From positions 310,001 to 374,000 of the forward strand of contig CAMJPB010000001.1 in NCBI GenBank assembly GCA_946407815.1: 64,000 bases of DNA, read 5' to 3'. Under the pieces are notes generated by a model. The model had not been told where the DNA came from and ran no database searches. It was given only the letters and a program-made list of their open reading frames with translations. The stretch comes from an uncultured Caryophanales bacterium (GTDB lineage: Bacteria; Bacillota_I; Bacilli_A; RFN20; CAG-826). The position numbers were made by a program, and so were the translations under genes. Of the stretch, positions 1 through 64,000 are shown piece by piece (the first letter of the stretch is position 1; every line of letters starts with the position of its first letter).

Positions 1-1326
1 TGTCTTATCTTCAGTGAAGTCAATTTTAATTGGGAGTTTGATGCTATCCTTAATAGGATTGAGTGAAATTTCATCCACTGCTGCATCAAGAATAAGTTCT
101 TCGCCAAATTTAGAAGGAAGAATTTTATTCTTAAGCTCTTCTGGAAGTTCAAGTTTGTTCTTGCCAACAATTAAGCTATCTCTATTAACAGTAACCTTGA
201 AATTATTGTATGGACGAATTCCTAAAATGGAATGAGTTGTTACCTCATCAAATAAGTAAGCTTGGTTCATGTCAAAGGCAAGTCTGATCTTTTCTTTAGT
301 CTTAACTCTACCTTTAAATGGAGCCTTAACAATAATATTGTTCTTGATTCCTGGAATTTGACAATAATAGATTGTCTCATCACCAAGTTGTTCGACTACG
401 TCGATAATACCTTCGATTTCGCCTTTTTCATCAACGCTGATTGCTTCTGGACGAATACCGAATTTAACTTCTTGACCAATGTAAGAATCATTAATAAGTT
501 GTTTTGTCTTCTTCTCAGAAAATCTGAGTTCAGGTTTTGCATCAGCTTCTGATAATGTGGCAACAAGTTCTTTACCTTTCATCGAAAGTTTGGCTGTCAA
601 AATATTCATTTGAGGTGAGCCTAAGAATGTTGCGACAAATAAATTTGCTGGGTCATTATATAAAGCTACTGGTGAGTCAACTTGTTGAATAAAACCGTCT
701 TTCATAACAACAATTCTAGTACCCATTGTCATAGCTTCGGTTTGGTCATGGGTAACATAAATGAATGTTGTTTTTAGTTTTTCGTGAAGTTTTGTAATTT
801 CACTTCTCATTTGAACTCTTAACTTAGCGTCTAAGTTTGATAAAGGTTCATCAAGAAGGAAGACTTTTGGCTCACGAACGATAGCTCTACCAAGGGCAAC
901 ACGTTGTCTTTGACCACCAGATAAAGCCTTAGGCTTTCTTGTGAGAAGTTCGGAGATTTCCAGAATTTCAGCGGCATCTTTAACTCTCTTTTCAATTTCC
1001 TCTTTTGGGGTGTGTCTAAGTTTTAGACCAAAGGCCATATTTTGGAAAACTGTCATGTGTGGATAAAGAGCGTAATTTTGGAAGACCATGGCAATATCTC
1101 TATTTTTGCTCTCAACGTCATTAACTACTTCATCATCAATATAAAGTTTGCCTTGAGTAATTTCTTCAAGACCGGCAATCATTCTTAAAGTTGTTGATTT
1201 ACCACAACCAGAAGGACCGACAAAAACGACGAATTCTTTGTCAGGAATGTCTAAGTTAAAATCGTTAACGGCTCTTACGCCGCCTTCGTATACTTTGTAT
1301 ACATTTTCGAGTCTTACTTTTGCCAT
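1..1326 (-). CDS. msmK: sugar ABC transporter ATP-binding protein, MsmK/UgpC type (3' end outside window)
   Basis: ATPase that powers CUT1 sugar importers from the cytoplasmic side. My own translation of the minus strand from ATG at 1326 (AAGGAG upstream) stays open to base 1, giving 442 visible codons; the C-terminus is cut off by the window edge. Walker [10 protein letters not shown] is at residues 37-45, followed by the Q-loop in [11 protein letters not shown], signature LSGGQRQRV, Walker B VFLLDEP and switch His in THDQTEA. The C-terminal half is the regulatory OB-fold (TOBE/MalK-like) region. It starts 3 nt after the preceding gene and is the last visible gene of the mannan operon, so it probably energises the permeases at 11453-13305. 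MsmK-type ATPases often serve several importers. Confidence 0.95.
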
Positions 1327-1329
1327 GAT

Positions 1330-2190
1330 TTAATTCTCCTTGGTCTTATTTTCTAAATAAAGACCTTTTTTGTAATATTCTGGATAATTTGTCTTATTGA
1401 TGTATTGATCAAAAGCCTCGTGTGAGAGTAATGTCCAACCTATCATCATAAATGAAGATAGAAACGCTATTACTATAATGATAGCAATTTGAGCGATAAA
1501 ATCAACAAACATTAGACCAACAATTAATCCAGTTGTTAAAACAAACATACCTAAATTTTTGAAAAACTTTGCCACGAAAAAGACAAATGAGTTTCTAAAT
1601 ACTTGCCATGCATTATTAGAATAATAACAACCATAAGTCAACGTATAAACGCAAACGATTGATAAAACGATGAATTGGACAATGCATAAACCAATACCAA
1701 CGCTATTTAACCAAGGCTGCTCCACTATTAACTGGGTTCTAAGCATAAAGAAGATGCCAACAACTAAGATAAAAAGTGAAACTCCCCAGACAAAACCAAA
1801 GATCAAAGCTTGTTTCCAGTTCTTTTTAATTCCAACGAAAAATTCAGGACCGGTTAATACGCCTTCTTGCCACACGATCATCTTGGAAACATGAGCTAAT
1901 CCGCTTAGCCCAACAAAACCAATCATTGAGCACGGAATTGCCACTATCATCATGTAGAAAATTAAAGCAAAAATAGTCGCCCCATAATTCTCTGAACCGC
2001 TTGGAACGCCATAGATAAACATGTTAAAAATTAAGATATCTACTACCAAAGGTAGTAAAAACACAAATAGTAACATGGATAATGATATCATTTGTCTTTT
2101 TTGATTCTTAAGAAGATCCACAAAAACTTGCCATCTAGTGTGAGGCAATTCTTTCACTGTTAGATCGTTTGTTTTTACCTTCTTTTTCAT
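1330..2190 (-). CDS. polytopic membrane protein, YesL/DUF624-like
   Basis: A 286-aa integral membrane protein with about six hydrophobic segments: near residues 35-60, 75-100, 130-152, 165-190, 205-235 and 230-255. The layout, with a short basic N-terminus, paired helices and an amphipathic linker, resembles the YesL (DUF624) family, which is commonly found beside carbohydrate ABC transporters in Bacillota; its molecular function is unknown. It lies between the 200-aa gene (abutting) and the ATPase gene (3-nt gap), and its end carries the ATPase ribosome binding site, so the three are co-transcribed. Family assignment is by overall pattern only, not a diagnostic motif. Confidence 0.6.
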   Translation of the reverse strand: MKKKVKTNDLTVKELPHTRWQVFVDLLKNQKRQMISLSMLLFVFLLPLVVDILIFNMFIYGVPSGSENYGATIFALIFYMMIVAIPCSMIGFVGLSGLAHVSKMIVWQEGVLTGPEFFVGIKKNWKQALIFGFVWGVSLFILVVGIFFMLRTQLIVEQPWLNSVGIGLCIVQFIVLSIVCVYTLTYGCYYSNNAWQVFRNSFVFFVAKFFKNLGMFVLTTGLIVGLMFVDFIAQIAIIIVIAFLSSFMMIGWTLLSHEAFDQYINKTNYPEYYKKGLYLENKTKEN

Positions 2191-2793
2191 CTATTTTCCT
2201 AAACAATATTTCATGAATTCAAATGTATTTGTTGTGTTTGGTTTATACTGGGAATACTCGCCAATATTGTAACTTTTTGCGTTTATAAACGCGTAGTAAT
2301 TGCTCTCTTCTAAGAACTTTCCGTACTCCTTTAGAGGATTGTTCGTAGGAAGCTCAACCGCGTAATCAACTTCTTCAACTTTGAAGATCTTTTCGCTGTC
2401 GATTTTGCATAAATTTTTAATCTCTGAACTAAATTCAATCGAAGTTGTGAAGACGCCAACTTTCTCTAATTTATCCTCTGGAACAATGATTACATCGCAG
2501 CGGTTATAGCCAACAACTGAGATCTTTTTTGCAAAATTATATTCATTTGCAGCATCCGCTGTAATAAATTCAAATTTGCGAACTCCTAAATCTTTAAACT
2601 TCTCCAGAAGAATATCTTCTGCTTTGTCATTTTTTAGCTCACATGGAAGGAAAACTGAGATAGTTTCATACTGTTTTGGCCTATGCATGAATGAATATGA
2701 AAGTGGAAAAACAACAGTCGGAACCACTATTGCAAATAAATAGAGATACCAAGTGTAAGAAAATGACTTTTTAAATTGCTTCTTGTATGTCAT
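2191..2793 (-). CDS. hypothetical membrane-anchored protein (200 aa)
   Basis: Not recognised. One hydrophobic segment near residues 14-36 follows a basic N-terminus, then about 160 residues of soluble mixed alpha/beta sequence, so it is a signal-anchored protein whose globular part probably faces outward. There is no lipobox or catalytic motif I can name. Its start overlaps the stop of the upstream gene as ATGA, which indicates translational coupling; it abuts the YesL-like gene. Its place in a sugar-transport operon suggests a role in the envelope or in transporter assembly, but that is inference only. Confidence 0.6.
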   Translation of the reverse strand: MTYKKQFKKSFSYTWYLYLFAIVVPTVVFPLSYSFMHRPKQYETISVFLPCELKNDKAEDILLEKFKDLGVRKFEFITADAANEYNFAKKISVVGYNRCDVIIVPEDKLEKVGVFTTSIEFSSEIKNLCKIDSEKIFKVEEVDYAVELPTNNPLKEYGKFLEESNYYAFINAKSYNIGEYSQYKPNTTNTFEFMKYCLGK

Positions 2794-3275
2794 TTTCTAC
2801 TCTCCACACTAATGATGATAGAACCGAAAGTATGAAAAACTAGTTTTTCATTCTTCTTGAATTTAAACTTTGTTGGAGCATAGAAAATCTTATCTACTTT
2901 CTTATAGTTTTCATCAACTTTTGCTTCAACAACATAGTATTCAAGACCGTTATATTCTTTCACTTCTTCTGAAATGCTCAGTATTTCACAAAACTCTTCA
3001 GATAAGTCAGCTTTTTTAGCGCCTTCATAGAACCTAAGTTCTGCGTTCAAACATCTTTGTATAACTGTGAAATAAAAGATTAAGTAAATAAGATAAATAA
3101 CGCTAAAGAAGATAGTAAAAATGAGTTCGACAATGTAGTTTCGTTTTGATGCAAGCATCAATATTAAAACGATAGAAATTACTAAAATAGTTGAGACAAG
3201 AAAAAGGATAAAATGGCGTCGTTTTTTAATTTCGGCGCCATATAATCCTTTTTCAATATCTACTAAATTAAGCAT
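2790..3275 (-). CDS. hypothetical two-helix membrane protein
   Basis: Not recognised. Starting at ATG 3275 (161 aa; a TTG at 3293 is also in frame but has no better ribosome site), two transmembrane helices occur near residues 20-42 and 48-70, followed by a soluble C-terminal domain of about 90 residues rich in Lys and Glu that probably lies in the cytoplasm. The start overlaps the last codons of the SGNH lipoprotein gene and the TGA stop overlaps the next ATG, so expression is coupled on both sides. It forms a conserved-looking trio with the next two membrane proteins. Confidence 0.6.
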   Translation of the reverse strand: MLNLVDIEKGLYGAEIKKRRHFILFLVSTILVISIVLILMLASKRNYIVELIFTIFFSVIYLIYLIFYFTVIQRCLNAELRFYEGAKKADLSEEFCEILSISEEVKEYNGLEYYVVEAKVDENYKKVDKIFYAPTKFKFKKNEKLVFHTFGSIIISVESRK

Positions 3276-4572
3276 TCTTTTTGAAATCAGCAATTAATGT
3301 TGATTTAATTACTTGACCCCAGATAGCATAGCCAGCAAGAGACATATGGATTCCATCCATAAGGAAGAATGCTTGGTTTGGATCTCCATTTTCTTTAACA
3401 AGATCCTTACCAGCGTTAATACAGGTAACATAAGAATGAGATTCTGCATATTCTAATGCCTTATTATTGCACTTTTCAAACTCGGCTTGTCTATTTAAGA
3501 AACCTGGGAGTTTATTGATTAACACATAATAAATTTGTGTGTTTGGTAAGTGCGCATGAACATCATCAAACATAGTTTGAAGACTTGCACCTGTGACATT
3601 TCCGTCACCGCTATCTTTAAGATCGTTAACACCAACGTAGTAGACAACAATCTTTGGTGAATATGGATAAACAAGTCTTGCATTATAAGCATTTTTCCAT
3701 TCACCAACAGTTGTTCCACCGATACCGTGATTATAGGTAATCATTGGTTTTAAGTCTTCGCTGGAATTCTTCCAGTTCTCCATAGACGAAGAACCAGCGA
3801 GCATAATTCTATGATCTAAGAAAGCTACATCTTTCTCTTCATAATTTTTGGCTTTACCATCATAAGTGGAGTTTCCGCCATTGAAATTATTTGTAGTAAC
3901 GCTAATTGTGCCATTTTGGACATTTTCACCATCAGTCGCACTATATGAAATCACGCTTGTTCCATCAAACGATGCAGTTAAAGTAACACCTGATTTAATC
4001 TTGTAGTTTAAACAATCGACAACATCTTCTTTGTTTCTATTAAGTCTAGATTTAGAACCATTGGCGACCGTGACACTTGTGCCACTAATTGGCATATTTA
4101 GAACTCCTGTAATAGATACTAAAGTATCTATACTATCATCAATATGTGATGGTTCTACATATTCTGGCTCAACGAATTCATCTTCTTGAGTTTTGTTCCA
4201 GTGAGCATAAAGAATTGTGTTTCTGATTAAATTTGTATTAAAGTCAAAAGGTGAATCTTCATCGGCTTTTGTGTGCCAGCCAGCGAATTCATAATTAACT
4301 CTTAAAGGATCTCTTTCAGGACGACTTACTTTAGAATTTTTGGCGATTTTATCAACCTTTAAAGATGTAGATGAACCAGTAGCGTACATTCCGCTATTAA
4401 GGTTCATTTCTTCTTTACCAAAATTGTAGTAGAAAGAAACTGTAATATTTTCGGCTTCAAGTTCTTTCATGGTATAACCATCAGGATTATAGACGTCATT
4501 AATATTTATAGTTTCTTGGCACCCTGCCAAGGCAAAACCTGCGATAAGAAGTAATAAATATTTCTTTTTCAT
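3268..4572 (-). CDS. surface lipoprotein with InlB-type repeat and SGNH/GDSL hydrolase domain
   Basis: Exported lipoprotein (434 aa), lipobox LAGC with Cys at residue 18. Residues about 45-130 form an InlB B-repeat (Listeria-Bacteroides repeat) ending in YEFAGWHTKADE and ILYAHWN. After a beta-rich linker, an SGNH hydrolase begins near residue 250: block I LAGSSSMENW (Ser nucleophile), block III YVGVNDL, and block V DGIH at 406-409 giving the Asp-His pair. Such domains usually remove acetyl groups from sugars, so de-O-acetylation of mannan at the cell surface fits the neighbours. It abuts the GH130 gene upstream. Substrate is inferred, not shown. Confidence 0.8.
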   Translation of the reverse strand: MKKKYLLLLIAGFALAGCQETININDVYNPDGYTMKELEAENITVSFYYNFGKEEMNLNSGMYATGSSTSLKVDKIAKNSKVSRPERDPLRVNYEFAGWHTKADEDSPFDFNTNLIRNTILYAHWNKTQEDEFVEPEYVEPSHIDDSIDTLVSITGVLNMPISGTSVTVANGSKSRLNRNKEDVVDCLNYKIKSGVTLTASFDGTSVISYSATDGENVQNGTISVTTNNFNGGNSTYDGKAKNYEEKDVAFLDHRIMLAGSSSMENWKNSSEDLKPMITYNHGIGGTTVGEWKNAYNARLVYPYSPKIVVYYVGVNDLKDSGDGNVTGASLQTMFDDVHAHLPNTQIYYVLINKLPGFLNRQAEFEKCNNKALEYAESHSYVTCINAGKDLVKENGDPNQAFFLMDGIHMSLAGYAIWGQVIKSTLIADFKKNA

Positions 4573-5583
4573 TTATTTGCCCTCCTTCACGAATTTAAGA
4601 AGTTCATCTAAGTTACATGTTGCAAGTCCGATACATTTGTCACCTGCGCCATAATAAATGAATAATTTTCCATCTCTTTCAACGATTCCAGTTGGGAAAA
4701 CGCATCCATTGTAATAGCCATCTGTCTCAAATTTTTCAACAGGTTCAAAGATAAAATCTTTGGTACGGTGTAAAATGTGACTTGGATCATTTATATCAAG
4801 AAGCACTGCTCCGACCCTATAGTTGGAGTCTTTAGCGCTCACTCCATGATAGATTAATAACCAACCATCTTTGGTTCTAATTGGAGGAGTTGAAGCTCCA
4901 ATTTTTAAGCTTTCCCATTCAGTTTCGCCTTCCATTAATAACTTATAGTTATCAAAGATTTGAAGGTCATCACTATATGAAATATAGATGGCTGGATTTT
5001 TGTTTTCATAACCTTTTCCGCATCTTTCCATTCCACGGCTAAGCATCACGAATTTTCCACCGACTTTTTCAGGGAAAATGACAACATCTCTATCATCAAA
5101 TCTTGGATCGGTAATACGACCAAGTTTCTTCCAGTGACGCAAATCTTTTGAGACCGCTAAATGAGTTAATGTGTTGTTATAGATCAAAGATCTAGGTCCA
5201 GCTTCTGGTTGGAAACCAAAGTATTCTTTGTCTTCTCTCCAGTATTGACCTGGATGGAAAACTCTAGAGGCATAAGTTAGGTAGAAATAATCACCAATTT
5301 TAACAATTCGAGGATCTTCAATTCCGCCTTCATCAACACCGCCTTCATCTCCAACCATTAAAGGTTTATCACTATCTCTAACAAAGTTAACGCCGTCTTT
5401 AGATGTTGCTAAACCAAGCGAAATAGTGTGTTTTTTGTCATTGGCTGCTGCACGATAAAACATGTAGAATGTTTCATCTTCGTCATTAAAAATGACGGCA
5501 GGGTTTAATACGCATAATTCTTCCCAAGTGTTTTTAGGATTAGCCTTGAGAATTGGATTTTCTTTTACTCTATCTAATTTCAT
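4573..5583 (-). CDS. GH130 family beta-mannoside phosphorylase
   Basis: Cytoplasmic enzyme (336 aa, no signal peptide) of glycoside hydrolase family 130, which splits beta-mannosides with phosphate and releases alpha-mannose-1-phosphate. The five-bladed propeller pattern is visible, with LNPAVIF near residue 27, LGLATSKDG near 56, and the catalytic acid in GGIEDPRI near 88-95; WLLIYHGV and CVFPTG mark later blades. The operon encodes a second, divergent GH130 at 13318, suggesting one enzyme for disaccharides and one for longer oligosaccharides. Mannose-1-phosphate would feed the phosphomannomutase at 19689. Exact subfamily and acceptor cannot be read from sequence by eye. Confidence 0.88.
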   Translation of the reverse strand: MKLDRVKENPILKANPKNTWEELCVLNPAVIFNDEDETFYMFYRAAANDKKHTISLGLATSKDGVNFVRDSDKPLMVGDEGGVDEGGIEDPRIVKIGDYFYLTYASRVFHPGQYWREDKEYFGFQPEAGPRSLIYNNTLTHLAVSKDLRHWKKLGRITDPRFDDRDVVIFPEKVGGKFVMLSRGMERCGKGYENKNPAIYISYSDDLQIFDNYKLLMEGETEWESLKIGASTPPIRTKDGWLLIYHGVSAKDSNYRVGAVLLDINDPSHILHRTKDFIFEPVEKFETDGYYNGCVFPTGIVERDGKLFIYYGAGDKCIGLATCNLDELLKFVKEGK

Positions 5584-5586
5584 AAA

Positions 5587-8298
5587 CTAATCCTCGACAA
5601 TTGGTGTCTTTGTATTAACACCAAATGAATATTCTCCTCCACCAGGTTTATTGACAACAAACTTGATATTATCAACATAGACGGCACCTGCTCCGCTTCC
5701 GCTACCAGCAACACCAAAAGTGATCTTTTGTAAGAGACGGATTGAATCTCTATTTAAGACTCCGCCTCCATTTTGAGGAGCAAAAACAGATGAATCTAAA
5801 CCAAATACGCATCTATTCCATGATGAAGAGAAATTTGCTAATGTAACTCTATATTGATATAGAGTGTTGTTATAACCAAAGAAGTAAAGATTAACGTAAA
5901 TGTTTGCACTTCCATCACCCTTAATGTCGAGTTGTACTGCTTTAGCAGTAACATCTGAACCAATTTGTGGGAATGTAGCGTATGCTGCGCTGTCTTTACC
6001 TTTAGAGTAATTAAGTTTCATGGAGTGTGAACCTGCATCAGTAGCAACAGAAACCTCATCTGCTAATTCAACACTACCGTTTTCTGGGTTCTTAATTAAG
6101 GTCCAGTTAGTTGTAAGTTCATCATTAGATGAATACTCAAAATTATCAACTAAACTAACCTTACTTGAATCTGGATGGATAACTTTACCTAAATCTGTTT
6201 TTTGAACAACTGTTCCAGCGTAATCGCTGAACATAATTTCGTCCATGTAAACTGGGTTATTTTGAGTGTATAAAGGATAATGTACATCAACACCACCAGA
6301 TTTGTAGTAATACAAATACTTAAGTCCAAATGCAAAGTTCTTAACGTTTTGACTTAAAACTGGTTTTCCGTTATTTGGACCATCAGTTTGAGTGAATTTA
6401 GTAAATGGAATCACATATTCAGTCCAAATTCTTGGAGCGTGATCAATAACGTATTGGAAAACTCTTCCGTCTGCTAGGTAAATTTGGAATGTAACTTCTG
6501 CAGCTACATCTTCACCAGTAAAGTTGGAGAAATGAGGATTGTCAGTTTTTGGAACACTGGCGTCTTTAATCCAGAACTTAAGTGCGGTAAGGCCCTCGGC
6601 CTTGACATCTGTATAAATATCATAAGTAGCCATTTCCATATCAGATTTGTAAGTGAACTTACCACCTAATTTGTTAACGCCATCATGATATCTTTCTTCG
6701 TTAAGTAAGAAGATTCCTTCATCCTTATTGGATGAACGGATTTCCCATTGTTTATAAGCTTCACCACGGTAAACGTAGTTATCAAAGTTTTCGATAACGC
6801 CATCAAGACCAACTTCTCTTGGGTTCTTGGACATGTCTGGTAAAGTAATAATTTCGAAATCTTTAAATGAAAGAGTTCCGGCACCATAACATGTATTTAG
6901 ACCAAATTGAATTTGGCTAATATAGTAGAATTGACGTTTACCTTCGACAATTGAGCTTTGGTTGAATCCCATAAATGGGATTGTGATTTCAGAATATTCA
7001 CCTGCAGTTAAAACTGAGTATGGATGTTCATAGCTCCAACGGTCTCTATCAGGTTCATAAAGTCTAATCGTTGCGTTTGTCTTTCCAGCATAACCTGTGT
7101 ATCTAATTTTGACTCTAACGGCATTACCTTCGCTAAAGTATCTTTCTACAGGAATCTTAGCAAAGCCATAGCCAACTCCGCTCATTGTAACGGTATTACC
7201 GTTAAATCCGAGTTCATTGCTATACTCTAAGACTAATTCAGACTTATCTTCAGAGATAGTTTTCTTGAAGTTGTAAGATTCATTAATCCACTCATCTTCA
7301 GGAACGCAATCGAATTTAAGATGTTCAATGAATAAGTCTTCGTAATCTTCTGAATTAACAGCTTTAATGCCGCCAACGATACAACATCCATCACCAAATG
7401 TCTTTTCGAAAGTAATTTCAATACCTTGGATGTGTTCGTGGTCAAAAGTTTGGTTTTGAACAACTGTATCACCAGTTCTTAAGATGAAATCATCAAACTT
7501 AAGAAGGATAAGTTGTCTTGTATCCATTGTAAATTTAACTTGTTTGTACCATAACTCGCCATCTTGGTCGATCACACGGATTAAAATTGTGGAATCGTGG
7601 CCGCTGTAATAGAAGTTACAGAAGAAAGCATTACAGTCAAATAAATCGAGTTCTGCTGATTTCTGTATAGAAAGCCACCCATCAGATTTTTCGTGGCCTG
7701 GTCCTTGGTTTGTATTTTCTTTTTCAAAGGTGATTTTTAATGAGTCTTTGTCACCTGTTCCAAAAAAGTCAGTTTCATCAATTGAAATATCAGCATAAGA
7801 GCCGACTTCGTGAAGTGCCCAGTCGCTTTTTTCGCCAACACCAATGTCAACTTCACCTACACTATCGATTTCATATCTAAATGTTGAAACAGCTGATTGC
7901 TTTTCTTTACCGACTGATTTGGTGTTATATTCGTTAACAGCAGTAACTCTCCAATAATAAGTAATGTTTTTCTTAGTTAATGTAGAGCTTAATTTAAACG
8001 ACGTTGAGCCAATATTTGTCTCCTTAGCGTATACTACGCTCTTGGAGCTTGGATCAAATGTATCCGTTGAACAAACTTCTAGTGTATAGTTAAGTGCATT
8101 AGCAGATTCTGTCCAACTAAATGTTGGTAAATCATGCACAACAGCACCAGTTGTAGGTGCGACTAATGAAAAGTCTCCTAAGGTTCCCTTAGTGATATTT
8201 GGAGATAAATCTTTTCCAGCAGTGAAATCTAGGTTTACCGCACACCCTGCGAGAAGTGAGGCAAATGCTGGAATTAGTAAAAATGATCTTTTCTTCAT
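5587..8298 (-). CDS. large surface lipoprotein with FN3-like and carbohydrate-binding-like modules
   Basis: A 903-aa lipoprotein (lipobox LAGC, Cys at 19). Residues about 45-145 look like a fibronectin type III-like module (LPTFSWTESANALNYTLEV). Three or four jelly-roll modules follow, each opening with a DNFDY/DNFEYSS-like strand and containing aromatic-rich beta strands, reminiscent of CBM11-type or related glycan-binding domains (about 150-320, 335-490, 500-720, 740-900). No glycosidase active-site motif was seen, so the protein probably tethers polysaccharide next to the glycosidase at 8301. It lies 2 nt downstream of that gene. Module families are assigned by pattern and remain uncertain. 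Confidence 0.75.
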   Translation of the reverse strand: MKKRSFLLIPAFASLLAGCAVNLDFTAGKDLSPNITKGTLGDFSLVAPTTGAVVHDLPTFSWTESANALNYTLEVCSTDTFDPSSKSVVYAKETNIGSTSFKLSSTLTKKNITYYWRVTAVNEYNTKSVGKEKQSAVSTFRYEIDSVGEVDIGVGEKSDWALHEVGSYADISIDETDFFGTGDKDSLKITFEKENTNQGPGHEKSDGWLSIQKSAELDLFDCNAFFCNFYYSGHDSTILIRVIDQDGELWYKQVKFTMDTRQLILLKFDDFILRTGDTVVQNQTFDHEHIQGIEITFEKTFGDGCCIVGGIKAVNSEDYEDLFIEHLKFDCVPEDEWINESYNFKKTISEDKSELVLEYSNELGFNGNTVTMSGVGYGFAKIPVERYFSEGNAVRVKIRYTGYAGKTNATIRLYEPDRDRWSYEHPYSVLTAGEYSEITIPFMGFNQSSIVEGKRQFYYISQIQFGLNTCYGAGTLSFKDFEIITLPDMSKNPREVGLDGVIENFDNYVYRGEAYKQWEIRSSNKDEGIFLLNEERYHDGVNKLGGKFTYKSDMEMATYDIYTDVKAEGLTALKFWIKDASVPKTDNPHFSNFTGEDVAAEVTFQIYLADGRVFQYVIDHAPRIWTEYVIPFTKFTQTDGPNNGKPVLSQNVKNFAFGLKYLYYYKSGGVDVHYPLYTQNNPVYMDEIMFSDYAGTVVQKTDLGKVIHPDSSKVSLVDNFEYSSNDELTTNWTLIKNPENGSVELADEVSVATDAGSHSMKLNYSKGKDSAAYATFPQIGSDVTAKAVQLDIKGDGSANIYVNLYFFGYNNTLYQYRVTLANFSSSWNRCVFGLDSSVFAPQNGGGVLNRDSIRLLQKITFGVAGSGSGAGAVYVDNIKFVVNKPGGGEYSFGVNTKTPIVED

Positions 8299-8300
8299 AA

Positions 8301-9839
8301 TTAGAGCACCTTATTTGAAATAACTACGAATGTTGACGCAGGAATAGTTAATTCATTTATATTGTTAAATGAGCCTTCAATTTCGTAATTTGGCTTAATA
8401 AAGCCATCTTCACCGATTAAGGCTAATTTTTCGTTAAACATATAAACATAAAGTTTCTCGTTATTGTTATATTTTTCATCCATAACAAACTTCACGCTTG
8501 CGGCATTAATAACGTCTGTATTACAGAACATAATGCCTGCTAAATTTCTATCATTTGACAAAGTTGCAAGTGAACGAAGTGTTGGGTTTTTCTTACTTCC
8601 GTTATCGCCTGAATCAAATGTGATATTGTGTTTTCTAAGTAAATTCATCATTAGCATAGATGAATGATACCAAGGTCTAAGTGATTGTTCTAACGAATTT
8701 GCGCCACCTAATGTTGAAAACATTCCCCATTTTTTAGGTGTGGCGATATTTCCGTTATACATAAAGTACATTGCATCATCAAAATCCCAGTAAGCAATGC
8801 CATTAACGCCACTTGCTAAAGCAGTAAGTGTGTAATTTGCCATGGATTTTGCGTATGAATATGTATCAATTAATTCTTGGCAGTCTAAGGCAGCATTTTT
8901 ACCATCTTGTAAACCTGCTTCCCAGATATGTAAGCGACGTTTACTTCCGTATTCAGCATCTCTTTTTTTAATTTCAGCGTTTCTTTCGGCGTAAGTGTCG
9001 AGCATAACACCGTTATCAAGAGATTCTTTGTAAGGATAAATATGAACACCATAATCTCCAACGGCATTTCTTAAAGTTTCATCTTCAGCAATGCCATAAA
9101 GATATGATTCCATACTTCCATCGCTTGTTGCGGTAGCATCGCTACCGACAATCTTAATATAATTAAGTCCCATGCTATCGAGTTTAGCGCGTAAATTCAA
9201 AACACCTTGTCTCCACTTCTCAAAAGTATTGAAGTAGTTTTTAGATGAATTTGGTTTACCTCTATAGTTAGGTTCGTTTGAGTTAACAATGTACTTAATG
9301 CAGGTAAAACCTTTCTTAAGTACTAAGTAATCAAGAATGTCACCGTACATTGTTGTCCAACGTGGGTCTGATGTGACATCGTCCATCATTCCCCATTTGT
9401 CATCAACCATGCTGCCAATAACGTTCCAGGCACCAAAGGCGACTGTTAAATCGTGTTCTTGACAGTAGGTTAAAACTTGTTCAGTGGATTTCATCCACTT
9501 GTTAGTGAAATTGTATGTCCAAGTGTCATTAGTTTTATCTTGATCACCTTTATTATCAAAGTTCTCACAAAACCAGTCAAAGTTGATCATACATCTAATT
9601 AAAGACATACCATCCATTCTATCGGCGTACTTGGTAATTCTATCCCAAGCATTTGTTTGTAATTTGTTTAAATCTTCGTACGCACCCCATTCAACACCGA
9701 GTCCGTCAAAATCATCACTAATGAGATTTATTTGTGGTGAAAACACCATTAAACCTTTGTCTTTTTTAACGGAACCACCTGCACAGCCGGTTAATGATAA
9801 TGTGGTAAGTAAGAATAATTTCTTAATCCCTTTTATCAT
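8301..9839 (-). CDS. clan GH-A glycoside hydrolase lipoprotein (probable endo-acting)
   Basis: Surface lipoprotein (512 aa, lipobox LTGC with Cys at 19) with a TIM-barrel glycosidase. The acid/base is probably Glu189 in NSNEPNY at the end of strand 4, and the nucleophile probably Glu307 in HIWEAG at strand 7, the clan GH-A arrangement. A short beta-sandwich-like C-terminus (residues about 410-512) recalls GH30/GH39/GH5 relatives. Within a locus with two GH130 phosphorylases, an outer-surface endo-mannanase or beta-mannosidase-like role is the simplest reading; the GH family number is not certain. It sits 3 nt after the solute-binding protein gene, so binding, cutting and uptake are co-expressed. 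Confidence 0.78.
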   Translation of the reverse strand: MIKGIKKLFLLTTLSLTGCAGGSVKKDKGLMVFSPQINLISDDFDGLGVEWGAYEDLNKLQTNAWDRITKYADRMDGMSLIRCMINFDWFCENFDNKGDQDKTNDTWTYNFTNKWMKSTEQVLTYCQEHDLTVAFGAWNVIGSMVDDKWGMMDDVTSDPRWTTMYGDILDYLVLKKGFTCIKYIVNSNEPNYRGKPNSSKNYFNTFEKWRQGVLNLRAKLDSMGLNYIKIVGSDATATSDGSMESYLYGIAEDETLRNAVGDYGVHIYPYKESLDNGVMLDTYAERNAEIKKRDAEYGSKRRLHIWEAGLQDGKNAALDCQELIDTYSYAKSMANYTLTALASGVNGIAYWDFDDAMYFMYNGNIATPKKWGMFSTLGGANSLEQSLRPWYHSSMLMMNLLRKHNITFDSGDNGSKKNPTLRSLATLSNDRNLAGIMFCNTDVINAASVKFVMDEKYNNNEKLYVYMFNEKLALIGEDGFIKPNYEIEGSFNNINELTIPASTFVVISNKVL

Positions 9840-9842
9840 AAA

Positions 9843-11438
9843 TTAATGTCCTAATTTTTGATTGACTTCGTTAATAGTATTAACCCAGTTTGCGCTTTGG
9901 AATTGAGCAATGTAATTTTCGTTTGTTTCAAAATCTGCAACTCTATAGCAGTAGTTCATTGCATTGTCGTTACCAAGGTTGATTAAACCGGATGTATTTA
10001 GATCTTTTAATGTGGTTGACATCCATTTGATGTGAGGAGGTTCTTGGAAGGTAACTAAGTTACCTGCTGCTTTTGCAGCTTTCATTTCATTAGTCCAACT
10101 GGTAATGATTTGATGACTCTTTTCATCAGTAAATGGATCGATATTTGTTGTATCGTAGTTTAAAGTAGCCATTTGACGGAGATATTTTGCACCGTTAACT
10201 TTGGCTGCGTATTCACCATTCGCCTTCTTAGCCCAGCTATCTGGAATTAAGTCAGGTTCGCCATCGACCATAACATAGTCAACGTTCTCTTTGCCATAAA
10301 TGGCAAGTCTTGTGCCTTCTTCACCTAAAAGGTATTCCATAATGTCGAGAATGATTTCTTGTTTTTCATTGCTCATATCATTATTAAAGAAGGTCATTGA
10401 GTACCAGTTTTCACTACCTTCAAGATGGAACTTTCCATCTGGTCCTTTAACTTTCATAATTGCGGTTCTATCGTTGAGTTCACTCTCAGAAATACCAACA
10501 ACGATATCTTTGATATCTTTTCTTAAAGTTGTGTAGTTACCAAGCGATAAGTTTTCGTAGTAAATACCCATTTGACCACCCTTAAAGGCGTCGTAAGCTT
10601 TTGTGTCTTTAGTGTGTGTTTTTTGACCGAAATAAAGTTTACGGTCAATAAGGTCTCTTGTAGTTTCAAGACCTTGAATGTAAGCAGCTGATGTAAATGT
10701 ATTTTCAACACTGCCATCATCCTTCACTGAATAACAGTGAGGTGAATTTTTAAAGAAGTTTGTGAGTGATGGGAAGCCCCAAGAAACGTCACCAATTGCG
10801 CACCAATCTTGAGCAACAACTTCTGGAATTTTTCCGAATTCATCGATAATTTTTAAGAATTCTTGCCATGTATAAACATCATTATCTCTTAAAAGAGGAT
10901 AGCCAGGTTGACCAACGTTTGCTGCGTCAAGAGCCTTGACCCAGTCTCTTCTATAAAGATATGTGAATGATGAGAAGTCTTTGCTTGGATCAGCAATATT
11001 ATAAGCAAGAGGAATACCATAAAGTTTTCCATCAATCTTAAGATAATTAATGTTTGTAGTAGCATCAATCATTGCCTTAATCTTTGGCCATTTACTCATG
11101 TTGTCAGGAAGAGCTTTAATAATTCCGCCTTCTGCCCATTCAAGATATGTATTACCAAAGTTGAAGCTTTCTAAGTCGAAATGGAAAACATCACCAATTT
11201 GCATAGCGTTAACTGTGTTAACGACCTGGGAACCCCAGGTTGTGTAATCGTAGCTAGATGGAGTGATTTTAACATTGAATTTTTCTTCAATAACCTTGGT
11301 ATAAGGATCATCGCCCTCCCAGCTTGAGAAATATAAATTTCTAAGTTTTAATTCGCCACCATCGCGTTTTCCACAGCCAGTCATAGCAATAGAAAAAATC
11401 GCTAAAAGTGCAGCACTAGTAATAAGTTTTTTGTTCAT
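9843..11438 (-). CDS. extracellular solute-binding lipoprotein, CUT1 importer (LplA-like)
   Basis: Oligosaccharide receptor of the ABC importer (531 aa), anchored by lipobox MTGC with Cys at 22. It shows the family 1 solute-binding fold with long spacers typical of LplA/YtcQ-like proteins (about 500 aa rather than 400): an N-terminal lobe with VIEEKFNVKITP, a hinge region with MQIGDVFHFDLE, and a Trp-rich ligand pocket. Immediately upstream are the two permease genes (15-nt gap), and the enzyme genes follow. Ligand predicted from context: manno-oligosaccharides, possibly acetylated. Confidence 0.92.
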   Translation of the reverse strand: MNKKLITSAALLAIFSIAMTGCGKRDGGELKLRNLYFSSWEGDDPYTKVIEEKFNVKITPSSYDYTTWGSQVVNTVNAMQIGDVFHFDLESFNFGNTYLEWAEGGIIKALPDNMSKWPKIKAMIDATTNINYLKIDGKLYGIPLAYNIADPSKDFSSFTYLYRRDWVKALDAANVGQPGYPLLRDNDVYTWQEFLKIIDEFGKIPEVVAQDWCAIGDVSWGFPSLTNFFKNSPHCYSVKDDGSVENTFTSAAYIQGLETTRDLIDRKLYFGQKTHTKDTKAYDAFKGGQMGIYYENLSLGNYTTLRKDIKDIVVGISESELNDRTAIMKVKGPDGKFHLEGSENWYSMTFFNNDMSNEKQEIILDIMEYLLGEEGTRLAIYGKENVDYVMVDGEPDLIPDSWAKKANGEYAAKVNGAKYLRQMATLNYDTTNIDPFTDEKSHQIITSWTNEMKAAKAAGNLVTFQEPPHIKWMSTTLKDLNTSGLINLGNDNAMNYCYRVADFETNENYIAQFQSANWVNTINEVNQKLGH

Positions 11439-11452
11439 AAAAGTTACCCCCT

Positions 11453-12364
11453 TTAACCTTTAATAGCACCAACAACTATACCTTTTACAAAGAACCTTTG
11501 TAAGAATGGATAAAATGACATCATCGGAACAATGGTAAAGAAGACAGCGGCCATTTGTAGACCCTGAGAATAAATTCTCTTTGTGCTGTCACCACCATCA
11601 ATCTTTGTGGATGATGTAACAATCATTTCACGAAGAACAAGCTGCAATGGTTTATATTTAGCAGTTTCAATAAATAACATACCGTTGTACCAGGAGTTCC
11701 AGTTACCAACAGCGAAGAATAAACCGATTGTTGCAAGCATCGGAAGTGATAAAGGTAAATAAATTTTAGCGAAAACTGTGATGTCGTTAGCACCATCAAT
11801 CTTCGCACTTTCTTCCATTTCCTTTGGAAGAGATGCGAAATAGTTACGCATTAATAACATATTAAATGTATCAATCGCGCCTGGAATAATCATAACTAAA
11901 ATTGAGTCGTATAACCCAAGCGAAACAATCAAATAGTAGTAAGGAACAAGACCGCCACCAAAAAACATCGTAACTAAAATCATGTTCATAACGAAGTTTT
12001 TACCAAACCAATTACTTCTACTTAGGGCATAGCCTGTAATAACTGTGAAGAATAGTTGATAGGCTGTACCTACTATAAGTAGGATCATGGTTACTGAAAA
12101 ACCAGACCACAGTAATTTGTTCGTAAAGACTTCTTTATACGCGTCAAAGGTAATTTCTTTAGGGAAAATTAAGAAAGGAGTTTCAAGAACTACTCTCTCA
12201 GGAGAAAGCGAAATTAAGAAAGCGTTATAGAACGGATAAATGATAAGTAGGGCAAAAATGCCTAAAATAACGAGAATAACCCAGTCTAATGGACCGAGCT
12301 TATTATTCGCCCCACCCGTTCTTTTTCTAAGCGGTAAACGCTCTATTTCAACATCTTTTCTCAT
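11453..12364 (-). CDS. ABC sugar permease, LplC/YtcP type
   Basis: Inner-membrane permease subunit (303 aa) with six predicted transmembrane helices after a long cytoplasmic N-terminus. The EAA loop that docks the ATPase reads EESAKIDGANDITVFAKIYL near residues 183-202. The C-terminus FFVKGIVVGAIKG is typical of this subfamily. Its ATG overlaps the stop codon of the partner permease by 1 nt. It works with the 12364 permease, the 9843 receptor and probably the ATPase at 1-1326 to import oligosaccharides. Confidence 0.93.
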   Translation of the reverse strand: MRKDVEIERLPLRKRTGGANNKLGPLDWVILVILGIFALLIIYPFYNAFLISLSPERVVLETPFLIFPKEITFDAYKEVFTNKLLWSGFSVTMILLIVGTAYQLFFTVITGYALSRSNWFGKNFVMNMILVTMFFGGGLVPYYYLIVSLGLYDSILVMIIPGAIDTFNMLLMRNYFASLPKEMEESAKIDGANDITVFAKIYLPLSLPMLATIGLFFAVGNWNSWYNGMLFIETAKYKPLQLVLREMIVTSSTKIDGGDSTKRIYSQGLQMAAVFFTIVPMMSFYPFLQRFFVKGIVVGAIKG

Positions 12365-13305
12365 TAGATGATTCCTCTTTCACCACAAGCTTTGGCAATT
12401 CTATCTGTTGTAATAACTAAGATAAATGAGACAACAGACTTAAATAAACCAACCGCCGTACCGATACCTGGGTTACGATACGACTCAAATGTCTCTCTAT
12501 AAATATAGGTATCCAAAATATCAGCATATTTATAAACTGTAGGATTGTATAAGTTAAAGATTTCATCAAATCCAGCAGATAAAACACCACCAACAGACAT
12601 AATAAGCAATAATATTGCTACTGCCTTAATTCCTGGTAATGTAACGTGCCAAATCTTTTGTAAACGTGTTGCGCCGTCAATGTCGGCAGCTTCGTATTGA
12701 TCTTGTGGAATTCCGGCCATGGTCGCGAGATAAACAATTGAACCCCAGCCAGCTTCTTTCCAAATATCTGCTCCAAAGAGCAGGCCAAGGAAGAAGTTAC
12801 CGTTACTCATAAAGCTAACACGCTGTCCACCAAGGACCGCTATCAGGTCGTTTATCGTGCCGCTATCTTCAAACAGCGACGTTACAAAGCCTGCGATAAT
12901 AACCCAGCTAAGGAAGTGTGGGAAGGTAACAATAATTTGAATGACTTTCTTCGTTTTTCTCATTCTTAACTCGTTAAGAAGAAGAGCTGTTGTAACAGCG
13001 CCTAAGAAGGCCAAAACAATCTTAATTGAACCAATCTTAATTGTATTAAGAAGAACTCGCCAGAAACCTGGGTCTTCAAAAATAATTCTAAAGTTTTCTA
13101 GTCCAATCCACTTGGAACCGAAAATACCAAGTTTTGGATAATATTTTTGGAACGCCATTAAAATGCCGTACATAGGAACGTAGCAGAAAATAGCATAGAA
13201 AATGATGGCCGGAATAATCATCGCAATTAAAAATCCCGACTTTTTGAATCTAAGCTTTGCGGTAAAGCCAAACGATCTTTTCTTGTGAATTGTTACAAGT
13301 TCCAT
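12364..13305 (-). CDS. ABC sugar permease, LplB type
   Basis: Partner permease (313 aa) with six transmembrane helices; the first follows GFLIAMIIPAIIFYAIF near residue 25. The EAA motif QYEAADIDGATRLQKIWHVT is near residue 200. The long first extracellular loop and QKYYPKLGIFGSKWIG segment are typical of LplB/YteP-like subunits that pair with LplC and a long solute-binding protein. It follows the GH130 gene by 12 nt and overlaps the next permease gene, so the import module is one translational block. Confidence 0.93.
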   Translation of the reverse strand: MELVTIHKKRSFGFTAKLRFKKSGFLIAMIIPAIIFYAIFCYVPMYGILMAFQKYYPKLGIFGSKWIGLENFRIIFEDPGFWRVLLNTIKIGSIKIVLAFLGAVTTALLLNELRMRKTKKVIQIIVTFPHFLSWVIIAGFVTSLFEDSGTINDLIAVLGGQRVSFMSNGNFFLGLLFGADIWKEAGWGSIVYLATMAGIPQDQYEAADIDGATRLQKIWHVTLPGIKAVAILLLIMSVGGVLSAGFDEIFNLYNPTVYKYADILDTYIYRETFESYRNPGIGTAVGLFKSVVSFILVITTDRIAKACGERGII

Positions 13306-13317
13306 TTTTACCTTCTT

Positions 13318-14298
13318 TTAGCGTGCGTTTTTAACGATGTAATCTAAAATTGTGTCAATATCTGTGAACAATAGTTCAACGTATGTATCTGCTGCTCCAG
13401 CGTAGATAGCAATTCTACCTGTTTCGCCATCAACTAAAGCTGAAGTTGGGAAGCAAACATTAGGAACGAAACCATCGGTTTCATAGTTCATTTCTGGAGT
13501 TAATAAGTATGGTGAGCAACGATATAAAACTTTGCTCGGATCATCTTTATCTAAGATAATCGCGCCGATTGAGTAAACATAACCGTTGCATGTCTTTGTT
13601 GTGCCGTGAATGAAGCATAACCAACCTAAATTTGTCTCGATTGGATTACATCCAGCGCCAACTTTAAGTCCACACCACCATTCATATCCGCTTTCCATAA
13701 TGTGAGAATGTCTTCCCCAATCAATCATGTCTTTGCTTCTTGACAAGAAGATATCTCCAAATGGTGTGTGACCATTATCGCTTGGTCTAGAAAGAAGTAA
13801 ATAATCTCCGTTTATTCTTCTTGGGAAAAGTACTCCGTTTCTATTAAATGGTAGTAAAGGAATTGATACAAAAGTAAAACTTTTGAAATCATTTGTTTTT
13901 ACAATTGCAACAGTTGGTCCGTGCATATGAGTGCAGAAACTTACATAGTAAGTCCCTTCAATTTCAATAAGTCTAGGATCATAGCAATAATCAAATTTCA
14001 TGATATTGCCATCTTCATCGTAAATATCTATAGGTTTTTCTTCGAAAGTAAAGTTAATTCCATCTTTACTTCTTCCAACATATAAGAAAGGTATAGTTGT
14101 AAATGTATCGCCCCTAAAAACTCCGATAAATTCACCTTTGTATGGAAGTACTGCAGAATTAAAAATTCTGGAGACATTTTTTATAGGGTTTCTTTTGATG
14201 ATTGGGTTTTTTGAGTATCTCCAAATTGGGGAAGGACAATTTTGAGGTTTATCTTCCCAAGGAATATTTAGTTTTGGAGCAATAATTTTGTTTTTCAT
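13318..14298 (-). CDS. second, divergent GH130 family phosphorylase
   Basis: Cytoplasmic GH130 member (326 aa). Propeller motifs are IFNSAVLPYKGEF near residue 45, LYVGRSKDGINF near 72, and FDYCYDPRLIEIEGTYYVSF near 104 with the presumed catalytic Asp in YDPR; the equivalent motif in the 4573 paralogue is EDPR. The difference at this site suggests another GH130 subfamily and a different chain length or acceptor, as in organisms that use separate mannosyl-glucose and manno-oligosaccharide phosphorylases. The ATG at 14298 has GAAGG 8-10 nt upstream. It is the first gene after the 14392 hairpin and precedes the permease pair. Confidence 0.87.
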   Translation of the reverse strand: MKNKIIAPKLNIPWEDKPQNCPSPIWRYSKNPIIKRNPIKNVSRIFNSAVLPYKGEFIGVFRGDTFTTIPFLYVGRSKDGINFTFEEKPIDIYDEDGNIMKFDYCYDPRLIEIEGTYYVSFCTHMHGPTVAIVKTNDFKSFTFVSIPLLPFNRNGVLFPRRINGDYLLLSRPSDNGHTPFGDIFLSRSKDMIDWGRHSHIMESGYEWWCGLKVGAGCNPIETNLGWLCFIHGTTKTCNGYVYSIGAIILDKDDPSKVLYRCSPYLLTPEMNYETDGFVPNVCFPTSALVDGETGRIAIYAGAADTYVELLFTDIDTILDYIVKNAR

Positions 14299-14391
14299 TT
14301 ATTTACCTTCTTTAATAATTTCAAGTCATTATCATAAACCTCTTTTTTGGGGTGAAATTAAGGGGTTTAGGATAATAACTTTTATCGTGTT

Positions 14392-14428
14392 AACATCCTG
14401 CACCCAAGGTCATTGAGTGCAGGATGTT
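14392..14428. repeat. 12-bp perfect inverted repeat between operon genes
   Basis: Arms of 12 bases (ACATCCTGCAC core) face each other across 13 nt between the 1087-aa lipoprotein gene and GH130. A T-run follows it only when read on the plus strand; on the minus strand, the direction of the genes, the hairpin is followed by TTAACACG, so it is not a classic terminator for them. It may stabilise or separate the abundant lipoprotein message from the distal operon, or stop antisense transcripts. Confidence 0.6.
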
Positions 14429-14473
14429 TTTACTTAATATCTAGACTTTTAAGAAAATCTTAAGTTTGTGATA

Positions 14474-17400
14474 TTATTTGTAGCTAATCTCTACATTGTC
14501 CATGTAAAGATAACCTGTACCACTTGCTGTCTTAGCATAAACACCAAATCCAACTGCGACTGTTGAATTAAAGTCTAATGAAAGATGATGATTTACATCA
14601 GCATTGTAGTACATGTTTTGATATTGATCAGTTCCGTTACCGGTTGCCCATGTTTGATTACCATCTTTATCAAAGATAGCAATTCTGTAGTAAATGGTAA
14701 TACCGGATGAGAAGTAGTGAGATAAGTCAATGTTAATATGATTAACAGGTCCTAAAGAATTATCATGAGTGTAAATCCAAATTTGTCCTGTTGTTGAACA
14801 TGGCATATTAACGTTCTTACTACCAAATTTTGATCTTGAGTTCATATCTAATGAACGTGCGACATAGGTAGAACCATCCCATTTCTTTTCTGACCAATGA
14901 CTATTTGTGTATGTGCCTTGTCCAGCACCGTCTTCAAAGTCAAGTTTTAAAGTGCTTGTTTTCACAAATGTTTCGCCTTCTAAGAATGAGAACGAAGAAG
15001 CAAAGCTACCTGTAACTGATGAGAGTTCATATCCGTCTGCACCAATTGTGCCAACGATAACTAATCCTGTTCCGCTGAATGAAGTATCAGTAAATGTAAC
15101 TTCGTTACCATTAAATGAGATAGCGACATCAAATGCTGCGCCGCCTTCAATTCTAACTCTGCAACCAGAACCAGCGACATCAATGAAGTAAACATCACCT
15201 TCAACTTCGTCGATATAGTAGTAATGTCCTGATTTCATAGGAGAAGTATCGGTGACAGTAATTGCACATTCGCCTCTCTTTGTTGGGTCAATACTTGAGT
15301 AAGCATAGATTTTTGCTGTACCTTCTGCAACACCAGTAACTTTACCGTTTGAGTTAACTGTCGCTACTGCTTCGTTGCTGCTATACCATGAAACTGCTTG
15401 TGAAGGATCGTTAGCACCGGTAACTGTAGCCACTAAATCAACGCTGTTACCTAATGTAACGTCGACTGTTGCTTCATTTGGTGCAATTGAAACTGCACTA
15501 ACTGATGGATAGAAGCTTGGGATGTATGATAATTGTAAATCATCAAAGTACAAGTATTGTGAAGCATTAGCAAATCCTTTAATAATGAAGGAAATTGCTT
15601 TGACTTGAACAGCATCAAATACATAGTTGAGTTGAATCCAGTCAAAGACTGAATCTTTATTTCCAGCACCCGCAGGAATAACTTCCCAAACATCACCGTC
15701 GCCACCAGCAATAAATTTATCAGGACCAGAGAATGGAATGAGTTTAATCTTTGCTTTAATATCTGCATTAGTAGAGAAGTTATTAGCAAGTTTAACACTG
15801 AGTCTATTTGCTAAACCAACATTCTTGTCATTGCGATATGTATAACGGTTGGTCATGCTATAACCAGTAACCATATTACAATAAATATTAGAATTATAAT
15901 TTCTAACGTTCATTTGGTTAGATGCCTTGACCCAACCATTATTGTCTTTTTCTTGTAGCCAGTTCTTATCTGAAAGTGCGCTACCACTAGCTTTGTCTTG
16001 TAAATTATAATTTAAGTTTGCAATCTTAGTTGCAGTTGCGCCGCTCAAATATGCGTATGTTGATTCTGCTGCACCTTCAATATGTGTAACATGAAGTGCG
16101 CCTTCTTTTGTAATTTCTGCAACAACTGTTAATCCAGCACCACTTGAAAGAGAATCTTTAAAGATAACTGTGCTATCAGTTCTTTCAACAGTAAGTTGAG
16201 CTTCTTCAGTACCATTAACCTTGAATGATGCGGTTGTAAGACTATCAGCAAGGTCAATTGTGACAAATTTGTCATTTCCTGATTCGAACCCATAAATACC
16301 ACTAAAGATATCTAATCTTCTTGTAGCAACAGTTTCACGTGTAAGTGCGATATTGTCGAGATATGCGATACAATTTCCGTTTGCAACAAAGTTTTGTTTA
16401 ATGTTGATAGAAACTTTTTCGATATATGGAGTTAAATCTTCAACTGAAATTCCAGCTGCGGATAATGCTAAGACTGATTGATCATGTGTTAAGTCAGCAA
16501 TCGTCATTGAATTGTCGGTGAATGGGATATCATAATGTGCCCATACGCCTGGACATGCATCATCGATAATAAAGGAAATATAAGTATTTCTGTATGCTGC
16601 GTATTGATCTGGTAATGGAACATCTTTTAACCAAAGGTTAAATGATAATTTCATTTCGCCAGTAGGTTCACGATCATCCATGTATGCATCAAGTGCGAAA
16701 CCTGAATATTTTTTGCAATCAAATGATTCGGAAATATCTTTTTCAACTCTGAATGCATAACCTTGATGAGTTAAACCTAATCTCATGACTTTATTTGCAG
16801 AATCAAATCCCATTGTTCTTCTATCTTCAAGTGTCATCTTGGCTGAACCAGGAACGACCCATGATGAACCATCTTTATTGAATGTTAATTTAAATTCATC
16901 GTTTAAGTCTGCATCTGTTTCAATGTCTTCAAAATCGGAGACTACAAATGGAGCTGTTGCAACACCATTATCACCGATTGTAAGAGCAACTGTCTTAGAA
17001 TAATCATCATAGTTTTCTAAAGAAACTGTTGCGGTAACAAAGTGCATACCAGCATTTGTGAATGTATTGCCACCGTCACCATAACTGACTTCTGCGCCGG
17101 CATCAAGATATGCTTGAGGAACAGTAGCTTCTACTGAGTGAGGTTGGCCATCATATGCGACTGTAGCACCTTCAAACACGATGCCTTCAAATTGCATCTT
17201 GTTAATTGTGAGAACAGCGTCAAGATTTAATGTTGTGTAGCCAGTACATGTGACTGTTGCGGCAATGTTATAAACACCAGGGGCTGTAAATTCATTACCT
17301 AAATCACCATAACTAACTTGTGCGCCGGTTGGTAATTCGCCAGCGACTTCAATCTTGTGAGGTTGGCCATCATATGTGACTGTTAAGTCAGTAAGTGATA

Positions 17401-17737
17401 AACCTGCGAAATCAGCGTTAACAATTGTTAAAACAGCATTTAATGTGAGGCTATTATAACCTTCTGCGGAAATGACTGCTTGAATACTGTGTTGTCCGAC
17501 TTCTGTGAAAGAATTACCTGCTTGACCATAGCTAACTTGTGCACCTTCAGGAAGGTTACCAGCTACGCTAATGGAGTGAGGTTGTCCATCGTATGTGACT
17601 GTTGCATTTGCAAGGGTTAGGCCTTCAAAATTCTTATTTTCGGTTTGTTGTTGTCCAGGATCATTCTTACATGCTGTAAAACCACCGATAGATAAAGCTG
17701 CAACAATCGCTACTAATGCTTTTCTTAGTTTGTTCAT
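14474..17737 (-). CDS. large modular surface lipoprotein with three N-terminal repeats and a BIG2 domain
   Basis: A 1087-aa lipoprotein (lipobox FTAC, Cys at 23), first gene of the operon. Three tandem repeats of about 75 residues (about 38-255) each carry a VTYDGQPHSI-like motif followed by GAQVSYG and a YxxL ending, resembling MBG/YGX-type adhesin repeats. Carbohydrate-binding-like beta modules follow (about 260-480 and 560-740), then a bacterial Ig-like BIG2 domain (about 745-830: VDLVATVTG, ATVNSNGKVTGVAEGTAKI) and a final jelly-roll module. No catalytic motif was seen. It probably binds polysaccharide at the surface. Start chosen at ATG 17737 with AAAGGA 6-8 nt upstream. Confidence 0.8.
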   Translation of the reverse strand: MNKLRKALVAIVAALSIGGFTACKNDPGQQQTENKNFEGLTLANATVTYDGQPHSISVAGNLPEGAQVSYGQAGNSFTEVGQHSIQAVISAEGYNSLTLNAVLTIVNADFAGLSLTDLTVTYDGQPHKIEVAGELPTGAQVSYGDLGNEFTAPGVYNIAATVTCTGYTTLNLDAVLTINKMQFEGIVFEGATVAYDGQPHSVEATVPQAYLDAGAEVSYGDGGNTFTNAGMHFVTATVSLENYDDYSKTVALTIGDNGVATAPFVVSDFEDIETDADLNDEFKLTFNKDGSSWVVPGSAKMTLEDRRTMGFDSANKVMRLGLTHQGYAFRVEKDISESFDCKKYSGFALDAYMDDREPTGEMKLSFNLWLKDVPLPDQYAAYRNTYISFIIDDACPGVWAHYDIPFTDNSMTIADLTHDQSVLALSAAGISVEDLTPYIEKVSINIKQNFVANGNCIAYLDNIALTRETVATRRLDIFSGIYGFESGNDKFVTIDLADSLTTASFKVNGTEEAQLTVERTDSTVIFKDSLSSGAGLTVVAEITKEGALHVTHIEGAAESTYAYLSGATATKIANLNYNLQDKASGSALSDKNWLQEKDNNGWVKASNQMNVRNYNSNIYCNMVTGYSMTNRYTYRNDKNVGLANRLSVKLANNFSTNADIKAKIKLIPFSGPDKFIAGGDGDVWEVIPAGAGNKDSVFDWIQLNYVFDAVQVKAISFIIKGFANASQYLYFDDLQLSYIPSFYPSVSAVSIAPNEATVDVTLGNSVDLVATVTGANDPSQAVSWYSSNEAVATVNSNGKVTGVAEGTAKIYAYSSIDPTKRGECAITVTDTSPMKSGHYYYIDEVEGDVYFIDVAGSGCRVRIEGGAAFDVAISFNGNEVTFTDTSFSGTGLVIVGTIGADGYELSSVTGSFASSFSFLEGETFVKTSTLKLDFEDGAGQGTYTNSHWSEKKWDGSTYVARSLDMNSRSKFGSKNVNMPCSTTGQIWIYTHDNSLGPVNHINIDLSHYFSSGITIYYRIAIFDKDGNQTWATGNGTDQYQNMYYNADVNHHLSLDFNSTVAVGFGVYAKTASGTGYLYMDNVEISYK

Positions 17738-17783
17738 TTTTTATCCTTTCCTTTTCAAAGTTTTATTACAAATTTTTAGCACC

Positions 17784-17812
17784 AAAAACTGGAACGAAAA
17801 AAATCATTCCAG
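17784..17812 (-). terminator. attenuator-like terminator in the leader of the lipoprotein operon
   Basis: On the minus strand a stem of CTGGAA with TTCCAG, extended by two inner pairs past a mismatch, closes a T-rich loop and is followed at once by five T. It lies between the promoter and the first operon gene, and the stop codon of the short leader ORF (17804-17806) is inside the hairpin. That placement suggests readthrough controlled by leader translation. Confidence 0.6.
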
Positions 17813-17857
17813 CGAGGAACTTGCATTAGCTTGAAGTTTATAATCATGCCCCCTCAT
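17804..17857 (-). CDS. 17-residue leader ORF upstream of the glycan operon
   Basis: ATG at 17857 is preceded by AAAGGA at a 7-nt spacing, a better ribosome site than many genes here. It encodes MRGHDYKLQANASSSLE and ends in TGA at 17804-17806 within the attenuator hairpin. There is no run of one regulatory amino acid, so a classical amino-acid sensor is unlikely; ribosome position could still decide whether the hairpin forms. No protein function is claimed. Confidence 0.5.
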   Translation of the reverse strand: MRGHDYKLQANASSSLE

Positions 17858-17871
17858 GATTACGTCCTTTC

Positions 17872-17903
17872 TATGCATATGCATAAATTTGTTAGCGTTC
17901 ACA
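17872..17903. promoter_or_regulatory. palindrome plus LacI/CcpA-like operator
   Basis: Two sites lie between the promoter and the leader ORF. TATGCATATGCATA (17872-17885) is a perfect 14-bp palindrome. TGTTAGCGTTCACA (17890-17903) fits the catabolite-responsive element pattern TGNNANCGNTNNCA bound by CcpA and other LacI-family proteins. Downstream of the start site both could act as roadblocks giving carbon catabolite repression or substrate control. Binding is inferred. Confidence 0.55.
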
Positions 17904-17936
17904 TACCTAATTGCATGAGAACTCTTTGATAGTAAT

Positions 17937-17965
17937 ATTTTACAAACACGCGCTTAATTAATCAA
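17937..17965 (-). promoter_or_regulatory. sigma-A promoter of the glycan operon
   Basis: -35 TTGATT (17960-17965), 17-bp spacer, -10 TAAAAT (17937-17942), reading on the minus strand. Transcription should start near 17930 and cross the operators, leader ORF and attenuator before the 17737 gene. An inverted repeat TATCAC-GA-GTGATA (17971-17984) lies just upstream. Confidence 0.65.
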
Positions 17966-17991
17966 GCACATATCACGAGTGATAAAACGAT

Positions 17992-19686
17992 TTATAGTAA
18001 AATTTCGGAAACTTTTTCTTTTAGCTCTTCAGCCATCTTTTTGTGAGCTGTTACATACGAGTGGTAAGCGATTGCTGTATTATCTCCATCGAGTTTTAAA
18101 AGGTGAATATTTTTGAACTCTTTTGACAGCTCTTGGTACGTCTTTTCAATCAGATCATAAACGTGCTTTTCGATGAGAGATCCATACACCATTATTACAG
18201 GTAAATTAGTAGTTTTTTGGTATTCTTTTAGTAGTAATTTTTTGTAAGAATTAATGAAAATCCCCTGGAATTCCTGGGTTTTTTCCGGATTTTCGTCAAT
18301 ATAGGCCTGATCGTTAGTGCCAAGAGAAATGATTAATAAATCTGCGGGTTTTGAAGCCCATTTTTTCCTAGAACAAACGCACAAATTTTCGGTATATTTT
18401 TCAATACCAACTTCCTTTGGATTTGTGTACGCAGAAAAGGACAATCCCCAGCCAGAAGCGGCAAAAATATCATAGTCAAAACCGAGTGAAAATAAAGCTC
18501 GAAAGCAGAAATCTTCTACACCATCACTGTTATGAATGTTGCCTTCACCAGTATGCGCTAAAATTCCATAACCGGCAATGGTTGAATCGCCGTAAACTTT
18601 TATAAATTTTTCAGCTTTTTTACGTCTGATTATTTTTCCGTCCGTGTCTAATAAACCAACTTCAAAAGAATTATTCATTGACTCGTTTGCTTTCACAATT
18701 GCAAAGTGATGTGGCTTCTTATCTTGTAAGAAATATGCGGAGTAAATTGTCTTATTTTTCTCTAAAAAGCATTTCTTTTTGTGGTTATAATCGAAGTCTT
18801 GAATCACGTAATAATAACCATCATTATCAAGCATTTTTACGGCAAAAGTTACGCTTTTTCCTTTAACCCAGAAATTGATTCCTGAACCAGTGTTGAAGAA
18901 CTTTAAAAACTCACCATTTTTGATGAATCTTCCTCTAGTTTCTACTCTTTTAAGGTTATTAAAGTATCTATTAACAAAATCTAGACTTTTCTTACAGATT
19001 TCTTCATCTAAATCATCAGGTTTAAAGAGCTTTTTAACAGGTTTATTTTTGAGGGTTTTTATCAAATTTAAACCAATTAAATAGCACCCTAAATTATTAA
19101 GGTGAAAACCTTCTGAATCATAGACATCACCGAGCTCAAGCATAGCTTCGAACACGGTTTTACCGCTATCAACGACTACATTAAACTTAAACTCTTCGTT
19201 AATTTTTGTGACACATTCATCAATGGCAGCGGCCATCTCAACACTGTCTTTAAATTTGAAAGTAGGGCACCACGTTTTAACTTCATTAAATTTAAATGGA
19301 TTATTTCGAGAATAAGGCCATGTTTTGTGCCACATAATCTTTGCTTTTGGGCAAATCTTTTTTACGTATGTGTACACATTATTTAAATAAGGATAATATG
19401 AAGAAATATCTCCACTTAAATGAGACGCTTGTTGAAGAGAAATGTAATCCCATTTATCTCTAGTAAGCATTTCATTTATTGAGACAAATTCTCCTGTGGA
19501 ATTCCCATCCACGAATAATTCGTAAGTTTTATTATTTTCTTTAATATTTTTATCGTGCAACTCTAAAGGACAACCTCCTATATACAAAGTATATATTTGG
19601 AGATCTAGTCCATTCGCTTTTGCAATTTCTTTAGCGTATTTTTGAAGATTTACACCAAAACTATTAGAGATTAATAAAAGCTTCAT
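17992..19686 (-). CDS. bimodular esterase: DUF4886-type SGNH domain fused to a CE2-like SGNH domain
   Basis: Cytoplasmic 564-aa protein with no signal peptide. Residues 1-240 are a DUF4886-type SGNH module: ISNSFG at 6-11 (nucleophile Ser), IGGCPLELH, DYISLQQASH and TWPYSR. Residues about 255-345 form a beta-sandwich, and from about 360 a second SGNH module starts with VYGDSTIAGYG, followed by ISLGTND and a C-terminal SYVTAHKKMAEEL His region, as in carbohydrate esterase family 2. Two deacetylases on one chain could clear acetyl groups at different sugar positions after import. It is the last gene of the ROK operon, 2 nt after the mutase gene. Confidence 0.75.
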   Translation of the reverse strand: MKLLLISNSFGVNLQKYAKEIAKANGLDLQIYTLYIGGCPLELHDKNIKENNKTYELFVDGNSTGEFVSINEMLTRDKWDYISLQQASHLSGDISSYYPYLNNVYTYVKKICPKAKIMWHKTWPYSRNNPFKFNEVKTWCPTFKFKDSVEMAAAIDECVTKINEEFKFNVVVDSGKTVFEAMLELGDVYDSEGFHLNNLGCYLIGLNLIKTLKNKPVKKLFKPDDLDEEICKKSLDFVNRYFNNLKRVETRGRFIKNGEFLKFFNTGSGINFWVKGKSVTFAVKMLDNDGYYYVIQDFDYNHKKKCFLEKNKTIYSAYFLQDKKPHHFAIVKANESMNNSFEVGLLDTDGKIIRRKKAEKFIKVYGDSTIAGYGILAHTGEGNIHNSDGVEDFCFRALFSLGFDYDIFAASGWGLSFSAYTNPKEVGIEKYTENLCVCSRKKWASKPADLLIISLGTNDQAYIDENPEKTQEFQGIFINSYKKLLLKEYQKTTNLPVIMVYGSLIEKHVYDLIEKTYQELSKEFKNIHLLKLDGDNTAIAYHSYVTAHKKMAEELKEKVSEILL

Positions 19687-19688
19687 AT

Positions 19689-21377
19689 TTATTTAAAAAT
19701 CTTTTCAAAATGCTTTCTGATTTCAATTTGTTTTTCTTTTGCTAATGCTTCATTATCAGCCTTAACTGAGCAATAAAGTTTAAGTTTTGGTTCAGTTCCA
19801 GAAGGTCTAACAGTGACTGTTGTGTCTCCTTCTAAGAAGAACTTAACAACATCTGAAGTAGGTAAGCCATCGATTCCTCTGGAATAGTCTTTAACTTCTT
19901 CGACCTTAAGACCACCAATTGAATCAACTTTTTCTCTGACTTTCGCCATAATGTTTTTCATTTTGGCAAATCCAGTCGCACCTTCAAATCCGTAATTATC
20001 TAAGGTATTTAAGAAATAACCATATTCTTTATATAAAGAATTAAGTTTTTCAATTAATGAGATGCCACGGGTCTTATAATATGCGAACATTTCCGCGATC
20101 ATGAATGCACCATCAACAGCGTCTTTATCTCTAACGTATGTTGATGTTAAATAGCCATAAGATTCTTCAAAACCAAAGATATAGGAAGATTCTTTTCCGT
20201 GATTTTCCATATCTTTAATAACGTCACCAATATACTTAAATCCGGTCAAAACAGACTTAATTTCGCAACCATAATGCGCTGCTAAAACGTTCGCCATATC
20301 AGTTGTTACTATTGTTTTAACAATAGTTGGGTCTTTTGGCATTGTCTTATTGAGCAATCTAAGCTCACAGATGTAGTTCAAAAGAAGAACGCCTGTTTGG
20401 TTACCAGTTAAAAGTGTGTAATCATCACCATTTTTAACAGCAATACCAACTCTATCACAATCAGGATCGGTTGCGATTAAAAGGTCAGCATTGTTCTTAA
20501 TCGCGTATTGAATTCCTAGTTCCATCGCTTCTCTAACTTCAGGGTTAGGGAATGGACAAGTTGTGAAATAGCCATCTGGTAAACGTTGTTCTTCAACAAC
20601 TGTTACGTTATTAAAACCAGTTTCTTTAAGAATTCTGGTAACTGGCACTAAACCTGTACCGTGTAAAGGTGAGTAAATAATTTTGACATTTCTATCAACT
20701 TTTTGATCACCTAAAACAGATTCTTTTTTAACTCTTTCAATAAAGCTTGAGAGTAAAGAATCATCGATATATTCAATGTTTTTATTATTTAAATAATAAT
20801 CAAAGTCTTTTGTCCTAACTTCAAATGGAGAAATTTGTTTAATTTCAGCATAGATTTTATTAGCCGCAACATCAGTGATTTGGCAGCCATCACTACCATA
20901 AACTTTATAACCATTATATTTTGATGGGTTATGTGACGCTGTAATCATAATGCCTGCGTTACAATGAAGTTCTCTTGTAGCATAAGAAAGAACAGGAACA
21001 GGGAGTAAAGTTTTAAATAAGTTAACCTTAATTCCGTTACTTGATAAGACTTTAGCGGCTTCTTTTGCAAAGACACCAGATTTAAGTCTTGAATCGTAAC
21101 CAATTGCTACACTAATACCATCTTTTAAAGAATATTCTTTAAGCAAATAATTTGCTAAGCCTTGAGTAGCTTTACGAACGTTATAAATATTTAGTCTATT
21201 TGGACCAAAACCAAGCTCGCCTCTTAGACCACCAGTTCCAAAGGAAAGTTCCTTGAAAAAGGCATCCATGATCTTATTCTCATCATCTTTAATTTTTTGG
21301 TATTCGTTAACTAAATCTTTGTCTTCTATAGCGTTATTGGCCCAGAGTTCCACTAAATCTTTAATTCTTTGTTCCAT
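19689..21377 (-). CDS. phosphohexomutase (phosphomannomutase/phosphoglucomutase)
   Basis: Alpha-D-phosphohexomutase (562 aa), Mg-dependent, interconverting hexose-1- and hexose-6-phosphates. Visible: active-site phosphoserine loop TASHNPSKYNGYKV near residue 140, metal loop DPDCDRVG near 303, sugar loop GFEESYGYL near 405, and phosphate loop RPSGTEPKLK near 524. The length and N-terminal GTGGLRG match the PgcA/ManB-type group. In this operon it most likely converts mannose-1-phosphate from the GH130 enzymes to mannose-6-phosphate for ManA. A close paralogue lies at 33223 next to phosphofructokinase. Confidence 0.92.
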   Translation of the reverse strand: MEQRIKDLVELWANNAIEDKDLVNEYQKIKDDENKIMDAFFKELSFGTGGLRGELGFGPNRLNIYNVRKATQGLANYLLKEYSLKDGISVAIGYDSRLKSGVFAKEAAKVLSSNGIKVNLFKTLLPVPVLSYATRELHCNAGIMITASHNPSKYNGYKVYGSDGCQITDVAANKIYAEIKQISPFEVRTKDFDYYLNNKNIEYIDDSLLSSFIERVKKESVLGDQKVDRNVKIIYSPLHGTGLVPVTRILKETGFNNVTVVEEQRLPDGYFTTCPFPNPEVREAMELGIQYAIKNNADLLIATDPDCDRVGIAVKNGDDYTLLTGNQTGVLLLNYICELRLLNKTMPKDPTIVKTIVTTDMANVLAAHYGCEIKSVLTGFKYIGDVIKDMENHGKESSYIFGFEESYGYLTSTYVRDKDAVDGAFMIAEMFAYYKTRGISLIEKLNSLYKEYGYFLNTLDNYGFEGATGFAKMKNIMAKVREKVDSIGGLKVEEVKDYSRGIDGLPTSDVVKFFLEGDTTVTVRPSGTEPKLKLYCSVKADNEALAKEKQIEIRKHFEKIFK

Positions 21378-21379
21378 AC

Positions 21380-22120
21380 TTATTTAATCCAATCCAAAAT
21401 TTCATTAACAAATCTATAAGTTCCATCCGGTTCTGGACGGCATGTCCCTTCACAATGTGTGCCTTTTAGTTCTTTAAGAACTACATCAGCATCCGGTTTG
21501 AAGTGCTTAAGTGTTTCATAAAAAAGTAAATTCTGCTCTTTTCTCATTGGTAAATCGTTATCGTAGTAGATTAAAAATAATCTTGAAATCTCCGTGTCTT
21601 TGTCTACGTAATACAAAGGAGCAAGTTTGGTAATTCTTTGAACCCATGGATCGATTTTTAACTCAATTTCTTGGACATTAAAATGATCAGTCATTTGTCC
21701 GTCATCGCTAATCCATCCTTTAATAAGTGAGCGATCAACTCCAATGTCATCTAAGTAATGTTTATCTAAGGCAAGCATCATAATGATGTATGAGCCTGCT
21801 GATGAACCAGAAATATAGATATTTCTACTGATGTTATATTTATCAGAATTATCGATTATAAACTTAATTCCTTGGGCAACTTCTAAAATGTAAGAAGGCC
21901 ATTTAGCGTTTGGATAAAGATTATAATCAATTGAGACAAAGGCGTAGTTTTCATCGGTAAAAAACTTACCAAATCTTTCTTTATGCTCGTCTCTTTTATC
22001 GCCTTCAACTAAACCACCACCATGAACATAAACAATTGTTTTGGTAGGTTTTAAAGAATCTGGCACATAAATGTCTAATTTACAGTTTTTAAAGTAAACA
22101 ATATCAAAATAAGTTTTCAT
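21380..22120 (-). CDS. alpha/beta hydrolase (esterase/lipase-like)
   Basis: Cytoplasmic alpha/beta-hydrolase (246 aa) of the hormone-sensitive-lipase/carboxylesterase type. The oxyanion-hole motif HGGGLVEGD is near residues 34-42, the nucleophile elbow is GSSAGS near 106, the acid is probably in DNDLPM near 192, and the His in GTHCEGT near 225. Its ATG overlaps the manA stop. Position among mannan genes suggests removal of acetyl or other acyl groups from imported oligosaccharides, but the substrate is not visible in the sequence. Confidence 0.8.
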   Translation of the reverse strand: MKTYFDIVYFKNCKLDIYVPDSLKPTKTIVYVHGGGLVEGDKRDEHKERFGKFFTDENYAFVSIDYNLYPNAKWPSYILEVAQGIKFIIDNSDKYNISRNIYISGSSAGSYIIMMLALDKHYLDDIGVDRSLIKGWISDDGQMTDHFNVQEIELKIDPWVQRITKLAPLYYVDKDTEISRLFLIYYDNDLPMRKEQNLLFYETLKHFKPDADVVLKELKGTHCEGTCRPEPDGTYRFVNEILDWIK

Positions 22121-23025
22121 TATTCAATCGTGGTTAAAACGTATTTTCCACTTCCCTCAATTTTGACTTTTTGGCCTGCTGGAATAAAGAATGTATCTCC
22201 TTTGGAATAGTCAATATTATTGACTTTTCCAGTTCCATCAATGAATGTAATAGAAACAAACGATCCTTTATCTGCAGAAATCTCGTTTTTATCTTTAACT
22301 AAGTACTCATAGGAAGCGAAATAATCACTCTTACCTAAAAGTGGTCTATCAAATTTAATAGGCTCAAATTTCTTGAAGTTTGTAACTTTTAAGCCTTTTT
22401 CAATATGAAGCTCACGTGGTTTTCCATCCATTCCCATCTTGCCCCAATCGTAAAGACGATAGGTCAAATTAGAGTTTTGTTGAATTTCACATAAAGTGAT
22501 ACCAGGACCGATAGCGTGCACCGTTCCACTTTTAACAAAATAGCAATCACCTGGTTTAACAGGGATGAAATTTAAGAGATCCACTAAAGTATTGTCTTTA
22601 ATCTTTGCTTCGACTTCTTCTTTAGTGACGTCACGTTTAAATCCAAGGTAAAGTCCAGCGCCTTCTTCAGCTTCCAAAATATACCACATTTCGGTTTTAC
22701 CGAAACTGTTCTCATTTTTAAGTGCGTATTCATCACTTGGATGAACTTGGACTGATAATGCTCTAGCCGCATTAATTAACTTAATTAAACAAGGGAAAAA
22801 TGGGAACTTCTCGCATTTTTCACCCAAATCTAATTTGCTTAAAACTTCTGATAAAGGTTTGCCTTCATCTTTGCCACTTGCAATTATTGATGAACCTTCC
22901 TTATGTAAAGAAAGTTCCCAACATTCGGCAATATTTTGGTATGGAGCGTCTTTTCCGTACTTTCTTAAAGCATTACCGCCCCAAACAATTTCCTTAATAT
23001 AAGGTCTTAGTTTTACTACTTCCAT
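22120..23025 (-). CDS. manA: mannose-6-phosphate isomerase, class I
   Basis: Zn-dependent isomerase (301 aa) converting mannose-6-phosphate to fructose-6-phosphate. The cupin metal site is visible as QVHPSDEYA near residues 97-105 plus KTEMWY near 112, a later TVHAIGPG near 173, and YRLYDWG near 194; the short form without the middle helical domain is usual in Bacillota. It follows the ROK gene by 2 nt and overlaps the esterase gene, linking mannose-phosphate release to glycolysis. Confidence 0.95.
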   Translation of the reverse strand: MEVVKLRPYIKEIVWGGNALRKYGKDAPYQNIAECWELSLHKEGSSIIASGKDEGKPLSEVLSKLDLGEKCEKFPFFPCLIKLINAARALSVQVHPSDEYALKNENSFGKTEMWYILEAEEGAGLYLGFKRDVTKEEVEAKIKDNTLVDLLNFIPVKPGDCYFVKSGTVHAIGPGITLCEIQQNSNLTYRLYDWGKMGMDGKPRELHIEKGLKVTNFKKFEPIKFDRPLLGKSDYFASYEYLVKDKNEISADKGSFVSITFIDGTGKVNNIDYSKGDTFFIPAGQKVKIEGSGKYVLTTIE

Positions 23026-23027
23026 AA

Positions 23028-23963
23028 TTATTTAAGAATCAAGCATGCTGCCCCAATAATTCCAGAGTTATATCCAAGTGAAGCAATCTTAAGGCTAACT
23101 TTGACTTCTGGTAAGTAACCATAATGTTCTTTTTCCATGTATTCAGTAACCTTATCTAGTAGATAATCACCTTGGTTAGCAATTCCACCAGAAAGGATGA
23201 TTGAAGAAGGTCTAAAAATATTACAAATATTGATTAAACCTTCGCATAAATATTTAACATAATTATTGACAACTTCTTCGGCAGTTGCACAGCCTTCTTT
23301 GCAAGTTTCAAAAATGAGCTTTCCGTCAACTTCTTTGCCTTCTTTAGCATACAATGCTAACTTAGATTTAGGATTAGCTTTAATTGCTTCATTTGCCTGA
23401 CGAATTAAAGCAGTTGCAGAAGCATACATTTCAAAACAACCTTTTCTGCCACAAGTACACTGTAAACCATCAACTACCAGCACGCTGTGTCCGAGCTCAG
23501 CACCATGTCCTTGTTCGCCTTCAAATATTTTTCCGTTTATGACAATTCCACTACCAACGCCAGTTCCTAAAGTGACCATAACAACATTTCTCTCGCTTTT
23601 AGCAGATCCAAATGTTACTTCACCTAAAACAGCTGCGTTTGCATCGTTTGTCATTGCAATACGTTTACCAGGGAATGCTCTTTTTAAAAGCGTACCTATT
23701 TGAAGGTTTTCCCACTTAAGGTTATTAGAGTATAAAACAACACCTTTTGTAGGATCAATTGCGCCTGGAATACCAAGCCCAATTCCTTCAAATTCATCCT
23801 CTTCGTAAGTTTCTTTAATTACATTAATTAAAGCTTCAATTTGTTTTTCTTGACTTAAATTTTTATCAATTGGCAAGGAAAAAAGTTTTCCCATTTTGCC
23901 TGTGTTATAGACTATTCCGCCTTTAATTGAGGTTCCGCCTATATCAATTCCTAGAATTCGCAT
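23028..23963 (-). CDS. ROK family sugar kinase (glucokinase-like)
   Basis: Cytoplasmic 311-aa ROK kinase without an N-terminal DNA-binding domain, so an enzyme and not a repressor. ATP site DIGGTSIKGG is at residues 6-15, the sugar site NDANAAVLGE near 103, and GTGVGSG near 133; the ROK zinc motif CTCGRKGCFEMY is near 170-181. Likely phosphorylates glucose or mannose freed from oligosaccharides. First gene of the five-gene operon ending with the esterase at 17992; promoter at 23990-24018. Confidence 0.92.
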   Translation of the reverse strand: MRILGIDIGGTSIKGGIVYNTGKMGKLFSLPIDKNLSQEKQIEALINVIKETYEEDEFEGIGLGIPGAIDPTKGVVLYSNNLKWENLQIGTLLKRAFPGKRIAMTNDANAAVLGEVTFGSAKSERNVVMVTLGTGVGSGIVINGKIFEGEQGHGAELGHSVLVVDGLQCTCGRKGCFEMYASATALIRQANEAIKANPKSKLALYAKEGKEVDGKLIFETCKEGCATAEEVVNNYVKYLCEGLINICNIFRPSSIILSGGIANQGDYLLDKVTEYMEKEHYGYLPEVKVSLKIASLGYNSGIIGAACLILK

Positions 23964-23989
23964 AATCTAGACCTCGTTTATATAAAAAA

Positions 23990-24018
23990 ATTATACCACT
24001 TCTTTCAAATATTTGAAA
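23990..24018 (-). promoter_or_regulatory. promoter of the ROK-manA operon with palindromic operator
   Basis: Extended -10 TGGTATAAT (TATAAT at 23990-23995), 17-bp spacer and -35 TTTCAA (24013-24018). The -35 box lies inside a perfect 16-bp palindrome TTTCAAATATTTGAAA (24003-24018), so a repressor there would block RNA polymerase. The regulator is not encoded in view. Confidence 0.6.
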
Positions 24019-24040
24019 AGAAAGTATAATGTAACCGCTA

Positions 24041-24070
24041 TAAAAAGAAAAATGACCTATTGGTCATTTT
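24041..24070 (-). terminator. terminator after engB
   Basis: AAAATGACC and GGTCATTTT pair across a 4-nt loop (24049-24070), then a T-rich tract on the minus strand. The TAA stop of engB is part of the stem. Confidence 0.75.
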
Positions 24071-24647
24071 ATTCATTAATGAGTTTACTTATCGCTGCTT
24101 TAAGCTCTTCAAGTCCAACCATTTGAGTGATTGATGTTGGAATGAAATTTGCGATGCCAATTTCTTGAGTGATATGTTTCTTAATCTTGGCTTTTTCGCT
24201 TTGGTTGAGCTTGTCATATTTATTAGCGACAAGAATGAACGGAACACCTTTCTCTACGATAAAATCGTAGAATGCTTCGTCATCTTTGCTTAAATTGTGA
24301 CGAGAATCAACGATAAATATAACACCTGCAAGTGAAGGATTATCGAAGTAAGTTTCCATCATTTTTGAGAAGGAATCGAGTAATTTTCCTCCACTTGCAG
24401 TGTATCCGTAACCTGGTGCATCAACTAAGTAAAACTTTTCATCAATCTCAAAGTAATTGAGAAGTTTAGTGTAACCTGGTTTTGATGAGGTTTTCGCTAA
24501 AGATTTATTTTTAACAAGCGCATTTATTAAAGAACTCTTGCCAACATTTGACTTACCGACAAAGACAATCTCTTTCAGATTCTTTTCTGGTTTTTGTTCG
24601 TAGGTAGGAGCAGATTTAATAAATTTCGCTTTGTTAAAATTAATCAT
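24069..24647 (-). CDS. engB: ribosome biogenesis GTP-binding protein YsxC/EngB
   Basis: Small TRAFAC-class GTPase (192 aa) needed for assembly of the large ribosomal subunit. G1 GKSNVGKSS is at residues 31-39, G3 DAPGYG near 76, and G4 NKYDKL near 141. Starts 1 nt after lon, as commonly seen in Bacillota where lon and engB are neighbours. Confidence 0.96.
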   Translation of the reverse strand: MINFNKAKFIKSAPTYEQKPEKNLKEIVFVGKSNVGKSSLINALVKNKSLAKTSSKPGYTKLLNYFEIDEKFYLVDAPGYGYTASGGKLLDSFSKMMETYFDNPSLAGVIFIVDSRHNLSKDDEAFYDFIVEKGVPFILVANKYDKLNQSEKAKIKKHITQEIGIANFIPTSITQMVGLEELKAAISKLINE

Positions 24648-24648
24648 T

Positions 24649-26967
24649 TTACTTAACGAGAGCTACCTTTAACGCATCGTCAACATTTTTCATGTAAACG
24701 ATATTTAAACTTGTTTTAACTTCCTTTGGAAGTTCTTCGACAGCTTTCTTGTTGTCATGTGGGACAATAATTGTCTTAATGCCGCTTCTTAAAGCCGCCA
24801 TTGATTTTTCACGGAGTCCTCCGATTGGTAAAGCATTACCGCGAAGTGTAACTTCGCCAGTCATTGCAACTTCATTAGATACAGGAGATTTGGTATATGA
24901 AGAAATAATGGCTGTAGTAATTGCTACACCAGCACTTGGTCCATCTTTTGGAACAGCTCCTTCTGGAACGTGAATATGAACGTCGTTTTTCTCAAATAAG
25001 GCTGGATCAATTTTGTACTTGTCAGCATTTGAACGAACGTAAGAATAAGCAATAGTTGCCGATTCTTTCATAACCTCACCGAGTTTACCAGTGAGAATGA
25101 GATTTCCCCTACCAGGGAAATAATTGACTTCGATAGGGAGAATATCACCACCATATTGGGTATAAGCTAAGCCAGTGACAACACCAACTTGGCCTTTTTC
25201 TTCCTTTTTAGTTTCATCAAAAATTGGAGCGCCTAAATACTTTTCAACAAGAGTAGGTGTAACTTCAATTTTCTTAAGCTCTTTATTTGTTAAAAGCTCA
25301 ACAACTGCTTTTCTCATAATAGAAGCAATTTTTCTTTCAAGTTCACGAACACCAGATTCTCTGGTATATTTGCGAATAATGTGTAAATATGCTTCATCTG
25401 AGAAGGAAATTTGACGTGGTTTTAAACCATTTGCGGCTAATTCTTTCTTAAATAAGAAACCTTTAGCAATCTTGACCTTTTCTAGCTCAGTGTAAGAGTT
25501 AACTTCGATAAGTTCGAGTCTATCTCTTAAAGGAGCAGGAATATTTTCAAGATAGTTGGCTGTTGCGATGAACAAAACATTACTTAAATCGTAAGGTTCT
25601 TCAAGATAATTATCATTGAAGGCAAAGTTTTGTTCTGGGTCTAAAACCTCAAGAAGGGCTGATGCAGGATCACCTTTATAAGATGAGGCGAGTTTATCGA
25701 CTTCATCAAGAAGGAAAACAGGGTTAGTAACACCAACTCGTTTCATTCCACTTATGATTCTACCTGGCATTGAGCCAACATAAGTGCGTCTATGTCCACG
25801 AATTTCTGCTTCATCGGAAATACCGCCAAGACTTGCTTTGAAAAACTTTCTGCCTAAGGCTCTAGCAATAGATTTTCCTAAGGAAGTTTTTCCGCATCCT
25901 GGAGGACCATAGAAACATAAAATTGGAGCTTTTAAATTACCAGTCATTTTCTTGACTGCGAGGTACTCAACGATACGTTTTTTAACTTCAGTAAGACCAA
26001 AATGGTCTTCATCTAAAATTTTCTTAACATTTTCAAGGTCATCATTGTCTTGAGTTTCTTCATACCATGGGACATCCATTAAGGTTTGAATGTAGCTCAT
26101 GATTAGACTTGATTCGAGTGATGCTTGTGGCATCATTGAGTAACGTTTAAGTTCACTTTTAACTTTGGCTTTTACGTGCTCTGGATAAGGATTTTCTTCA
26201 AGACGTTTCTTGATGTTATCCTCATCAGTTGTGCCGTCCGGATCATCTCCGAGCTCTTTTTTAATTGCACGCATTTTCTCACGAAGAATGTAGTCTCTTT
26301 GTTGCTTATCAGTTTGAGCAGCAACATCCTTTTGGATTTGAGCGTCGATTTCAGCCTCTTTCTTCACTTCTTGGAGTGATTGGAGAGTTAACTCTAAACG
26401 TTTTTCTAAATCGAGCTCGCATAATATGCGAGATCTACCTGCATCAGTAAGAGGAATAAATGGAGCTAAAACATCAGCCAACTTTGTTGGGTCAACGCCT
26501 TTAGATGTGATTTCTTGGAAGGTCCTAACTGGGATGATGTTACTAATTTTTGGCATCTCCATAACCATTTGAATAATGGCTTTACATAAACCAATAACTC
26601 TTTGATTATTTTTAATTTCATCTTCCACGGTCTCAGCGTCTGCTACAAAGTAGCCGGCTTGATCAAAACTCATGTTGTTGATTTTAACTCTACTTGTTCC
26701 GTTAATATGAACTCTAATAAATGTCTTCATATTTGAATATGAAGTGATGCGACATAAAGTACCAATTTCATTAATATCTTTACTTGTTGGAACTTCAATA
26801 GAAGCATCTTTTTGAGTAACGACTAAAAGGAGGGATGAATTGTTGTCCCTAGAAGCATTAATAGCTTTAATGGAAAAATCTCTACCAGCGTCTACTTGTA
26901 AATTTCTTTGTTCAGGAAAAACAGTAAACTGTTTGGTAATGAGTAATGGTAAAGTCATCTTTGCCAT
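24649..26967 (-). CDS. lon: ATP-dependent protease Lon (LonA)
   Basis: Cytoplasmic AAA+ serine protease (772 aa). Order: N-terminal LAN substrate domain (1-200), coiled-coil (about 200-260), AAA+ module with Walker A GPPGCGKTS near 350 and Walker B VFLLDEVDK near 413, then the protease domain with catalytic Ser in KDGPSAGVA near 672 and the Lys about 43 residues later. Length is normal. Middle gene of tig-lon-engB; start at ATG 26967 with GGAGG upstream. Confidence 0.97.
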   Translation of the reverse strand: MAKMTLPLLITKQFTVFPEQRNLQVDAGRDFSIKAINASRDNNSSLLLVVTQKDASIEVPTSKDINEIGTLCRITSYSNMKTFIRVHINGTSRVKINNMSFDQAGYFVADAETVEDEIKNNQRVIGLCKAIIQMVMEMPKISNIIPVRTFQEITSKGVDPTKLADVLAPFIPLTDAGRSRILCELDLEKRLELTLQSLQEVKKEAEIDAQIQKDVAAQTDKQQRDYILREKMRAIKKELGDDPDGTTDEDNIKKRLEENPYPEHVKAKVKSELKRYSMMPQASLESSLIMSYIQTLMDVPWYEETQDNDDLENVKKILDEDHFGLTEVKKRIVEYLAVKKMTGNLKAPILCFYGPPGCGKTSLGKSIARALGRKFFKASLGGISDEAEIRGHRRTYVGSMPGRIISGMKRVGVTNPVFLLDEVDKLASSYKGDPASALLEVLDPEQNFAFNDNYLEEPYDLSNVLFIATANYLENIPAPLRDRLELIEVNSYTELEKVKIAKGFLFKKELAANGLKPRQISFSDEAYLHIIRKYTRESGVRELERKIASIMRKAVVELLTNKELKKIEVTPTLVEKYLGAPIFDETKKEEKGQVGVVTGLAYTQYGGDILPIEVNYFPGRGNLILTGKLGEVMKESATIAYSYVRSNADKYKIDPALFEKNDVHIHVPEGAVPKDGPSAGVAITTAIISSYTKSPVSNEVAMTGEVTLRGNALPIGGLREKSMAALRSGIKTIIVPHDNKKAVEELPKEVKTSLNIVYMKNVDDALKVALVK

Positions 26968-27005
26968 GTTTTTTTCCTCCTTTCTAAAATTATTTAGCTA
27001 AATAA

Positions 27006-28283
27006 TTAAGCAATATTTTCTTTTGTTAAGAAATCTTGAATCTTTCTTTGACGAAGTTCTGCTTTAAATCTACCTAAATCCTTGCCTAAGATTTCTTTGA
27101 CTTTGTCAACAGGCATCTTATACATATCAGCGATTGATTTCATTTCAGCATCGACATCAGCATCACTAACTTCAAGCTTTTCTGCTTTAGCAATTTCTTC
27201 CATGCAGAGAATTGTCTTTAAGTTCTTTTCTGCCTCAATCTTCATGCTCATTTCGACTTCTTTTTCGCCTTGACCAGTGATTTGGTAGTATTGTTCGAGT
27301 GTTAAACCACGTTGTTTAACTTGCTCTTCCATGTTTTTCTTCATGCCGTCAACTTCTTCTAAAAGAACTTCTTGAGCAAGATCAACTTCGGCATGAGAAA
27401 CAATTTCTTCTAAGACCTTATTTAAAGCGTCTGCTTGTGCTTTACCTTCTTTTTGTTGGGTAATAGCTTTCTTTTCGTATTCACGAAGTCCAGCTTCATC
27501 CTTAACTTCTGGGAGATTTAAATCTTTGATTAAATCTTCATCAAGTTTTGGCATAACCTTTTCTTTAACTTCGTGGACTTTACATTTAAATAAAGCCTTC
27601 TTACCTGCAAGTTCAGGAACATATTGAGTTGGGAATGTGACGTTAACGTCAACATCATCGCCAGCTTTGTGACCAACTAATTGATCTTCGAAACCTGGGA
27701 CGAATGAATTTGAGCCAAGCTCTAATGAGTAATTGTCAGCTTTTCCGCCTTCAAATTCTTTTCCATCAACTGAACCAACGAAATCGATAACAACTGTGTC
27801 GCCCTTCTTTGCTTCGCCTTCTTTAACAACTAAGGAAGCATTTTGAGCGATTAATTTTTCGATTGCTTCGTTAATTTCTTTTTCTTCAACCTTAACGGCT
27901 TCTTTCTTAATACCTAAGCCTTTGTACTTACCAAGTTTAACTTCTGGAGCAAGAATAATTGTGAATTTTAATTGAAGTTCGGTGTCACTTACTTTAGTAA
28001 CATCAACACTTGGTCTTGCAAATGGTTGAAGTTTTTCTTCTCTTAAGACTTCATCATATGCTGCTTGAAGCATAGCATTGATAGCCTCATTAAAGATTGA
28101 ACCTGTATCGATATGTTTCTTTGCAATGTCTGCAGGAACTTTACCTTTTCTGAAGCCCTTAATTTCAAGATTTGCTGCTAATTTAGCAAATGCTTTTTGT
28201 TGAGCTTCTTTCCAGGCTTGTTCTTCAACGTCGCAGATAACTTCGACTTTTGATTTTTCAAGTTTGTTAACAACTCTTTTCAT
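27006..28283 (-). CDS. tig: trigger factor
   Basis: Ribosome-bound chaperone and peptidyl-prolyl isomerase (425 aa). The N-terminal ribosome-binding domain has GFRKGKVP near residue 43 (signature loop), the FKBP-like domain starts at GDTVVIDFVGSVDG near 160, and the rest is the helical substrate cradle. First gene of a tig-lon-engB operon; start codon at 28283 has GGAGA 9 nt upstream. Confidence 0.96.
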   Translation of the reverse strand: MKRVVNKLEKSKVEVICDVEEQAWKEAQQKAFAKLAANLEIKGFRKGKVPADIAKKHIDTGSIFNEAINAMLQAAYDEVLREEKLQPFARPSVDVTKVSDTELQLKFTIILAPEVKLGKYKGLGIKKEAVKVEEKEINEAIEKLIAQNASLVVKEGEAKKGDTVVIDFVGSVDGKEFEGGKADNYSLELGSNSFVPGFEDQLVGHKAGDDVDVNVTFPTQYVPELAGKKALFKCKVHEVKEKVMPKLDEDLIKDLNLPEVKDEAGLREYEKKAITQQKEGKAQADALNKVLEEIVSHAEVDLAQEVLLEEVDGMKKNMEEQVKQRGLTLEQYYQITGQGEKEVEMSMKIEAEKNLKTILCMEEIAKAEKLEVSDADVDAEMKSIADMYKMPVDKVKEILGKDLGRFKAELRQRKIQDFLTKENIA

Positions 28284-28326
28284 AATTTATTGTAATCTCC
28301 TTTTTTGAATTAAGTTACGTAGTAAA

Positions 28327-28355
28327 AGTATACGTGTTTATTTTGCTTCACGCAA
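28327..28355 (-). promoter_or_regulatory. promoter of tig-lon-engB
   Basis: -35 TTGCGT (28350-28355), 17-bp spacer, -10 TATACT (28327-28332) on the minus strand, about 45 nt upstream of the tig start. No CIRCE or other heat-shock operator was seen. Confidence 0.55.
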
Positions 28356-28402
28356 TAAAGAAAAATAGTTTTTAATGTAACACTATCTAAGATATGTAAC
28401 TA

Positions 28403-29305
28403 TTAGAGTCTTATTTCTGGAGTAGACTCAATAATTTCTTTAATTTTGTCTGCTAATTTTATTACTTCTTCATCTTTAGATGAATGAACTTTATTAAGGT
28501 AAGATTCAGCAATTCTAATGAATGCTGAGGAAAGTTTATCAACGCCGACTACGTAAATGTCTTCTGGGTAGGTATCGATGATGTAGCAATTGAATAAATG
28601 GAGACCAGTTTCGATCATTGAGACATCGTGACTTGCCTTTTCGGTTATGAGTCTACATGTCTCGTTGAAAGATGGGGTCATAAATGGAGCGATGATTTTA
28701 TCAGGATTTACTTTAATCAAACCTTTGCGAGATAAAAACTCCACTTCTTCGTTATATTTTTCATCCACTAAAAGGATTAAGGCGTAGGTCCTAAAATTAG
28801 GATTTACGTCTTCTCTTTTAAGGAAAATCTTAAGTGAATCAATATAAATATTGAGATTATAGTTTTTTAAGGAAAATAGAACTTGAGAAATTTTACTTTG
28901 ATCTTTGTCTTTTTCAAGGATGTCATAGATCTCATCAAGTTCAAATTTTTGACGAGCTTTTGGGTGAGATTCTTCTTCAATTCTATCCTTCATTCCTCTC
29001 ATATATTCTTCAACTTCTTGAGAGACATATGGAAGGTCTTCATAATGCTTTAAAGCGATTCTCGCTTCGTCATAAAGTTTCTTGGATAAAAGAAGCTCAA
29101 AATGTAAGTTCATTAGACGATACTGATAAACTTTTTCAATCAGAGATTGATTTTTTTCAATTTCATCTAAGGCTTCATCGGTTTTGCCTAAAACGACTAG
29201 GCACGAAACACGCATTAAAAGCTCTTTTGGCTCAGTTGAATCTTTAGTTAAAGATAGCACCAATTCGTATTCTTTTTTATTAAATAAAGTTTCTAAATTA
29301 TCCAT
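28403..29305 (-). CDS. TPR-like helical repeat protein (DUF3196-like)
   Basis: A 300-aa soluble protein made of helical hairpins: residues 1-110 resemble three tetratricopeptide-like repeats (LVVLGKTDEALDEIEKN, LLLSKKLYDEARIALKHYED). No enzyme motif is seen. The overall pattern recalls the DUF3196/TPR proteins of Mollicutes and Erysipelotrichia; that match is from memory and should be tested. No Shine-Dalgarno precedes the ATG, and the promoter -10 box is only 13 nt upstream, so the mRNA leader should be very short. Confidence 0.65.
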   Translation of the reverse strand: MDNLETLFNKKEYELVLSLTKDSTEPKELLMRVSCLVVLGKTDEALDEIEKNQSLIEKVYQYRLMNLHFELLLSKKLYDEARIALKHYEDLPYVSQEVEEYMRGMKDRIEEESHPKARQKFELDEIYDILEKDKDQSKISQVLFSLKNYNLNIYIDSLKIFLKREDVNPNFRTYALILLVDEKYNEEVEFLSRKGLIKVNPDKIIAPFMTPSFNETCRLITEKASHDVSMIETGLHLFNCYIIDTYPEDIYVVGVDKLSSAFIRIAESYLNKVHSSKDEEVIKLADKIKEIIESTPEIRL

Positions 29306-29318
29306 TTTTGTATTGCCT

Positions 29319-29347
29319 ATTATATAGAATTATTTGATATTTATCAA
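29319..29347 (-). promoter_or_regulatory. promoter adjoining the start codon of the TPR-like gene
   Basis: -35 TTGATA (29342-29347), 17 bp, -10 TATAAT (29319-29324). Initiation about 7 nt downstream gives a leader of roughly 7 nt before the ATG at 29305. Confidence 0.65.
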
Positions 29348-29350
29348 ATC

Positions 29351-29384
29351 TAAAAAGAGACCGAGTAGTTCCGGTCTCTTCTAG
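29351..29384 (-). terminator. terminator after the 298-aa membrane protein gene
   Basis: AGAGACCG pairs with CGGTCTCT (29356-29379) followed by TTTTTA on the minus strand. It separates the 29403 gene from the promoter of the TPR-like gene. Confidence 0.75.
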
Positions 29385-29402
29385 TTTTTAGTTACTTTTC
29401 AA

Positions 29403-30299
29403 TTAAGCAGCCTTTTTCTCTTTAGCAATTTTTACAATATTGTAAACAATGGTAATACATGGATAAAGGATGCAGAAACCATAAAGGAAGATAAATCCTA
29501 CTGGTATTGTTAATAGTCTTTCAAGTTGTAAAACCATTGATGTTGAATTAACAGCAAGTGGGTAATTATTGTGAGCGAAAATTAACATGTAAGTGAATGA
29601 GAAAGTTGTATAAACAAGTGAGCCTACTAACAACCAAATTGTTAATTTTCTATTGTGTTTCCAGTGTCTATCAACCATGTAAGTACAGAAGATAAATAGA
29701 GGCACTAAAAATTGAATAATTAGAGGAAGTGTATAAATGCTATCGTAGCTACTCCAGTAGACTGGAAGTAATACGAATGCACCGAATTTTTCAAGAGCAA
29801 ACATAAGCATAAATGCCATTAAAACTTCTCTAATCCAATAAGTTTTGGAATTCTTCCAAGTTCTCTCAGGATGCTCTTTGTGAATTAATCTAATTGATAA
29901 GATTGCAACATAGATTGCTACACCTAAAAATGCAGCGTGAACAATAAGCATTACAAATGGGTAAGCTAAGAAAATATAATCACCAAAGAATGTATGGTAG
30001 ACATAGGTTCCTGTGACGATTGAAGAGACAACGCCAATAAGAGCAAAACATCCGATGATTATTGAATATTTTCTAAACATGTAAGCGTCTCTACGTTTCA
30101 AAACTGCGTAGTTAAAGATGCCATAAAGTGTCACATAAAGTTCAATCATAAGTAGAACCATTGGCATTCCCGATAATTCAACATGAGTGATTGATGCGTG
30201 GTTACCAACAAACGTGAAAATTAAGTTCCATGCAAAGAATGTGATAACGGAGACCATTATTGTAATGGCAACGCCGAATAGATTTTTAAGTAATTTCAT
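29403..30299 (-). CDS. polytopic membrane protein, function unknown
   Basis: Not recognised. 298 aa with about eight hydrophobic helices (near 5-27, 42-68, 80-103, 110-140, 155-185, 190-205, 220-245, 255-285) and short basic loops. No transporter signature motif was seen. It starts 1 nt after the metallophosphoesterase lipoprotein gene, so the two form an operon and may act together at the membrane. Confidence 0.6.
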   Translation of the reverse strand: MKLLKNLFGVAITIMVSVITFFAWNLIFTFVGNHASITHVELSGMPMVLLMIELYVTLYGIFNYAVLKRRDAYMFRKYSIIIGCFALIGVVSSIVTGTYVYHTFFGDYIFLAYPFVMLIVHAAFLGVAIYVAILSIRLIHKEHPERTWKNSKTYWIREVLMAFMLMFALEKFGAFVLLPVYWSSYDSIYTLPLIIQFLVPLFIFCTYMVDRHWKHNRKLTIWLLVGSLVYTTFSFTYMLIFAHNNYPLAVNSTSMVLQLERLLTIPVGFIFLYGFCILYPCITIVYNIVKIAKEKKAA

Positions 30300-30300
30300 A

Positions 30301-31326
30301 CTATGCGGCCTCCTTTTCGGTAACTAGAGTCACTTCATCTGAAGTATATGAAGCGTAATAGTTTTCGAAGTGTAATTCTTTAGTGGTTTTGTTAATTTTC
30401 ATTAATGAACCACCAAGTTTTCTTGACTCATTATCATTATAAATTCTATTTGTGGAATGAACTCCATAAACAAAATTAATTCCTTCGTATAACAACACTG
30501 AATCGTTTGCGTGGTCATGATTGACATGGATTGAGTGAGTGGAATTTAGTTCCTTAATCTTGTTATAAAAACCAAGATCTAATACAGCTGATCCAGCACC
30601 CTCTTCCATGTCACCAATTTTGAAATCTTCTGGTTTCAATTGCTCCCAATTATCAGTGAAAACTGGTAAGGCAATATGCATATAAATTGAGGATGGAACA
30701 ACTGTACCACCGTTCTCGACTTTTGCGGCATTGACCATTCTTTCATACCAGTCGATTTGGTCTTGTTTAATGTTGTCATAACCCATCAAATCGAAGTTGT
30801 AGTTATGAGATTCAAGTAAATATACTTGGTAAAGTGTTTTGTCATCTGATCCTTTTAAGTTTAAAACGAAGTTGCTTCTACCAGTTACATCATCATCTGG
30901 AAGGTCAATAAATCTACAATTTTTGTAAGTTCCAGAACCTAAAAGTGTTTGAATAAATGTGTCAGAATAATAACCTTGGTCATCATGGTTTCCGAATGTA
31001 TAAGTCCACAAAATATTGTGACTATCCATGAACTCAAAGAACTTCTTAACGGTGTGTTTATCAGCATATGTGAAAATGTCACCATTTAATATAATTAAAT
31101 CTGGATTTGAAGCCTTGATTGTGCGGTCGATAACGGCATAATGTTCTTCATCAAGATCGGATTGAGATAAATGGATGTCACCGAGTTGTAAAATTCTAAA
31201 ATCTTCAGCTTTATCCCAACCTACTCGGATTTGGTACTCTACTTCTGCGTAGTGCTTTGTGCCGACACAACCGGTTAAAAGCACTCCAATAAGAGGTAGA
31301 GCAAGTAGTGTTTTTATCTTTTTCAT
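30301..31326 (-). CDS. metallophosphoesterase lipoprotein
   Basis: Exported calcineurin-like phosphoesterase (341 aa) with lipobox LTGC (Cys at 20). The two-metal motifs are all present: LGDIHLS near residue 49, NGDIF near 79, and FGNHDD near 114, followed by HVNHDHAND near 270 supplying late His ligands. It would act outside the cell on phosphate esters; the substrate is unknown. Promoter 31344-31372 and an AGAGG ribosome site precede it. Confidence 0.85.
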   Translation of the reverse strand: MKKIKTLLALPLIGVLLTGCVGTKHYAEVEYQIRVGWDKAEDFRILQLGDIHLSQSDLDEEHYAVIDRTIKASNPDLIILNGDIFTYADKHTVKKFFEFMDSHNILWTYTFGNHDDQGYYSDTFIQTLLGSGTYKNCRFIDLPDDDVTGRSNFVLNLKGSDDKTLYQVYLLESHNYNFDLMGYDNIKQDQIDWYERMVNAAKVENGGTVVPSSIYMHIALPVFTDNWEQLKPEDFKIGDMEEGAGSAVLDLGFYNKIKELNSTHSIHVNHDHANDSVLLYEGINFVYGVHSTNRIYNDNESRKLGGSLMKINKTTKELHFENYYASYTSDEVTLVTEKEAA

Positions 31327-31343
31327 ATATAACCTCTGCTACT

Positions 31344-31372
31344 ATTATAAAAAACTTTTAAGTTTTATTCAA
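31344..31372 (-). promoter_or_regulatory. promoter of the metallophosphoesterase operon
   Basis: -35 TTGAAT (31367-31372), 17 bp, -10 TATAAT (31344-31349). It is back to back with the plus-strand yggS promoter, whose probable -10 TACACT is at 31380-31385. Confidence 0.65.
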
Positions 31373-31392
31373 AAAGTATTACACTTATAGGC

Positions 31393-32028
31393 ATGGTAAG
31401 AAAAGATATCAAAGAATTTATTAAAACTATTCCAGAGAATGTAACTTTAGTCGCCGCCACTAAGTATGTTGGAGTTGATGACATGGAAGTTCTTTTGGAA
31501 AATGGCATTAATAATTTTGGCGAGAATAGAACTGAATCTTTCTTACAAAAATACGCAGTCCTACAAAATAAAGGTGCTATTTGGCACTTTATCGGACACC
31601 TCCAACGCAATAAGGCGAATGAGGTCATTAACAAGATTGATTATTTGCACTCTTTAGATTCTCTAAAACTTGCTGAAGTTATCGAAAGAAAACGCGATCA
31701 TCCACTCAAGTGTTTCGTCGAAATTTCGATCAATCTTGAAGAAAGCAAAAACGGAGTTCCTTATTTTGAAGCAAAAGATTTCATAAAAGAGCTTCAGAAA
31801 TTCTCTAAAATTGAGGTCGTCGGACTTATGATGATGGCGATTAAAGCAAGCGATGAAAACTCTCTTGAAAATCAGTTCGCAAAATTAAAAATTTTGAAAG
31901 ATGATTTAGAAAAAGAATTAAATATCAAACTTCCGTTCCTATCTATGGGAATGTCAGATGATTATAAAGAGGCCATTAAAGAAGGCGCAACACACATCAG
32001 GTTAGGGCGCATTCTCTACGATTTATAA
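31393..32028 (+). CDS. yggS: PLP-binding protein YggS/PLPBP family
   Basis: Single-domain TIM-barrel PLP protein (211 aa) involved in vitamin B6 and amino-acid homeostasis; not a racemase. The PLP lysine is in VAATKYV near residue 22, followed by FGENR near 44, WHFIGHLQRNK near 62, and C-terminal SMGMSDDYKEAI and RLGRILY that bind the phosphate. No Shine-Dalgarno is visible; the likely -10 (31380-31385) ends 7 nt before ATG, suggesting a leaderless message. Confidence 0.93.
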   Translation: MVRKDIKEFIKTIPENVTLVAATKYVGVDDMEVLLENGINNFGENRTESFLQKYAVLQNKGAIWHFIGHLQRNKANEVINKIDYLHSLDSLKLAEVIERKRDHPLKCFVEISINLEESKNGVPYFEAKDFIKELQKFSKIEVVGLMMMAIKASDENSLENQFAKLKILKDDLEKELNIKLPFLSMGMSDDYKEAIKEGATHIRLGRILYDL

Positions 32029-32033
32029 AAATA

Positions 32034-32065
32034 AAACTGCCACAAATTAATGTGACAGTTTTTTT
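32034..32065. terminator. bidirectional terminator between yggS and pfkA
   Basis: A stem of AAACTG-CACA with TGTG-CAGTTT, a C/A mismatch inside and a 6-nt loop. It has T-runs on both strands, so it can end yggS on the plus strand and the pfkA message on the minus strand. Confidence 0.8.
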
Positions 32066-32071
32066 ATATTT

Positions 32072-32088
32072 ACGAGACAGTGTCTCGT
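32072..32088. repeat. 17-bp palindrome ACGAGACAGTGTCTCGT
   Basis: Perfect inverted repeat with a single central G, between convergent genes. The core GAGACNGTGTCTC resembles operators used by TetR-family regulators, yet no promoter is evident beside it. It could equally form an RNA hairpin in the 3' end of the pfkA message. Confidence 0.5.
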
Positions 32089-32120
32089 TACTTAAGGTTA
32101 GGTGAAACTGTAATATTCAT
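32088..32120 (-). CDS. possible 10-residue ORF in the pfkA 3' region
   Basis: ATG 32120 has a strong AAGGAG at a 9-nt spacing and encodes MNITVSPNLK before TAA, whose last base touches the palindrome. The ribosome site is too good to ignore, but the peptide is too short to judge; it may be a relic of a decayed gene. Confidence 0.3.
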   Translation of the reverse strand: MNITVSPNLK

Positions 32121-32161
32121 ATTTCACTTCTCCTTTTTGTAATGAAATTATAACTAATAGA

Positions 32162-33124
32162 TTATCTATTAACAAGTTTTAGAAGTTTAATTAAATCTTT
32201 ATGAGGATTTTTTTCCATTGTGAAGGCTTCTTCGAATGGAACATGTTTGATTTCGTCACCGAATAAACCAAGTGCAATGCAGGATTCACCATCAACAATT
32301 GCTCTAACAGCTTCTGCACCATAGCGGGTCGCTAAGATTCTGTCTCTTGCTGATGGGGAGCCGCCTCTTTGAATGTGGCCAAGTACTTGGGCACGGCATT
32401 CAATTCCGGTTTTCTCAGTGATACGTTTAACAAATTCAAAAATGTCTGGGAACATCTTTTCAGAGACGACGACAAGTGAGTGTTTTTTCTTACCTCCCTT
32501 TAGGGAAATAAGTTTTTCAACGACTTTTTCCTCGTCGTATGGATGGTCTTGAGAAATGACAATTTCAACACCTTCTGCAACACCAGAATAAAGTGCTAAA
32601 TCACCACAATGATTGCCCATAACTTCGATAAATGTACATCTCTGATGTGATGCTGTTGTATCTCTAAGTTTATCGATACATTCACAAATTGTGTTTTGAG
32701 CTGTATCAAAACCAATACAGGCTTCTGTTGAACAGACGTCATTATCAATTGATCCTGGAATACCAACGACAGAGATTCCTTTAGCAGCTAAAGCTTGAGC
32801 GCCTCTATAGGTTCCGTCTCCACCGATAACGATTAATGAGTCGATACCATAAGATTTTAATTGTTTAATAGCCATCTTTTGGTAAGCATCTTCTTTGAAT
32901 TCCGGAAGACGAGCTGTACGAAGGATTGTTCCGCCTCTATTGATGATGTCAGAAACAAAGTTTCTGTCAACTTGTTCAATACGTCCTTCGACAAGGCCTT
33001 TATAGCCTTCATAAATGACATACATTTCGCAGTCTAATTTTAAGCCTGTACGAACAACAGCACGAACACAGGCATTCATACCAGGTGCATCGCCACCTGA
33101 AGTTAAAACAGCAATCTTTTTCAT
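32162..33124 (-). CDS. pfkA: 6-phosphofructokinase
   Basis: ATP-dependent phosphofructokinase (320 aa) of glycolysis. GGDAPGMNACVR is at residues 10-21, and GGDGTYRGA near 102 has Gly where PPi-dependent enzymes have Asp. Catalytic PGSIDNDVC is near 123-131, and a substrate loop EVMGNHCGDLAL near 168 is canonical. Takes fructose-6-phosphate made by ManA and the mutases encoded in this window. Confidence 0.96.
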   Translation of the reverse strand: MKKIAVLTSGGDAPGMNACVRAVVRTGLKLDCEMYVIYEGYKGLVEGRIEQVDRNFVSDIINRGGTILRTARLPEFKEDAYQKMAIKQLKSYGIDSLIVIGGDGTYRGAQALAAKGISVVGIPGSIDNDVCSTEACIGFDTAQNTICECIDKLRDTTASHQRCTFIEVMGNHCGDLALYSGVAEGVEIVISQDHPYDEEKVVEKLISLKGGKKKHSLVVVSEKMFPDIFEFVKRITEKTGIECRAQVLGHIQRGGSPSARDRILATRYGAEAVRAIVDGESCIALGLFGDEIKHVPFEEAFTMEKNPHKDLIKLLKLVNR

Positions 33125-33194
33125 ACTTGTGCCTCAATAAAAACTTAGAAATATTTTAGCAAAAAACAATTTTAAATAAAATTGAGAATTTAAG

Positions 33195-33224
33195 AAATTT
33201 AAAAATGAGGATAAATCCTCATTT
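33195..33224 (-). terminator. terminator after the second phosphohexomutase
   Basis: AAATGAGGA and TCCTCATTT (33203-33224) with a TAAA loop, followed by a T-rich tract on the minus strand; the gene's stop codon is in the stem. Confidence 0.75.
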
Positions 33225-34908
33225 AATTAAACTTTTTACCTAAATCTTTATAGATTTTGTCGTAAATTTGATAAGCTTCTTGTTCATCTTTAGCTTTTAT
33301 AGAACTATACATTTTTAATTTCGGCTCAGTTCCAGAAGGTCTAACAACGACTGTTGATCCGTTCTCTAAAACGTATTTTAAGACATCCGATTTTGGCAGA
33401 CCGTTTATGCCTTTAGCATAATCTAAAGTCTCAGCAATTTTCATTCCACCGATGCTTGATAAACCCGCTCTAAACGAGGCCATAATGTCTTTCATTTTGC
33501 TAAATCCGGCAGCGCCCTCAAAGACAAAATTATCGGTCTTATTTAGGTAGAAACCAAATTCTTTATATAAAGAATTGAGTTTATCAATTAATGAAAGACC
33601 TTGAGTCTTATAATAGGCGAACATTTCAGCAATCATGAATGCACCATTAACTGCGTCCTTATCTCTAGCGTATGTGTGGGTCAAATAACCATAAGATTCT
33701 TCAAAACCCATGATGTAATTTTTCTCTTCGTGTGCAGGTTCGTGAGCAGCAATAATTGAGCCAATGTATTTGAAGCCAGTTAAGCAACGATACATCTTAA
33801 CTCCATAATGTTTTGCGATTTCTTCCACCATGTCTGTTGAAACAATTGTCGCAACGGCGAATGGTTTTGGAGGCATCGTCTTATTTAAAGTTCTAAGTTC
33901 ACAAATAAAGTTGAGCATTAAAACACCAACTTGGTTGCCACTTAAAAGGGTAAAATCGTTACCATTTTTCACAGCAATTCCAACACGGTCACAGTCAGGA
34001 TCGGTCGCAATTAATAAGTCTGCATCGACCTTTTTAGCATAGCTAATTCCGAGCTCCATTGCCTCTCTAACTTCTGGGTTAGGGAATGGACAAGTTGGGA
34101 AATGACCATCAGGATTTCTTTGTTCTTCAACGACTGTAATATTTGAGTAACCACTCTCTTTTAAAATCTTGGTAACAGGAACTAAACCGGCACCATTGAG
34201 TGGAGAATAAACAATTTTAACGTCTTTATTTACCTTCGCATTTCCAAGAACAGATTCATTTCTAACGATGTTAATAAACTTATCTAAAATATCGTCGGAA
34301 ATGTATTCAATCAATTTATTAGACAATAAATTTTCAAAAGTCTCAGTTTTGACTTCAAATGGGTTGATCTTACCAATCTCACTTAGGATTCTATCCGCCG
34401 CAATTTCGGTGATTTGACAACCATCGCTACCATAAACTTTATAACCGTTGTATTTTGATGGATTATGAGAGGCTGTAACCATAATTCCAGCGTCACATTT
34501 TAATTCTCTTGTAGCGAATGAAAGTAACGGAACAGGCATAAGTTGTTTATATAAATAAACATGAATGCCTTTACTCGCTAAAACTTTAGCGGCTTCCTTA
34601 GCAAAGATGTCTGATTTAATTCTTGAGTCATAGCTTATTGCAACATTGATCTTCTTACTTTTATATTCTTCGAGTAAGTAATTAGCGACACCAAGAGTTG
34701 CTTTACGTATAACGTAAATGTTCATTCTGTTCGTGCCAAATCCTAGAACTCCTCTAAGTCCGGCTGTGCCAAAACTTAACTCCTTGTAGAAAGCATCATA
34801 AAGCTTTTCTTCATCATCTTTAATTGATTGATATTCATTAAGCAAATCTAAATCCTCAACCGCGAATTTAGACCATTCATTAATTTTGTTTATTATATTT
34901 TGTTCCAT
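33223..34908 (-). CDS. phosphohexomutase (phosphoglucomutase/phosphomannomutase), second copy
   Basis: Paralogue of the 19689 enzyme with nearly identical length (561 aa) and motifs: phosphoserine loop TASHNPSKYNGYKV, metal loop DPDCDRVG, sugar loop GFEESYGYL and RPSGTEPKLK. Long stretches are identical while the N-terminus differs. Lying next to pfkA and under its own control, it is probably the general phosphoglucomutase, leaving the other copy for mannan-derived mannose-1-phosphate. That split of roles is inference. Confidence 0.92.
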   Translation of the reverse strand: MEQNIINKINEWSKFAVEDLDLLNEYQSIKDDEEKLYDAFYKELSFGTAGLRGVLGFGTNRMNIYVIRKATLGVANYLLEEYKSKKINVAISYDSRIKSDIFAKEAAKVLASKGIHVYLYKQLMPVPLLSFATRELKCDAGIMVTASHNPSKYNGYKVYGSDGCQITEIAADRILSEIGKINPFEVKTETFENLLSNKLIEYISDDILDKFINIVRNESVLGNAKVNKDVKIVYSPLNGAGLVPVTKILKESGYSNITVVEEQRNPDGHFPTCPFPNPEVREAMELGISYAKKVDADLLIATDPDCDRVGIAVKNGNDFTLLSGNQVGVLMLNFICELRTLNKTMPPKPFAVATIVSTDMVEEIAKHYGVKMYRCLTGFKYIGSIIAAHEPAHEEKNYIMGFEESYGYLTHTYARDKDAVNGAFMIAEMFAYYKTQGLSLIDKLNSLYKEFGFYLNKTDNFVFEGAAGFSKMKDIMASFRAGLSSIGGMKIAETLDYAKGINGLPKSDVLKYVLENGSTVVVRPSGTEPKLKMYSSIKAKDEQEAYQIYDKIYKDLGKKFN

Positions 34909-34954
34909 ATTACTTAAATTATAAATTTACTCCACCAATTATTCAATATCTTGA

Positions 34955-34980
34955 TAAAAAGAAAAGACCTTATAGGTCTT
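34955..34980 (-). terminator. terminator after degV
   Basis: AAGACCT-TAT-AGGTCTT (34964-34980), then TTTCTTTTT on the minus strand; the stop codon overlaps the stem. Confidence 0.7.
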
Positions 34981-35854
34981 ATCTATGTTTTGCACGGAAT
35001 GTGACACCAAGTGTGTCTGGTCCACAGTGAGCACCGGCAGTTGGGTTAACATCGATAATTTCGAAGGTAAGTTTATGTTTCTTGCCAAGTCTATTGACGA
35101 GTTCTGCTTTTAATTCTTCTGCTAAGTTGATTGCGTCACAATGGCCAAGAACGATATCGTGTTCATCAAATTCAATACCAAGTTCTTCAACGTAATCTGC
35201 AAGTTTTAAGACAGCATTTCTTCTACCTTTAACTTTGCCAACTGGAACCATCTTTCCTTCGTCGTTCATGGTGAGAATTGGTCTAATACCAATAATTCCA
35301 CCCATGAAAGCAGCGATTCCTGAAACACGACCAGATTTTGCAAAGAATCTTAAGTTATCTGCGAAGAAGTAAGTTGCATATCTATACTTTTCTTTTTCAG
35401 CCCATTCGATAACTTTTTCAACATCTTCACCTGCTAAAACTTTTCTAATTACGTCTCTACCAATGGAGTATGCACATAATGTGATACCTAAGGTATCAAG
35501 TTCATAGAATTTACGTTCTGGATATTTTTTCTTTAAATCCTCGAGAGCAAGTCTCATGGAGTTAAATGAACCCGACATTTCGGCAGAGAAATGGATGTAA
35601 AAAACATCATTTCCGGCCTTAAATTCTGGCTCGAAGTATTTAATATAATCTTCTGGGTTTAAAGCAGAAGTTGATGGGAGGACGCCTTTTCTAAGTTCTT
35701 CATAATATTTATGAGGTTCGAACTTTTCAAAGTCGACATAAGGCTTTACTTCTTTACCTTTAAATTCATAAGGCATTGAGATTAATGAAACACCCCAATT
35801 TTTACAATGTTCCAAGGTAAAATCACTATCTGAATCTACAAATATTTTAATCAT
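34979..35854 (-). CDS. DegV family fatty-acid-binding protein
   Basis: Two-domain DegV/FakB protein (291 aa). N-terminal VDSDSDFTLE at 6-15 matches the DegV start, LPSTSALNPEDY near 55 gives the Ser/Thr that hold the fatty acid carboxylate, and HFSAEMSGSFNS near 88 is the second conserved loop. FakB proteins present fatty acids to the FakA kinase; no fakA is in view. The gene has an unusually long leader of about 100 nt containing an 18-bp palindrome. Confidence 0.9.
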   Translation of the reverse strand: MIKIFVDSDSDFTLEHCKNWGVSLISMPYEFKGKEVKPYVDFEKFEPHKYYEELRKGVLPSTSALNPEDYIKYFEPEFKAGNDVFYIHFSAEMSGSFNSMRLALEDLKKKYPERKFYELDTLGITLCAYSIGRDVIRKVLAGEDVEKVIEWAEKEKYRYATYFFADNLRFFAKSGRVSGIAAFMGGIIGIRPILTMNDEGKMVPVGKVKGRRNAVLKLADYVEELGIEFDEHDIVLGHCDAINLAEELKAELVNRLGKKHKLTFEIIDVNPTAGAHCGPDTLGVTFRAKHR

Positions 35855-35876
35855 AATATCTTTCCTTTTTCCTCTT

Positions 35877-35894
35877 TACCTAATAAATTAGGTA
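35877..35894. promoter_or_regulatory. 18-bp palindrome in the degV leader
   Basis: TACCTAATAAATTAGGTA sits just upstream of the degV ribosome site. An almost identical palindrome (TATCTAATAAATTAGATA core) occurs at 50182-50201, and the two differ symmetrically in both arms. Confidence 0.5.
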
Positions 35895-35963
35895 TGTTAT
35901 GGATATATTCTTAAGTTCTTATTATAAATAAGACTTCTATATGTAAGCTTAATGCTCGCTTAT

Positions 35964-35991
35964 AGTATATAACAATAACTTTACTTGTCAA
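35964..35991 (-). promoter_or_regulatory. promoter of degV
   Basis: Consensus -35 TTGACA (35986-35991), 16-bp spacer, -10 TATACT (35964-35969). The predicted start near 35957 leaves a leader of about 100 nt. Confidence 0.65.
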
Positions 35992-36077
35992 ATTTATGCA
36001 CATATATGCGCTTAACGTGCTAAAGCATTGAAATAAGTATATAATTATGTAAAAATCTTTGCTGCTTGGTAAAAATT

Positions 36078-37403
36078 ATGAAAAACAAACAACAAAAAAC
36101 AATCGAAGAAACAATCAACGAATTAGATATTAGGAAACCTAAGAAGTTTTGGTGGTTTGGCTATACTTTTTTAAACCACCTACCTGTTTTTTCTCCTAAA
36201 TATCATCCAACTTACAAAATTATTGACGACATTAACGAAGAAAAAGGTCCGGCTTTTATTATCTGGAACCACCAATCTCGAAGAGACCACCTTTTCATCC
36301 AAAGAATCGTTCAACCTCGCCCATACAATATGATCGCTGGTTACACCGAGTTCCATAAAGCTCACTTAAGACCACTTTTTGAGAAAGTCGCAGTCATTCC
36401 AAAGAAGAATTTCACTCAAGACTTAACTTTCATTAAGTTCATCACTAGAAGAATTAAAGATGGCGGCACCATCGCCTTTTCTCCTGAAGGAATGAGCTCA
36501 ATTTATGGTTGTAATCAACCAATTGTTCCAGGAACTGGAAAGTTCTTAAAACATTACGCAATTCCAGTCTATTTTATGAAGCTTGAAGGTGCTTACTTAT
36601 CAAGCCATAAAACTTGTACAGATGACCACCCAGGTAAAGTCTTCGCGACAATCTCAAAACTTTATTCTAAGGAAGACTTACAAAAACTTTCTCCAGAGGA
36701 AATTGAAGAACAAATTAACACCATTTTCACCCATGATGATTACGCTTGGAATAAGAAAATGAGAATCAAATATAAGACAAAAGGAAAAGCCGCTGTTAAC
36801 ATGTCATCAATTGCCTATAAATGTCCAAAATGTGGCAAGGAAATGATGATTGATAAGAATAATATTCTTAAATGTGAAAACTGTGGTAACGGTTGTACAG
36901 TTAATGACTACTACGATTTCGTCCCATTTGATGACACATGTGTTATTCCAGAATCACTCACAAAATGGGTTGAATATGAACGTGGCGAATTAATCAAAGA
37001 CATTCGTAAAGACAAGAATTATTCGTTCTCATTCAAATGTAAAATTGGAGATCTCCCAAAATACGAACTTATTAAAGATAAAAAACTTGGCTCAATTGAA
37101 TGTGGAGAAGGTGAATTCACCATTGATCACTCTGGTCTTCACTTTGTGGGAACTCGTCACGGAGAAGAATTTAAATTCGATCTCCCATACGAAATCTACT
37201 ACACCCTTGTTATTGAGGAAGCTACTGATGTCTTCTCTTTATATGTAAACGGAGAATATATCGAAGTTAAACCTTACGATGTCCGTTCAGTTGGTAAAGC
37301 ATTATTCTTAACCGAAGAAATGCACAGACTTCACGTTAATACCTGGAAACATTTACCAACAATTGACTACCTCTACAAAGGTACTGAATTAGAGAAAAAG
37401 TAA
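36078..37403 (+). CDS. PlsC-type acyltransferase with C-terminal zinc ribbon
   Basis: A 441-aa protein counted from ATG 36078 (a TTG at 36066 is in frame but unlikely). Residues about 20-210 are a 1-acyl-glycerophosphate acyltransferase-like domain with the HX4D motif in NHQSRRDHL and the second block FSPEGMS. A zinc ribbon CPKCGKEM...CENCG follows near 250-275, then a beta-rich C-terminal domain of about 150 residues. Such enzymes acylate glycerolipids or glycolipids at the inner membrane face. A paralogue with the same three-part layout is at 53115. No clear Shine-Dalgarno is seen. Confidence 0.8.
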   Translation: MKNKQQKTIEETINELDIRKPKKFWWFGYTFLNHLPVFSPKYHPTYKIIDDINEEKGPAFIIWNHQSRRDHLFIQRIVQPRPYNMIAGYTEFHKAHLRPLFEKVAVIPKKNFTQDLTFIKFITRRIKDGGTIAFSPEGMSSIYGCNQPIVPGTGKFLKHYAIPVYFMKLEGAYLSSHKTCTDDHPGKVFATISKLYSKEDLQKLSPEEIEEQINTIFTHDDYAWNKKMRIKYKTKGKAAVNMSSIAYKCPKCGKEMMIDKNNILKCENCGNGCTVNDYYDFVPFDDTCVIPESLTKWVEYERGELIKDIRKDKNYSFSFKCKIGDLPKYELIKDKKLGSIECGEGEFTIDHSGLHFVGTRHGEEFKFDLPYEIYYTLVIEEATDVFSLYVNGEYIEVKPYDVRSVGKALFLTEEMHRLHVNTWKHLPTIDYLYKGTELEKK

Positions 37404-37426
37404 AAGACGCTTAGCGTCTTTTTTAT
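37402..37426 (+). terminator. terminator after the acyltransferase gene
   Basis: AAAAGACGC-TTA-GCGTCTTTT then TTATT on the plus strand; A/T symmetry lets it also act for the minus-strand Rnf operon that ends at 37432. Confidence 0.85.
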
Positions 37427-37431
37427 TAACC

Positions 37432-37950
37432 TTAGAAATTGTACTTTTCGCGCTGCTTTTTTATTATGCCTGTTCGAATTATTGCGCCCGCTACAAGGCC
37501 CACTATTATGCCCGTTATAACCGCGCTTAATGCGATTATTGGAAGATAAAATACAACATAACCTGAACCCATGTAGGCCATCGCAATTAAGATTTGACCG
37601 ACAACATGGAATAAAGCTCCTAAAACAGAAACTCCAATGATAGAAAACTTCTTTATTAGTAAAACTAATAGAATCATAATTCCTAATGACATAAACGCTC
37701 CAGTTAATGACATAAAGAAGCCCATTGATAGGAATGTTCCTCTAACTAAAGCAACCACAAATACTCTTACAACGTTTATAAAAACAGCTTCCCAAATGCC
37801 AAGTTCATATAAAGTTACAAGGATTACGATGTTGGCAAATCCAAGTTTAATTCCAGGAATTGTAAAAGAAGGAATAAATGACTCTAAAATGGCAATGACA
37901 ATTGTCGCTGCAAGAAGCACTCCTAACAATGCGATTTTTTGTACTTTCAT
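37432..37950 (-). CDS. Gx transporter family membrane protein
   Basis: Membrane protein (172 aa) with about five helices, matching the Gx transporter family (formerly annotated heptaprenyl diphosphate synthase component I). The first helix region ends in PGIKLGFANIVILVTLYELG, the family's recognisable block. It abuts a NusG-domain-II gene and follows apbE and rnf genes, an arrangement frequent in anaerobic Bacillota. Substrate is unknown. Confidence 0.8.
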   Translation of the reverse strand: MKVQKIALLGVLLAATIVIAILESFIPSFTIPGIKLGFANIVILVTLYELGIWEAVFINVVRVFVVALVRGTFLSMGFFMSLTGAFMSLGIMILLVLLIKKFSIIGVSVLGALFHVVGQILIAMAYMGSGYVVFYLPIIALSAVITGIIVGLVAGAIIRTGIIKKQREKYNF

Positions 37951-38325
37951 TTATCCAATCCTCGCATCATAAGAAGAGTCGCCTTCGATGATAATATAGA
38001 CCTGATTATAAGCACAAATTATAGGGCGATTTGTCTCATTAACATAGCCTGTATGGACGCAGTCTTGATGTGGGCATTCTGCTTCTTTCACTCCTATGGA
38101 GTGATTTTTGATAGAAATTATGAGTTTCCCTTTGGTTCCATTTATCTCGAACTCATGGTCTTTTTCACTCTTTAGATCAATCGTTTGGACGAGCTCATTT
38201 TGGACATAAATTTTGGCAATTAAGTTATCTTTTTTGCGAGTCAAAAGAACCGCTAATAAACCACCTAAAATTAAGGCTAAAAGTACGCCAATTAAGATGA
38301 GGTCATTTCTTAGAGTTTTCTTCAT
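37951..38325 (-). CDS. NusG domain II-containing membrane-anchored protein
   Basis: 124 aa with one N-terminal helix (residues 9-28) and an outward-facing beta barrel of NusG domain II type; the Cys pair in ECPHQDCVHTGYV near residues 84-96 is typical and may be redox-active or bind a cofactor. ATGA overlap with apbE upstream. Usual companion of rnf/apbE/Gx genes. Confidence 0.8.
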   Translation of the reverse strand: MKKTLRNDLILIGVLLALILGGLLAVLLTRKKDNLIAKIYVQNELVQTIDLKSEKDHEFEINGTKGKLIISIKNHSIGVKEAECPHQDCVHTGYVNETNRPIICAYNQVYIIIEGDSSYDARIG

Positions 38326-39272
38326 TTGTTTAAGACCTCAATTCCTGCTGATTTATATGAGATTTGACCTGCATCAATAACGATAGTTTTAACGTTAAAT
38401 TGTGCTTCAAGTGTTGCAATTGAATCAATAGATTCATTTACAAAGTCAGTAGATAAAATATCACCTAAATAACCAGAATCTGAAAGGACAATAATTGCAT
38501 CGTGCACATTTATGGCGCTTCCAGTAGCTGGATTAATGATATGTGAATATGTTTGATTATTGATTACAACTTTTTGACGAGAATTTGACGAAGTTGAAAT
38601 AAAACAGTTCTTCACCTCTAGGTAAGAATTCTCGAGATTTGAAATTTTAATCTTAAAATTTTTGCCACCCTCTTTTTCACCCATTAAAATGGATGATGAG
38701 CCAGCATCAATTAAGTACTCTTTAATCTCTTTGCTATCAAGATAAGCTTTTGCTTTATCAAGGGCATAGCCTTTTGCAACGGCGCCTAAATCAATCTCAG
38801 CATCGCCAACTTTTTTAACTGTGTTCTCATTTACAAACTCTAAATGCGTGTTTTGCATCTTTAAAAGTTCTGATGAGATTGTTGGCTCATCAAGAACAAC
38901 GTTATTTGCTAATGAGTTTTTCCAGGCTTTTGATAAAGATCCGCATAATGGATTAAACATGTTTAGAAAATCTAAAGAGTTAGAAAATGCTAAGTTTAAA
39001 ACTTCGTAAAGTTCTGGCTCAACCATCACATTTTCTGATGTGTTATTTATTTTATAAATATTATCTAAATCTCTGTTTTCAAAATTGTCGGCTATTTTAT
39101 CAATTTTTGAGAACAAGCTACCTAATTCTAATAAATTAGTTTGATCGCCCTGGTAAAGCCTAGCCTCAACAACTGTGTCAAAATAAAAATAGTCCTTGCT
39201 AATTGGGTTTTTTGAGACACAAGAAGCAAGGGAAATAACAGGTAAAAGTAAAAGAGTTAATTTTCTTTTCAT
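38322..39272 (-). CDS. apbE: FAD:protein FMN transferase ApbE (lipoprotein)
   Basis: Flavin transferase (317 aa from ATG 39272) that attaches FMN to Thr in Rnf subunits D and G on the outer membrane face. Signal peptide and lipobox LASC give Cys at 17. Visible motifs: DLGAVAKGYALDKA near 165, DAGSSSILMG near 195 and SHIINPATG near 240 with the Mg/FAD site. Start moved to the MKRK methionine because it begins the signal peptide. In the rnf operon, exactly where its targets are made. Confidence 0.92.
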   Translation of the reverse strand: MKRKLTLLLLPVISLASCVSKNPISKDYFYFDTVVEARLYQGDQTNLLELGSLFSKIDKIADNFENRDLDNIYKINNTSENVMVEPELYEVLNLAFSNSLDFLNMFNPLCGSLSKAWKNSLANNVVLDEPTISSELLKMQNTHLEFVNENTVKKVGDAEIDLGAVAKGYALDKAKAYLDSKEIKEYLIDAGSSSILMGEKEGGKNFKIKISNLENSYLEVKNCFISTSSNSRQKVVINNQTYSHIINPATGSAINVHDAIIVLSDSGYLGDILSTDFVNESIDSIATLEAQFNVKTIVIDAGQISYKSAGIEVLNK

Positions 39273-39273
39273 T

Positions 39274-39591
39274 TTATAAATGAACATTAACTTTTGAGCC
39301 ATCCTCATTTGGATGAGCATCTAAATATTCAATAATTGGTTTAAAGTTGGCATCTTCCTTACCAGGCTTACATTTCTTTAAGCTTTGTTCTTTGCCAGTA
39401 ACGATTGCTTCTGCAAGACCTTTACAACCTGCATAACCACAGCTACCGCAGTTATAATTTGGAAGTCTTTTAGCAACTTCATCAATTCTTTCGTCTTCTT
39501 TAACGTATAAAACTTTAGCAGCGATTGCTAAACCAAGACCTAAAAGTAAGCCAATTCCAAGAAGGATCAAAATAGCCCATAAAATATCCAT
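39274..39591 (-). CDS. rnfB: short RnfB-like subunit (N-terminal part only)
   Basis: Only 105 aa, while RnfB normally has 250-330. The N-terminal membrane helix (5-25) and the four-Cys cluster domain NCGSCGYAGC plus a Cys 16-17 residues later are present, as in the RnfB 4Fe-4S module. The ferredoxin-like domains that usually follow are absent, with a clean TAA and no frameshifted continuation. Ferredoxin input must therefore come from elsewhere, possibly the 63-aa neighbour, RnfC, or a soluble ferredoxin. Last rnf gene before apbE. Confidence 0.8.
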   Translation of the reverse strand: MDILWAILILLGIGLLLGLGLAIAAKVLYVKEDERIDEVAKRLPNYNCGSCGYAGCKGLAEAIVTGKEQSLKKCKPGKEDANFKPIIEYLDAHPNEDGSKVNVHL

Positions 39592-39594
39592 AAA

Positions 39595-39786
39595 TTATTT
39601 TTCTCCTCCTTTTCTTAAAGCGCACTCGCTGTTTTGACAAGCTGCACAATTTTCATCACTAATTTGAATGTTTTCGCATCCTTTTGGAACAGGAGTTTTC
39701 TTATTTAAAATGAAGGAAACAATGAAAACTATTAGTAAAACTAATAAGATGGCGATAGCTAATAGTAAATAACCTGTTTGTCCCAT
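39595..39786 (-). CDS. small Cys-rich membrane protein in the rnf operon
   Basis: 63 aa: one membrane helix (residues 5-27) and a short tail with four Cys spaced C-X9-C-X2-C-X4-C (residues about 37-56). The spacing could hold an iron-sulphur cluster or zinc. It lies between rnfA (2 nt) and rnfB (3 nt) where standard rnf operons have no gene. Not recognised as a named family; a role as an electron-carrying or assembly partner of the short RnfB is inference. Confidence 0.65.
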   Translation of the reverse strand: MGQTGYLLLAIAILLVLLIVFIVSFILNKKTPVPKGCENIQISDENCAACQNSECALRKGGEK

Positions 39787-39788
39787 AA

Positions 39789-40382
39789 TTAAATACCTGA
39801 GAAAAGTCCTTGAAGTCCCATGAATGCAAGTGCCATAATTGCGGCTGTAATTAAGGCAATTGGAAGTCCCTTAAAAGCTTTTGGAACGTTAGAGGTTTCA
39901 AGTCTAACTCTAATAGCAGAGAAGACAACAATGATAAGTAAGAAACCAATTGAAGTTCCAAGTCCGTTTGCGATTGCATTTAAGAACGATAATCCTTGAT
40001 CAGTATTACCTTGAGCGACACCCAAAACGGCACAGTTTGTGGTAATAAGTGGGAGATAAATACCGAGGGATTTATATAGAGATGGCGAATATTTCTTAAT
40101 AAATAAGCCAACCAATTGAACAAGTGAGGCAATGACTAAAATGTAGGCAACTGTATCTAAGTAGGCTACACCTGCAGGAACTAAGACGTAGTTATAAAGT
40201 GGCCAACAAATAATTGTTGCAAGCATTATAACAAAGACGACTGCAAGTCCCATGCCTAAGGAGGACTTAACTTTCTTAGAAACGCCTAAGAATGGGCAAA
40301 TACCATAGAATCTAGATAACACGACGTTATCAATAAGCATGCTAGAGATAATTGCAAGGATGAATGAAACAAAGATATTCAT
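39789..40382 (-). CDS. rnfA: Rnf complex subunit RnfA
   Basis: Membrane subunit (197 aa), six helices, homologous to NqrE. Motifs LSRFYGICPFLGVSKK near residue 27 and TTNCAVLGVA near 114 hold the conserved Cys residues that bind the intramembrane iron-sulphur cluster with RnfE. Overlaps rnfE by one base. Confidence 0.95.
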   Translation of the reverse strand: MNIFVSFILAIISSMLIDNVVLSRFYGICPFLGVSKKVKSSLGMGLAVVFVIMLATIICWPLYNYVLVPAGVAYLDTVAYILVIASLVQLVGLFIKKYSPSLYKSLGIYLPLITTNCAVLGVAQGNTDQGLSFLNAIANGLGTSIGFLLIIVVFSAIRVRLETSNVPKAFKGLPIALITAAIMALAFMGLQGLFSGI

Positions 40383-41110
40383 TATTTGCCACCTCCTGCT
40401 TGTGCTTTTGCAGCTGCTTGAGCTTCTGATAGTTTCTTAGCTTTTTCTTGCTTTGCAAGGTTTGCCTTAAGTTCTGCTTTTCTGTTTCTAATAAAAGCAA
40501 TAACTGCAAGGATCAAAGCAAAGACGATAAATGCTCCAGCTGGGTTTTGGAAAATAGAAATTTCATAACCCTTTGGAATAATTTGAACTGAGAATGCTGG
40601 AATAAATGTGAAGATTGCTCCAAATGAGAACGCTCCAGTTCCGATAAGTTCTCTAAATAATGCCATTAGCATAATTGCTAAGGTATACCCGACACCCATG
40701 CCTAAGGCATCAATAAATGAGTCGAAGACACCGTTCTTTGAAGCATATGCTTCAGCTCTACCTAAAACAATACAGTTAACAACAATAAGTGAAATAAATA
40801 CACCTAATGTCGAATATAGTTCAGGTAAAAACGCATTTGTAAGCATTTTTACAATAGTAACGAACGTTGCAATAATAACGATATACGCCGGAGTTCTAAT
40901 TTCTTCTGGAATGATTTTTCTTAATAAAGAAACAAGCATGCTAGAACAAATTAAAACAACAGTGAAAAGTAAACCCATGCCAAGAGCAGCTTCTAGTGTT
41001 TTAGTGGTTGCTAAAGCAGGACAAGTTCCAAGAATGGACACTAAAAGTGGGTTCTCAATAAAGATACCTTTTAAGAAATTCTTTCTTACACTTCCTTTTT
41101 CTCTTGCCAT
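40382..41110 (-). CDS. rnfE: Rnf complex subunit RnfE
   Basis: Membrane subunit homologous to NqrD (242 aa from ATG 41110; the longer reading frame would run into rnfG). The LLVSILGTCPALATT block near residue 17 and VNCIVLGRAEA near 110 carry the cluster Cys residues. The Lys/Ala-rich C-terminal tail (about 30 residues ending in GGGK) is longer than usual. Starts 1 nt after rnfG. Confidence 0.94.
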   Translation of the reverse strand: MAREKGSVRKNFLKGIFIENPLLVSILGTCPALATTKTLEAALGMGLLFTVVLICSSMLVSLLRKIIPEEIRTPAYIVIIATFVTIVKMLTNAFLPELYSTLGVFISLIVVNCIVLGRAEAYASKNGVFDSFIDALGMGVGYTLAIMLMALFRELIGTGAFSFGAIFTFIPAFSVQIIPKGYEISIFQNPAGAFIVFALILAVIAFIRNRKAELKANLAKQEKAKKLSEAQAAAKAQAGGGK

Positions 41111-41111
41111 T

Positions 41112-41639
41112 TTATTTACTCCAAAGGGCATTTGCAGCCACTTTTGCTTCATTTACCATATCTCTAACAAGCTTTGCCCCATAAGTTGCACCACAGCTAA
41201 CATCTTCAACGTCTCTTTGATTAGCATTCAAAGGTTCAACATAGTTATTTACTAAAGTCGAGGCATATGTCTGTTCGTTTTTCACTAAATAAAGAGACAT
41301 ATAACTTTGTGAACCGACGTCAAATCCAGCGATAAGAGAGATTTTTCCATACATATTTGAGCCTTCGCATCTAAATGCATAGCCATGCATTTCTAAATCA
41401 CCTTTTTTGTAGTCGACTTTGTAGCAATAATTGACGTAACTATAGCCACTAACGCTTTCTTCGCTTGTAACTACACCAGATGCGAAGATTTCATTAATGC
41501 CTTTGTTAACAGCATCAATTTCGTTTTGTTTAATCTTGCTGGCAGTCAAAAGATTTGTTGCGGCAATAAGACCGGCAGCAACAGCAGCAATTGATCCAAG
41601 CACCACGCTCGTTAAGATGTATTTCTTTGCATTAGGCAT
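41112..41639 (-). CDS. rnfG: Rnf complex subunit RnfG
   Basis: Single-helix subunit with an outward FMN domain (175 aa from ATG 41639, preceded by GGAGGTG; an upstream in-frame ATG lies inside rnfD). The covalent FMN threonine is expected in SCGATYGA near residues 151-158, where the usual Ser before GAT is Cys. Start overlaps rnfD by 8 nt. Confidence 0.93.
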   Translation of the reverse strand: MPNAKKYILTSVVLGSIAAVAAGLIAATNLLTASKIKQNEIDAVNKGINEIFASGVVTSEESVSGYSYVNYCYKVDYKKGDLEMHGYAFRCEGSNMYGKISLIAGFDVGSQSYMSLYLVKNEQTYASTLVNNYVEPLNANQRDVEDVSCGATYGAKLVRDMVNEAKVAANALWSK

Positions 41640-42756
41640 GATATACACCTCCAAAACGAATGATAATAAACGTGAATATTGCAGGAATTATCACTAAAAG
41701 TGATATTACAATAATTTTCTTAACTGTAAACTTAGAACCGCTCCACTCATAGTGATCAAGGAACGGGGCTAACATATTAACGATTAAAATTGAGAAAGCA
41801 ACGCCTTCTGGTAAGGCTGCAAATAAACGAATAAAGACTGTGAAGACAGCAGCAATAATTCCATACATCACCCTACTTGGCGAGTTAATTGGAGAGGTTA
41901 CCGGATCAGTAAGCATAAATACTGCACCAAATAAAACACCACCGCTAAGTAAACTATAAAGTGTGAACATAAGTGGATTTACTGAAGCATCTAATGCATG
42001 GACTGAAAGACCGGCAATAAGCATTAAAACGCTAAATGTTCCTATATAGGAAACTGGAATTCTCCAGTCGATACTTCTTCTAATTAGAAGATAAATTAAT
42101 CCAGCAATAATTGTGAGTTTATAAACTTCACCAAGAGTTCCTGGAATTTGACCAAACAAGAGATTTGTTAGTGGGTACTCGTTAATGTGAGACAAATAAC
42201 CACCATTTGTGAGTCCTAATGGGGTTGCGCCAGCCGCTGCATCAGGAATTTGATAATACCAAGTTGATACTTCGCTGTACTTCAAATATTGGCTACCAAA
42301 GCAAAACTTTGCAAACACCATACCAACTAAGGCAGGGTTGAAAATATTGCTTCCTAAACCACCAAAAACAAGTTTACCAAAGACAATACCAACAATTGAG
42401 CCAATAATGACTGCATAGATTGTCGCAGTTGGAGGCATAATAAGGGTAAAGATAACTGCTGAAATAGCAGGCGTAATTATATTATTGATATCAACTTTGC
42501 CCTTATAAGCATGTTCAAACTTCTCTTTAAATGAATGCTTTTGCCCATCTTTTGGCATCATATTTCTTAGGCCAATATAAATGAGTTCTGAGCCAATCAT
42601 TATAAATAATGAAATAAGTAAAGTTCTAACACTTTGAACTGGGAAAACGATAATTGCAAAGATTAAAGTTGGAGCAAGCGCGATTAAAACATCAACCATC
42701 ATTCTAGTGACACTTGCTTTTCTTCGTAAATGAGGTGCGCTTTCCTTAACTATCAT
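41632..42756 (-). CDS. rnfD: Rnf complex subunit RnfD
   Basis: Integral subunit (374 aa), homologous to NqrB, about nine helices. The flavin threonine motif is AAGATPLGLTNGG near residue 180. GLGSNIFNPALVG near 132 and PVTSPINSPSRVMYG near 287 are conserved loops. ATGA overlap with rnfC. Confidence 0.95.
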   Translation of the reverse strand: MIVKESAPHLRRKASVTRMMVDVLIALAPTLIFAIIVFPVQSVRTLLISLFIMIGSELIYIGLRNMMPKDGQKHSFKEKFEHAYKGKVDINNIITPAISAVIFTLIMPPTATIYAVIIGSIVGIVFGKLVFGGLGSNIFNPALVGMVFAKFCFGSQYLKYSEVSTWYYQIPDAAAGATPLGLTNGGYLSHINEYPLTNLLFGQIPGTLGEVYKLTIIAGLIYLLIRRSIDWRIPVSYIGTFSVLMLIAGLSVHALDASVNPLMFTLYSLLSGGVLFGAVFMLTDPVTSPINSPSRVMYGIIAAVFTVFIRLFAALPEGVAFSILIVNMLAPFLDHYEWSGSKFTVKKIIVISLLVIIPAIFTFIIIRFGGVYHA

Positions 42757-44054
42757 AATTTTGCAAAAATCTTTGCCCTTCTAACGTAATCAGTAACTTG
42801 TATTTTTGAAGTACAAGAATAAGCACATAGACCACACTCAATGCATTTTAGTGGGTTTAAAGCTTTAATTCTTTCTTTGTCGAGTGATTTTACAGCGTTC
42901 ATGATTTGGACTGGTTCTAGGCCTACAGGACAGCTTAAAACGCAGCTTCCGCATCTAACGCATGGTTGCTCTTTATATTCAGCTTTATCAAACACAATAA
43001 TTGATGTAACTGTTCTAGAAATGATTGCATCATCACTAGGAATTGAAGCTCCCATCATAGGACCTCCAAGGATAAATACTTTCTCTTTATCTGGGTTCTT
43101 ATAGCCACCACATAAAGGAATAAGTTCTTTAATTGATGTTCCAACAAGGACTCTAAAATTATGCGGATGCATAATTCCATCACCAGTAATTGTAATGTTA
43201 CGTTTAATAACTGGCATGTTATATTTGATTGCCTTATAAATTCCGACAACTGTTGAAACGTTAAAATTCAAAATGCCACGATTTGATGGAAGTTCACCTG
43301 GATTAAGCTGAATGCCTGTTGCTTCCTTAATCATTGCGACTTCCCAACCTTGTGGATAGTAGTTTTTCACGCAGCAAAGTTCAATTCCTGAATCTGGGAA
43401 TTCTTTTAAAACGTTCTCGTAAGTTGCGGCGATATCTTTATATTTTGACTTAATGCAGATTAAAGCTTTCTTACAGTTAAATGCCTGCATCGCGTATTTT
43501 AAACCATTAATTATCCTATAAGGATACTCAAGCATAATTCTGTGGTCAGAAGTGATATAAGGTTCACATTCAATACCGTTTACAAGAATCATGTTAATTG
43601 GTTTATCAGTTTGGAATTTAATGTATGTTGGGAATGAAGAACCACCTAAACCGACTAAAGCACAGTTTTTTATGATTTCAGTCATGTCTTGCTTTGTAAG
43701 TTTTGCGATTTCTTCAGGTGTTCTTTCTTTACATGAAGGATCTAAAGTTCCCTTAAAATCATTCTCGATTTTTATAAAATCGGTGAGCTTGCCATTTCTG
43801 TGGTAATGCTTTTCTAAACCAACATAAGTGCCAGAGCAGGAAGTATAAATTGGTTGATCAAAAAATCCAGCGTGACGCATACCAATAACTTGGCAAGCAT
43901 TAACGTGGTCACCTTCTTTAATATAAACTTCAGCGTTTGGACATCGAGCATTCGCGGTTGCTAAATAAATATATTTAGGTTCAACATATCTAATCGTTGG
44001 AAGAACTCCAGTTAGATTTTTCGTGTCCTTAATATATCTAGTTTTCGCGATCAT
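42753..44054 (-). CDS. rnfC: Rnf complex subunit RnfC
   Basis: Peripheral subunit (433 aa) that exchanges electrons with NAD(H). Order: N-terminal barrel with GDHVNACQVIG, Rossmann-like NADH/FMN part with GLGGSSFPTYIKF near 135 and NGIECEPYITSDHR near 160, then two 4Fe-4S motifs CVRCGSCVLSCP and CIECGLCAYSCT near 368-415. First gene of the rnf operon; the complex couples ferredoxin oxidation to NAD reduction and ion export. Confidence 0.95.
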   Translation of the reverse strand: MIAKTRYIKDTKNLTGVLPTIRYVEPKYIYLATANARCPNAEVYIKEGDHVNACQVIGMRHAGFFDQPIYTSCSGTYVGLEKHYHRNGKLTDFIKIENDFKGTLDPSCKERTPEEIAKLTKQDMTEIIKNCALVGLGGSSFPTYIKFQTDKPINMILVNGIECEPYITSDHRIMLEYPYRIINGLKYAMQAFNCKKALICIKSKYKDIAATYENVLKEFPDSGIELCCVKNYYPQGWEVAMIKEATGIQLNPGELPSNRGILNFNVSTVVGIYKAIKYNMPVIKRNITITGDGIMHPHNFRVLVGTSIKELIPLCGGYKNPDKEKVFILGGPMMGASIPSDDAIISRTVTSIIVFDKAEYKEQPCVRCGSCVLSCPVGLEPVQIMNAVKSLDKERIKALNPLKCIECGLCAYSCTSKIQVTDYVRRAKIFAKL

Positions 44055-44144
44055 ACATAATAATTTTAAAACATTTTTAAAGACATTTCTATTAATAAAA
44101 TTAATACTAGATGTTTATATAGATTTTGATGTGATTATTGAGTT

Positions 44145-44178
44145 TAAAAAAAGACCAAGTTAATTACTAACCTGGTCT
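44145..44178 (-). terminator. terminator of the hydrogenase operon
   Basis: AGACCAGGTTA and TAACTTGGTCT pair over 11 positions (one G-U) at 44152-44178, then seven T on the minus strand, between hydA and rnfC. Confidence 0.85.
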
Positions 44179-44197
44179 AATTTTATCTTAAGATAAC

Positions 44198-45976
44198 TTA
44201 CTTCTTAACTGGATATCTTTCACGGTCTGAGACGTAGTGAGTATGAAGTAATTTTTCACTAAGTTCAGAAAGTGGTTTTCCTAAGAAATCAGCATAAATC
44301 TTCTTAATATCTGGGTTATTGTGAGATTGTCTAACCTTTTGATTAACGTCTTCTTGATAAAGAACTGAAGCACGTTTTTGACGATATGTATCTAAGATAT
44401 CATCATCTTCATTTGGTAAAAACATTGGTTTAACGTATGGTTGACCACCGCCATTAATACATCCACCTGGACAACCCATGATTTCGATAAAGGCATATGG
44501 GGATTTGCCAGCTTTAACTTCATCAAGTAAAACCTTTGCATTTTTCATTCCTGAAGCAATTGCAACTCTTAGAGTTGTTCCATTAATATCAATGCTTGCT
44601 TCACGAACACCAGCAAGACCTCTAACTGATTCAAAATCAATCTTTTCGTGTTCTTTACCAGTGAGGCAGAAGTAAGCAGTTCTTAAAGCTGCTTCCATAA
44701 CGCCACCGGTGACACCGAAGATGACACCTGCGCCAGAATATTGTCCAAGTAAATCTTGATCCCAATCTTCATCTTCTGGGAGTTTGTTCCAGTTGATACC
44801 ACATCTCTTGATCATCTTAGCGACTTCACGAGTTGTTAAGACTGCATCAACGTCTCTAACACCATCAACTTCCATTTCTTTACGAGATTTCTCGTACTTC
44901 TTGGCAGTACATGGCATGATTGAGACAACAAAGATGTCTTTTGGATCTAAGTTATGTGCTTTTGCAAAGTAAGTTTTTGTAATAGCACCTTGCATTTGAT
45001 GTGGGCTCTTACAGGTTGAGACATTAGGAATTACTTCTGGATAGAAATATTCCATGTAGTTCATCCAACCTGGTGAACATGATGTAATTTGTGGTAAGAC
45101 ACCGCCTTTAGAAATTCTTTCTAAGAGTTCGGTTCCTTCTTCCATAATGGTTAAGTCAGCACCGAAGTTAACATCGAATACACGGCTAAAGCCGAGTCTA
45201 CGAAGTGCAGCAATCATCTTCTTGGTTCCGTTTGTGCCAATTTTTTCACCAAATTCTTCAGCGATAGTTGCACGAACTGCTGGAGCGACTTGGCAAACGA
45301 CAAACTTGCCTTCTTTCATTGCTTTATCGACTAAGTCGATTTCGCTATGTTCAAGAAGTGCGCCTGTTGGACAAACAAGGACACATTGACCACATTGCAT
45401 ACATGGTGAGTTTGCAAATGATCTATTTTCAGCTGGAGCAACGATAGTTCTAAAACCACGTTTTTCAAAGCCTAAAATGCCAATACCTTGGGTGTTTTTA
45501 CAAGCTTCAATACAACGTCCACAAAGGATACATTGGCCAGTGTTTCTAATGATACCTGGAGCAACTTCATCGATTGTAGCTTCTGTTTGAACACCAACGA
45601 ATTTTTTGTCTCTTGCACCAACCATTTTTGAGACTTCGAGAAGTTCACAATGTCCGTTTTTCTCACATTGTAAACAGTTCTTCTCGTGGTTGGAAAGAAG
45701 TAATTCTACTGAATTTCTTCTTGCTTCCATTGCTTTTGTAGAAGAAATGATAATTTCCATGCCTTCGTTGACTGGGTAAGCACAGGATGCAACCAAGCCT
45801 CTTGCACCGACAACTTCAACTAAGCAAACTCTACAGCTTGCGAGAGAGCATTCGCCCTTTTTCCAAGAGCAAAGTGAAGGAATGTTATAGCCACATTTTC
45901 TACAAGCTTCAAGAACGGTTAAGTTATCTTCAACTTGATAGGATTTGCCTTCAATTTTGATATTTACTAAAGCCAT
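44198..45976 (-). CDS. hydA: [FeFe] hydrogenase catalytic subunit HydA (group A3 type)
   Basis: Cytoplasmic 592-aa hydrogenase. N-terminal 2Fe-2S domain (CSWKKGECSLASCRVC, about 36-51), His-ligated cluster HEKNCLQCEKNGHC near 97-110, two 4Fe-4S motifs (CILCGRCIEAC, CMQCGQCVLVCP), then the H-cluster domain with L1 TSCSPGW near 300, L2 MPCTAKKYE near 356 and L3 MGCPGGCINGGGQP near 500. With HydB and HydC it forms the trimeric bifurcating hydrogenase that makes H2 from NADH plus reduced ferredoxin. 13 nt after hydB. Maturases HydEFG are not in the window. Confidence 0.95.
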   Translation of the reverse strand: MALVNIKIEGKSYQVEDNLTVLEACRKCGYNIPSLCSWKKGECSLASCRVCLVEVVGARGLVASCAYPVNEGMEIIISSTKAMEARRNSVELLLSNHEKNCLQCEKNGHCELLEVSKMVGARDKKFVGVQTEATIDEVAPGIIRNTGQCILCGRCIEACKNTQGIGILGFEKRGFRTIVAPAENRSFANSPCMQCGQCVLVCPTGALLEHSEIDLVDKAMKEGKFVVCQVAPAVRATIAEEFGEKIGTNGTKKMIAALRRLGFSRVFDVNFGADLTIMEEGTELLERISKGGVLPQITSCSPGWMNYMEYFYPEVIPNVSTCKSPHQMQGAITKTYFAKAHNLDPKDIFVVSIMPCTAKKYEKSRKEMEVDGVRDVDAVLTTREVAKMIKRCGINWNKLPEDEDWDQDLLGQYSGAGVIFGVTGGVMEAALRTAYFCLTGKEHEKIDFESVRGLAGVREASIDINGTTLRVAIASGMKNAKVLLDEVKAGKSPYAFIEIMGCPGGCINGGGQPYVKPMFLPNEDDDILDTYRQKRASVLYQEDVNQKVRQSHNNPDIKKIYADFLGKPLSELSEKLLHTHYVSDRERYPVKK

Positions 45977-45989
45977 TGTTCATTCCTCC

Positions 45990-47897
45990 TTATTTCTTAA
46001 TAATTGCACCAATACGGCATCCAGCTAAACAGTTACCACATTTGATACATTTCTTTGTATCAATAACATGGACAAATTTGCCTGGGAATGGATTTCCATT
46101 CGGCATCTTTGCTTGTTCTGTACCTGGAGCGATTGCGCTAACAGGACAATTACGAGCACAAAGTCCACAGCCAATACATTTTTCAGGTCTAATGAAGTAT
46201 TCCATCATAGACTTACAAACGTGTGCTGGACACTTGTGATCAATAACGTGTGCTTTATATTCTTCAGGGAATGCTTTCATAGTAGAAAGAATTGGGTTAG
46301 CAGCAGTTTGACCTAACGCACAAAGTGAGTTGGTCTTTGTGATATTAGCAAGCTCATTAAGTTCATCAAGATCACTTGGCTCACCCTTGCCATCACAAAT
46401 CTTAGTTAAGATTTCAAGCATTCTCTTTGTACCGATACGACATGGAGAACATTTACCACAGCTTTCGTCACAAATAAATTCCATATAGAATTTAGCGACA
46501 TCGACCATACAGTTATCTTCGTCCATAACGATAGCGCCACCAGAACCCATCATTGATCCTTTAGCGACAAGTGAGTCGAAGTCAATTTCAACATCTAAGT
46601 CTTTTTCTGTTAAACATCCGCCAGAAGGACCACCAGTTTGAATGGCTTTGAATTTCTTGCCACCTGGGATTCCTCCGCCGATATCAAAGATAAGTTCTCT
46701 TAATGTTGTTCCCATTGGAACTTCAACAAGTCCAACGTTATTAACTTTACCACCTAAAGCGAAGACCTTGGTTCCTTTGGAACCAGCGGTTCCGATAGCT
46801 GCGAATTTATCTGCGCCTTCTCTTAAGATCCAAGAAACGGATGCAAGAGTTTCGACGTTATTAATAATTGATGGTTTTTGCCATAATCCTTTAATTGCTG
46901 GAAATGGAGGTCTTGGACGAGGCATACCACGTTTACCTTCGATTGAGTTAAGAAGAGCTGTTTCTTCGCCACAGACGAAAGCGCCTGCGCCTAAACGAAT
47001 ATGACATCTAAATGAGAAGTTTGTGCCTAAGATGTTGTCACCAAGTAAGCCGACTTCTTCAAGTTTTGCAATAGCAATTCTTAATCTAGCAACTGCAATT
47101 GGGTATTCTGCACGGACATAGAAATAACCGTTTTTAGCACCGATTGCGTAACCGGCAATCATCATACCTTCGATAACACCAACTGGGTTACCTTCAAGGA
47201 TGGAACGGTCCATGAATGCGCCTGGATCACCCTCGTCACCGTTACAAATGACATATTTGTCATCGTTAACTTGGTTAAGAGCGAATTGCCATTTTCTTCC
47301 TGTTGGGAAGCCTGCGCCACCACGTCCACGTAAACCAGATTTTAATACTTCATCAACAACTTCTTGTTGGCTCATATGTAAGGCTCTAGTTAAACCTTTG
47401 AAAGCTCCGAAGCCAAAGGCTTCTTCGATTTCTTCTGGGTTGATCATTGAACAACCATTTAAGGCAATACGGATTTGCTTCTTATAGAAGTTAATGTCGT
47501 CTTGTCTTTCTACTTTTTGGTGGGTTGATGGGTCTACATAAAGTAAATCTTCAATACATTTACCACCGATGACGTCTTCTTCAATAATTCTTTCAACATC
47601 TTCAACCTTAACAGCGCGATAAAGTCTATCTTCTGGGAAAACCTTAACAAATGGGCCTTGTGAACAGAAGCCGAAACAGCCAACTTTATTGACTGTAGCT
47701 TTATCTTCGAGATGTTTCTCTTTAATTAATTCTTCGAGTTTCTTTAGAATTTCATCGGAATGTGATGAAATACAACCTGTACCACCACAGATAACAAGGT
47801 GTTTCTTTCCATCCTTGCCGTTGAACTTAGTATCGAGGCATTTACCACAATGTTCAATCTTTTCAGCTAATTGCTTTTCTGATGTAATCTTTTCCAT
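45990..47897 (-). CDS. hydB: NADH-binding hydrogenase subunit HydB (NuoF-like)
   Basis: 635 aa. A thioredoxin-like 2Fe-2S domain (ICGGTGC and VGCFGFCSQGP, residues 1-110) precedes the NuoF core with NADH/FMN motif GRGGAGFPTGRKW near 192 and NGDEGDPGAFMDR near 220, the 4Fe-4S ligands ESCGKCSPCRIGT near 490, and two C-terminal ferredoxin motifs (CIGCGLCARNCP, CIKCGNCLAGC). Carries the flavin where bifurcation takes place. Good ribosome site GGAGG upstream. Confidence 0.95.
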   Translation of the reverse strand: MEKITSEKQLAEKIEHCGKCLDTKFNGKDGKKHLVICGGTGCISSHSDEILKKLEELIKEKHLEDKATVNKVGCFGFCSQGPFVKVFPEDRLYRAVKVEDVERIIEEDVIGGKCIEDLLYVDPSTHQKVERQDDINFYKKQIRIALNGCSMINPEEIEEAFGFGAFKGLTRALHMSQQEVVDEVLKSGLRGRGGAGFPTGRKWQFALNQVNDDKYVICNGDEGDPGAFMDRSILEGNPVGVIEGMMIAGYAIGAKNGYFYVRAEYPIAVARLRIAIAKLEEVGLLGDNILGTNFSFRCHIRLGAGAFVCGEETALLNSIEGKRGMPRPRPPFPAIKGLWQKPSIINNVETLASVSWILREGADKFAAIGTAGSKGTKVFALGGKVNNVGLVEVPMGTTLRELIFDIGGGIPGGKKFKAIQTGGPSGGCLTEKDLDVEIDFDSLVAKGSMMGSGGAIVMDEDNCMVDVAKFYMEFICDESCGKCSPCRIGTKRMLEILTKICDGKGEPSDLDELNELANITKTNSLCALGQTAANPILSTMKAFPEEYKAHVIDHKCPAHVCKSMMEYFIRPEKCIGCGLCARNCPVSAIAPGTEQAKMPNGNPFPGKFVHVIDTKKCIKCGNCLAGCRIGAIIKK

Positions 47898-47909
47898 TGT
47901 TTTACCTCC

Positions 47910-48389
47910 TTATGCTAAAGCACGGTACTCGTCAATGACTGCTTGGACTTTGTCCACGCTCATCTTTGGATAAACCTTGCCATTGATTGAGATGGCTGGA
48001 GCAATACCACATGCGCCAATACATCTGAGTGCGTCGAGTGTGAATAATCCGTCAGAAGTTGTTTCGCCTGGTTTAATGCCTAAGATTTCACTGAACTTAT
48101 CCATGACAAGTTGGGAACCTTTAACATAACATGCTGTACCAAGGCAAACACCAATAACGTATTTTCCTTTTGGTGTTAAACTGAAAAAAGAATAGAAAGT
48201 AACTACTCCATAAATTTCAGCAACTGGTATATTCATTAGGGAAGAAACTAATTCCTGGACTTCTAGCGGAATATAACCATATTCCGATTGAATTGCCTCA
48301 AGAATCATCATTAAAGGAGTTTCTTCGTCTTTGTAGCGTTCTACAATTTCAGTAATTTGTTTTACTGCGTGAGCTTGTAATTTCGCCAT
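47910..48389 (-). CDS. hydC: hydrogenase subunit HydC (NuoE-like)
   Basis: Thioredoxin-like 2Fe-2S subunit (159 aa from ATG 48389, which has GGAGG 8 nt upstream; the longer frame lacks one). Cluster ligands CLGTACYVKG near 86 and CIGACGIAPA near 127. First gene of hydCBA, under the promoter at 48422-48450. Confidence 0.95.
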   Translation of the reverse strand: MAKLQAHAVKQITEIVERYKDEETPLMMILEAIQSEYGYIPLEVQELVSSLMNIPVAEIYGVVTFYSFFSLTPKGKYVIGVCLGTACYVKGSQLVMDKFSEILGIKPGETTSDGLFTLDALRCIGACGIAPAISINGKVYPKMSVDKVQAVIDEYRALA

Positions 48390-48421
48390 AAATTTCCTCC
48401 TAAAATTAAAAGACAAACATT

Positions 48422-48469
48422 ATTATAATAATGCCTAATAATATTCTCAATAACGAATTATCTAATTCG
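48422..48469 (-). promoter_or_regulatory. promoter and palindrome upstream of hydCBA
   Basis: -35 TTGAGA (48445-48450), 17 bp, -10 TATAAT (48422-48427). A palindrome CGAATTA-TC-TAATTCG (48454-48469) lies 4 bp upstream of the -35 box. No Rex-type TTGTGAA...TTCACAA site was seen. Confidence 0.6.
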
Positions 48470-48494
48470 AATGAAAACGGTTTCTTTTCGCAAA

Positions 48495-48521
48495 TAAAAA
48501 CCCACACTTTAGGTGCAGGTT
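48495..48521 (-). terminator. terminator after the aldehyde dehydrogenase gene
   Basis: AACCTGCAC pairs with GTGTGGGTT (two G-U pairs) and is followed by TTTTTA on the minus strand. Confidence 0.75.
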
Positions 48522-48529
48522 CGTTCATT

Positions 48530-49936
48530 TTACTTTAAGAATTTGCTAAATAATTTCTTCTTTTTCTCGCTGTATGGGTGTTCTCTAAGCGACAAATTCA
48601 TATGTGTTTTTCCAAATAAAACTGTGCTTGGATGAGTGAATTCTCTAAAGCCCCAAACTCCATGATAAGCGCCCATTCCAGAGTGTCCTGTTCCATTAAA
48701 TGGAACACCTTTCACCATAATCTGAAGGCAGACTTCGTTAATACAACCGCCACCATACTGTTGAGAACTCATAACTTTCTCAGCCCACTTCATATCTTTT
48801 GTAAAAATATAAAGCGCGAGTCCGTGCTCTCTTCTAGCGATCACATCCATAAGCTCGTCAATCTTTTCATCGTCAAATTTAACAATTGGGAGCAAAGGTC
48901 CAAAGATCTCGTGGTTTACGATCGGCTCATCAATGCTCACTGGATAAATGATTGTTGGAGAATACTTATCTTTTTCTGGGTCGCCAACACCACCAAAAAC
49001 GATTCTATCCTTATATTCGCTAGCTTCTTTTTCAATATTTTCGTAAGCCGAGTGAGTAATTAATTTTGGATATTCCTCATTTAAATGAGGATTTTCACCA
49101 ACTTGTTTAATAATTGCCTTCTTTAATTCTTCAATAAATTCATCAGCAACTTCAGAGGCAACAGCGACTTGGTTAATATTGATACAAACTTGTCCAGAGT
49201 TACAAATTTTAAAGAAGGCAATTTTGCGTGCTGCATCCTTTAAATTTGCATCCTTTCTAACAATAGCCCAGTTACCAGTTTCGCCACCTAATTCCAGGGC
49301 AACAGGTGTAAGGTTTTTGCTTGCCATTTCCATGACGTGTTTAGCGACTCTAGGAGAGCCCGTGTAGAAGATTTTATCAACCCTTTCTTCAAGGCAAAAA
49401 TCGGCAACATCATGTCCTCCATCAATGGCTGCAATATATTCTCTTGGGAAAGTTGTATCAAGAATACTCTTGATAACTTCCGTAGTTTTCTTTGATTTAG
49501 ATGACATTTTAACTACTGCTGTATTGCCGCCACAAATAGCTGCAGCAAGTACTCCTAAGGAGAGTAAAACAGGGAAGTTAAAAGGCGAGATAATTAGGCT
49601 AACACCATAAGGCATTTTATAGACTTTTGTGGTACAAGATGGGAAAGCAGCAAGCCCTGAAAAATGGGTTTCTGGTCTGGCCCATTTATTTAATCCTTTA
49701 ATATATTCATTAATTTCCATGATTGTGTCGCCAATGTCACAGAAAAAGGCTTCACATTCGCTTCTACCTAAATCTTCATGAAGAGCATCGACAAGTTCTT
49801 TTTGATGATCAATAATGGCTTGTCTAAGCTTTTTTAACTGCTCTTTTCGAAACTTTAAATTTAAAGTTTTTCCAGATAAGAAAAATTCTCTTTGATTAAC
49901 GACAATCTCATGGATGTCTTGCTTTGTAAATGGCAT
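48530..49936 (-). CDS. aldehyde dehydrogenase (NAD(P)-dependent)
   Basis: Cytoplasmic ALDH superfamily enzyme (468 aa), class 3-like by length. Cofactor fold SPFNFPVLLSLGVLAAA near 117, general-base Glu in ELGGETGN near 214, catalytic Cys in NSGQVCININ near 247, and IFGPLLPIVKFD near 341. It may oxidise acetaldehyde or aldehydes from sugar breakdown, or work in reverse. Single gene with its own terminator. Confidence 0.9.
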   Translation of the reverse strand: MPFTKQDIHEIVVNQREFFLSGKTLNLKFRKEQLKKLRQAIIDHQKELVDALHEDLGRSECEAFFCDIGDTIMEINEYIKGLNKWARPETHFSGLAAFPSCTTKVYKMPYGVSLIISPFNFPVLLSLGVLAAAICGGNTAVVKMSSKSKKTTEVIKSILDTTFPREYIAAIDGGHDVADFCLEERVDKIFYTGSPRVAKHVMEMASKNLTPVALELGGETGNWAIVRKDANLKDAARKIAFFKICNSGQVCININQVAVASEVADEFIEELKKAIIKQVGENPHLNEEYPKLITHSAYENIEKEASEYKDRIVFGGVGDPEKDKYSPTIIYPVSIDEPIVNHEIFGPLLPIVKFDDEKIDELMDVIARREHGLALYIFTKDMKWAEKVMSSQQYGGGCINEVCLQIMVKGVPFNGTGHSGMGAYHGVWGFREFTHPSTVLFGKTHMNLSLREHPYSEKKKKLFSKFLK

Positions 49937-49987
49937 AGCTTATACCTCGTTTTCATTATTCTATCATAATATATACACGTAAGTATG

Positions 49988-50012
49988 AAAAAAACCTGCA
50001 ACAAGTGCAGGT
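49988..50012 (-). terminator. terminator of the tiny 14-codon gene
   Basis: ACCTGCA-CTTGT-TGCAGGT perfect stem (49994-50012) followed by seven T on the minus strand. Its only possible client is the short unit at 50038-50173. Confidence 0.8.
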
Positions 50013-50037
50013 CTTCATTAATGCTAATTTAACTTAC

Positions 50038-50082
50038 TTAGAAGAATAAGTAGTAAACTAGCGCTGCTAGTAACAATAACAT
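50038..50082 (-). CDS. 14-residue hydrophobic microprotein gene
   Basis: ATG 50082 to TAA 50038 encodes MLLLLAALVYYLFF, entirely hydrophobic. AGAGG is 10 nt upstream of the ATG. The ORF has a complete private transcription unit: promoter 50145-50173, a GC-rich leader hairpin, and a strong terminator at 49988-50012, giving a message of about 150 nt. It is long enough to dip into, and perhaps not span, a membrane. It could be a KdpF-like accessory peptide, a type I toxin-like peptide, or the coding part of a dual-function small RNA; no homologue is recognised. Confidence 0.5.
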   Translation of the reverse strand: MLLLLAALVYYLFF

Positions 50083-50119
50083 ATTTATATAACCTCTAAA
50101 GTATTTAAACCTTTCTTAA

Positions 50120-50138
50120 TCCGCGTCATTTTCGCGGA
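50120..50138 (-). promoter_or_regulatory. 5' hairpin of the small transcript
   Basis: TCCGCG and CGCGGA close a 7-nt loop at the expected 5' end of the transcript. In an otherwise AT-rich spacer it is conspicuous and could protect the 5' end or control translation. Confidence 0.5.
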
Positions 50139-50144
50139 GTCAAT

Positions 50145-50173
50145 ATCATACGCTTATAAAAAATATAAAGCAA
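50145..50173 (-). promoter_or_regulatory. promoter of the small transcript
   Basis: -35 TTGCTT (50168-50173), 17 bp, -10 TATGAT (50145-50150) on the minus strand; start expected near 50138. Confidence 0.65.
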
Positions 50174-50181
50174 GTATTTAG

Positions 50182-50201
50182 TTATCTAATAAATTAGATA
50201 A
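50182..50201. promoter_or_regulatory. 20-bp palindrome upstream of the small-transcript promoter
   Basis: TTATCTAATAAATTAGATAA, perfect arms of 9 with an AA centre, 8 bp upstream of the -35 box. Related to the palindrome at 35877-35894. A second palindrome, AATTTTATATATATAAAATT (50226-50245), lies between it and the 50283 gene and is a weak terminator candidate. Confidence 0.5.
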
Positions 50202-50282
50202 AATTTATGATACTTTGTTGGTTACAATTTTATATATATAAAATTTTACAAAACCATCTTTTGAGCACTATAAACAGTTCGT

Positions 50283-52214
50283 TTACTCCACCTCAATTGT
50301 GCGTCTATCAATGTATCTATAGTGTTCAAATTGTTTGACTTCTTTGGAGCGTTTAACCATGCAGTCATAGACTTCATTTCTTAGCTTCTCAATTGCATCC
50401 TTTTTATCTAAAGATAAATCAGGATAGAAAGGACCATCAATATGAGTAACTAAACGGAAGCGTTTTTGTTTCTTACCAATTGGCACATAAGTGTTGGTTA
50501 AAACAACCACTGGCTTATTTGCGTTCACTGGATAACGGAAAGATCCACTTACAAATGGACGAATTTCAGTATAGTAAGGCCAAATATGAGCTTCTGGATA
50601 GATTGTAATGTGTTGACCTTTATCAGAAATCTTTTGAATGGCTTTTGTGAAATTCATCATTCCTTCTAAAGTTGAAGGCAAAGGTAAACCTCCGAGCATA
50701 GCGACCATTCCACGGACTCCTGGAATTGAGACTGCTTCTGGACCCACGATAACATTATTCTTCTTATAGAAGAAAATATTTGGTGTATATGCATCTGCTG
50801 CCAGTTGAGTGTGGTTCGCGTAGACGAATGCACCCGGTAATTTTGAGTGTTTAACAGTTAAGTGGTTTTTAAATCTTTGTTTTAAGACTGTCTTATTTGC
50901 AATCCAAACAAGAGGTTTTGCGATGACAAAATAGAGCAAAAATTCAAAGAATTTATAAATTGGATTATGATGAATGTATTTGTAATTTGATGGAATTCTT
51001 TTTGGAGTAATTCCAGTGAAAGCAAAGTCATCATTAAGCTCATCTGAGTAGTAACGTACGATTTTTGAAGTGTGATTAACCTCTTTAGCGTATGTCTTAA
51101 GCATATTGTGCATTCTTCTCATACATTCGTTTTGAGAGAATCTATCAGCGTAATTAAGATATTTTTCAGAATATGCTTTCTTTTCTTCTGGGTGTTCGAT
51201 CCAATAATCAATCTTATTTGCTAAGTCTTCTGGAGAATTCCATTTAAATAAGTTCTTTTCATCTAATGCGAAAGCATTTGTAGCACTCTTTTTAGAGTCA
51301 GAAATAACTGGAACAAGTCCACATTTAATAGCCTCTAAACAAGAAATAGCCTCAATTTCGATTTCAGATGGATGGACGTATAAATCACATGAGTTAATGA
51401 TTTCAACGAGTTTCTTTCTGGAGTAGAACTGCATTAAAACTGGGTTTAAACCATACTTTTTCTCAAGTTTATGAACTTTCTTCTCTCTAGGGCCTTGGCC
51501 TGCAAAGATAAGTTGAATTTGGTCTTTATATTTAGATAAAGAGACAGCCTTAAGTAAAATTGGGTGAGATTTTTCTTTAGAAATACGTCCAATAAATAAA
51601 ATATTGAACTTATCTCTTAATTCAGGAACCCTCTCCACTTCTTTTTTAACGTATTGGTCATTTACCCCGTTAGAAATGACATAAGAGTTAGTTTTTATTT
51701 TAATAACACTTTCAAATTCTCTTCTAATGAAGTCGGTTGGATAATGAATCGCGTTAATTTTGGAATAGAAAGTCTTATAGAACTTTTTATAAAGATGATC
51801 GTTATAAGCTTTAACTCTCATCAAATTTAAAATATGTGCAGAAAAGTTTTCAGCCTGGCAATGGAATCCGGCGGTCATTGGAATGCCTCGTGCTTTTGCA
51901 AGTTCAGCAGTTTTTCTACCAAGGGCAAAAGGGAGCATAATATGACAGACATCAATGCCATCTAAAGCTTTCAAAATAATACTGGTTTTTGGTTTGGCGA
52001 GTTCGACATTATTTTTCTTAAGAAGTGGATTAAGAGGGCCTAAGGAACGAACAGGAACAACATAGTAACCTTCTTTGCCCATCTTAGATTCATCACAAGT
52101 TAAGACACGAACATTTTCGCCTTGTTGTTGAAGGTGACGAATAAGATTCATGGCAGCGATTGTCGTGCCATTGTTTTCTTCACCAAGAACATCACAAACA
52201 ACTAAGATATTCAT
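50283..52214 (-). CDS. GT4 glycosyltransferase fused to a PlsC-like acyltransferase
   Basis: A 643-aa fusion. Residues 1-390 are a GT4 (GT-B fold) glycosyltransferase: GTTIAAMNLI near 17, FHCQAENFSA near 118, NILFIGRISKEKS near 205 and the EX7E-type region EIEAISCLEAIKCG near 291. Residues about 430-643 are an acyltransferase with NHTQLAAD near 487 (one residue longer than the usual HX4D) and YPEAHIWPYY near 560. One protein could both add a sugar to a lipid (for example diacylglycerol) and acylate it, making an acylated glycolipid at the membrane. Head-to-head with the XRE regulator. Confidence 0.85.
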   Translation of the reverse strand: MNILVVCDVLGEENNGTTIAAMNLIRHLQQQGENVRVLTCDESKMGKEGYYVVPVRSLGPLNPLLKKNNVELAKPKTSIILKALDGIDVCHIMLPFALGRKTAELAKARGIPMTAGFHCQAENFSAHILNLMRVKAYNDHLYKKFYKTFYSKINAIHYPTDFIRREFESVIKIKTNSYVISNGVNDQYVKKEVERVPELRDKFNILFIGRISKEKSHPILLKAVSLSKYKDQIQLIFAGQGPREKKVHKLEKKYGLNPVLMQFYSRKKLVEIINSCDLYVHPSEIEIEAISCLEAIKCGLVPVISDSKKSATNAFALDEKNLFKWNSPEDLANKIDYWIEHPEEKKAYSEKYLNYADRFSQNECMRRMHNMLKTYAKEVNHTSKIVRYYSDELNDDFAFTGITPKRIPSNYKYIHHNPIYKFFEFLLYFVIAKPLVWIANKTVLKQRFKNHLTVKHSKLPGAFVYANHTQLAADAYTPNIFFYKKNNVIVGPEAVSIPGVRGMVAMLGGLPLPSTLEGMMNFTKAIQKISDKGQHITIYPEAHIWPYYTEIRPFVSGSFRYPVNANKPVVVLTNTYVPIGKKQKRFRLVTHIDGPFYPDLSLDKKDAIEKLRNEVYDCMVKRSKEVKQFEHYRYIDRRTIEVE

Positions 52215-52278
52215 AGAAAACCTCCTTTCGGTTTTTCCGGTTGAAGAATATAAATAAATTACTTACAATTGTTAAGAG

Positions 52279-52313
52279 AATTCTACGAGCGAGTTTGTAG
52301 AATTTAATTCTAC
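52279..52313. promoter_or_regulatory. triple half-site operator between the GT4 fusion and the XRE gene
   Basis: A perfect palindrome GTAGAATT-T-AATTCTAC (52297-52313) is preceded by a third half-site AATTCTAC (52279-52286) in inverted orientation to its neighbour. Located directly upstream of a DNA-binding protein gene, it is probably the autoregulatory site. Confidence 0.55.
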
Positions 52314-52335
52314 GGAACGGAGAATTGCTAAAAAT

Positions 52336-52938
52336 ATGCCAGAAATCACCGAAAATATTGCGAAAAACATAACTCTACTTCGCAAACAAAATAAATGGAC
52401 GCAACAAGACCTTGCATTGAGATTAAACTACTCAGATAAGACTATTTCTAAGTGGGAAAGAGGCGAATCAACCCCAGATATTGAGATGCTTTGTAAGGTT
52501 GCAGAAGTCTTTAATGTGTCTATTGAATATTTGACTCAAGAACACACTGAAAAGGACATCGAGAAGAAACAAAATAACACGAATATTTTCATTCGAAACT
52601 TACTTATTTTAATTATGATGTGTGTGGCAGTTTATTTTGTCGCCACCATCATTTTTATCCTTCCAACTTTACGTGATCCAAATAACGCGAAAAAGTTCTG
52701 GATTGCTTATGTTTACGCTATTCCAGTATGTTCATTTATTTGTAATTATTACGCGAGAAGAACAAACAAATGGCTCATGAGAATGATCACAGTTTCAGTG
52801 TTTGTTTGGTCTATTATTACTTCTTCTTATTTATTAACGCTTATTATTGGTTATCCAAATTTCTGGTTATTATTCTTAGTAGGAATACCAATTCAAGCTT
52901 CTATTTGTCTATATTTCTTTTGGAAAAAGACATTTTAA
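52336..52938 (+). CDS. XRE-type DNA-binding protein with C-terminal membrane helices
   Basis: 200 aa. Residues 7-63 are a Cro/C1 helix-turn-helix (NITLLRKQNKWTQQDLALRL, KTISKWERGESTPD). After a charged linker come four membrane helices (about 85-110, 118-138, 145-168, 172-195). Membrane-bound XRE regulators of this layout are common in Bacillota and may sense envelope state. The operator triplet at 52279-52313 and the divergent lipid-modifying gene suggest local control. Confidence 0.85.
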   Translation: MPEITENIAKNITLLRKQNKWTQQDLALRLNYSDKTISKWERGESTPDIEMLCKVAEVFNVSIEYLTQEHTEKDIEKKQNNTNIFIRNLLILIMMCVAVYFVATIIFILPTLRDPNNAKKFWIAYVYAIPVCSFICNYYARRTNKWLMRMITVSVFVWSIITSSYLLTLIIGYPNFWLLFLVGIPIQASICLYFFWKKTF

Positions 52939-52976
52939 CAAAGTTAAAATTATCTCTTACCCTTATCGTATGGTGT

Positions 52977-53003
52977 GCCTAACGGCTTAGGCCCAACATT
53001 TTT
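52977..53003 (+). terminator. weak terminator after the XRE gene
   Basis: GCCTAA-CGGC-TTAGGC then a T5 six bases later. The rest of the 52939-53114 spacer shows only AT-rich sequence, with a possible -10 TATAAC at 53103-53108. Confidence 0.45.
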
Positions 53004-53114
53004 CTTTGACGTAAAAATTAATACAATCAAACATACTTACGTATGGAAGTGCTAAATAAAAGTAGGATGAAATGCGATTAAAATTTTTTTCATGTTTTTT
53101 TCTATAACAATGGA

Positions 53115-54404
53115 TTGTTAAGTAAAATAAAATTTCGCCAAATCAAAAATAATGATAAACTACACTTAATGTTAGACAATATTAAACGATTTGATATGAT
53201 GGCTCCTCCAAAACGACAGAAGTTTCGTTTTCTAGGATGCCTTATTTCCTTTTTTAATTTATTAGCTCGTAGAGGAAAACTCACTAAAGTGAACATGGAA
53301 GGTATTAAACCACCTTATCTTTTACTTGCAAATCATAATGGCTTTATGGACATTTATTCAGTCCTTTTAGCAGCTTTCCCACATCGCTGTAACTATGTTA
53401 TCGCAATCGATGGTTTTATCGGTAGAGAAAAGTTTATTAGAAATGTCGGAGGCATTTGTAAAAGAAAATTTACCAACGACTTAAACCTAATAAGAAATTT
53501 AAATGCAGTAAAGAAAAATGGCGATATTATCACTATTTTTGCAGAAGCAAGATATTCGCTTTGTGGCACAACTGCAATTATTCCAGAAAGTGTTGCGAAA
53601 TTAGCAAAATTCCTGAAAATTCCGGTAGTTTTTCTAAAAATGCACGGTCACCACATTAATGCTCCGTTCTGGAATCTTCATAACCGCAAGATTAAAGGTA
53701 TTGAAGCTGAAATGAGGTGCTTAATGAATGCCGAAGAAACTCAAACTCTTCCATTGGAAGAAGTTAATCGTAGAATTCAAGAAGCATACGTTTATGATGA
53801 CTACAAATGGCAAAAAGAAAAAGGTGTAGAGGTTAAATATAAAGGTAGAGCAGAAGGCTTACATAAAGTCCTTTATCAATGCCCACACTGCCACACCGAA
53901 TACGAAATGGATTCAAAAGATAATATTCTTTTCTGCAAACACTGTGGCAAAAAATGGGAATACTCAACTCTTGGTGAATTAAAAGCTCTTGAAGGTGAAA
54001 CTGAATTCTCACACATTCCTGATTGGTACGAATGGGAAAGAGAAAACGTTAGAAAAGAAGTTGAAGCAGGGAAGTACTATTTTGAAAGTGAAGTCCACGT
54101 TGATGCCTTACCTAACGCAGATAAATTCATTCCTCTTGGCAAAGCCAAGCTTGTTCATGACATGAATGGTTTCCACCTTGAAGGTTACTATAAAGAAAAT
54201 GATGAACATTACTCTTTAGACATTCCAAGTTCCACCACTTATTCAGTTCACATTGAATACGAATATTTAGGCAAATTTGGGGATTGTGTTGATCTTAATA
54301 CACTTAACGACACACTTTATGTCTATCCTGAATGCGAGAAATTTGCGGTCACTAAAATCTCTCTAGCGACTGAAGAAATCTATAAATTCTTAACTAATAA
54401 ATAG
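53115..54404 (+). CDS. PlsC-like acyltransferase with zinc ribbon, paralogue of 36078
   Basis: Up to 429 aa; start uncertain (TTG 53115, or ATG 53169 or 53196), as none has a Shine-Dalgarno. Acyltransferase block HX4D in NHNGFMDIYS near residue 75 and FAEARYS near 135 (the second block has EAR instead of the EG of the paralogue). Zinc ribbon CPHCHTEYEM...CKHCGKKW near 256-283, then the beta-rich C-terminal domain that both paralogues share. Likely acylates an intermediate of membrane glycolipid or phospholipid synthesis; close to the GT4-acyltransferase fusion gene. Confidence 0.78.
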   Translation: MLSKIKFRQIKNNDKLHLMLDNIKRFDMMAPPKRQKFRFLGCLISFFNLLARRGKLTKVNMEGIKPPYLLLANHNGFMDIYSVLLAAFPHRCNYVIAIDGFIGREKFIRNVGGICKRKFTNDLNLIRNLNAVKKNGDIITIFAEARYSLCGTTAIIPESVAKLAKFLKIPVVFLKMHGHHINAPFWNLHNRKIKGIEAEMRCLMNAEETQTLPLEEVNRRIQEAYVYDDYKWQKEKGVEVKYKGRAEGLHKVLYQCPHCHTEYEMDSKDNILFCKHCGKKWEYSTLGELKALEGETEFSHIPDWYEWERENVRKEVEAGKYYFESEVHVDALPNADKFIPLGKAKLVHDMNGFHLEGYYKENDEHYSLDIPSSTTYSVHIEYEYLGKFGDCVDLNTLNDTLYVYPECEKFAVTKISLATEEIYKFLTNK

Positions 54405-54424
54405 AATATTTAACTTACTTTTAT

Positions 54425-54459
54425 AGCTGGTGTGAATTATTCACATCAGCTTTTATTTT
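54425..54459 (+). terminator. terminator after the second acyltransferase gene
   Basis: A 12-bp stem AGCTGGTGTGAA with TTCACATCAGCT, 3-nt loop, then TTTATTTT on the plus strand. Confidence 0.85.
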
Positions 54460-54464
54460 GGCAT

Positions 54465-54495
54465 AAAAAAATCTCCAGCATATTGTAGCTAGAGA
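54465..54495 (-). terminator. terminator of the tRNA operon
   Basis: TCTCTAGC pairs with GCTGGAGA, followed by seven T on the minus strand, just beyond the tRNA-Phe 3' end. Confidence 0.8.
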
Positions 54496-54508
54496 CTAAT
54501 TTTTAAGA

Positions 54509-54584
54509 TGGTGGTCCAGGCCGGGGATGATCCGGCGACACGTGGATTTTCAGTCCACTGCTCTACCAGCTGAGCTACCGGACC
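54509..54584 (-). tRNA. tRNA-Phe (GAA)
   Basis: Cloverleaf on the minus strand: acceptor GGTCCGG with CTGGACC, anticodon arm GTGGA-CTGAAAA-TCCAC with anticodon GAA, T-arm loop TCGCCGGATCATCC region, discriminator A and encoded CCA. 76 nt including CCA. Confidence 0.95.
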
Positions 54585-54604
54585 ACTTCATTTTTGCGAC
54601 TTAC

Positions 54605-54680
54605 TGGCGGATCATAGGGGAGTCGAACCCCTCTCGCCTCCGTGACAGGGAGGCATCATAAACCGATAGACCAATGATCC
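54605..54680 (-). tRNA. tRNA-Asp (GTC)
   Basis: Acceptor GGATCAT with ATGATCC, anticodon arm CCTCC-CTGTCAC-GGAGG with anticodon GTC, discriminator G as expected for Asp, CCA encoded. 76 nt; transcribed with tRNA-Phe 20 nt downstream. Confidence 0.95.
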
Positions 54681-54695
54681 GTAGTCGCGAATACT

Positions 54696-54724
54696 ATTAT
54701 CTTAAAATTAAATATAAAAATCAA
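54696..54724 (-). promoter_or_regulatory. promoter of the tRNA-Asp/tRNA-Phe unit
   Basis: -35 TTGATT (54719-54724), 17 bp, -10 GATAAT (54696-54701), 16 nt upstream of the tRNA-Asp 5' end. Confidence 0.6.
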
Positions 54725-54767
54725 GAATAATCTTATTCGGGTTATTTTTGTTTAATATTAATTTAAA

Positions 54768-55307
54768 TTAATAGTTTTTAGCTCTTAATTCAAAGTAGGC
54801 TCTTTCGTGAGCGCAAACTGGGCAAATTTGAGGAGCTTCTTTACCAACGTGGATGTGACCACAGTTTCTACATTTCCAGACAACGACATCTGGTGCGATA
54901 AAGACTTTACCACCTTCAACTTTGCTAAGAAGTTCAAGATATCTTTCTTCGTGTTCTTTTTCGATTTTGCCAACCATTTCAAATTTAGCAGCAATTTCAT
55001 CAAAGCCTTCTTTACGAGCGACTTCAGCGAATTCTTTGTACATGCTTGTCCATTCTTCGTGTTCGCCCATAGCAGCAGCCTTTAAGTTTTCGGCTGTTGA
55101 TTTAACTGAACCGCCTTCAAGATATTTAAACCACATCTTGGCGTGTTCTTTTTCATTATCGGCAGTTTCGCTGAAAATAGCAGCGATTTGTTCATAACCT
55201 TCTTTTTTAGCCTTGCTTGCAAAATAAGTATACTTATTTCTAGCTTGTGATTCGCCTGCAAAAGCAAATGCTAAGTTTTTTTCGGTTTGACTTCCTTTTA
55301 AATTCAT
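54768..55307 (-). CDS. rubrerythrin
   Basis: Non-haem diiron peroxidase (179 aa from ATG 55307, with TAGGAG upstream; the longer frame reads through the promoter). Ferritin-like helices carry the iron ligands in FAGESQARN, DNEKEHAKMW, GEHEEW and EKEHEERY; the C-terminal rubredoxin domain has CRNCGHIHVG and CPVCAHERAYF. Removes hydrogen peroxide in the cytoplasm of anaerobes. Confidence 0.96.
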   Translation of the reverse strand: MNLKGSQTEKNLAFAFAGESQARNKYTYFASKAKKEGYEQIAAIFSETADNEKEHAKMWFKYLEGGSVKSTAENLKAAAMGEHEEWTSMYKEFAEVARKEGFDEIAAKFEMVGKIEKEHEERYLELLSKVEGGKVFIAPDVVVWKCRNCGHIHVGKEAPQICPVCAHERAYFELRAKNY

Positions 55308-55374
55308 AGTTTTTCTCCTAGTGATAGATATAGAATACAAAATAATTTTGTAAGTTTCAAAGAAAATGCTTAAG

Positions 55375-55404
55375 AAAAAAACCACACGCTTATTCAAGGT
55401 GTGG
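55375..55404 (-). terminator. terminator overlapping the end of the 55390 gene
   Basis: CCACAC pairs with GTGTGG across the gene's own stop codon, then seven T on the minus strand. Confidence 0.8.
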
Positions 55405-56037
55405 CTTTCCAAATGTAACTTCTGCTAAGGCAAGTTGCCCTGAGTTATAAACCTCTATACGTTTATTGTGGCCTGAAACAAAGAATAAATCCATTGCCTG
55501 CCAGACTAACATCCACGTGATAATAAGGGTTAATTCGTTAAATGGTTCAACTGACTTAATGCCTGATAATTTATAAGCGAGCAAGAAGTGAATGCCTAAA
55601 ATTAGTAAGCCTGAAAAAAGTAAAATTAAGGCGAAAATAATCGATTTTCTGTGCTCCATTCTTTTATCTTCGTACTCTAATGTATAGTGACGTTTAACGT
55701 AACGACGAATTCTTTCTTTCATCGCATCGTCATATTTTCCGCCATCATCAAAGTTAATAACAACCGGAACTTCTGCTCTTAAAAAGAAGACCTGAGAGTC
55801 AATATAATCAAAGATTTCTGGATCCATACGACGGTTATAAGAGAAGACTGAGAAAGGTGATTCAATCTTAGTTAAATCAACATTAACGTAAGCTTTTCCA
55901 TCTTCCCCCATTAAGGCATCTTCAAAAAGCAAAGAAGCACGATATTTCTTCTCAAATAATGGTTTTAAACGCTTAATAAATTCTCTATTTTGTTCAGCGT
56001 GTTCTTTTCTAAGTTCGCGTCTTTCTTTTCTCGTCAT
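55390..56037 (-). CDS. hypothetical membrane protein, probably leaderless
   Basis: Not recognised. 215 aa: a highly basic N-terminus (MTRKERRELRKEH), a soluble region to about 130, and two membrane helices near 135-157 and 168-190, with a short soluble tail. The ATG at 56037 has no ribosome binding site, and the -10 box ends 8 nt upstream, so the message probably starts at or next to the start codon. Confidence 0.6.
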   Translation of the reverse strand: MTRKERRELRKEHAEQNREFIKRLKPLFEKKYRASLLFEDALMGEDGKAYVNVDLTKIESPFSVFSYNRRMDPEIFDYIDSQVFFLRAEVPVVINFDDGGKYDDAMKERIRRYVKRHYTLEYEDKRMEHRKSIIFALILLFSGLLILGIHFLLAYKLSGIKSVEPFNELTLIITWMLVWQAMDLFFVSGHNKRIEVYNSGQLALAEVTFGKPHLE

Positions 56038-56045
56038 ACGTTAAA

Positions 56046-56074
56046 ATTATAGCAAATTCCCGGGGATTTCGCAA
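56046..56074 (-). promoter_or_regulatory. promoter abutting the 55390-56037 gene
   Basis: -35 TTGCGA (56069-56074), 17 bp, -10 TATAAT (56046-56051); spacer carries a near-palindrome AAATCCCC-GGGAATTT. Predicted start near 56039, right at the ATG. Confidence 0.65.
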
Positions 56075-56088
56075 ATTTTCAAAGAAAA

Positions 56089-56107
56089 AGCACCTTATTT
56101 TGGTGCT
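56089..56107 (-). terminator. terminator overlapping the stop of the 56106 gene
   Basis: AGCACC and GGTGCT close a 7-nt loop, then TTTTCTTT on the minus strand. Confidence 0.75.
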
Positions 56108-56606
56108 ATTCCTTAACAATGAAGTCGACTGGTTTTTGCCCCGGCATCCACGTGACTACCAGTAGAATCACGCCTGCCAGACTCGAGCATATCGCGGCCA
56201 TTATCGGCCCTACCCCGTTCCTAACTAAAAGCGTATCTCCAAAGTTATTCGCATTAAGGAATAACTCTTTTGTTAGTAAGACTAAAACTGCGGATAAGAA
56301 GTATAAAATCGCTAAAATTGTGTTAATTGCAGCGATTCTTTCTCTTAAAGACGGCTTAAATGACTCAATAATTAAGAAAATTGATAAAACAAATGGAACT
56401 GTATAGCCAATAATTGGGTAAAAAGTGCCATTATAGACTTTTACACCTTGGCTAACCTCTCCAATATAAGCTTTTACTTTATAGGCAACCCAAGCATCTG
56501 TAATCTCATTATAGCTTTGTAAAGGTGATGAAAACATACCAATGAAGGCAATGATACCAAACAAGGCTGCTATGTAAATTAAGATATTACTTGCGTATCT
56601 TTTCAT
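56106..56606 (-). CDS. four-helix membrane protein, function unknown
   Basis: 166 aa with four helices (about 7-27, 62-83, 90-112, 132-153) and a conserved-looking outer loop after helix 1. Not recognised. No ribosome binding site; a -10 TATAAT at 56614-56619 ends 7 nt before the ATG, again pointing to a leaderless message, though its -35 is poor. Confidence 0.55.
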   Translation of the reverse strand: MKRYASNILIYIAALFGIIAFIGMFSSPLQSYNEITDAWVAYKVKAYIGEVSQGVKVYNGTFYPIIGYTVPFVLSIFLIIESFKPSLRERIAAINTILAILYFLSAVLVLLTKELFLNANNFGDTLLVRNGVGPIMAAICSSLAGVILLVVTWMPGQKPVDFIVKE

Positions 56607-56729
56607 CGAAGTTATTATAATTGAAACTAATAAATCATAAAAGTTTTTTATTATATAAACTTTACTAATTTTTCAAAATCTCCGGGATTTCCTGCATATT
56701 TTTGAAATTAGAGTTTCATTGATACAAAT

Positions 56730-56763
56730 AAAGGTTTAATAACCTTTGAAAAAGTAGTATAAT
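56730..56763 (+). promoter_or_regulatory. promoter and palindrome of the mgtC-like gene
   Basis: -10 TATAAT at 56758-56763; palindrome AAAGGTT-TAAT-AACCTTT (56730-56747) covers the -35 position, so a repressor site is likely. Confidence 0.5.
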
Positions 56764-56793
56764 TTAATGCACGAAAATAAAGGAGGCATAATT

Positions 56794-57534
56794 ATGACAA
56801 CTATTGATCAAAAGATTGTAGAAATTATTGGAAATGCCTTAAATAAAGATGGATGGCCATGGGGAAATTTACTCCTCTCCGCTATCGCAATTTTACTTAC
56901 AGTTTTCTTAACTGGACTTGTTGGTTTTGAAAGAGAAAAACGTGGCAGAAGTGCTGGTTTAAGAACTCACTTACTCGTTGGCGTTGGCTCATGTGTAATC
57001 ATGATTATTTCCATTTATGGATTTCCATCAATAGAATCACTTGGAATGACACGTGACGTTGCTCGTTTAGCCGCAGGCGTACTCACTGGTGTTGGTTTCT
57101 TAGGCGCAGGTGCAATTATTCATGACCACGGTTCAATTAAAGGTCTTACCACCGCCGGAACTATTTGGTTAGTCATGGCAATCGGTTTAGCATGTGGATC
57201 TTATAACTTCCTTCTTGCTTTCTTAGTAACATTCGTTGTTATGATTGTTCTCACCGCTTTCCGTAAAATTGAAAGCCGCGTTACCAAAAATAGTCCAATC
57301 TTCTTACTAACAACCAAAAAAGATGTTCCAGCTATGTCAATCATCTTAGAATACGCAAAAGACAATAAACTTATTATCAGTGATGTTACAACAGAGCTTG
57401 TTGATGAAAAAATGGTTCAATTAATCTTCAAAGTTACATCAAGCGCAAATGCAGAAATTGATGTCTCAAAGGTTGAAGAAGATATTAAAAAACTGACACA
57501 AGCTGTGACAGTTCAAAGTCTAAATAGACATTAA
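56794..57534 (+). CDS. MgtC/SapB family membrane protein
   Basis: 246 aa from ATG 56794 (AGGAGG 8 nt upstream; the longer frame begins inside the promoter). Four or five N-terminal helices with the family block GFEREKRGRSAGLRTHLLVG near residue 46 and GVGFLGAGAI near 103, then an ACT-like cytoplasmic domain (about 165-246). Linked to Mg and phosphate homeostasis and acid stress in other bacteria. Confidence 0.92.
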   Translation: MTTIDQKIVEIIGNALNKDGWPWGNLLLSAIAILLTVFLTGLVGFEREKRGRSAGLRTHLLVGVGSCVIMIISIYGFPSIESLGMTRDVARLAAGVLTGVGFLGAGAIIHDHGSIKGLTTAGTIWLVMAIGLACGSYNFLLAFLVTFVVMIVLTAFRKIESRVTKNSPIFLLTTKKDVPAMSIILEYAKDNKLIISDVTTELVDEKMVQLIFKVTSSANAEIDVSKVEEDIKKLTQAVTVQSLNRH

Positions 57535-57537
57535 GAA

Positions 57538-58194
57538 TTAATGAAACTGAATTAGAGAAATATCGTGTTGGTATTTCTCTTTTTCTTTGTCTGAAATCTT
57601 TAAGCAGTAAGCAATACGATAATTGTCGTATTTAACTTCAATAAACTGGTAGTCTATTTTGCCTTTAATAATTATATTATTACCGTCATTATCTAATTCA
57701 AAAGAATTGAGCGACGTTGATAAGCCAGTTCCAACACATTTTAAATAACTTTCCTTTAACGTCCAAAGTCTGTAGAACATCTCATCTTTATTTGGTGATA
57801 TTTCAATGTATTTGCGTTCTTTCTCACCAAAGAAACGCTCCGCCACTCTTTCTTTGTATTCCTTAATTTCTTCAATGTCACAACCAATTTGAACGTCTGA
57901 GATCACACAGAAAGCATATTTACCAGAGTGGGCTGTATTAAAGAAATATTTCGAGTTTTTAAAAGCAGGTTTTCCGTACTCGTTGAAGATTATATCTTCA
58001 TTTAAGTAATCGATGCCAAAATCTTCACAGGCTTTTTTAATTAAAATTTCAACACCTAAGGAAAGATATTTGTTTTTTTGTAAAGACAACTTCTCAATCT
58101 TTTCTTGTCTATACTTTTTAACGCCTAAAATAAGCTTAGAAAAAGACTCTTCATTTAAACTAGAAATATCAAATAAGTAACTTTTTATATTCAT
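57538..58194 (-). CDS. 4'-phosphopantetheinyl transferase, Sfp type
   Basis: 218 aa. Transfers phosphopantetheine from CoA to carrier proteins. Mg motif GCDIEEI near 103 and WTLKESYLKCVGTG near 150 are the two Sfp signatures. No carrier protein or synthase gene is nearby, so it may serve the fatty-acid acyl carrier protein. Confidence 0.9.
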   Translation of the reverse strand: MNIKSYLFDISSLNEESFSKLILGVKKYRQEKIEKLSLQKNKYLSLGVEILIKKACEDFGIDYLNEDIIFNEYGKPAFKNSKYFFNTAHSGKYAFCVISDVQIGCDIEEIKEYKERVAERFFGEKERKYIEISPNKDEMFYRLWTLKESYLKCVGTGLSTSLNSFELDNDGNNIIIKGKIDYQFIEVKYDNYRIAYCLKISDKEKEKYQHDISLIQFH

Positions 58195-58211
58195 TACTTT
58201 AAAGTATAACT

Positions 58212-59345
58212 TTAATTCTTTCTTCTATCTCGACCAGATTGCTTGTAGAATTCTTCTTTTTCGGCGTACATGTATTCTTCCGCTTTCTTCATAGCCTGGT
58301 CATAAGTTAGATTGTCAGATTTTTCGTAATATAAATAACCAATTGCAGCAGAATACTTAGTTTCACTAAGTTTTTTCTTCATTGTGTGGGCAGTATTTTC
58401 GAGATCTTCTTTAGAACCTTGGAACATGAGCACTAAAAATTCATCACCACTAAGTCTATAGGTACACATTGTGGCTTTATTTATTGACTCTTCAAAAATA
58501 TCAGCAATGGTTTTTAAAGCAATATCGCCTGCTTCATGACCAAAATTATCATTAAGATATTTAAGCTCATTCATATCAATTTGAATGACGCCATTAATAA
58601 TGCTTTCATATCTAGAAAGATCTTCGTAGTAAGTTCTACGGTCATAAAGATTTGTAAGTGGATCTCTACTAGCGTTCACTGAAATGATAAATAAAAAATT
58701 TATCATTAAACAAATTTCGCAAACGATGTTAAGTAAATCATATCTATTCGCGAGCATCTCAGTCATAACTGTTACAACGATAAAAATGACGCATAAAACA
58801 ATGACTAAACCATCTCTACGATATTTGCCATGGAATCTTAAAGTAGAAACATAAACTAAAGCGAAAATGTAAAGGAAACAAATAAAGTGGGAAGAGAAAT
58901 TTAAGAAAGATCCTCTCACAAATTCAGCTGTACCGTTTTCTAATAATTTGTAATAGAAAACAACGCTAGAAATGCCAGGAACTCCAATAAATAATGGGAG
59001 TAAATAAATAACAAAATTAATGGCTAGAGGAATGGACATTAATGCGGTAAAGGTCTTTGACCTTTTTTGATCCATATTTGCGAGATAAATGAACAAATAT
59101 AATAGAACTGGCCTAAGAATATAACCACACGAAGAAACAATTGTCGCGAAAACAACGTTTCCGACTTGTGCTGTGTATTTTTCTAATGCAACAATACCTG
59201 ATAAAAGAAGAACAATTGCAGTAAAAACAAGGAAGAAAATGCTTTCTTTTCTACGAAGTTTGAAATTTCTAATCGCAAGAAAAATCATAACTGCGCTAAT
59301 GCAGAATAGAGGTACATTACTTGCTAAATAGTTCCAAAATTCCAT
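58212..59345 (-). CDS. membrane-bound diguanylate cyclase (GGDEF)
   Basis: 377 aa from ATG 59345 (AAGGAA upstream). Six to eight membrane helices in residues 5-215, then a GGDEF domain (about 220-377): DPLTNLYDRR, DMNELKYLNDNFGHEAGD and the active-site turn SGDEF, a variant that can be active. The usual RxxD inhibitory site before SGDEF is not seen. Makes cyclic di-GMP. Ends 17 nt before the Sfp gene. Confidence 0.9.
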   Translation of the reverse strand: MEFWNYLASNVPLFCISAVMIFLAIRNFKLRRKESIFFLVFTAIVLLLSGIVALEKYTAQVGNVVFATIVSSCGYILRPVLLYLFIYLANMDQKRSKTFTALMSIPLAINFVIYLLPLFIGVPGISSVVFYYKLLENGTAEFVRGSFLNFSSHFICFLYIFALVYVSTLRFHGKYRRDGLVIVLCVIFIVVTVMTEMLANRYDLLNIVCEICLMINFLFIISVNASRDPLTNLYDRRTYYEDLSRYESIINGVIQIDMNELKYLNDNFGHEAGDIALKTIADIFEESINKATMCTYRLSGDEFLVLMFQGSKEDLENTAHTMKKKLSETKYSAAIGYLYYEKSDNLTYDQAMKKAEEYMYAEKEEFYKQSGRDRRKN

Positions 59346-59388
59346 AACGATTCCTTTTTTTATTAAATTTTGCTTATCTTCACCACAT

Positions 59389-60768
59389 CTAAGCCTTTGG
59401 ATTATCCACGTGACCCACAAAGATTGGGGTGTTATTTTTGTCTCTAATTATATAAATAAATGGCTGATTTAGATTAACATCTAAACTGTCAAAGAAACCT
59501 GGTGCTGCTTCACCTTTACTCATTGATGCCATTGAAATACTCTTGATGATTGTGCCATCTTCATTAAACTCAACTTCGTTCTTTTGTTTGATTTTATCAA
59601 GATATATTGTGTCATCAGGCGTTAAATTAGGATCATCAAAGGCATTTTTGAACGAATCAATTGCTTCATTAAAAATATCCGCAAATCCTAATTCGACTAA
59701 AGTTTCTTTTAGACTCATTTCAGATTTTAAATTAAACTTTGGAGTTTTCATGTTAATCGTGAAATATTCTTGACCATATTCAGTCTCATTAACGACTAAA
59801 TTATCGTTATTTTCTTCAAAAATATTCACGTCTTTTGTGAGCTCAAAAATGTTATCGTTTAAACTCTTTGGAACCATGTAAGTTGCTGATGCATTTTGAT
59901 TATAATAATAGTCTTTTACTGCAATGTAAGTTCCATAGTCATAATAACTATCACTCATATATGAGTGTCTCATGTAATCTACCTTGACAGAACCACCATC
60001 GTTTAGGTAGAAATCATCATTAATATTGTCACTTTCTAAATACTTATTTGCCCAAGCATTTTTGAAGTACAAAGTTGAGAATAAATAGAGCTGGGTGTCC
60101 TTAGTTAATTCAAGAAACTTCTTATCAATAAAGTTATCTTCATTGACCGCACTATTCGCCCATTGAACTATCTTTTCTGATTCACTTAAAAAGTTTAATT
60201 GATAAGATTCGCAGTAAAGACGAGTCAAATAATCAACATAAGCTTGATTGTACTGATATTCATTATTGAAGAAAGCACCATTTCTAACTTGAATCGTGGA
60301 ATCTTCACATGCAAAGGAGTTTGCAGCAAGAATTTTGCTAAAAAGCATAATTCTTTCGTTTTCAGTTAAACCAAGTAATTCGTCAAATCTTTGCGTTAAA
60401 TCTTCTCGACATGAAGCCTTATACATTTCGTTAATTAACGAATAAAGACCAAGATTACAGTAAGAAAGATTAGGTTCGCTGCGAGTTTTAACTACTGCAC
60501 GATAAGTTAAATTTGAAAAATTCGAATATGATTCGCTTTCAGCAGGTGTTATTTCGCTTGTTTTAGGAGCATTTCCACTAGGATAAGTAACTTCATTAAG
60601 TTTTCTAAAAGTGTTAGCTTCTGCTACACGAATTTCATTCATCGTGTAACTCCTTTTATAAACTTTGACGCTTTCTTTCTCTTCAAAAAGACCACAAGAA
60701 CATAAAGGAATTGCAGTAAAACCTAATAAAAGCAATGAAATTAGACTACTATTTTTGTTTTGTTTCAT
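59389..60768 (-). CDS. surface-anchored serpin
   Basis: 459-aa exported protein with a lipobox-like LCSC (Cys near 26). The serpin signature is clear at the C-terminus: LNQPFIYIIRDKNNTPIFVGHV. Inner blocks include ISLA-like AANSFACEDS and STLYFKNAWANKYL. The reactive-loop hinge reads NEDGTIIKSIS, where inhibitory serpins have small residues (Ala) after GT, so protease trapping is plausible but not assured. Could guard the cell against host or microbial proteases. Its stop overlaps the leader of the diguanylate cyclase gene. Confidence 0.88.
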   Translation of the reverse strand: MKQNKNSSLISLLLLGFTAIPLCSCGLFEEKESVKVYKRSYTMNEIRVAEANTFRKLNEVTYPSGNAPKTSEITPAESESYSNFSNLTYRAVVKTRSEPNLSYCNLGLYSLINEMYKASCREDLTQRFDELLGLTENERIMLFSKILAANSFACEDSTIQVRNGAFFNNEYQYNQAYVDYLTRLYCESYQLNFLSESEKIVQWANSAVNEDNFIDKKFLELTKDTQLYLFSTLYFKNAWANKYLESDNINDDFYLNDGGSVKVDYMRHSYMSDSYYDYGTYIAVKDYYYNQNASATYMVPKSLNDNIFELTKDVNIFEENNDNLVVNETEYGQEYFTINMKTPKFNLKSEMSLKETLVELGFADIFNEAIDSFKNAFDDPNLTPDDTIYLDKIKQKNEVEFNEDGTIIKSISMASMSKGEAAPGFFDSLDVNLNQPFIYIIRDKNNTPIFVGHVDNPKA

Positions 60769-60857
60769 AGTACCTTCATTTTATCATGCGTACGTTATGT
60801 TTATAAGTAAAAAATTGGGAAAATCCCAACTTTTCCATATAATGCGGTAAGAATCAG

Positions 60858-60977
60858 CTATTCTTTACCTTCTTCATACATTGCGTAATGAATCTTACGG
60901 CTAACTTTTGTTTTATATAAAGCGATATCAGCTTTTTTAAATAATTCTGTATAATTTTCTCTTTGCCTTGGTAAAAT
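60858..60977 (-). pseudogene. C-terminal remnant of a GGDEF gene
   Basis: Read on the minus strand, about 39 codons ending at TAG 60858 give YTELFKKADIALYKTK and a short tail, the usual last helix of GGDEF domains (kADxALYxAK). The frame loses similarity above about 60977, where the RNA-Fic-protease unit's promoter begins, and no upstream half is seen beyond 63713. A gene has been cut, probably by arrival of the unit or by a linked deletion. Confidence 0.7.
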
Positions 60978-61008
60978 GCGCAATACTAAAAAATAAAATC
61001 AATTATTT

Positions 61009-61039
61009 AATTGTTATATAATAACAATTTTGCTATAAT
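61009..61039 (+). promoter_or_regulatory. promoter with palindrome over the -35 box, upstream of structured RNA
   Basis: Extended -10 TGCTATAAT (TATAAT 61034-61039), 17 bp, -35 TTGTTA (61011-61016). AATTGTTAT-ATA-ATAACAATT (61009-61029) is a perfect palindrome that includes the -35 box, a natural repressor site; RhuM-Fic carries a winged-HTH-like N-terminus that could bind it. Confidence 0.7.
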
Positions 61040-61045
61040 AAAGAT

Positions 61046-61361
61046 GTAAATATAATTAGACCACGGGCGGGCTGAGTATCCAGCGCAGGAAGATAATACT
61101 GAGGCCACTGATTATATGAACCGATATACTACGTGTTAGGGTATATTGATGAGGAAAGTATTGCCCAGTCGTGATACGGAAATATAAAGAAGGGGTCGCA
61201 CAGAGTAGACGCTTTATATGGAAGTAGTTCATCGCGCTCCTCACAATTAATCAATTAATTGAGCATGTGGCCGTCACAAGGATGACGTAACACCAATAGT
61301 TATGGACTAGGGATAGCCGGTAACTATGAAGGTGTTTTCATCATAGTGGCGGCTTTTATTT
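61046..61361 (+). ncRNA. unrecognised structured RNA upstream of RhuM-Fic and FtsH-like protease
   Basis: About 315 nt with no convincing ORF on either strand and far more GC-rich than its surroundings. Helices I can pair by eye: GCTG/CAGC (61071/61081), CGATATAC/GTATATTG (61122/61141), TGAGGA/TCCTCA (61150/61238), ATATAAAG/CTTTATAT (61182/61212), GGCCAC/GTGGCC (61103/61267), and a long 3' hairpin made of GCCGTCAC/GTGGCGGC (61270/61346), GATGA/TCATC, AACACC/GGTGTT, ATAGTTA/TAACTAT and a CTA/TAG tip. The hairpin is followed by TTTTATTT, so it can end the transcript. Not RNase P, tmRNA, 6S, or a riboswitch class I know. Confidence 0.75.
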
Positions 61362-61362
61362 A

Positions 61363-61403
61363 CCTCCTATCTTGAAAGCACCAAGTTTGTTCTAAGAAGG
61401 AGG
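61363..61403 (+). promoter_or_regulatory. helix able to hide the ribosome binding site of the Fic gene
   Basis: CCTCCT (61363-61368) is an exact complement of AGGAGG (61398-61403), the Shine-Dalgarno 8 nt before ATG 61412. A small CTTG/CAAG hairpin (61371/61382) lies in the loop. Translation of the Fic protein would be low unless this is opened. Confidence 0.6.
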
Positions 61404-61411
61404 ATTTTTAA

Positions 61412-62344
61412 ATGAACAACTTAAAATTGGTGAAATTCACCGACAAAGATTTTGAATTGGATGTGCGTGCCGATTCAGAAAAAGAAACCGTATGGTTAAC
61501 GCAAGAAGAAATAGCGCTCTTATTTAACACTGCCAGAAGCACTATTACTTATCATATTAATAGAATCTTTTCTTCAGAAGAGTTGGATAAAAACACTTCT
61601 GTCGAAAAATTCGACGGAAGGGTAAATTATCGACCAGCTAAATTATATAATTTAGATGTCATTTTAGCGGTTGGTTATAGAGTCCAATCCGATAGAGGAA
61701 TTCTATTTAGAAGATGGGCAAACAAGGTCTTAAAAGACTTTTTGATCCAAGGCTATGCCATTAACGAAAAACGTCTAGCGGCACTAAATAAGACAATAGA
61801 CATTCAAAATAGAATGCTTTCTTATGCCTTAGACATCGATAAGGAAGAACTTTTTAAAGTCATTAATGGCTACACGAAAGCTCTAAATTTATTAGATGAC
61901 TATGACCATCAAACGCTTGAAAAACCTAAAGGCACCACTAGCGATTACCTCTTAACTTACAAGGAAGCTAGAGAAATCATTAATTCAATGAAATTTAATG
62001 AAAAATCAGAAATCTTTGGGGTCGAGAAAGAAGAAGGGAAACTAAACGGAATAATCTCTCAAGTTTACCAAAACGTTTTTGGGAAAGAGCTTTACCCAAC
62101 TGTAGAAGAAAAGGCTGCATATTTACTTTACTTTTTAGTCAAAGATCATCCGTTTGTAGATGGATGTAAAAGAATAGCCGCTACACTATTTATTAACTTC
62201 TTATATCGAAACAATATTCTTTTTAAGAATAATAGGCAAATTATTTCAAATGAAGCGCTTGTTGCTTTAACTATTTTAACAGCAGAAAGTAATCCAGATG
62301 AAATGGAAATAATAACTAGACTCATCACAAATCTTTTAGTTTAA
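61412..62344 (+). CDS. RhuM-Fic family protein
   Basis: 310 aa. Residues about 25-130 are the RhuM module with a winged-HTH-like start (VWLTQEEIALLFNTARSTIT) and YNLDVILAVGYRVQSDRG. Residues about 180-310 are a Fic/Doc fold with active-site motif HPFVDGCKR at 246-254; canonical HPFxxGNKR has Asn where this has Cys. The catalytic His and the Gly/Lys/Arg are kept, so nucleotide or phosphate transfer to a target protein or to elongation factor Tu is possible. A C-terminal SNPDE element resembles the regulatory end of stand-alone Fic proteins. Perfect AAGGAGG site; 15 nt before the protease gene. Confidence 0.85.
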   Translation: MNNLKLVKFTDKDFELDVRADSEKETVWLTQEEIALLFNTARSTITYHINRIFSSEELDKNTSVEKFDGRVNYRPAKLYNLDVILAVGYRVQSDRGILFRRWANKVLKDFLIQGYAINEKRLAALNKTIDIQNRMLSYALDIDKEELFKVINGYTKALNLLDDYDHQTLEKPKGTTSDYLLTYKEAREIINSMKFNEKSEIFGVEKEEGKLNGIISQVYQNVFGKELYPTVEEKAAYLLYFLVKDHPFVDGCKRIAATLFINFLYRNNILFKNNRQIISNEALVALTILTAESNPDEMEIITRLITNLLV

Positions 62345-62359
62345 AAAGGAGGAGAAACA

Positions 62360-63676
62360 ATGGAACAAATTATTGGATACGAAATAGAAAGAAAAAGAAT
62401 TGAAGCAATCGCTGATGTATTTAAAAATTACGAAAAATATAAAGCACGTGGCATTGCTATACCAAAAGGGGTCCTATTAACTGGACCCTCCGGTGTAGGG
62501 AAAACAATGTTTGCAAAGCATCTTGCACGCTGTGCTGGTGCCAATTTGTTTACATTTTCTCCTATTGATGAAAATTACACTCATAGCGAAAATGCAACAA
62601 AACTAAAACAACTTTTTGAAAAAGCAAAGAAACAAACACCATCAATAATTTTTGTTGATGAACTAGATAGCTATTTCCCTAGTAACACATTTAGGAGTGA
62701 CAAAAATAGTGACTTTCTTGCCACCATCTTAATGGCACTAGATGGTGATGGCTATGAAGGCATTATGTTTGTTGGGGCTTGCATTGATATTTATGACATT
62801 CCTCATCAAGTCACAAGGTCTGGTCGAATTGATGAAAGCATCATTTTAGATATTCCCAATCTTAAAACTAGAGCAGATATGATTGCTTATTATTTATCAA
62901 AAATCGATATAAAAACTGATTTTGATAACATTAAGCTCGCAAATAAAATTCCTGATTTTGTTGGGGCTGATATTAAAAACTTGCTAAATATGGCTTCAAG
63001 ATTAGCTATTTCGAGTGAAAAAGATACTATCACATTAAGTGATTGTACAGACTGTATCTATTCAATTAGACACAAAGATATCAAACGAGAAAACCCAACT
63101 AACGAGATTCTTCAAGTCGCAGTTCATGAAGTAGGTCATTTAATTGTTGGAAAAATTCTAACCAAAAAATCATATGATGTAACAATTGACAATTACGACT
63201 ACATAAAAGGAATGGTTGTTGAGTTAGACGAAGAAAATGATGATGACTTCGAGGAAGAGAATAACGATTCACCCAAACCACTATTTGTTACTGATAAAAA
63301 TTATTTTTTAGACCAAATCACCATAGTTCTTGCAGGAAAAGCGGCAGAGAAATTAATACTTAAGAGCGAAACAAATAGCTGCACGCACGATATCGAAAAA
63401 GCAACACATATAATTAGAAGAATGTGCAAATCAGGATTACTTGGGTTTAAATACGTAGATCCATACAATATTTCTTATTATGATGAATGGAGCAACAACC
63501 GAAGGAAAATGTTTGAAAGGAAAACATACAGAATTCTCTCATCGTGTTTCAGTAAATCCTTAAGAATTTTAAGAAAAAATAAGACAATGCTGAGTGACTT
63601 TACTGAATTTTTAATGGAAAAAACAGTACTTTCTGCGGACGAAAGCAATGTTTTATTTGAAAAATATAACTATTAA
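62360..63676 (+). CDS. soluble FtsH-like AAA+ ATPase with M41 zinc peptidase domain
   Basis: 438 aa with no membrane helix, unlike FtsH, which has one or two at its N-terminus. AAA+ module: Walker A GPSGVGKT at 42-49, Walker B IIFVDE at 96-101, arginine-finger region TRSGRIDESI near 152. Peptidase: zinc motif HEVGH at 256-260 and the third ligand Asp344 in THDIEKAT, both as in FtsH. An acidic stretch (about 288-304) is inserted in the peptidase. It should be an active ATP-driven protease that could degrade Fic or its target. Coupled to the Fic gene with GGAGG upstream. Confidence 0.85.
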   Translation: MEQIIGYEIERKRIEAIADVFKNYEKYKARGIAIPKGVLLTGPSGVGKTMFAKHLARCAGANLFTFSPIDENYTHSENATKLKQLFEKAKKQTPSIIFVDELDSYFPSNTFRSDKNSDFLATILMALDGDGYEGIMFVGACIDIYDIPHQVTRSGRIDESIILDIPNLKTRADMIAYYLSKIDIKTDFDNIKLANKIPDFVGADIKNLLNMASRLAISSEKDTITLSDCTDCIYSIRHKDIKRENPTNEILQVAVHEVGHLIVGKILTKKSYDVTIDNYDYIKGMVVELDEENDDDFEEENNDSPKPLFVTDKNYFLDQITIVLAGKAAEKLILKSETNSCTHDIEKATHIIRRMCKSGLLGFKYVDPYNISYYDEWSNNRRKMFERKTYRILSSCFSKSLRILRKNKTMLSDFTEFLMEKTVLSADESNVLFEKYNY

Positions 63677-63684
63677 ATGTATAT

Positions 63685-63713
63685 AAAAAAGATATACTAT
63701 GTATATCTTTTTT
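63685..63713. terminator. terminator closing the RNA-Fic-protease unit
   Basis: A 13-bp perfect stem of A6-GATATAC with GTATATC-T6 and a 3-nt loop, effective in either direction. The 3' boundary of the unit lies near here. Confidence 0.9.
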
Positions 63714-63739
63714 GTAGTTCCTGATTTAGTCTGCTTCTT

Positions 63740-64000
63740 TTAATTTTTCTTGATTTGAGAGGCCGATGTGTTAATCACAAACTTACGAGGTGCAAAGCGA
63801 GTTAAAAACATCATAAGTTTATTCTTAAATCCAATAACGAGAAAGGATTTATTTTTCATACAAGCCTTATATGAGATCTCTGCTACTTTTGTGGCAGAAA
63901 TAGGCTTAATCTTTGAAAATGTATATTCATTTCCGGCTTTAGAAACAAAACCAGATTCAAATGGACCAGGACAGATAGTCGTCAATTTAACTCCGGTTCC
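63740..64000 (-). CDS. short-chain dehydrogenase/reductase (5' end outside window)
   Basis: C-terminal 87 residues of an SDR oxidoreductase. The in-frame sequence from the window edge starts GTGVKLTTICPGPFESGF, the PG motif after strand beta-6 that lies next to the NAD(P) cofactor, and ends with a short basic tail. The catalytic Ser-Tyr-Lys part lies beyond 64000. Typical of the classical SDRs of about 260-280 aa. Confidence 0.85.
   Translation of the reverse strand, partial: GTGVKLTTICPGPFESGFVSKAGNEYTFSKIKPISATKVAEISYKACMKNKSFLVIGFKNKLMMFLTRFAPRKFVINTSASQIKKN

What the first reader, a model, noticed from the sequence alone, without database searches (positions are those of the whole stretch)
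61046..61361. Candidate new structured RNA class
At least eight helices, several 6-8 bp with G-U tolerance, close in a nested order, ending in a long interrupted hairpin and TTTTATTT. The sequence does not match any RNA family I can recall, despite chance likenesses (GAGGAAAGT as in RNase P, TGATGAG...GAAA as in hammerhead).
Basis: partly seen in the sequence, partly recalled or inferred. Interest (0 to 1): 0.85.

Follow-up and report, generated by a model that had tools for sequence, protein, structure and literature searches.

The report
RNA switch before toxin/defence genes
A 315-base folded RNA, of which only the last third was previously catalogued (Rfam 'COG3943 RNA', function unknown), sits directly in front of toxin-like and phage-defence-like genes in uncultured gut Bacilli and looks like a built-in off/on switch for them.

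Summary
The RNA is real. It is not an entirely new class: 61233-61335 matches Rfam RF02941 'COG3943 RNA' (85.7 bits), which covers only the 3' third. In 86 homologous loci the conserved RNA runs from its own promoter (+1 about 61046) to a U-run (61361). The 5' part is tied to the Rfam part by a strongly covarying long-range helix (61150-61154:61239-61243) and holds a covarying hairpin (61122-61129:61141-61148). The 3' end contains mutually exclusive helices. One strand (61269-61277) pairs either locally (61283-61287) or with 61346-61354 before the U-run as a terminator, and all three strands change together. A second competition links the terminator stem to a hairpin that hides the ribosome-binding site. 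The downstream gene varies: YhcG nuclease (44), a MazF-fold protein (21), RhuM-Fic (14, including the window), BrnTA-like (4). Leaders up to 98.7% identical carry unrelated genes. Best explanation: a cargo-independent cis-acting leader that keeps toxin/defence genes off by termination and ribosome-binding-site masking until an unknown signal appears. Main rival: a type III-like RNA antitoxin. The trigger, and function in cells, are untested.

The parts
61011..61039 (+). promoter: TTGTTA -17- TATAAT with TG before the -10 (extended -10)
   Evidence: 10 of 12 consensus matches; in 49 of 73 homologues with an AGAC anchor a TATAAT-like box lies exactly 24 nt before it
61046..61361 (+). full structured leader RNA, predicted +1 to U-run
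   Evidence: conservation limits, covariation
61049..61118 (+). P1 (61049-61056:61111-61118) enclosing peripheral module M1; the window has the module type GGCGGGCUGAGUAUCCAGCG
   Evidence: P1 paired 0.83 against 0.63 in shuffles, up to 14 double changes per pair; module types
61122..61148 (+). P2 hairpin (61122-61129:61141-61148) with invariant loop motif GUGUUAG 61133-61139
   Evidence: 99.1% paired, 5-11 double changes per pair; E down to 1.7e-7; GUGUUAG exact in 77 of 86
61150..61243 (+). P3 long-range helix UGAGG 61150-61154 : CCUCA 61239-61243, joining the 5' half to the Rfam part
   Evidence: 99.8% paired; 12 double changes at 61152:61241; E 8.9e-7 and 0.012
61153..61167 (+). conserved core GGAAAGUAUUGCCCA; 61162 covaries with 61131
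   Evidence: exact GGAAAGYAUYGCCCA in 65 of 86, within 2 edits in 84 of 86, against 3 of 1720 shuffled upstreams; 61131:61162 E 0.0011
61182..61219 (+). P4, the main stem of peripheral module M2
   Evidence: paired 0.77 against 0.56 shuffled, up to 15 double changes; exchangeable module types
61233..61335 (+). Rfam RF02941 COG3943 RNA match
   Evidence: 85.7 bits, gathering score 71.8
61269..61287 (+). P6: strand A (within 61269-61277, GGCCGUCAC) pairs with strand B 61283-61287 (UGACG)
   Evidence: 97.2% paired, double changes 8 and 4; E 0.0022 for 61276:61283
61269..61361 (+). terminator helix T: strand A 61269-61277 with strand C 61346-61354 (GUGGCGGCU), then UUUAUUU
   Evidence: 96.5% paired against 86.9% shuffled, double changes 6, 4 and 4; in the MFE fold of 85 of 86 sequences
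61289..61336 (+). P7: outer AACACC 61289-61294 : GGUGUU 61331-61336, inner stem 61296-61302:61321-61327
   Evidence: inner pairs 0.89-0.99 paired with 2-8 double changes; outer pairs almost invariant
61331..61382 (+). alternative helix GGUGUUUUC 61331-61339 : GAAAGCACC 61374-61382, exclusive with the outer P7 helix
   Evidence: 93.9% paired against 91.1% shuffled, 8 double changes at pair 9; found by RNAalifold
61363..61403 (+). ribosome-binding-site hairpin CCUCCU 61363-61368 : AAGGAGG 61397-61403
   Evidence: forms upstream pairing in 64 sequences against 31 when the 5' part is shuffled; near-invariant, so no covariation of its own
61412..62344 (+). regulated gene: RhuM (PF13310) + Fic (PF02661), COG3943; PADLOC PDC-S23
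62360..63676 (+). next gene in the likely operon: AAA+ ATPase with M41 peptidase domain (FtsH-like)

Best explanation
It is a cis-acting 5' leader RNA about 315 nt long, of which RF02941 is the 3' part, that controls the gene behind it. Transcription starts at about 61046. The RNA folds into P1/M1, hairpin P2, a conserved core closed by long-range helix P3 around module M2, then P5-P7. As transcription proceeds, strand A first pairs with B (P6). Once C is made, A:C plus AACACC:GGUGUU form a terminator followed by a U-run, so by default most transcripts should stop at about 61361. Read-through transcripts can hide the ribosome-binding site in a CCUCC:GGAGG hairpin. In the alternative state A stays with B and GGUGUUUUC pairs with GAAAGCACC. 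That breaks the terminator stem and removes a strand from the ribosome-binding-site hairpin, so the gene is expressed. Shown by sequence: promoter match, helices, three-strand covariation, invariant core, gene position. Inferred: default-off behaviour, the direction of each state, that an unknown signal (ligand, protein, or altered transcription or translation during stress or infection) acts on the core, and that the purpose is tight control of toxic or defence effectors.
For: Position: in 85 of 86 loci one of six gene families lies at a fixed distance behind the RNA. The window gene is RhuM-Fic. Whole-RNA covariation, including the 5' half. Switch: A, B and C carry A-U-U in 72 and G-C-C in 10 of 86 sequences at the key position, so both exclusive helices are maintained. 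MFE folds form P6 before C is made in 82 of 86, and T with no P6 afterwards in 85 of 86. Alternative helix with 8 double changes. Ribosome-binding-site masking above control. Cargo-independence: RNAs 94-99% identical precede unrelated genes, and cargo type on the RNA tree is close to random (28 changes, shuffled 34.3 +- 1.9). This argues for a shared signal and regulation in cis rather than RNA-protein pairing. The cargo is toxin/defence-like: YhcG = PDC-S02, RhuM = PDC-S23/S05, a MazF-fold protein, and a CopG/BrnA antitoxin.
Against: No RNA, expression or ligand data. The terminator pairs did not reach significance one by one in the all-pairs test; their support is counts and three-strand agreement. 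The alternative helix is in the MFE of only 45 sequences. The standard terminator scanner does not see T because its loop is long. The covariation test is my own re-implementation of the R-scape idea on an anchor-guided alignment. The four BrnTA cases have a promoter-like stretch between leader and toxin (read by eye).
Confidence: 0.6

Rival explanations
1. Type III-like RNA antitoxin: the terminated leader binds and neutralises the toxin encoded behind it, with the terminator setting RNA excess, as for RCd22/AbiF in C. difficile and ToxIN/CptIN.
For: Same order promoter-RNA-terminator-toxin gene. A cargo family of 21 loci has a MazF/CcdB fold that also matches CptN (Z 7.6) and ToxN (Z 5.5). 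The RCd22 precedent carries another Rfam motif (RF03085) and acts in cis and in trans (PMC12373285).
Against: No tandem repeats in the RNA. One RNA type precedes proteins of unrelated families (YhcG, RhuM-Fic, MazF-fold). RNAs 98.7% identical have different cargo. Exchangeable modules do not track the gene.
Confidence: 0.17
2. Independent trans-acting structured RNA with its own promoter and terminator; the genes behind it are neighbours only (Rfam labels RF02941 a gene/sRNA).
For: Own promoter and terminator helix; a large invariant core; very long for a simple attenuator.
Against: Fixed spacing to a restricted set of gene families in 85 of 86 loci. The switch helices extend past the U-run into the ribosome-binding site of the gene. 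Several copies per genome, each with a gene.
Confidence: 0.13
3. The leader is chiefly a recombination or mobility unit (a shared front end into which cargo is exchanged, perhaps moving as RNA), with regulation secondary.
For: L129 and L127 share 98.7% of the RNA, but neither the upstream sequence nor the gene; the shared block starts near the +1 and ends in the ribosome-binding-site hairpin. Modules are mosaic.
Against: Other near-identical pairs also share upstream sequence, as ordinary homologous recombination would give. No integrase, reverse transcriptase or repeat was found tied to it. Covarying exclusive helices need a regulatory reason.
Confidence: 0.08

Closest known systems
Rfam RF02941, COG3943 RNA
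   Same: 61233-61335 is a full-length match over the curated score; it lies upstream of a COG3943 gene, the association that (from memory) gave the family its name
   Different: The Rfam model covers 108 positions; the conserved RNA is about 315 nt with a 5' half tied in by P3. The Rfam consensus line shows neither the terminator pairing nor P3. Only 14 of 86 leaders precede RhuM.
RCd22 / AbiF of C. difficile (RF03085 motif), type III-like TA (PMC12373285)
   Same: SigA promoter, structured RNA, terminator, toxic defence gene; most transcription stops before the gene
   Different: RCd22 is about 100-132 nt with two repeated motifs and binds one protein family; here there are no repeats, a much larger core, and several unrelated cargo families
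Riboswitches and attenuators with dual terminator / ribosome-binding-site platforms
   Same: Conserved core followed by mutually exclusive helices, terminator and masked ribosome-binding site
   Different: Ligand unknown; exchangeable peripheral modules; cargo is toxin/defence-like rather than metabolic
ToxIN / CptIN type III toxin-antitoxin systems
   Same: RNA upstream of a toxin of MazF-like fold, in some of the loci
   Different: No repeat array; the window cargo is RhuM-Fic

Membership tests
RF02941 COG3943 RNA | covariance-model score at or over the gathering score | tested here: met
   85.7 against 71.8 bits, model positions 1-108
RF02941 COG3943 RNA | the model spans the whole conserved RNA | tested here: not met
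   conservation and covariation extend about 185 nt upstream and through the U-run downstream
Riboswitch / cis attenuator | in the 5' leader of the regulated gene, same transcript | tested here: met
   promoter before the RNA; gene start 51 nt after the U-run; same in homologues; co-transcription itself not measured
Riboswitch / cis attenuator | expression platform with mutually exclusive helices | tested here: met
   A:B against A:C covariation, and outer P7 against alternative helix; comparative evidence only
Riboswitch / cis attenuator | binds a specific ligand that flips the switch | not testable with these tools
   needs in-line probing or reporter assays
Type III toxin-antitoxin RNA | tandem repeats in the antitoxin RNA | tested here: not met
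Type III toxin-antitoxin RNA | promoter - RNA - terminator - toxin gene order | tested here: met
Type III toxin-antitoxin RNA | toxin of the ToxN/CptN/TenpN group | tested here: inconclusive
   window gene is RhuM-Fic; 21 other loci carry a protein whose model resembles MazF, CcdB, CptN and ToxN at middling Z
Type III toxin-antitoxin RNA | RNA binds and neutralises the toxin | not testable with these tools
   needs co-purification and rescue assays
RNase P, hammerhead, T-box and other Rfam classes | covariance-model match | tested here: not met
   none at gathering or at E up to 10

The most novel reading that the evidence does not exclude
An unrecognised riboswitch-like class whose single conserved sensor core controls a regulon of unrelated toxin and anti-phage genes, i.e. 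an RNA that itself senses infection or stress and licenses defence, with swappable modules and swappable cargo.
Probability: 0.3. Interest if true: 0.87.

Novelty: new variant of a known kind. Interest (0 to 1): 0.63.

Why it matters
RF02941 is a named orphan with no function. Here its full extent, a covariation-backed architecture, a concrete switch and its gene set are given, each directly testable. If right, one RNA controls several families of toxin/defence genes, a route to default-off, signal-on immunity of which I know no example outside single RNA-toxin pairs.

Tried and rejected
(1) Wholly new class: rejected by the RF02941 match. (2) RNase P or hammerhead likeness: no model match. 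(3) Type III repeat array: no repeats. (4) Leader peptide: no short ORF is conserved across module types on reading the alignment (inspection, not a formal test). (5) Wide distribution: RF02941 hits are confined to one order in the genomes searched (66 of 279 genomes of the order; 8 of 392 in a phylum draw, all same family; 5' core pattern 5 of 395 in a class draw, same family). About 22 other hits (Planctomycetes, Chromohalobacter etc.) lack the rest of the RNA and were set aside as chance. (6) Phage and plasmid collections: no match; one IMG/VR contig, L069. (7) MAFFT Q-INS-i was unavailable, so segment-wise alignment between conserved motifs was used. (8) The 2017 paper that (from memory) described the motif is not held; literature searches found no discussion of this RNA. 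(9) The standard terminator scan misses T because of its long loop.

Full report
OBSERVATION. The region 61046-61361 was checked for structure, conservation and known families. The single-sequence fold is better than most shuffles but not extreme (-89.1 kcal/mol, z -2.5, 2 of 100 shuffles as good). Rfam 15 gives one match above threshold in the neighbourhood: RF02941, COG3943 RNA, 61233-61335, 85.7 bits against a gathering score of 71.8. No other family fits the stretch even at E up to 10.

HOMOLOGUES. RF02941 was found in 66 of 279 genomes of the window's order. It was in 8 of 392 genomes of an even draw from the phylum, all in the window's family. A motif scan of bacterial genomes gave 66 stretches; about 22 of them (Planctomycetes, Chromohalobacter and others) lack the rest of the RNA and were set aside as chance. 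The named records of the true homologues are metagenome bins labelled Bacilli, Bacillales, Erysipelotrichaceae and the like, many from ruminant gut. After removing duplicates 86 loci remained. The genome that holds the window has one copy.

EXTENT. Blastn of the window against these loci aligns about 61025-61410 in many of them. The motif GGAAAGYAUYGCCCA is exact in 65 of 86 loci and present within two edits in 84 of 86, against 3 of 1720 shuffled upstreams; GUGUUAG is exact in 77 of 86. A promoter (TTGTTA-17-TATAAT with extended -10) ends at 61039, which puts +1 at about 61046.

ARCHITECTURE. The alignment was built segment by segment between conserved motifs. Covariation was tested with a script in the manner of R-scape: G-test with APC, and a null made by re-dealing substitutions along the tree. 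Over all pairs of 433 columns the top pairs are in hairpin P2 (E 1.7e-7, 2.5e-5, 3.1e-5) and in long-range helix P3 (61152:61241, E 8.9e-7; 61151:61242, E 0.012). P3 joins the 5' half to the Rfam half. A core pair 61131:61162 (E 0.0011) and a P6 pair (61276:61283, E 0.0022) also stand out. Per-helix counts: P2 99.1% paired against 67% in shuffles; P3 99.8% against 85%; P1 83% against 63%; P4 77% against 56%; P7 inner stem covarying. Two peripheral domains, M1 inside P1 and M2 between the P3 strands, occur as several distinct modules that are combined freely. The RNA is thus a constant core with exchangeable outer parts.

SWITCH. Strand A (GGCC[A/G]UCNN, 61269-61277) pairs locally with B (61283-61287; P6) and, alternatively, with C (61346-61354), directly before UUUAUUU. 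A:C is 96.5% paired against 86.9% when strands are shuffled between loci, with 6, 4 and 4 double-change events; A:B is 97.2% paired with 8 and 4. At the key position the triplet A,B,C reads A,U,U in 72 and G,C,C in 10 of 86 sequences, with three G,C,U and one A,C,U. C would not follow A if only P6 mattered, and B would not follow A if only the terminator mattered, so both exclusive helices appear to be under selection. In silico the stretch before C folds P6 in 82 of 86; with C added, 85 of 86 fold the terminator and none keeps P6. The individual terminator pairs are not significant in the all-pairs test, which is a limit of this evidence.

SECOND LOCK. GGUGUUUUC (61331-61339) pairs with AACACC (61289-61294) in the terminator form, or with GAAAGCACC (61374-61382) beyond the U-run: 93.9% paired against 91.1% shuffled, 8 double changes at its last pair. 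RNAalifold finds this hairpin on its own, though it is the MFE in only 45 sequences. A CCUCC:GGAGG hairpin can mask the ribosome-binding site (64 sequences against 31 in a shuffled control). It shares the 61374-61382 strand region with the alternative helix, so the two compete.

CARGO. By tblastn of representatives the gene behind the leader is YhcG (44; in 10 of them a DUF4314 ORF comes first), a family named here HFR-HP (21), RhuM (14, including the window), a CopG/BrnA antitoxin operon (4), KilA-N (1) and a metallophosphatase (1); one viral contig shows none. Pfam: YhcG_C + DUF1016_N, DUF4314, KilA-N, CopG_antitoxin; window gene Virulence_RhuM + Fic. PADLOC: YhcG as PDC-S02, RhuM as PDC-S23/S05, both candidate phage-defence genes. 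HFR-HP has no Pfam, NCBIfam or PADLOC match. Its AlphaFold model (pLDDT 89) resembles MazF toxins (VIA Z 8.9, about 3.2 A over 95 residues), CcdB (8.4), CptN (7.6) and ToxN (5.5); Foldseek E-values are weak (0.13 at best), so this is a fold-level lead. In the four CopG/BrnA cases the ORF before the antitoxin reads like a BrnT toxin, by eye.

CARGO INDEPENDENCE. Leaders L129 and L127 are 98.7% identical but carry HFR-HP and DUF4314+YhcG; L109/L114 (97.8%) carry YhcG and RhuM, and L003/L007 (97.2%) carry RhuM and YhcG. Cargo type changes 28 times on the RNA tree, against 34.3 +- 1.9 when shuffled. In L129/L127 the sequence upstream of the start also differs, so the shared block is the RNA itself. 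Many YhcG genes of the family lie without this RNA, so the gene does not require it.

INTERPRETATION. The best-supported reading is a cis-acting leader that holds toxin/defence genes off by early termination, and by ribosome-binding-site masking in read-through transcripts, until an unseen signal stabilises the alternative fold. Shown: promoter match, helices, exclusive pairings, position, cargo. Inferred: default-off, direction of switching, signal, purpose. The closest experimentally studied analogue by layout is RCd22/AbiF of C. difficile, where most transcription stops before the toxin gene and the RNA also neutralises the protein (PMC12373285). That makes the antitoxin rival serious, but one RNA serving unrelated proteins and the lack of repeats speak against it.

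NOVELTY. As a sequence family the RNA is known in part (RF02941). What is not in the Rfam model, and was not found in the papers searched, is the full length, P3, the terminator/masking switch, the exchangeable modules and the multi-family cargo.

Noticed in passing
window 61412-62344 and 12 related loci: The Fic motif of the RhuM-Fic proteins reads HPFxDGCKR: the usual Asn of HxFx(D/E)GN(K/G)R is Cys in all 13 copies read.
   Followed up: no
window 62360-63676: Soluble-looking AAA+ / M41 (FtsH-like) protein with HEVGH, directly behind RhuM-Fic; partial PADLOC IetA hits to its AAA part.
   Followed up: no
L124:8882-9232, L137:2241-2567, L019:1063-1386 (reverse) and others: Uncharacterised ~110-residue 'HFR..HP' family behind 21 leaders, no Pfam/NCBIfam/PADLOC match, predicted MazF/CcdB-like fold.
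   Followed up: partly
L129 (copy near 8859) against L127 (copy near 1955): Leader RNAs 98.7% identical between unrelated upstream sequence and unrelated genes; the shared block begins near the transcription start and ends in the ribosome-binding-site hairpin.
   Followed up: partly
L069, 9850-10242: IMG/VR contig with a copy of the leader followed by a T-rich hairpin and no visible gene in the bases held.
   Followed up: no
L010, L019, L126, L139 and others, directly after the leader: A small DUF4314 ORF often comes first and is followed by YhcG, RhuM or HFR-HP.
   Followed up: no
L026, L065, L076, L082 downstream of the leader: BrnT/BrnA-like toxin-antitoxin pair with its own promoter-like stretch between leader and toxin.
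   Followed up: partly
window 59389-60768 (-): Bacterial serpin with a lipoprotein-like signal sequence.
   Followed up: no
window 54512-54584 and 54608-54680 (-): Two adjacent tRNA genes.
   Followed up: no
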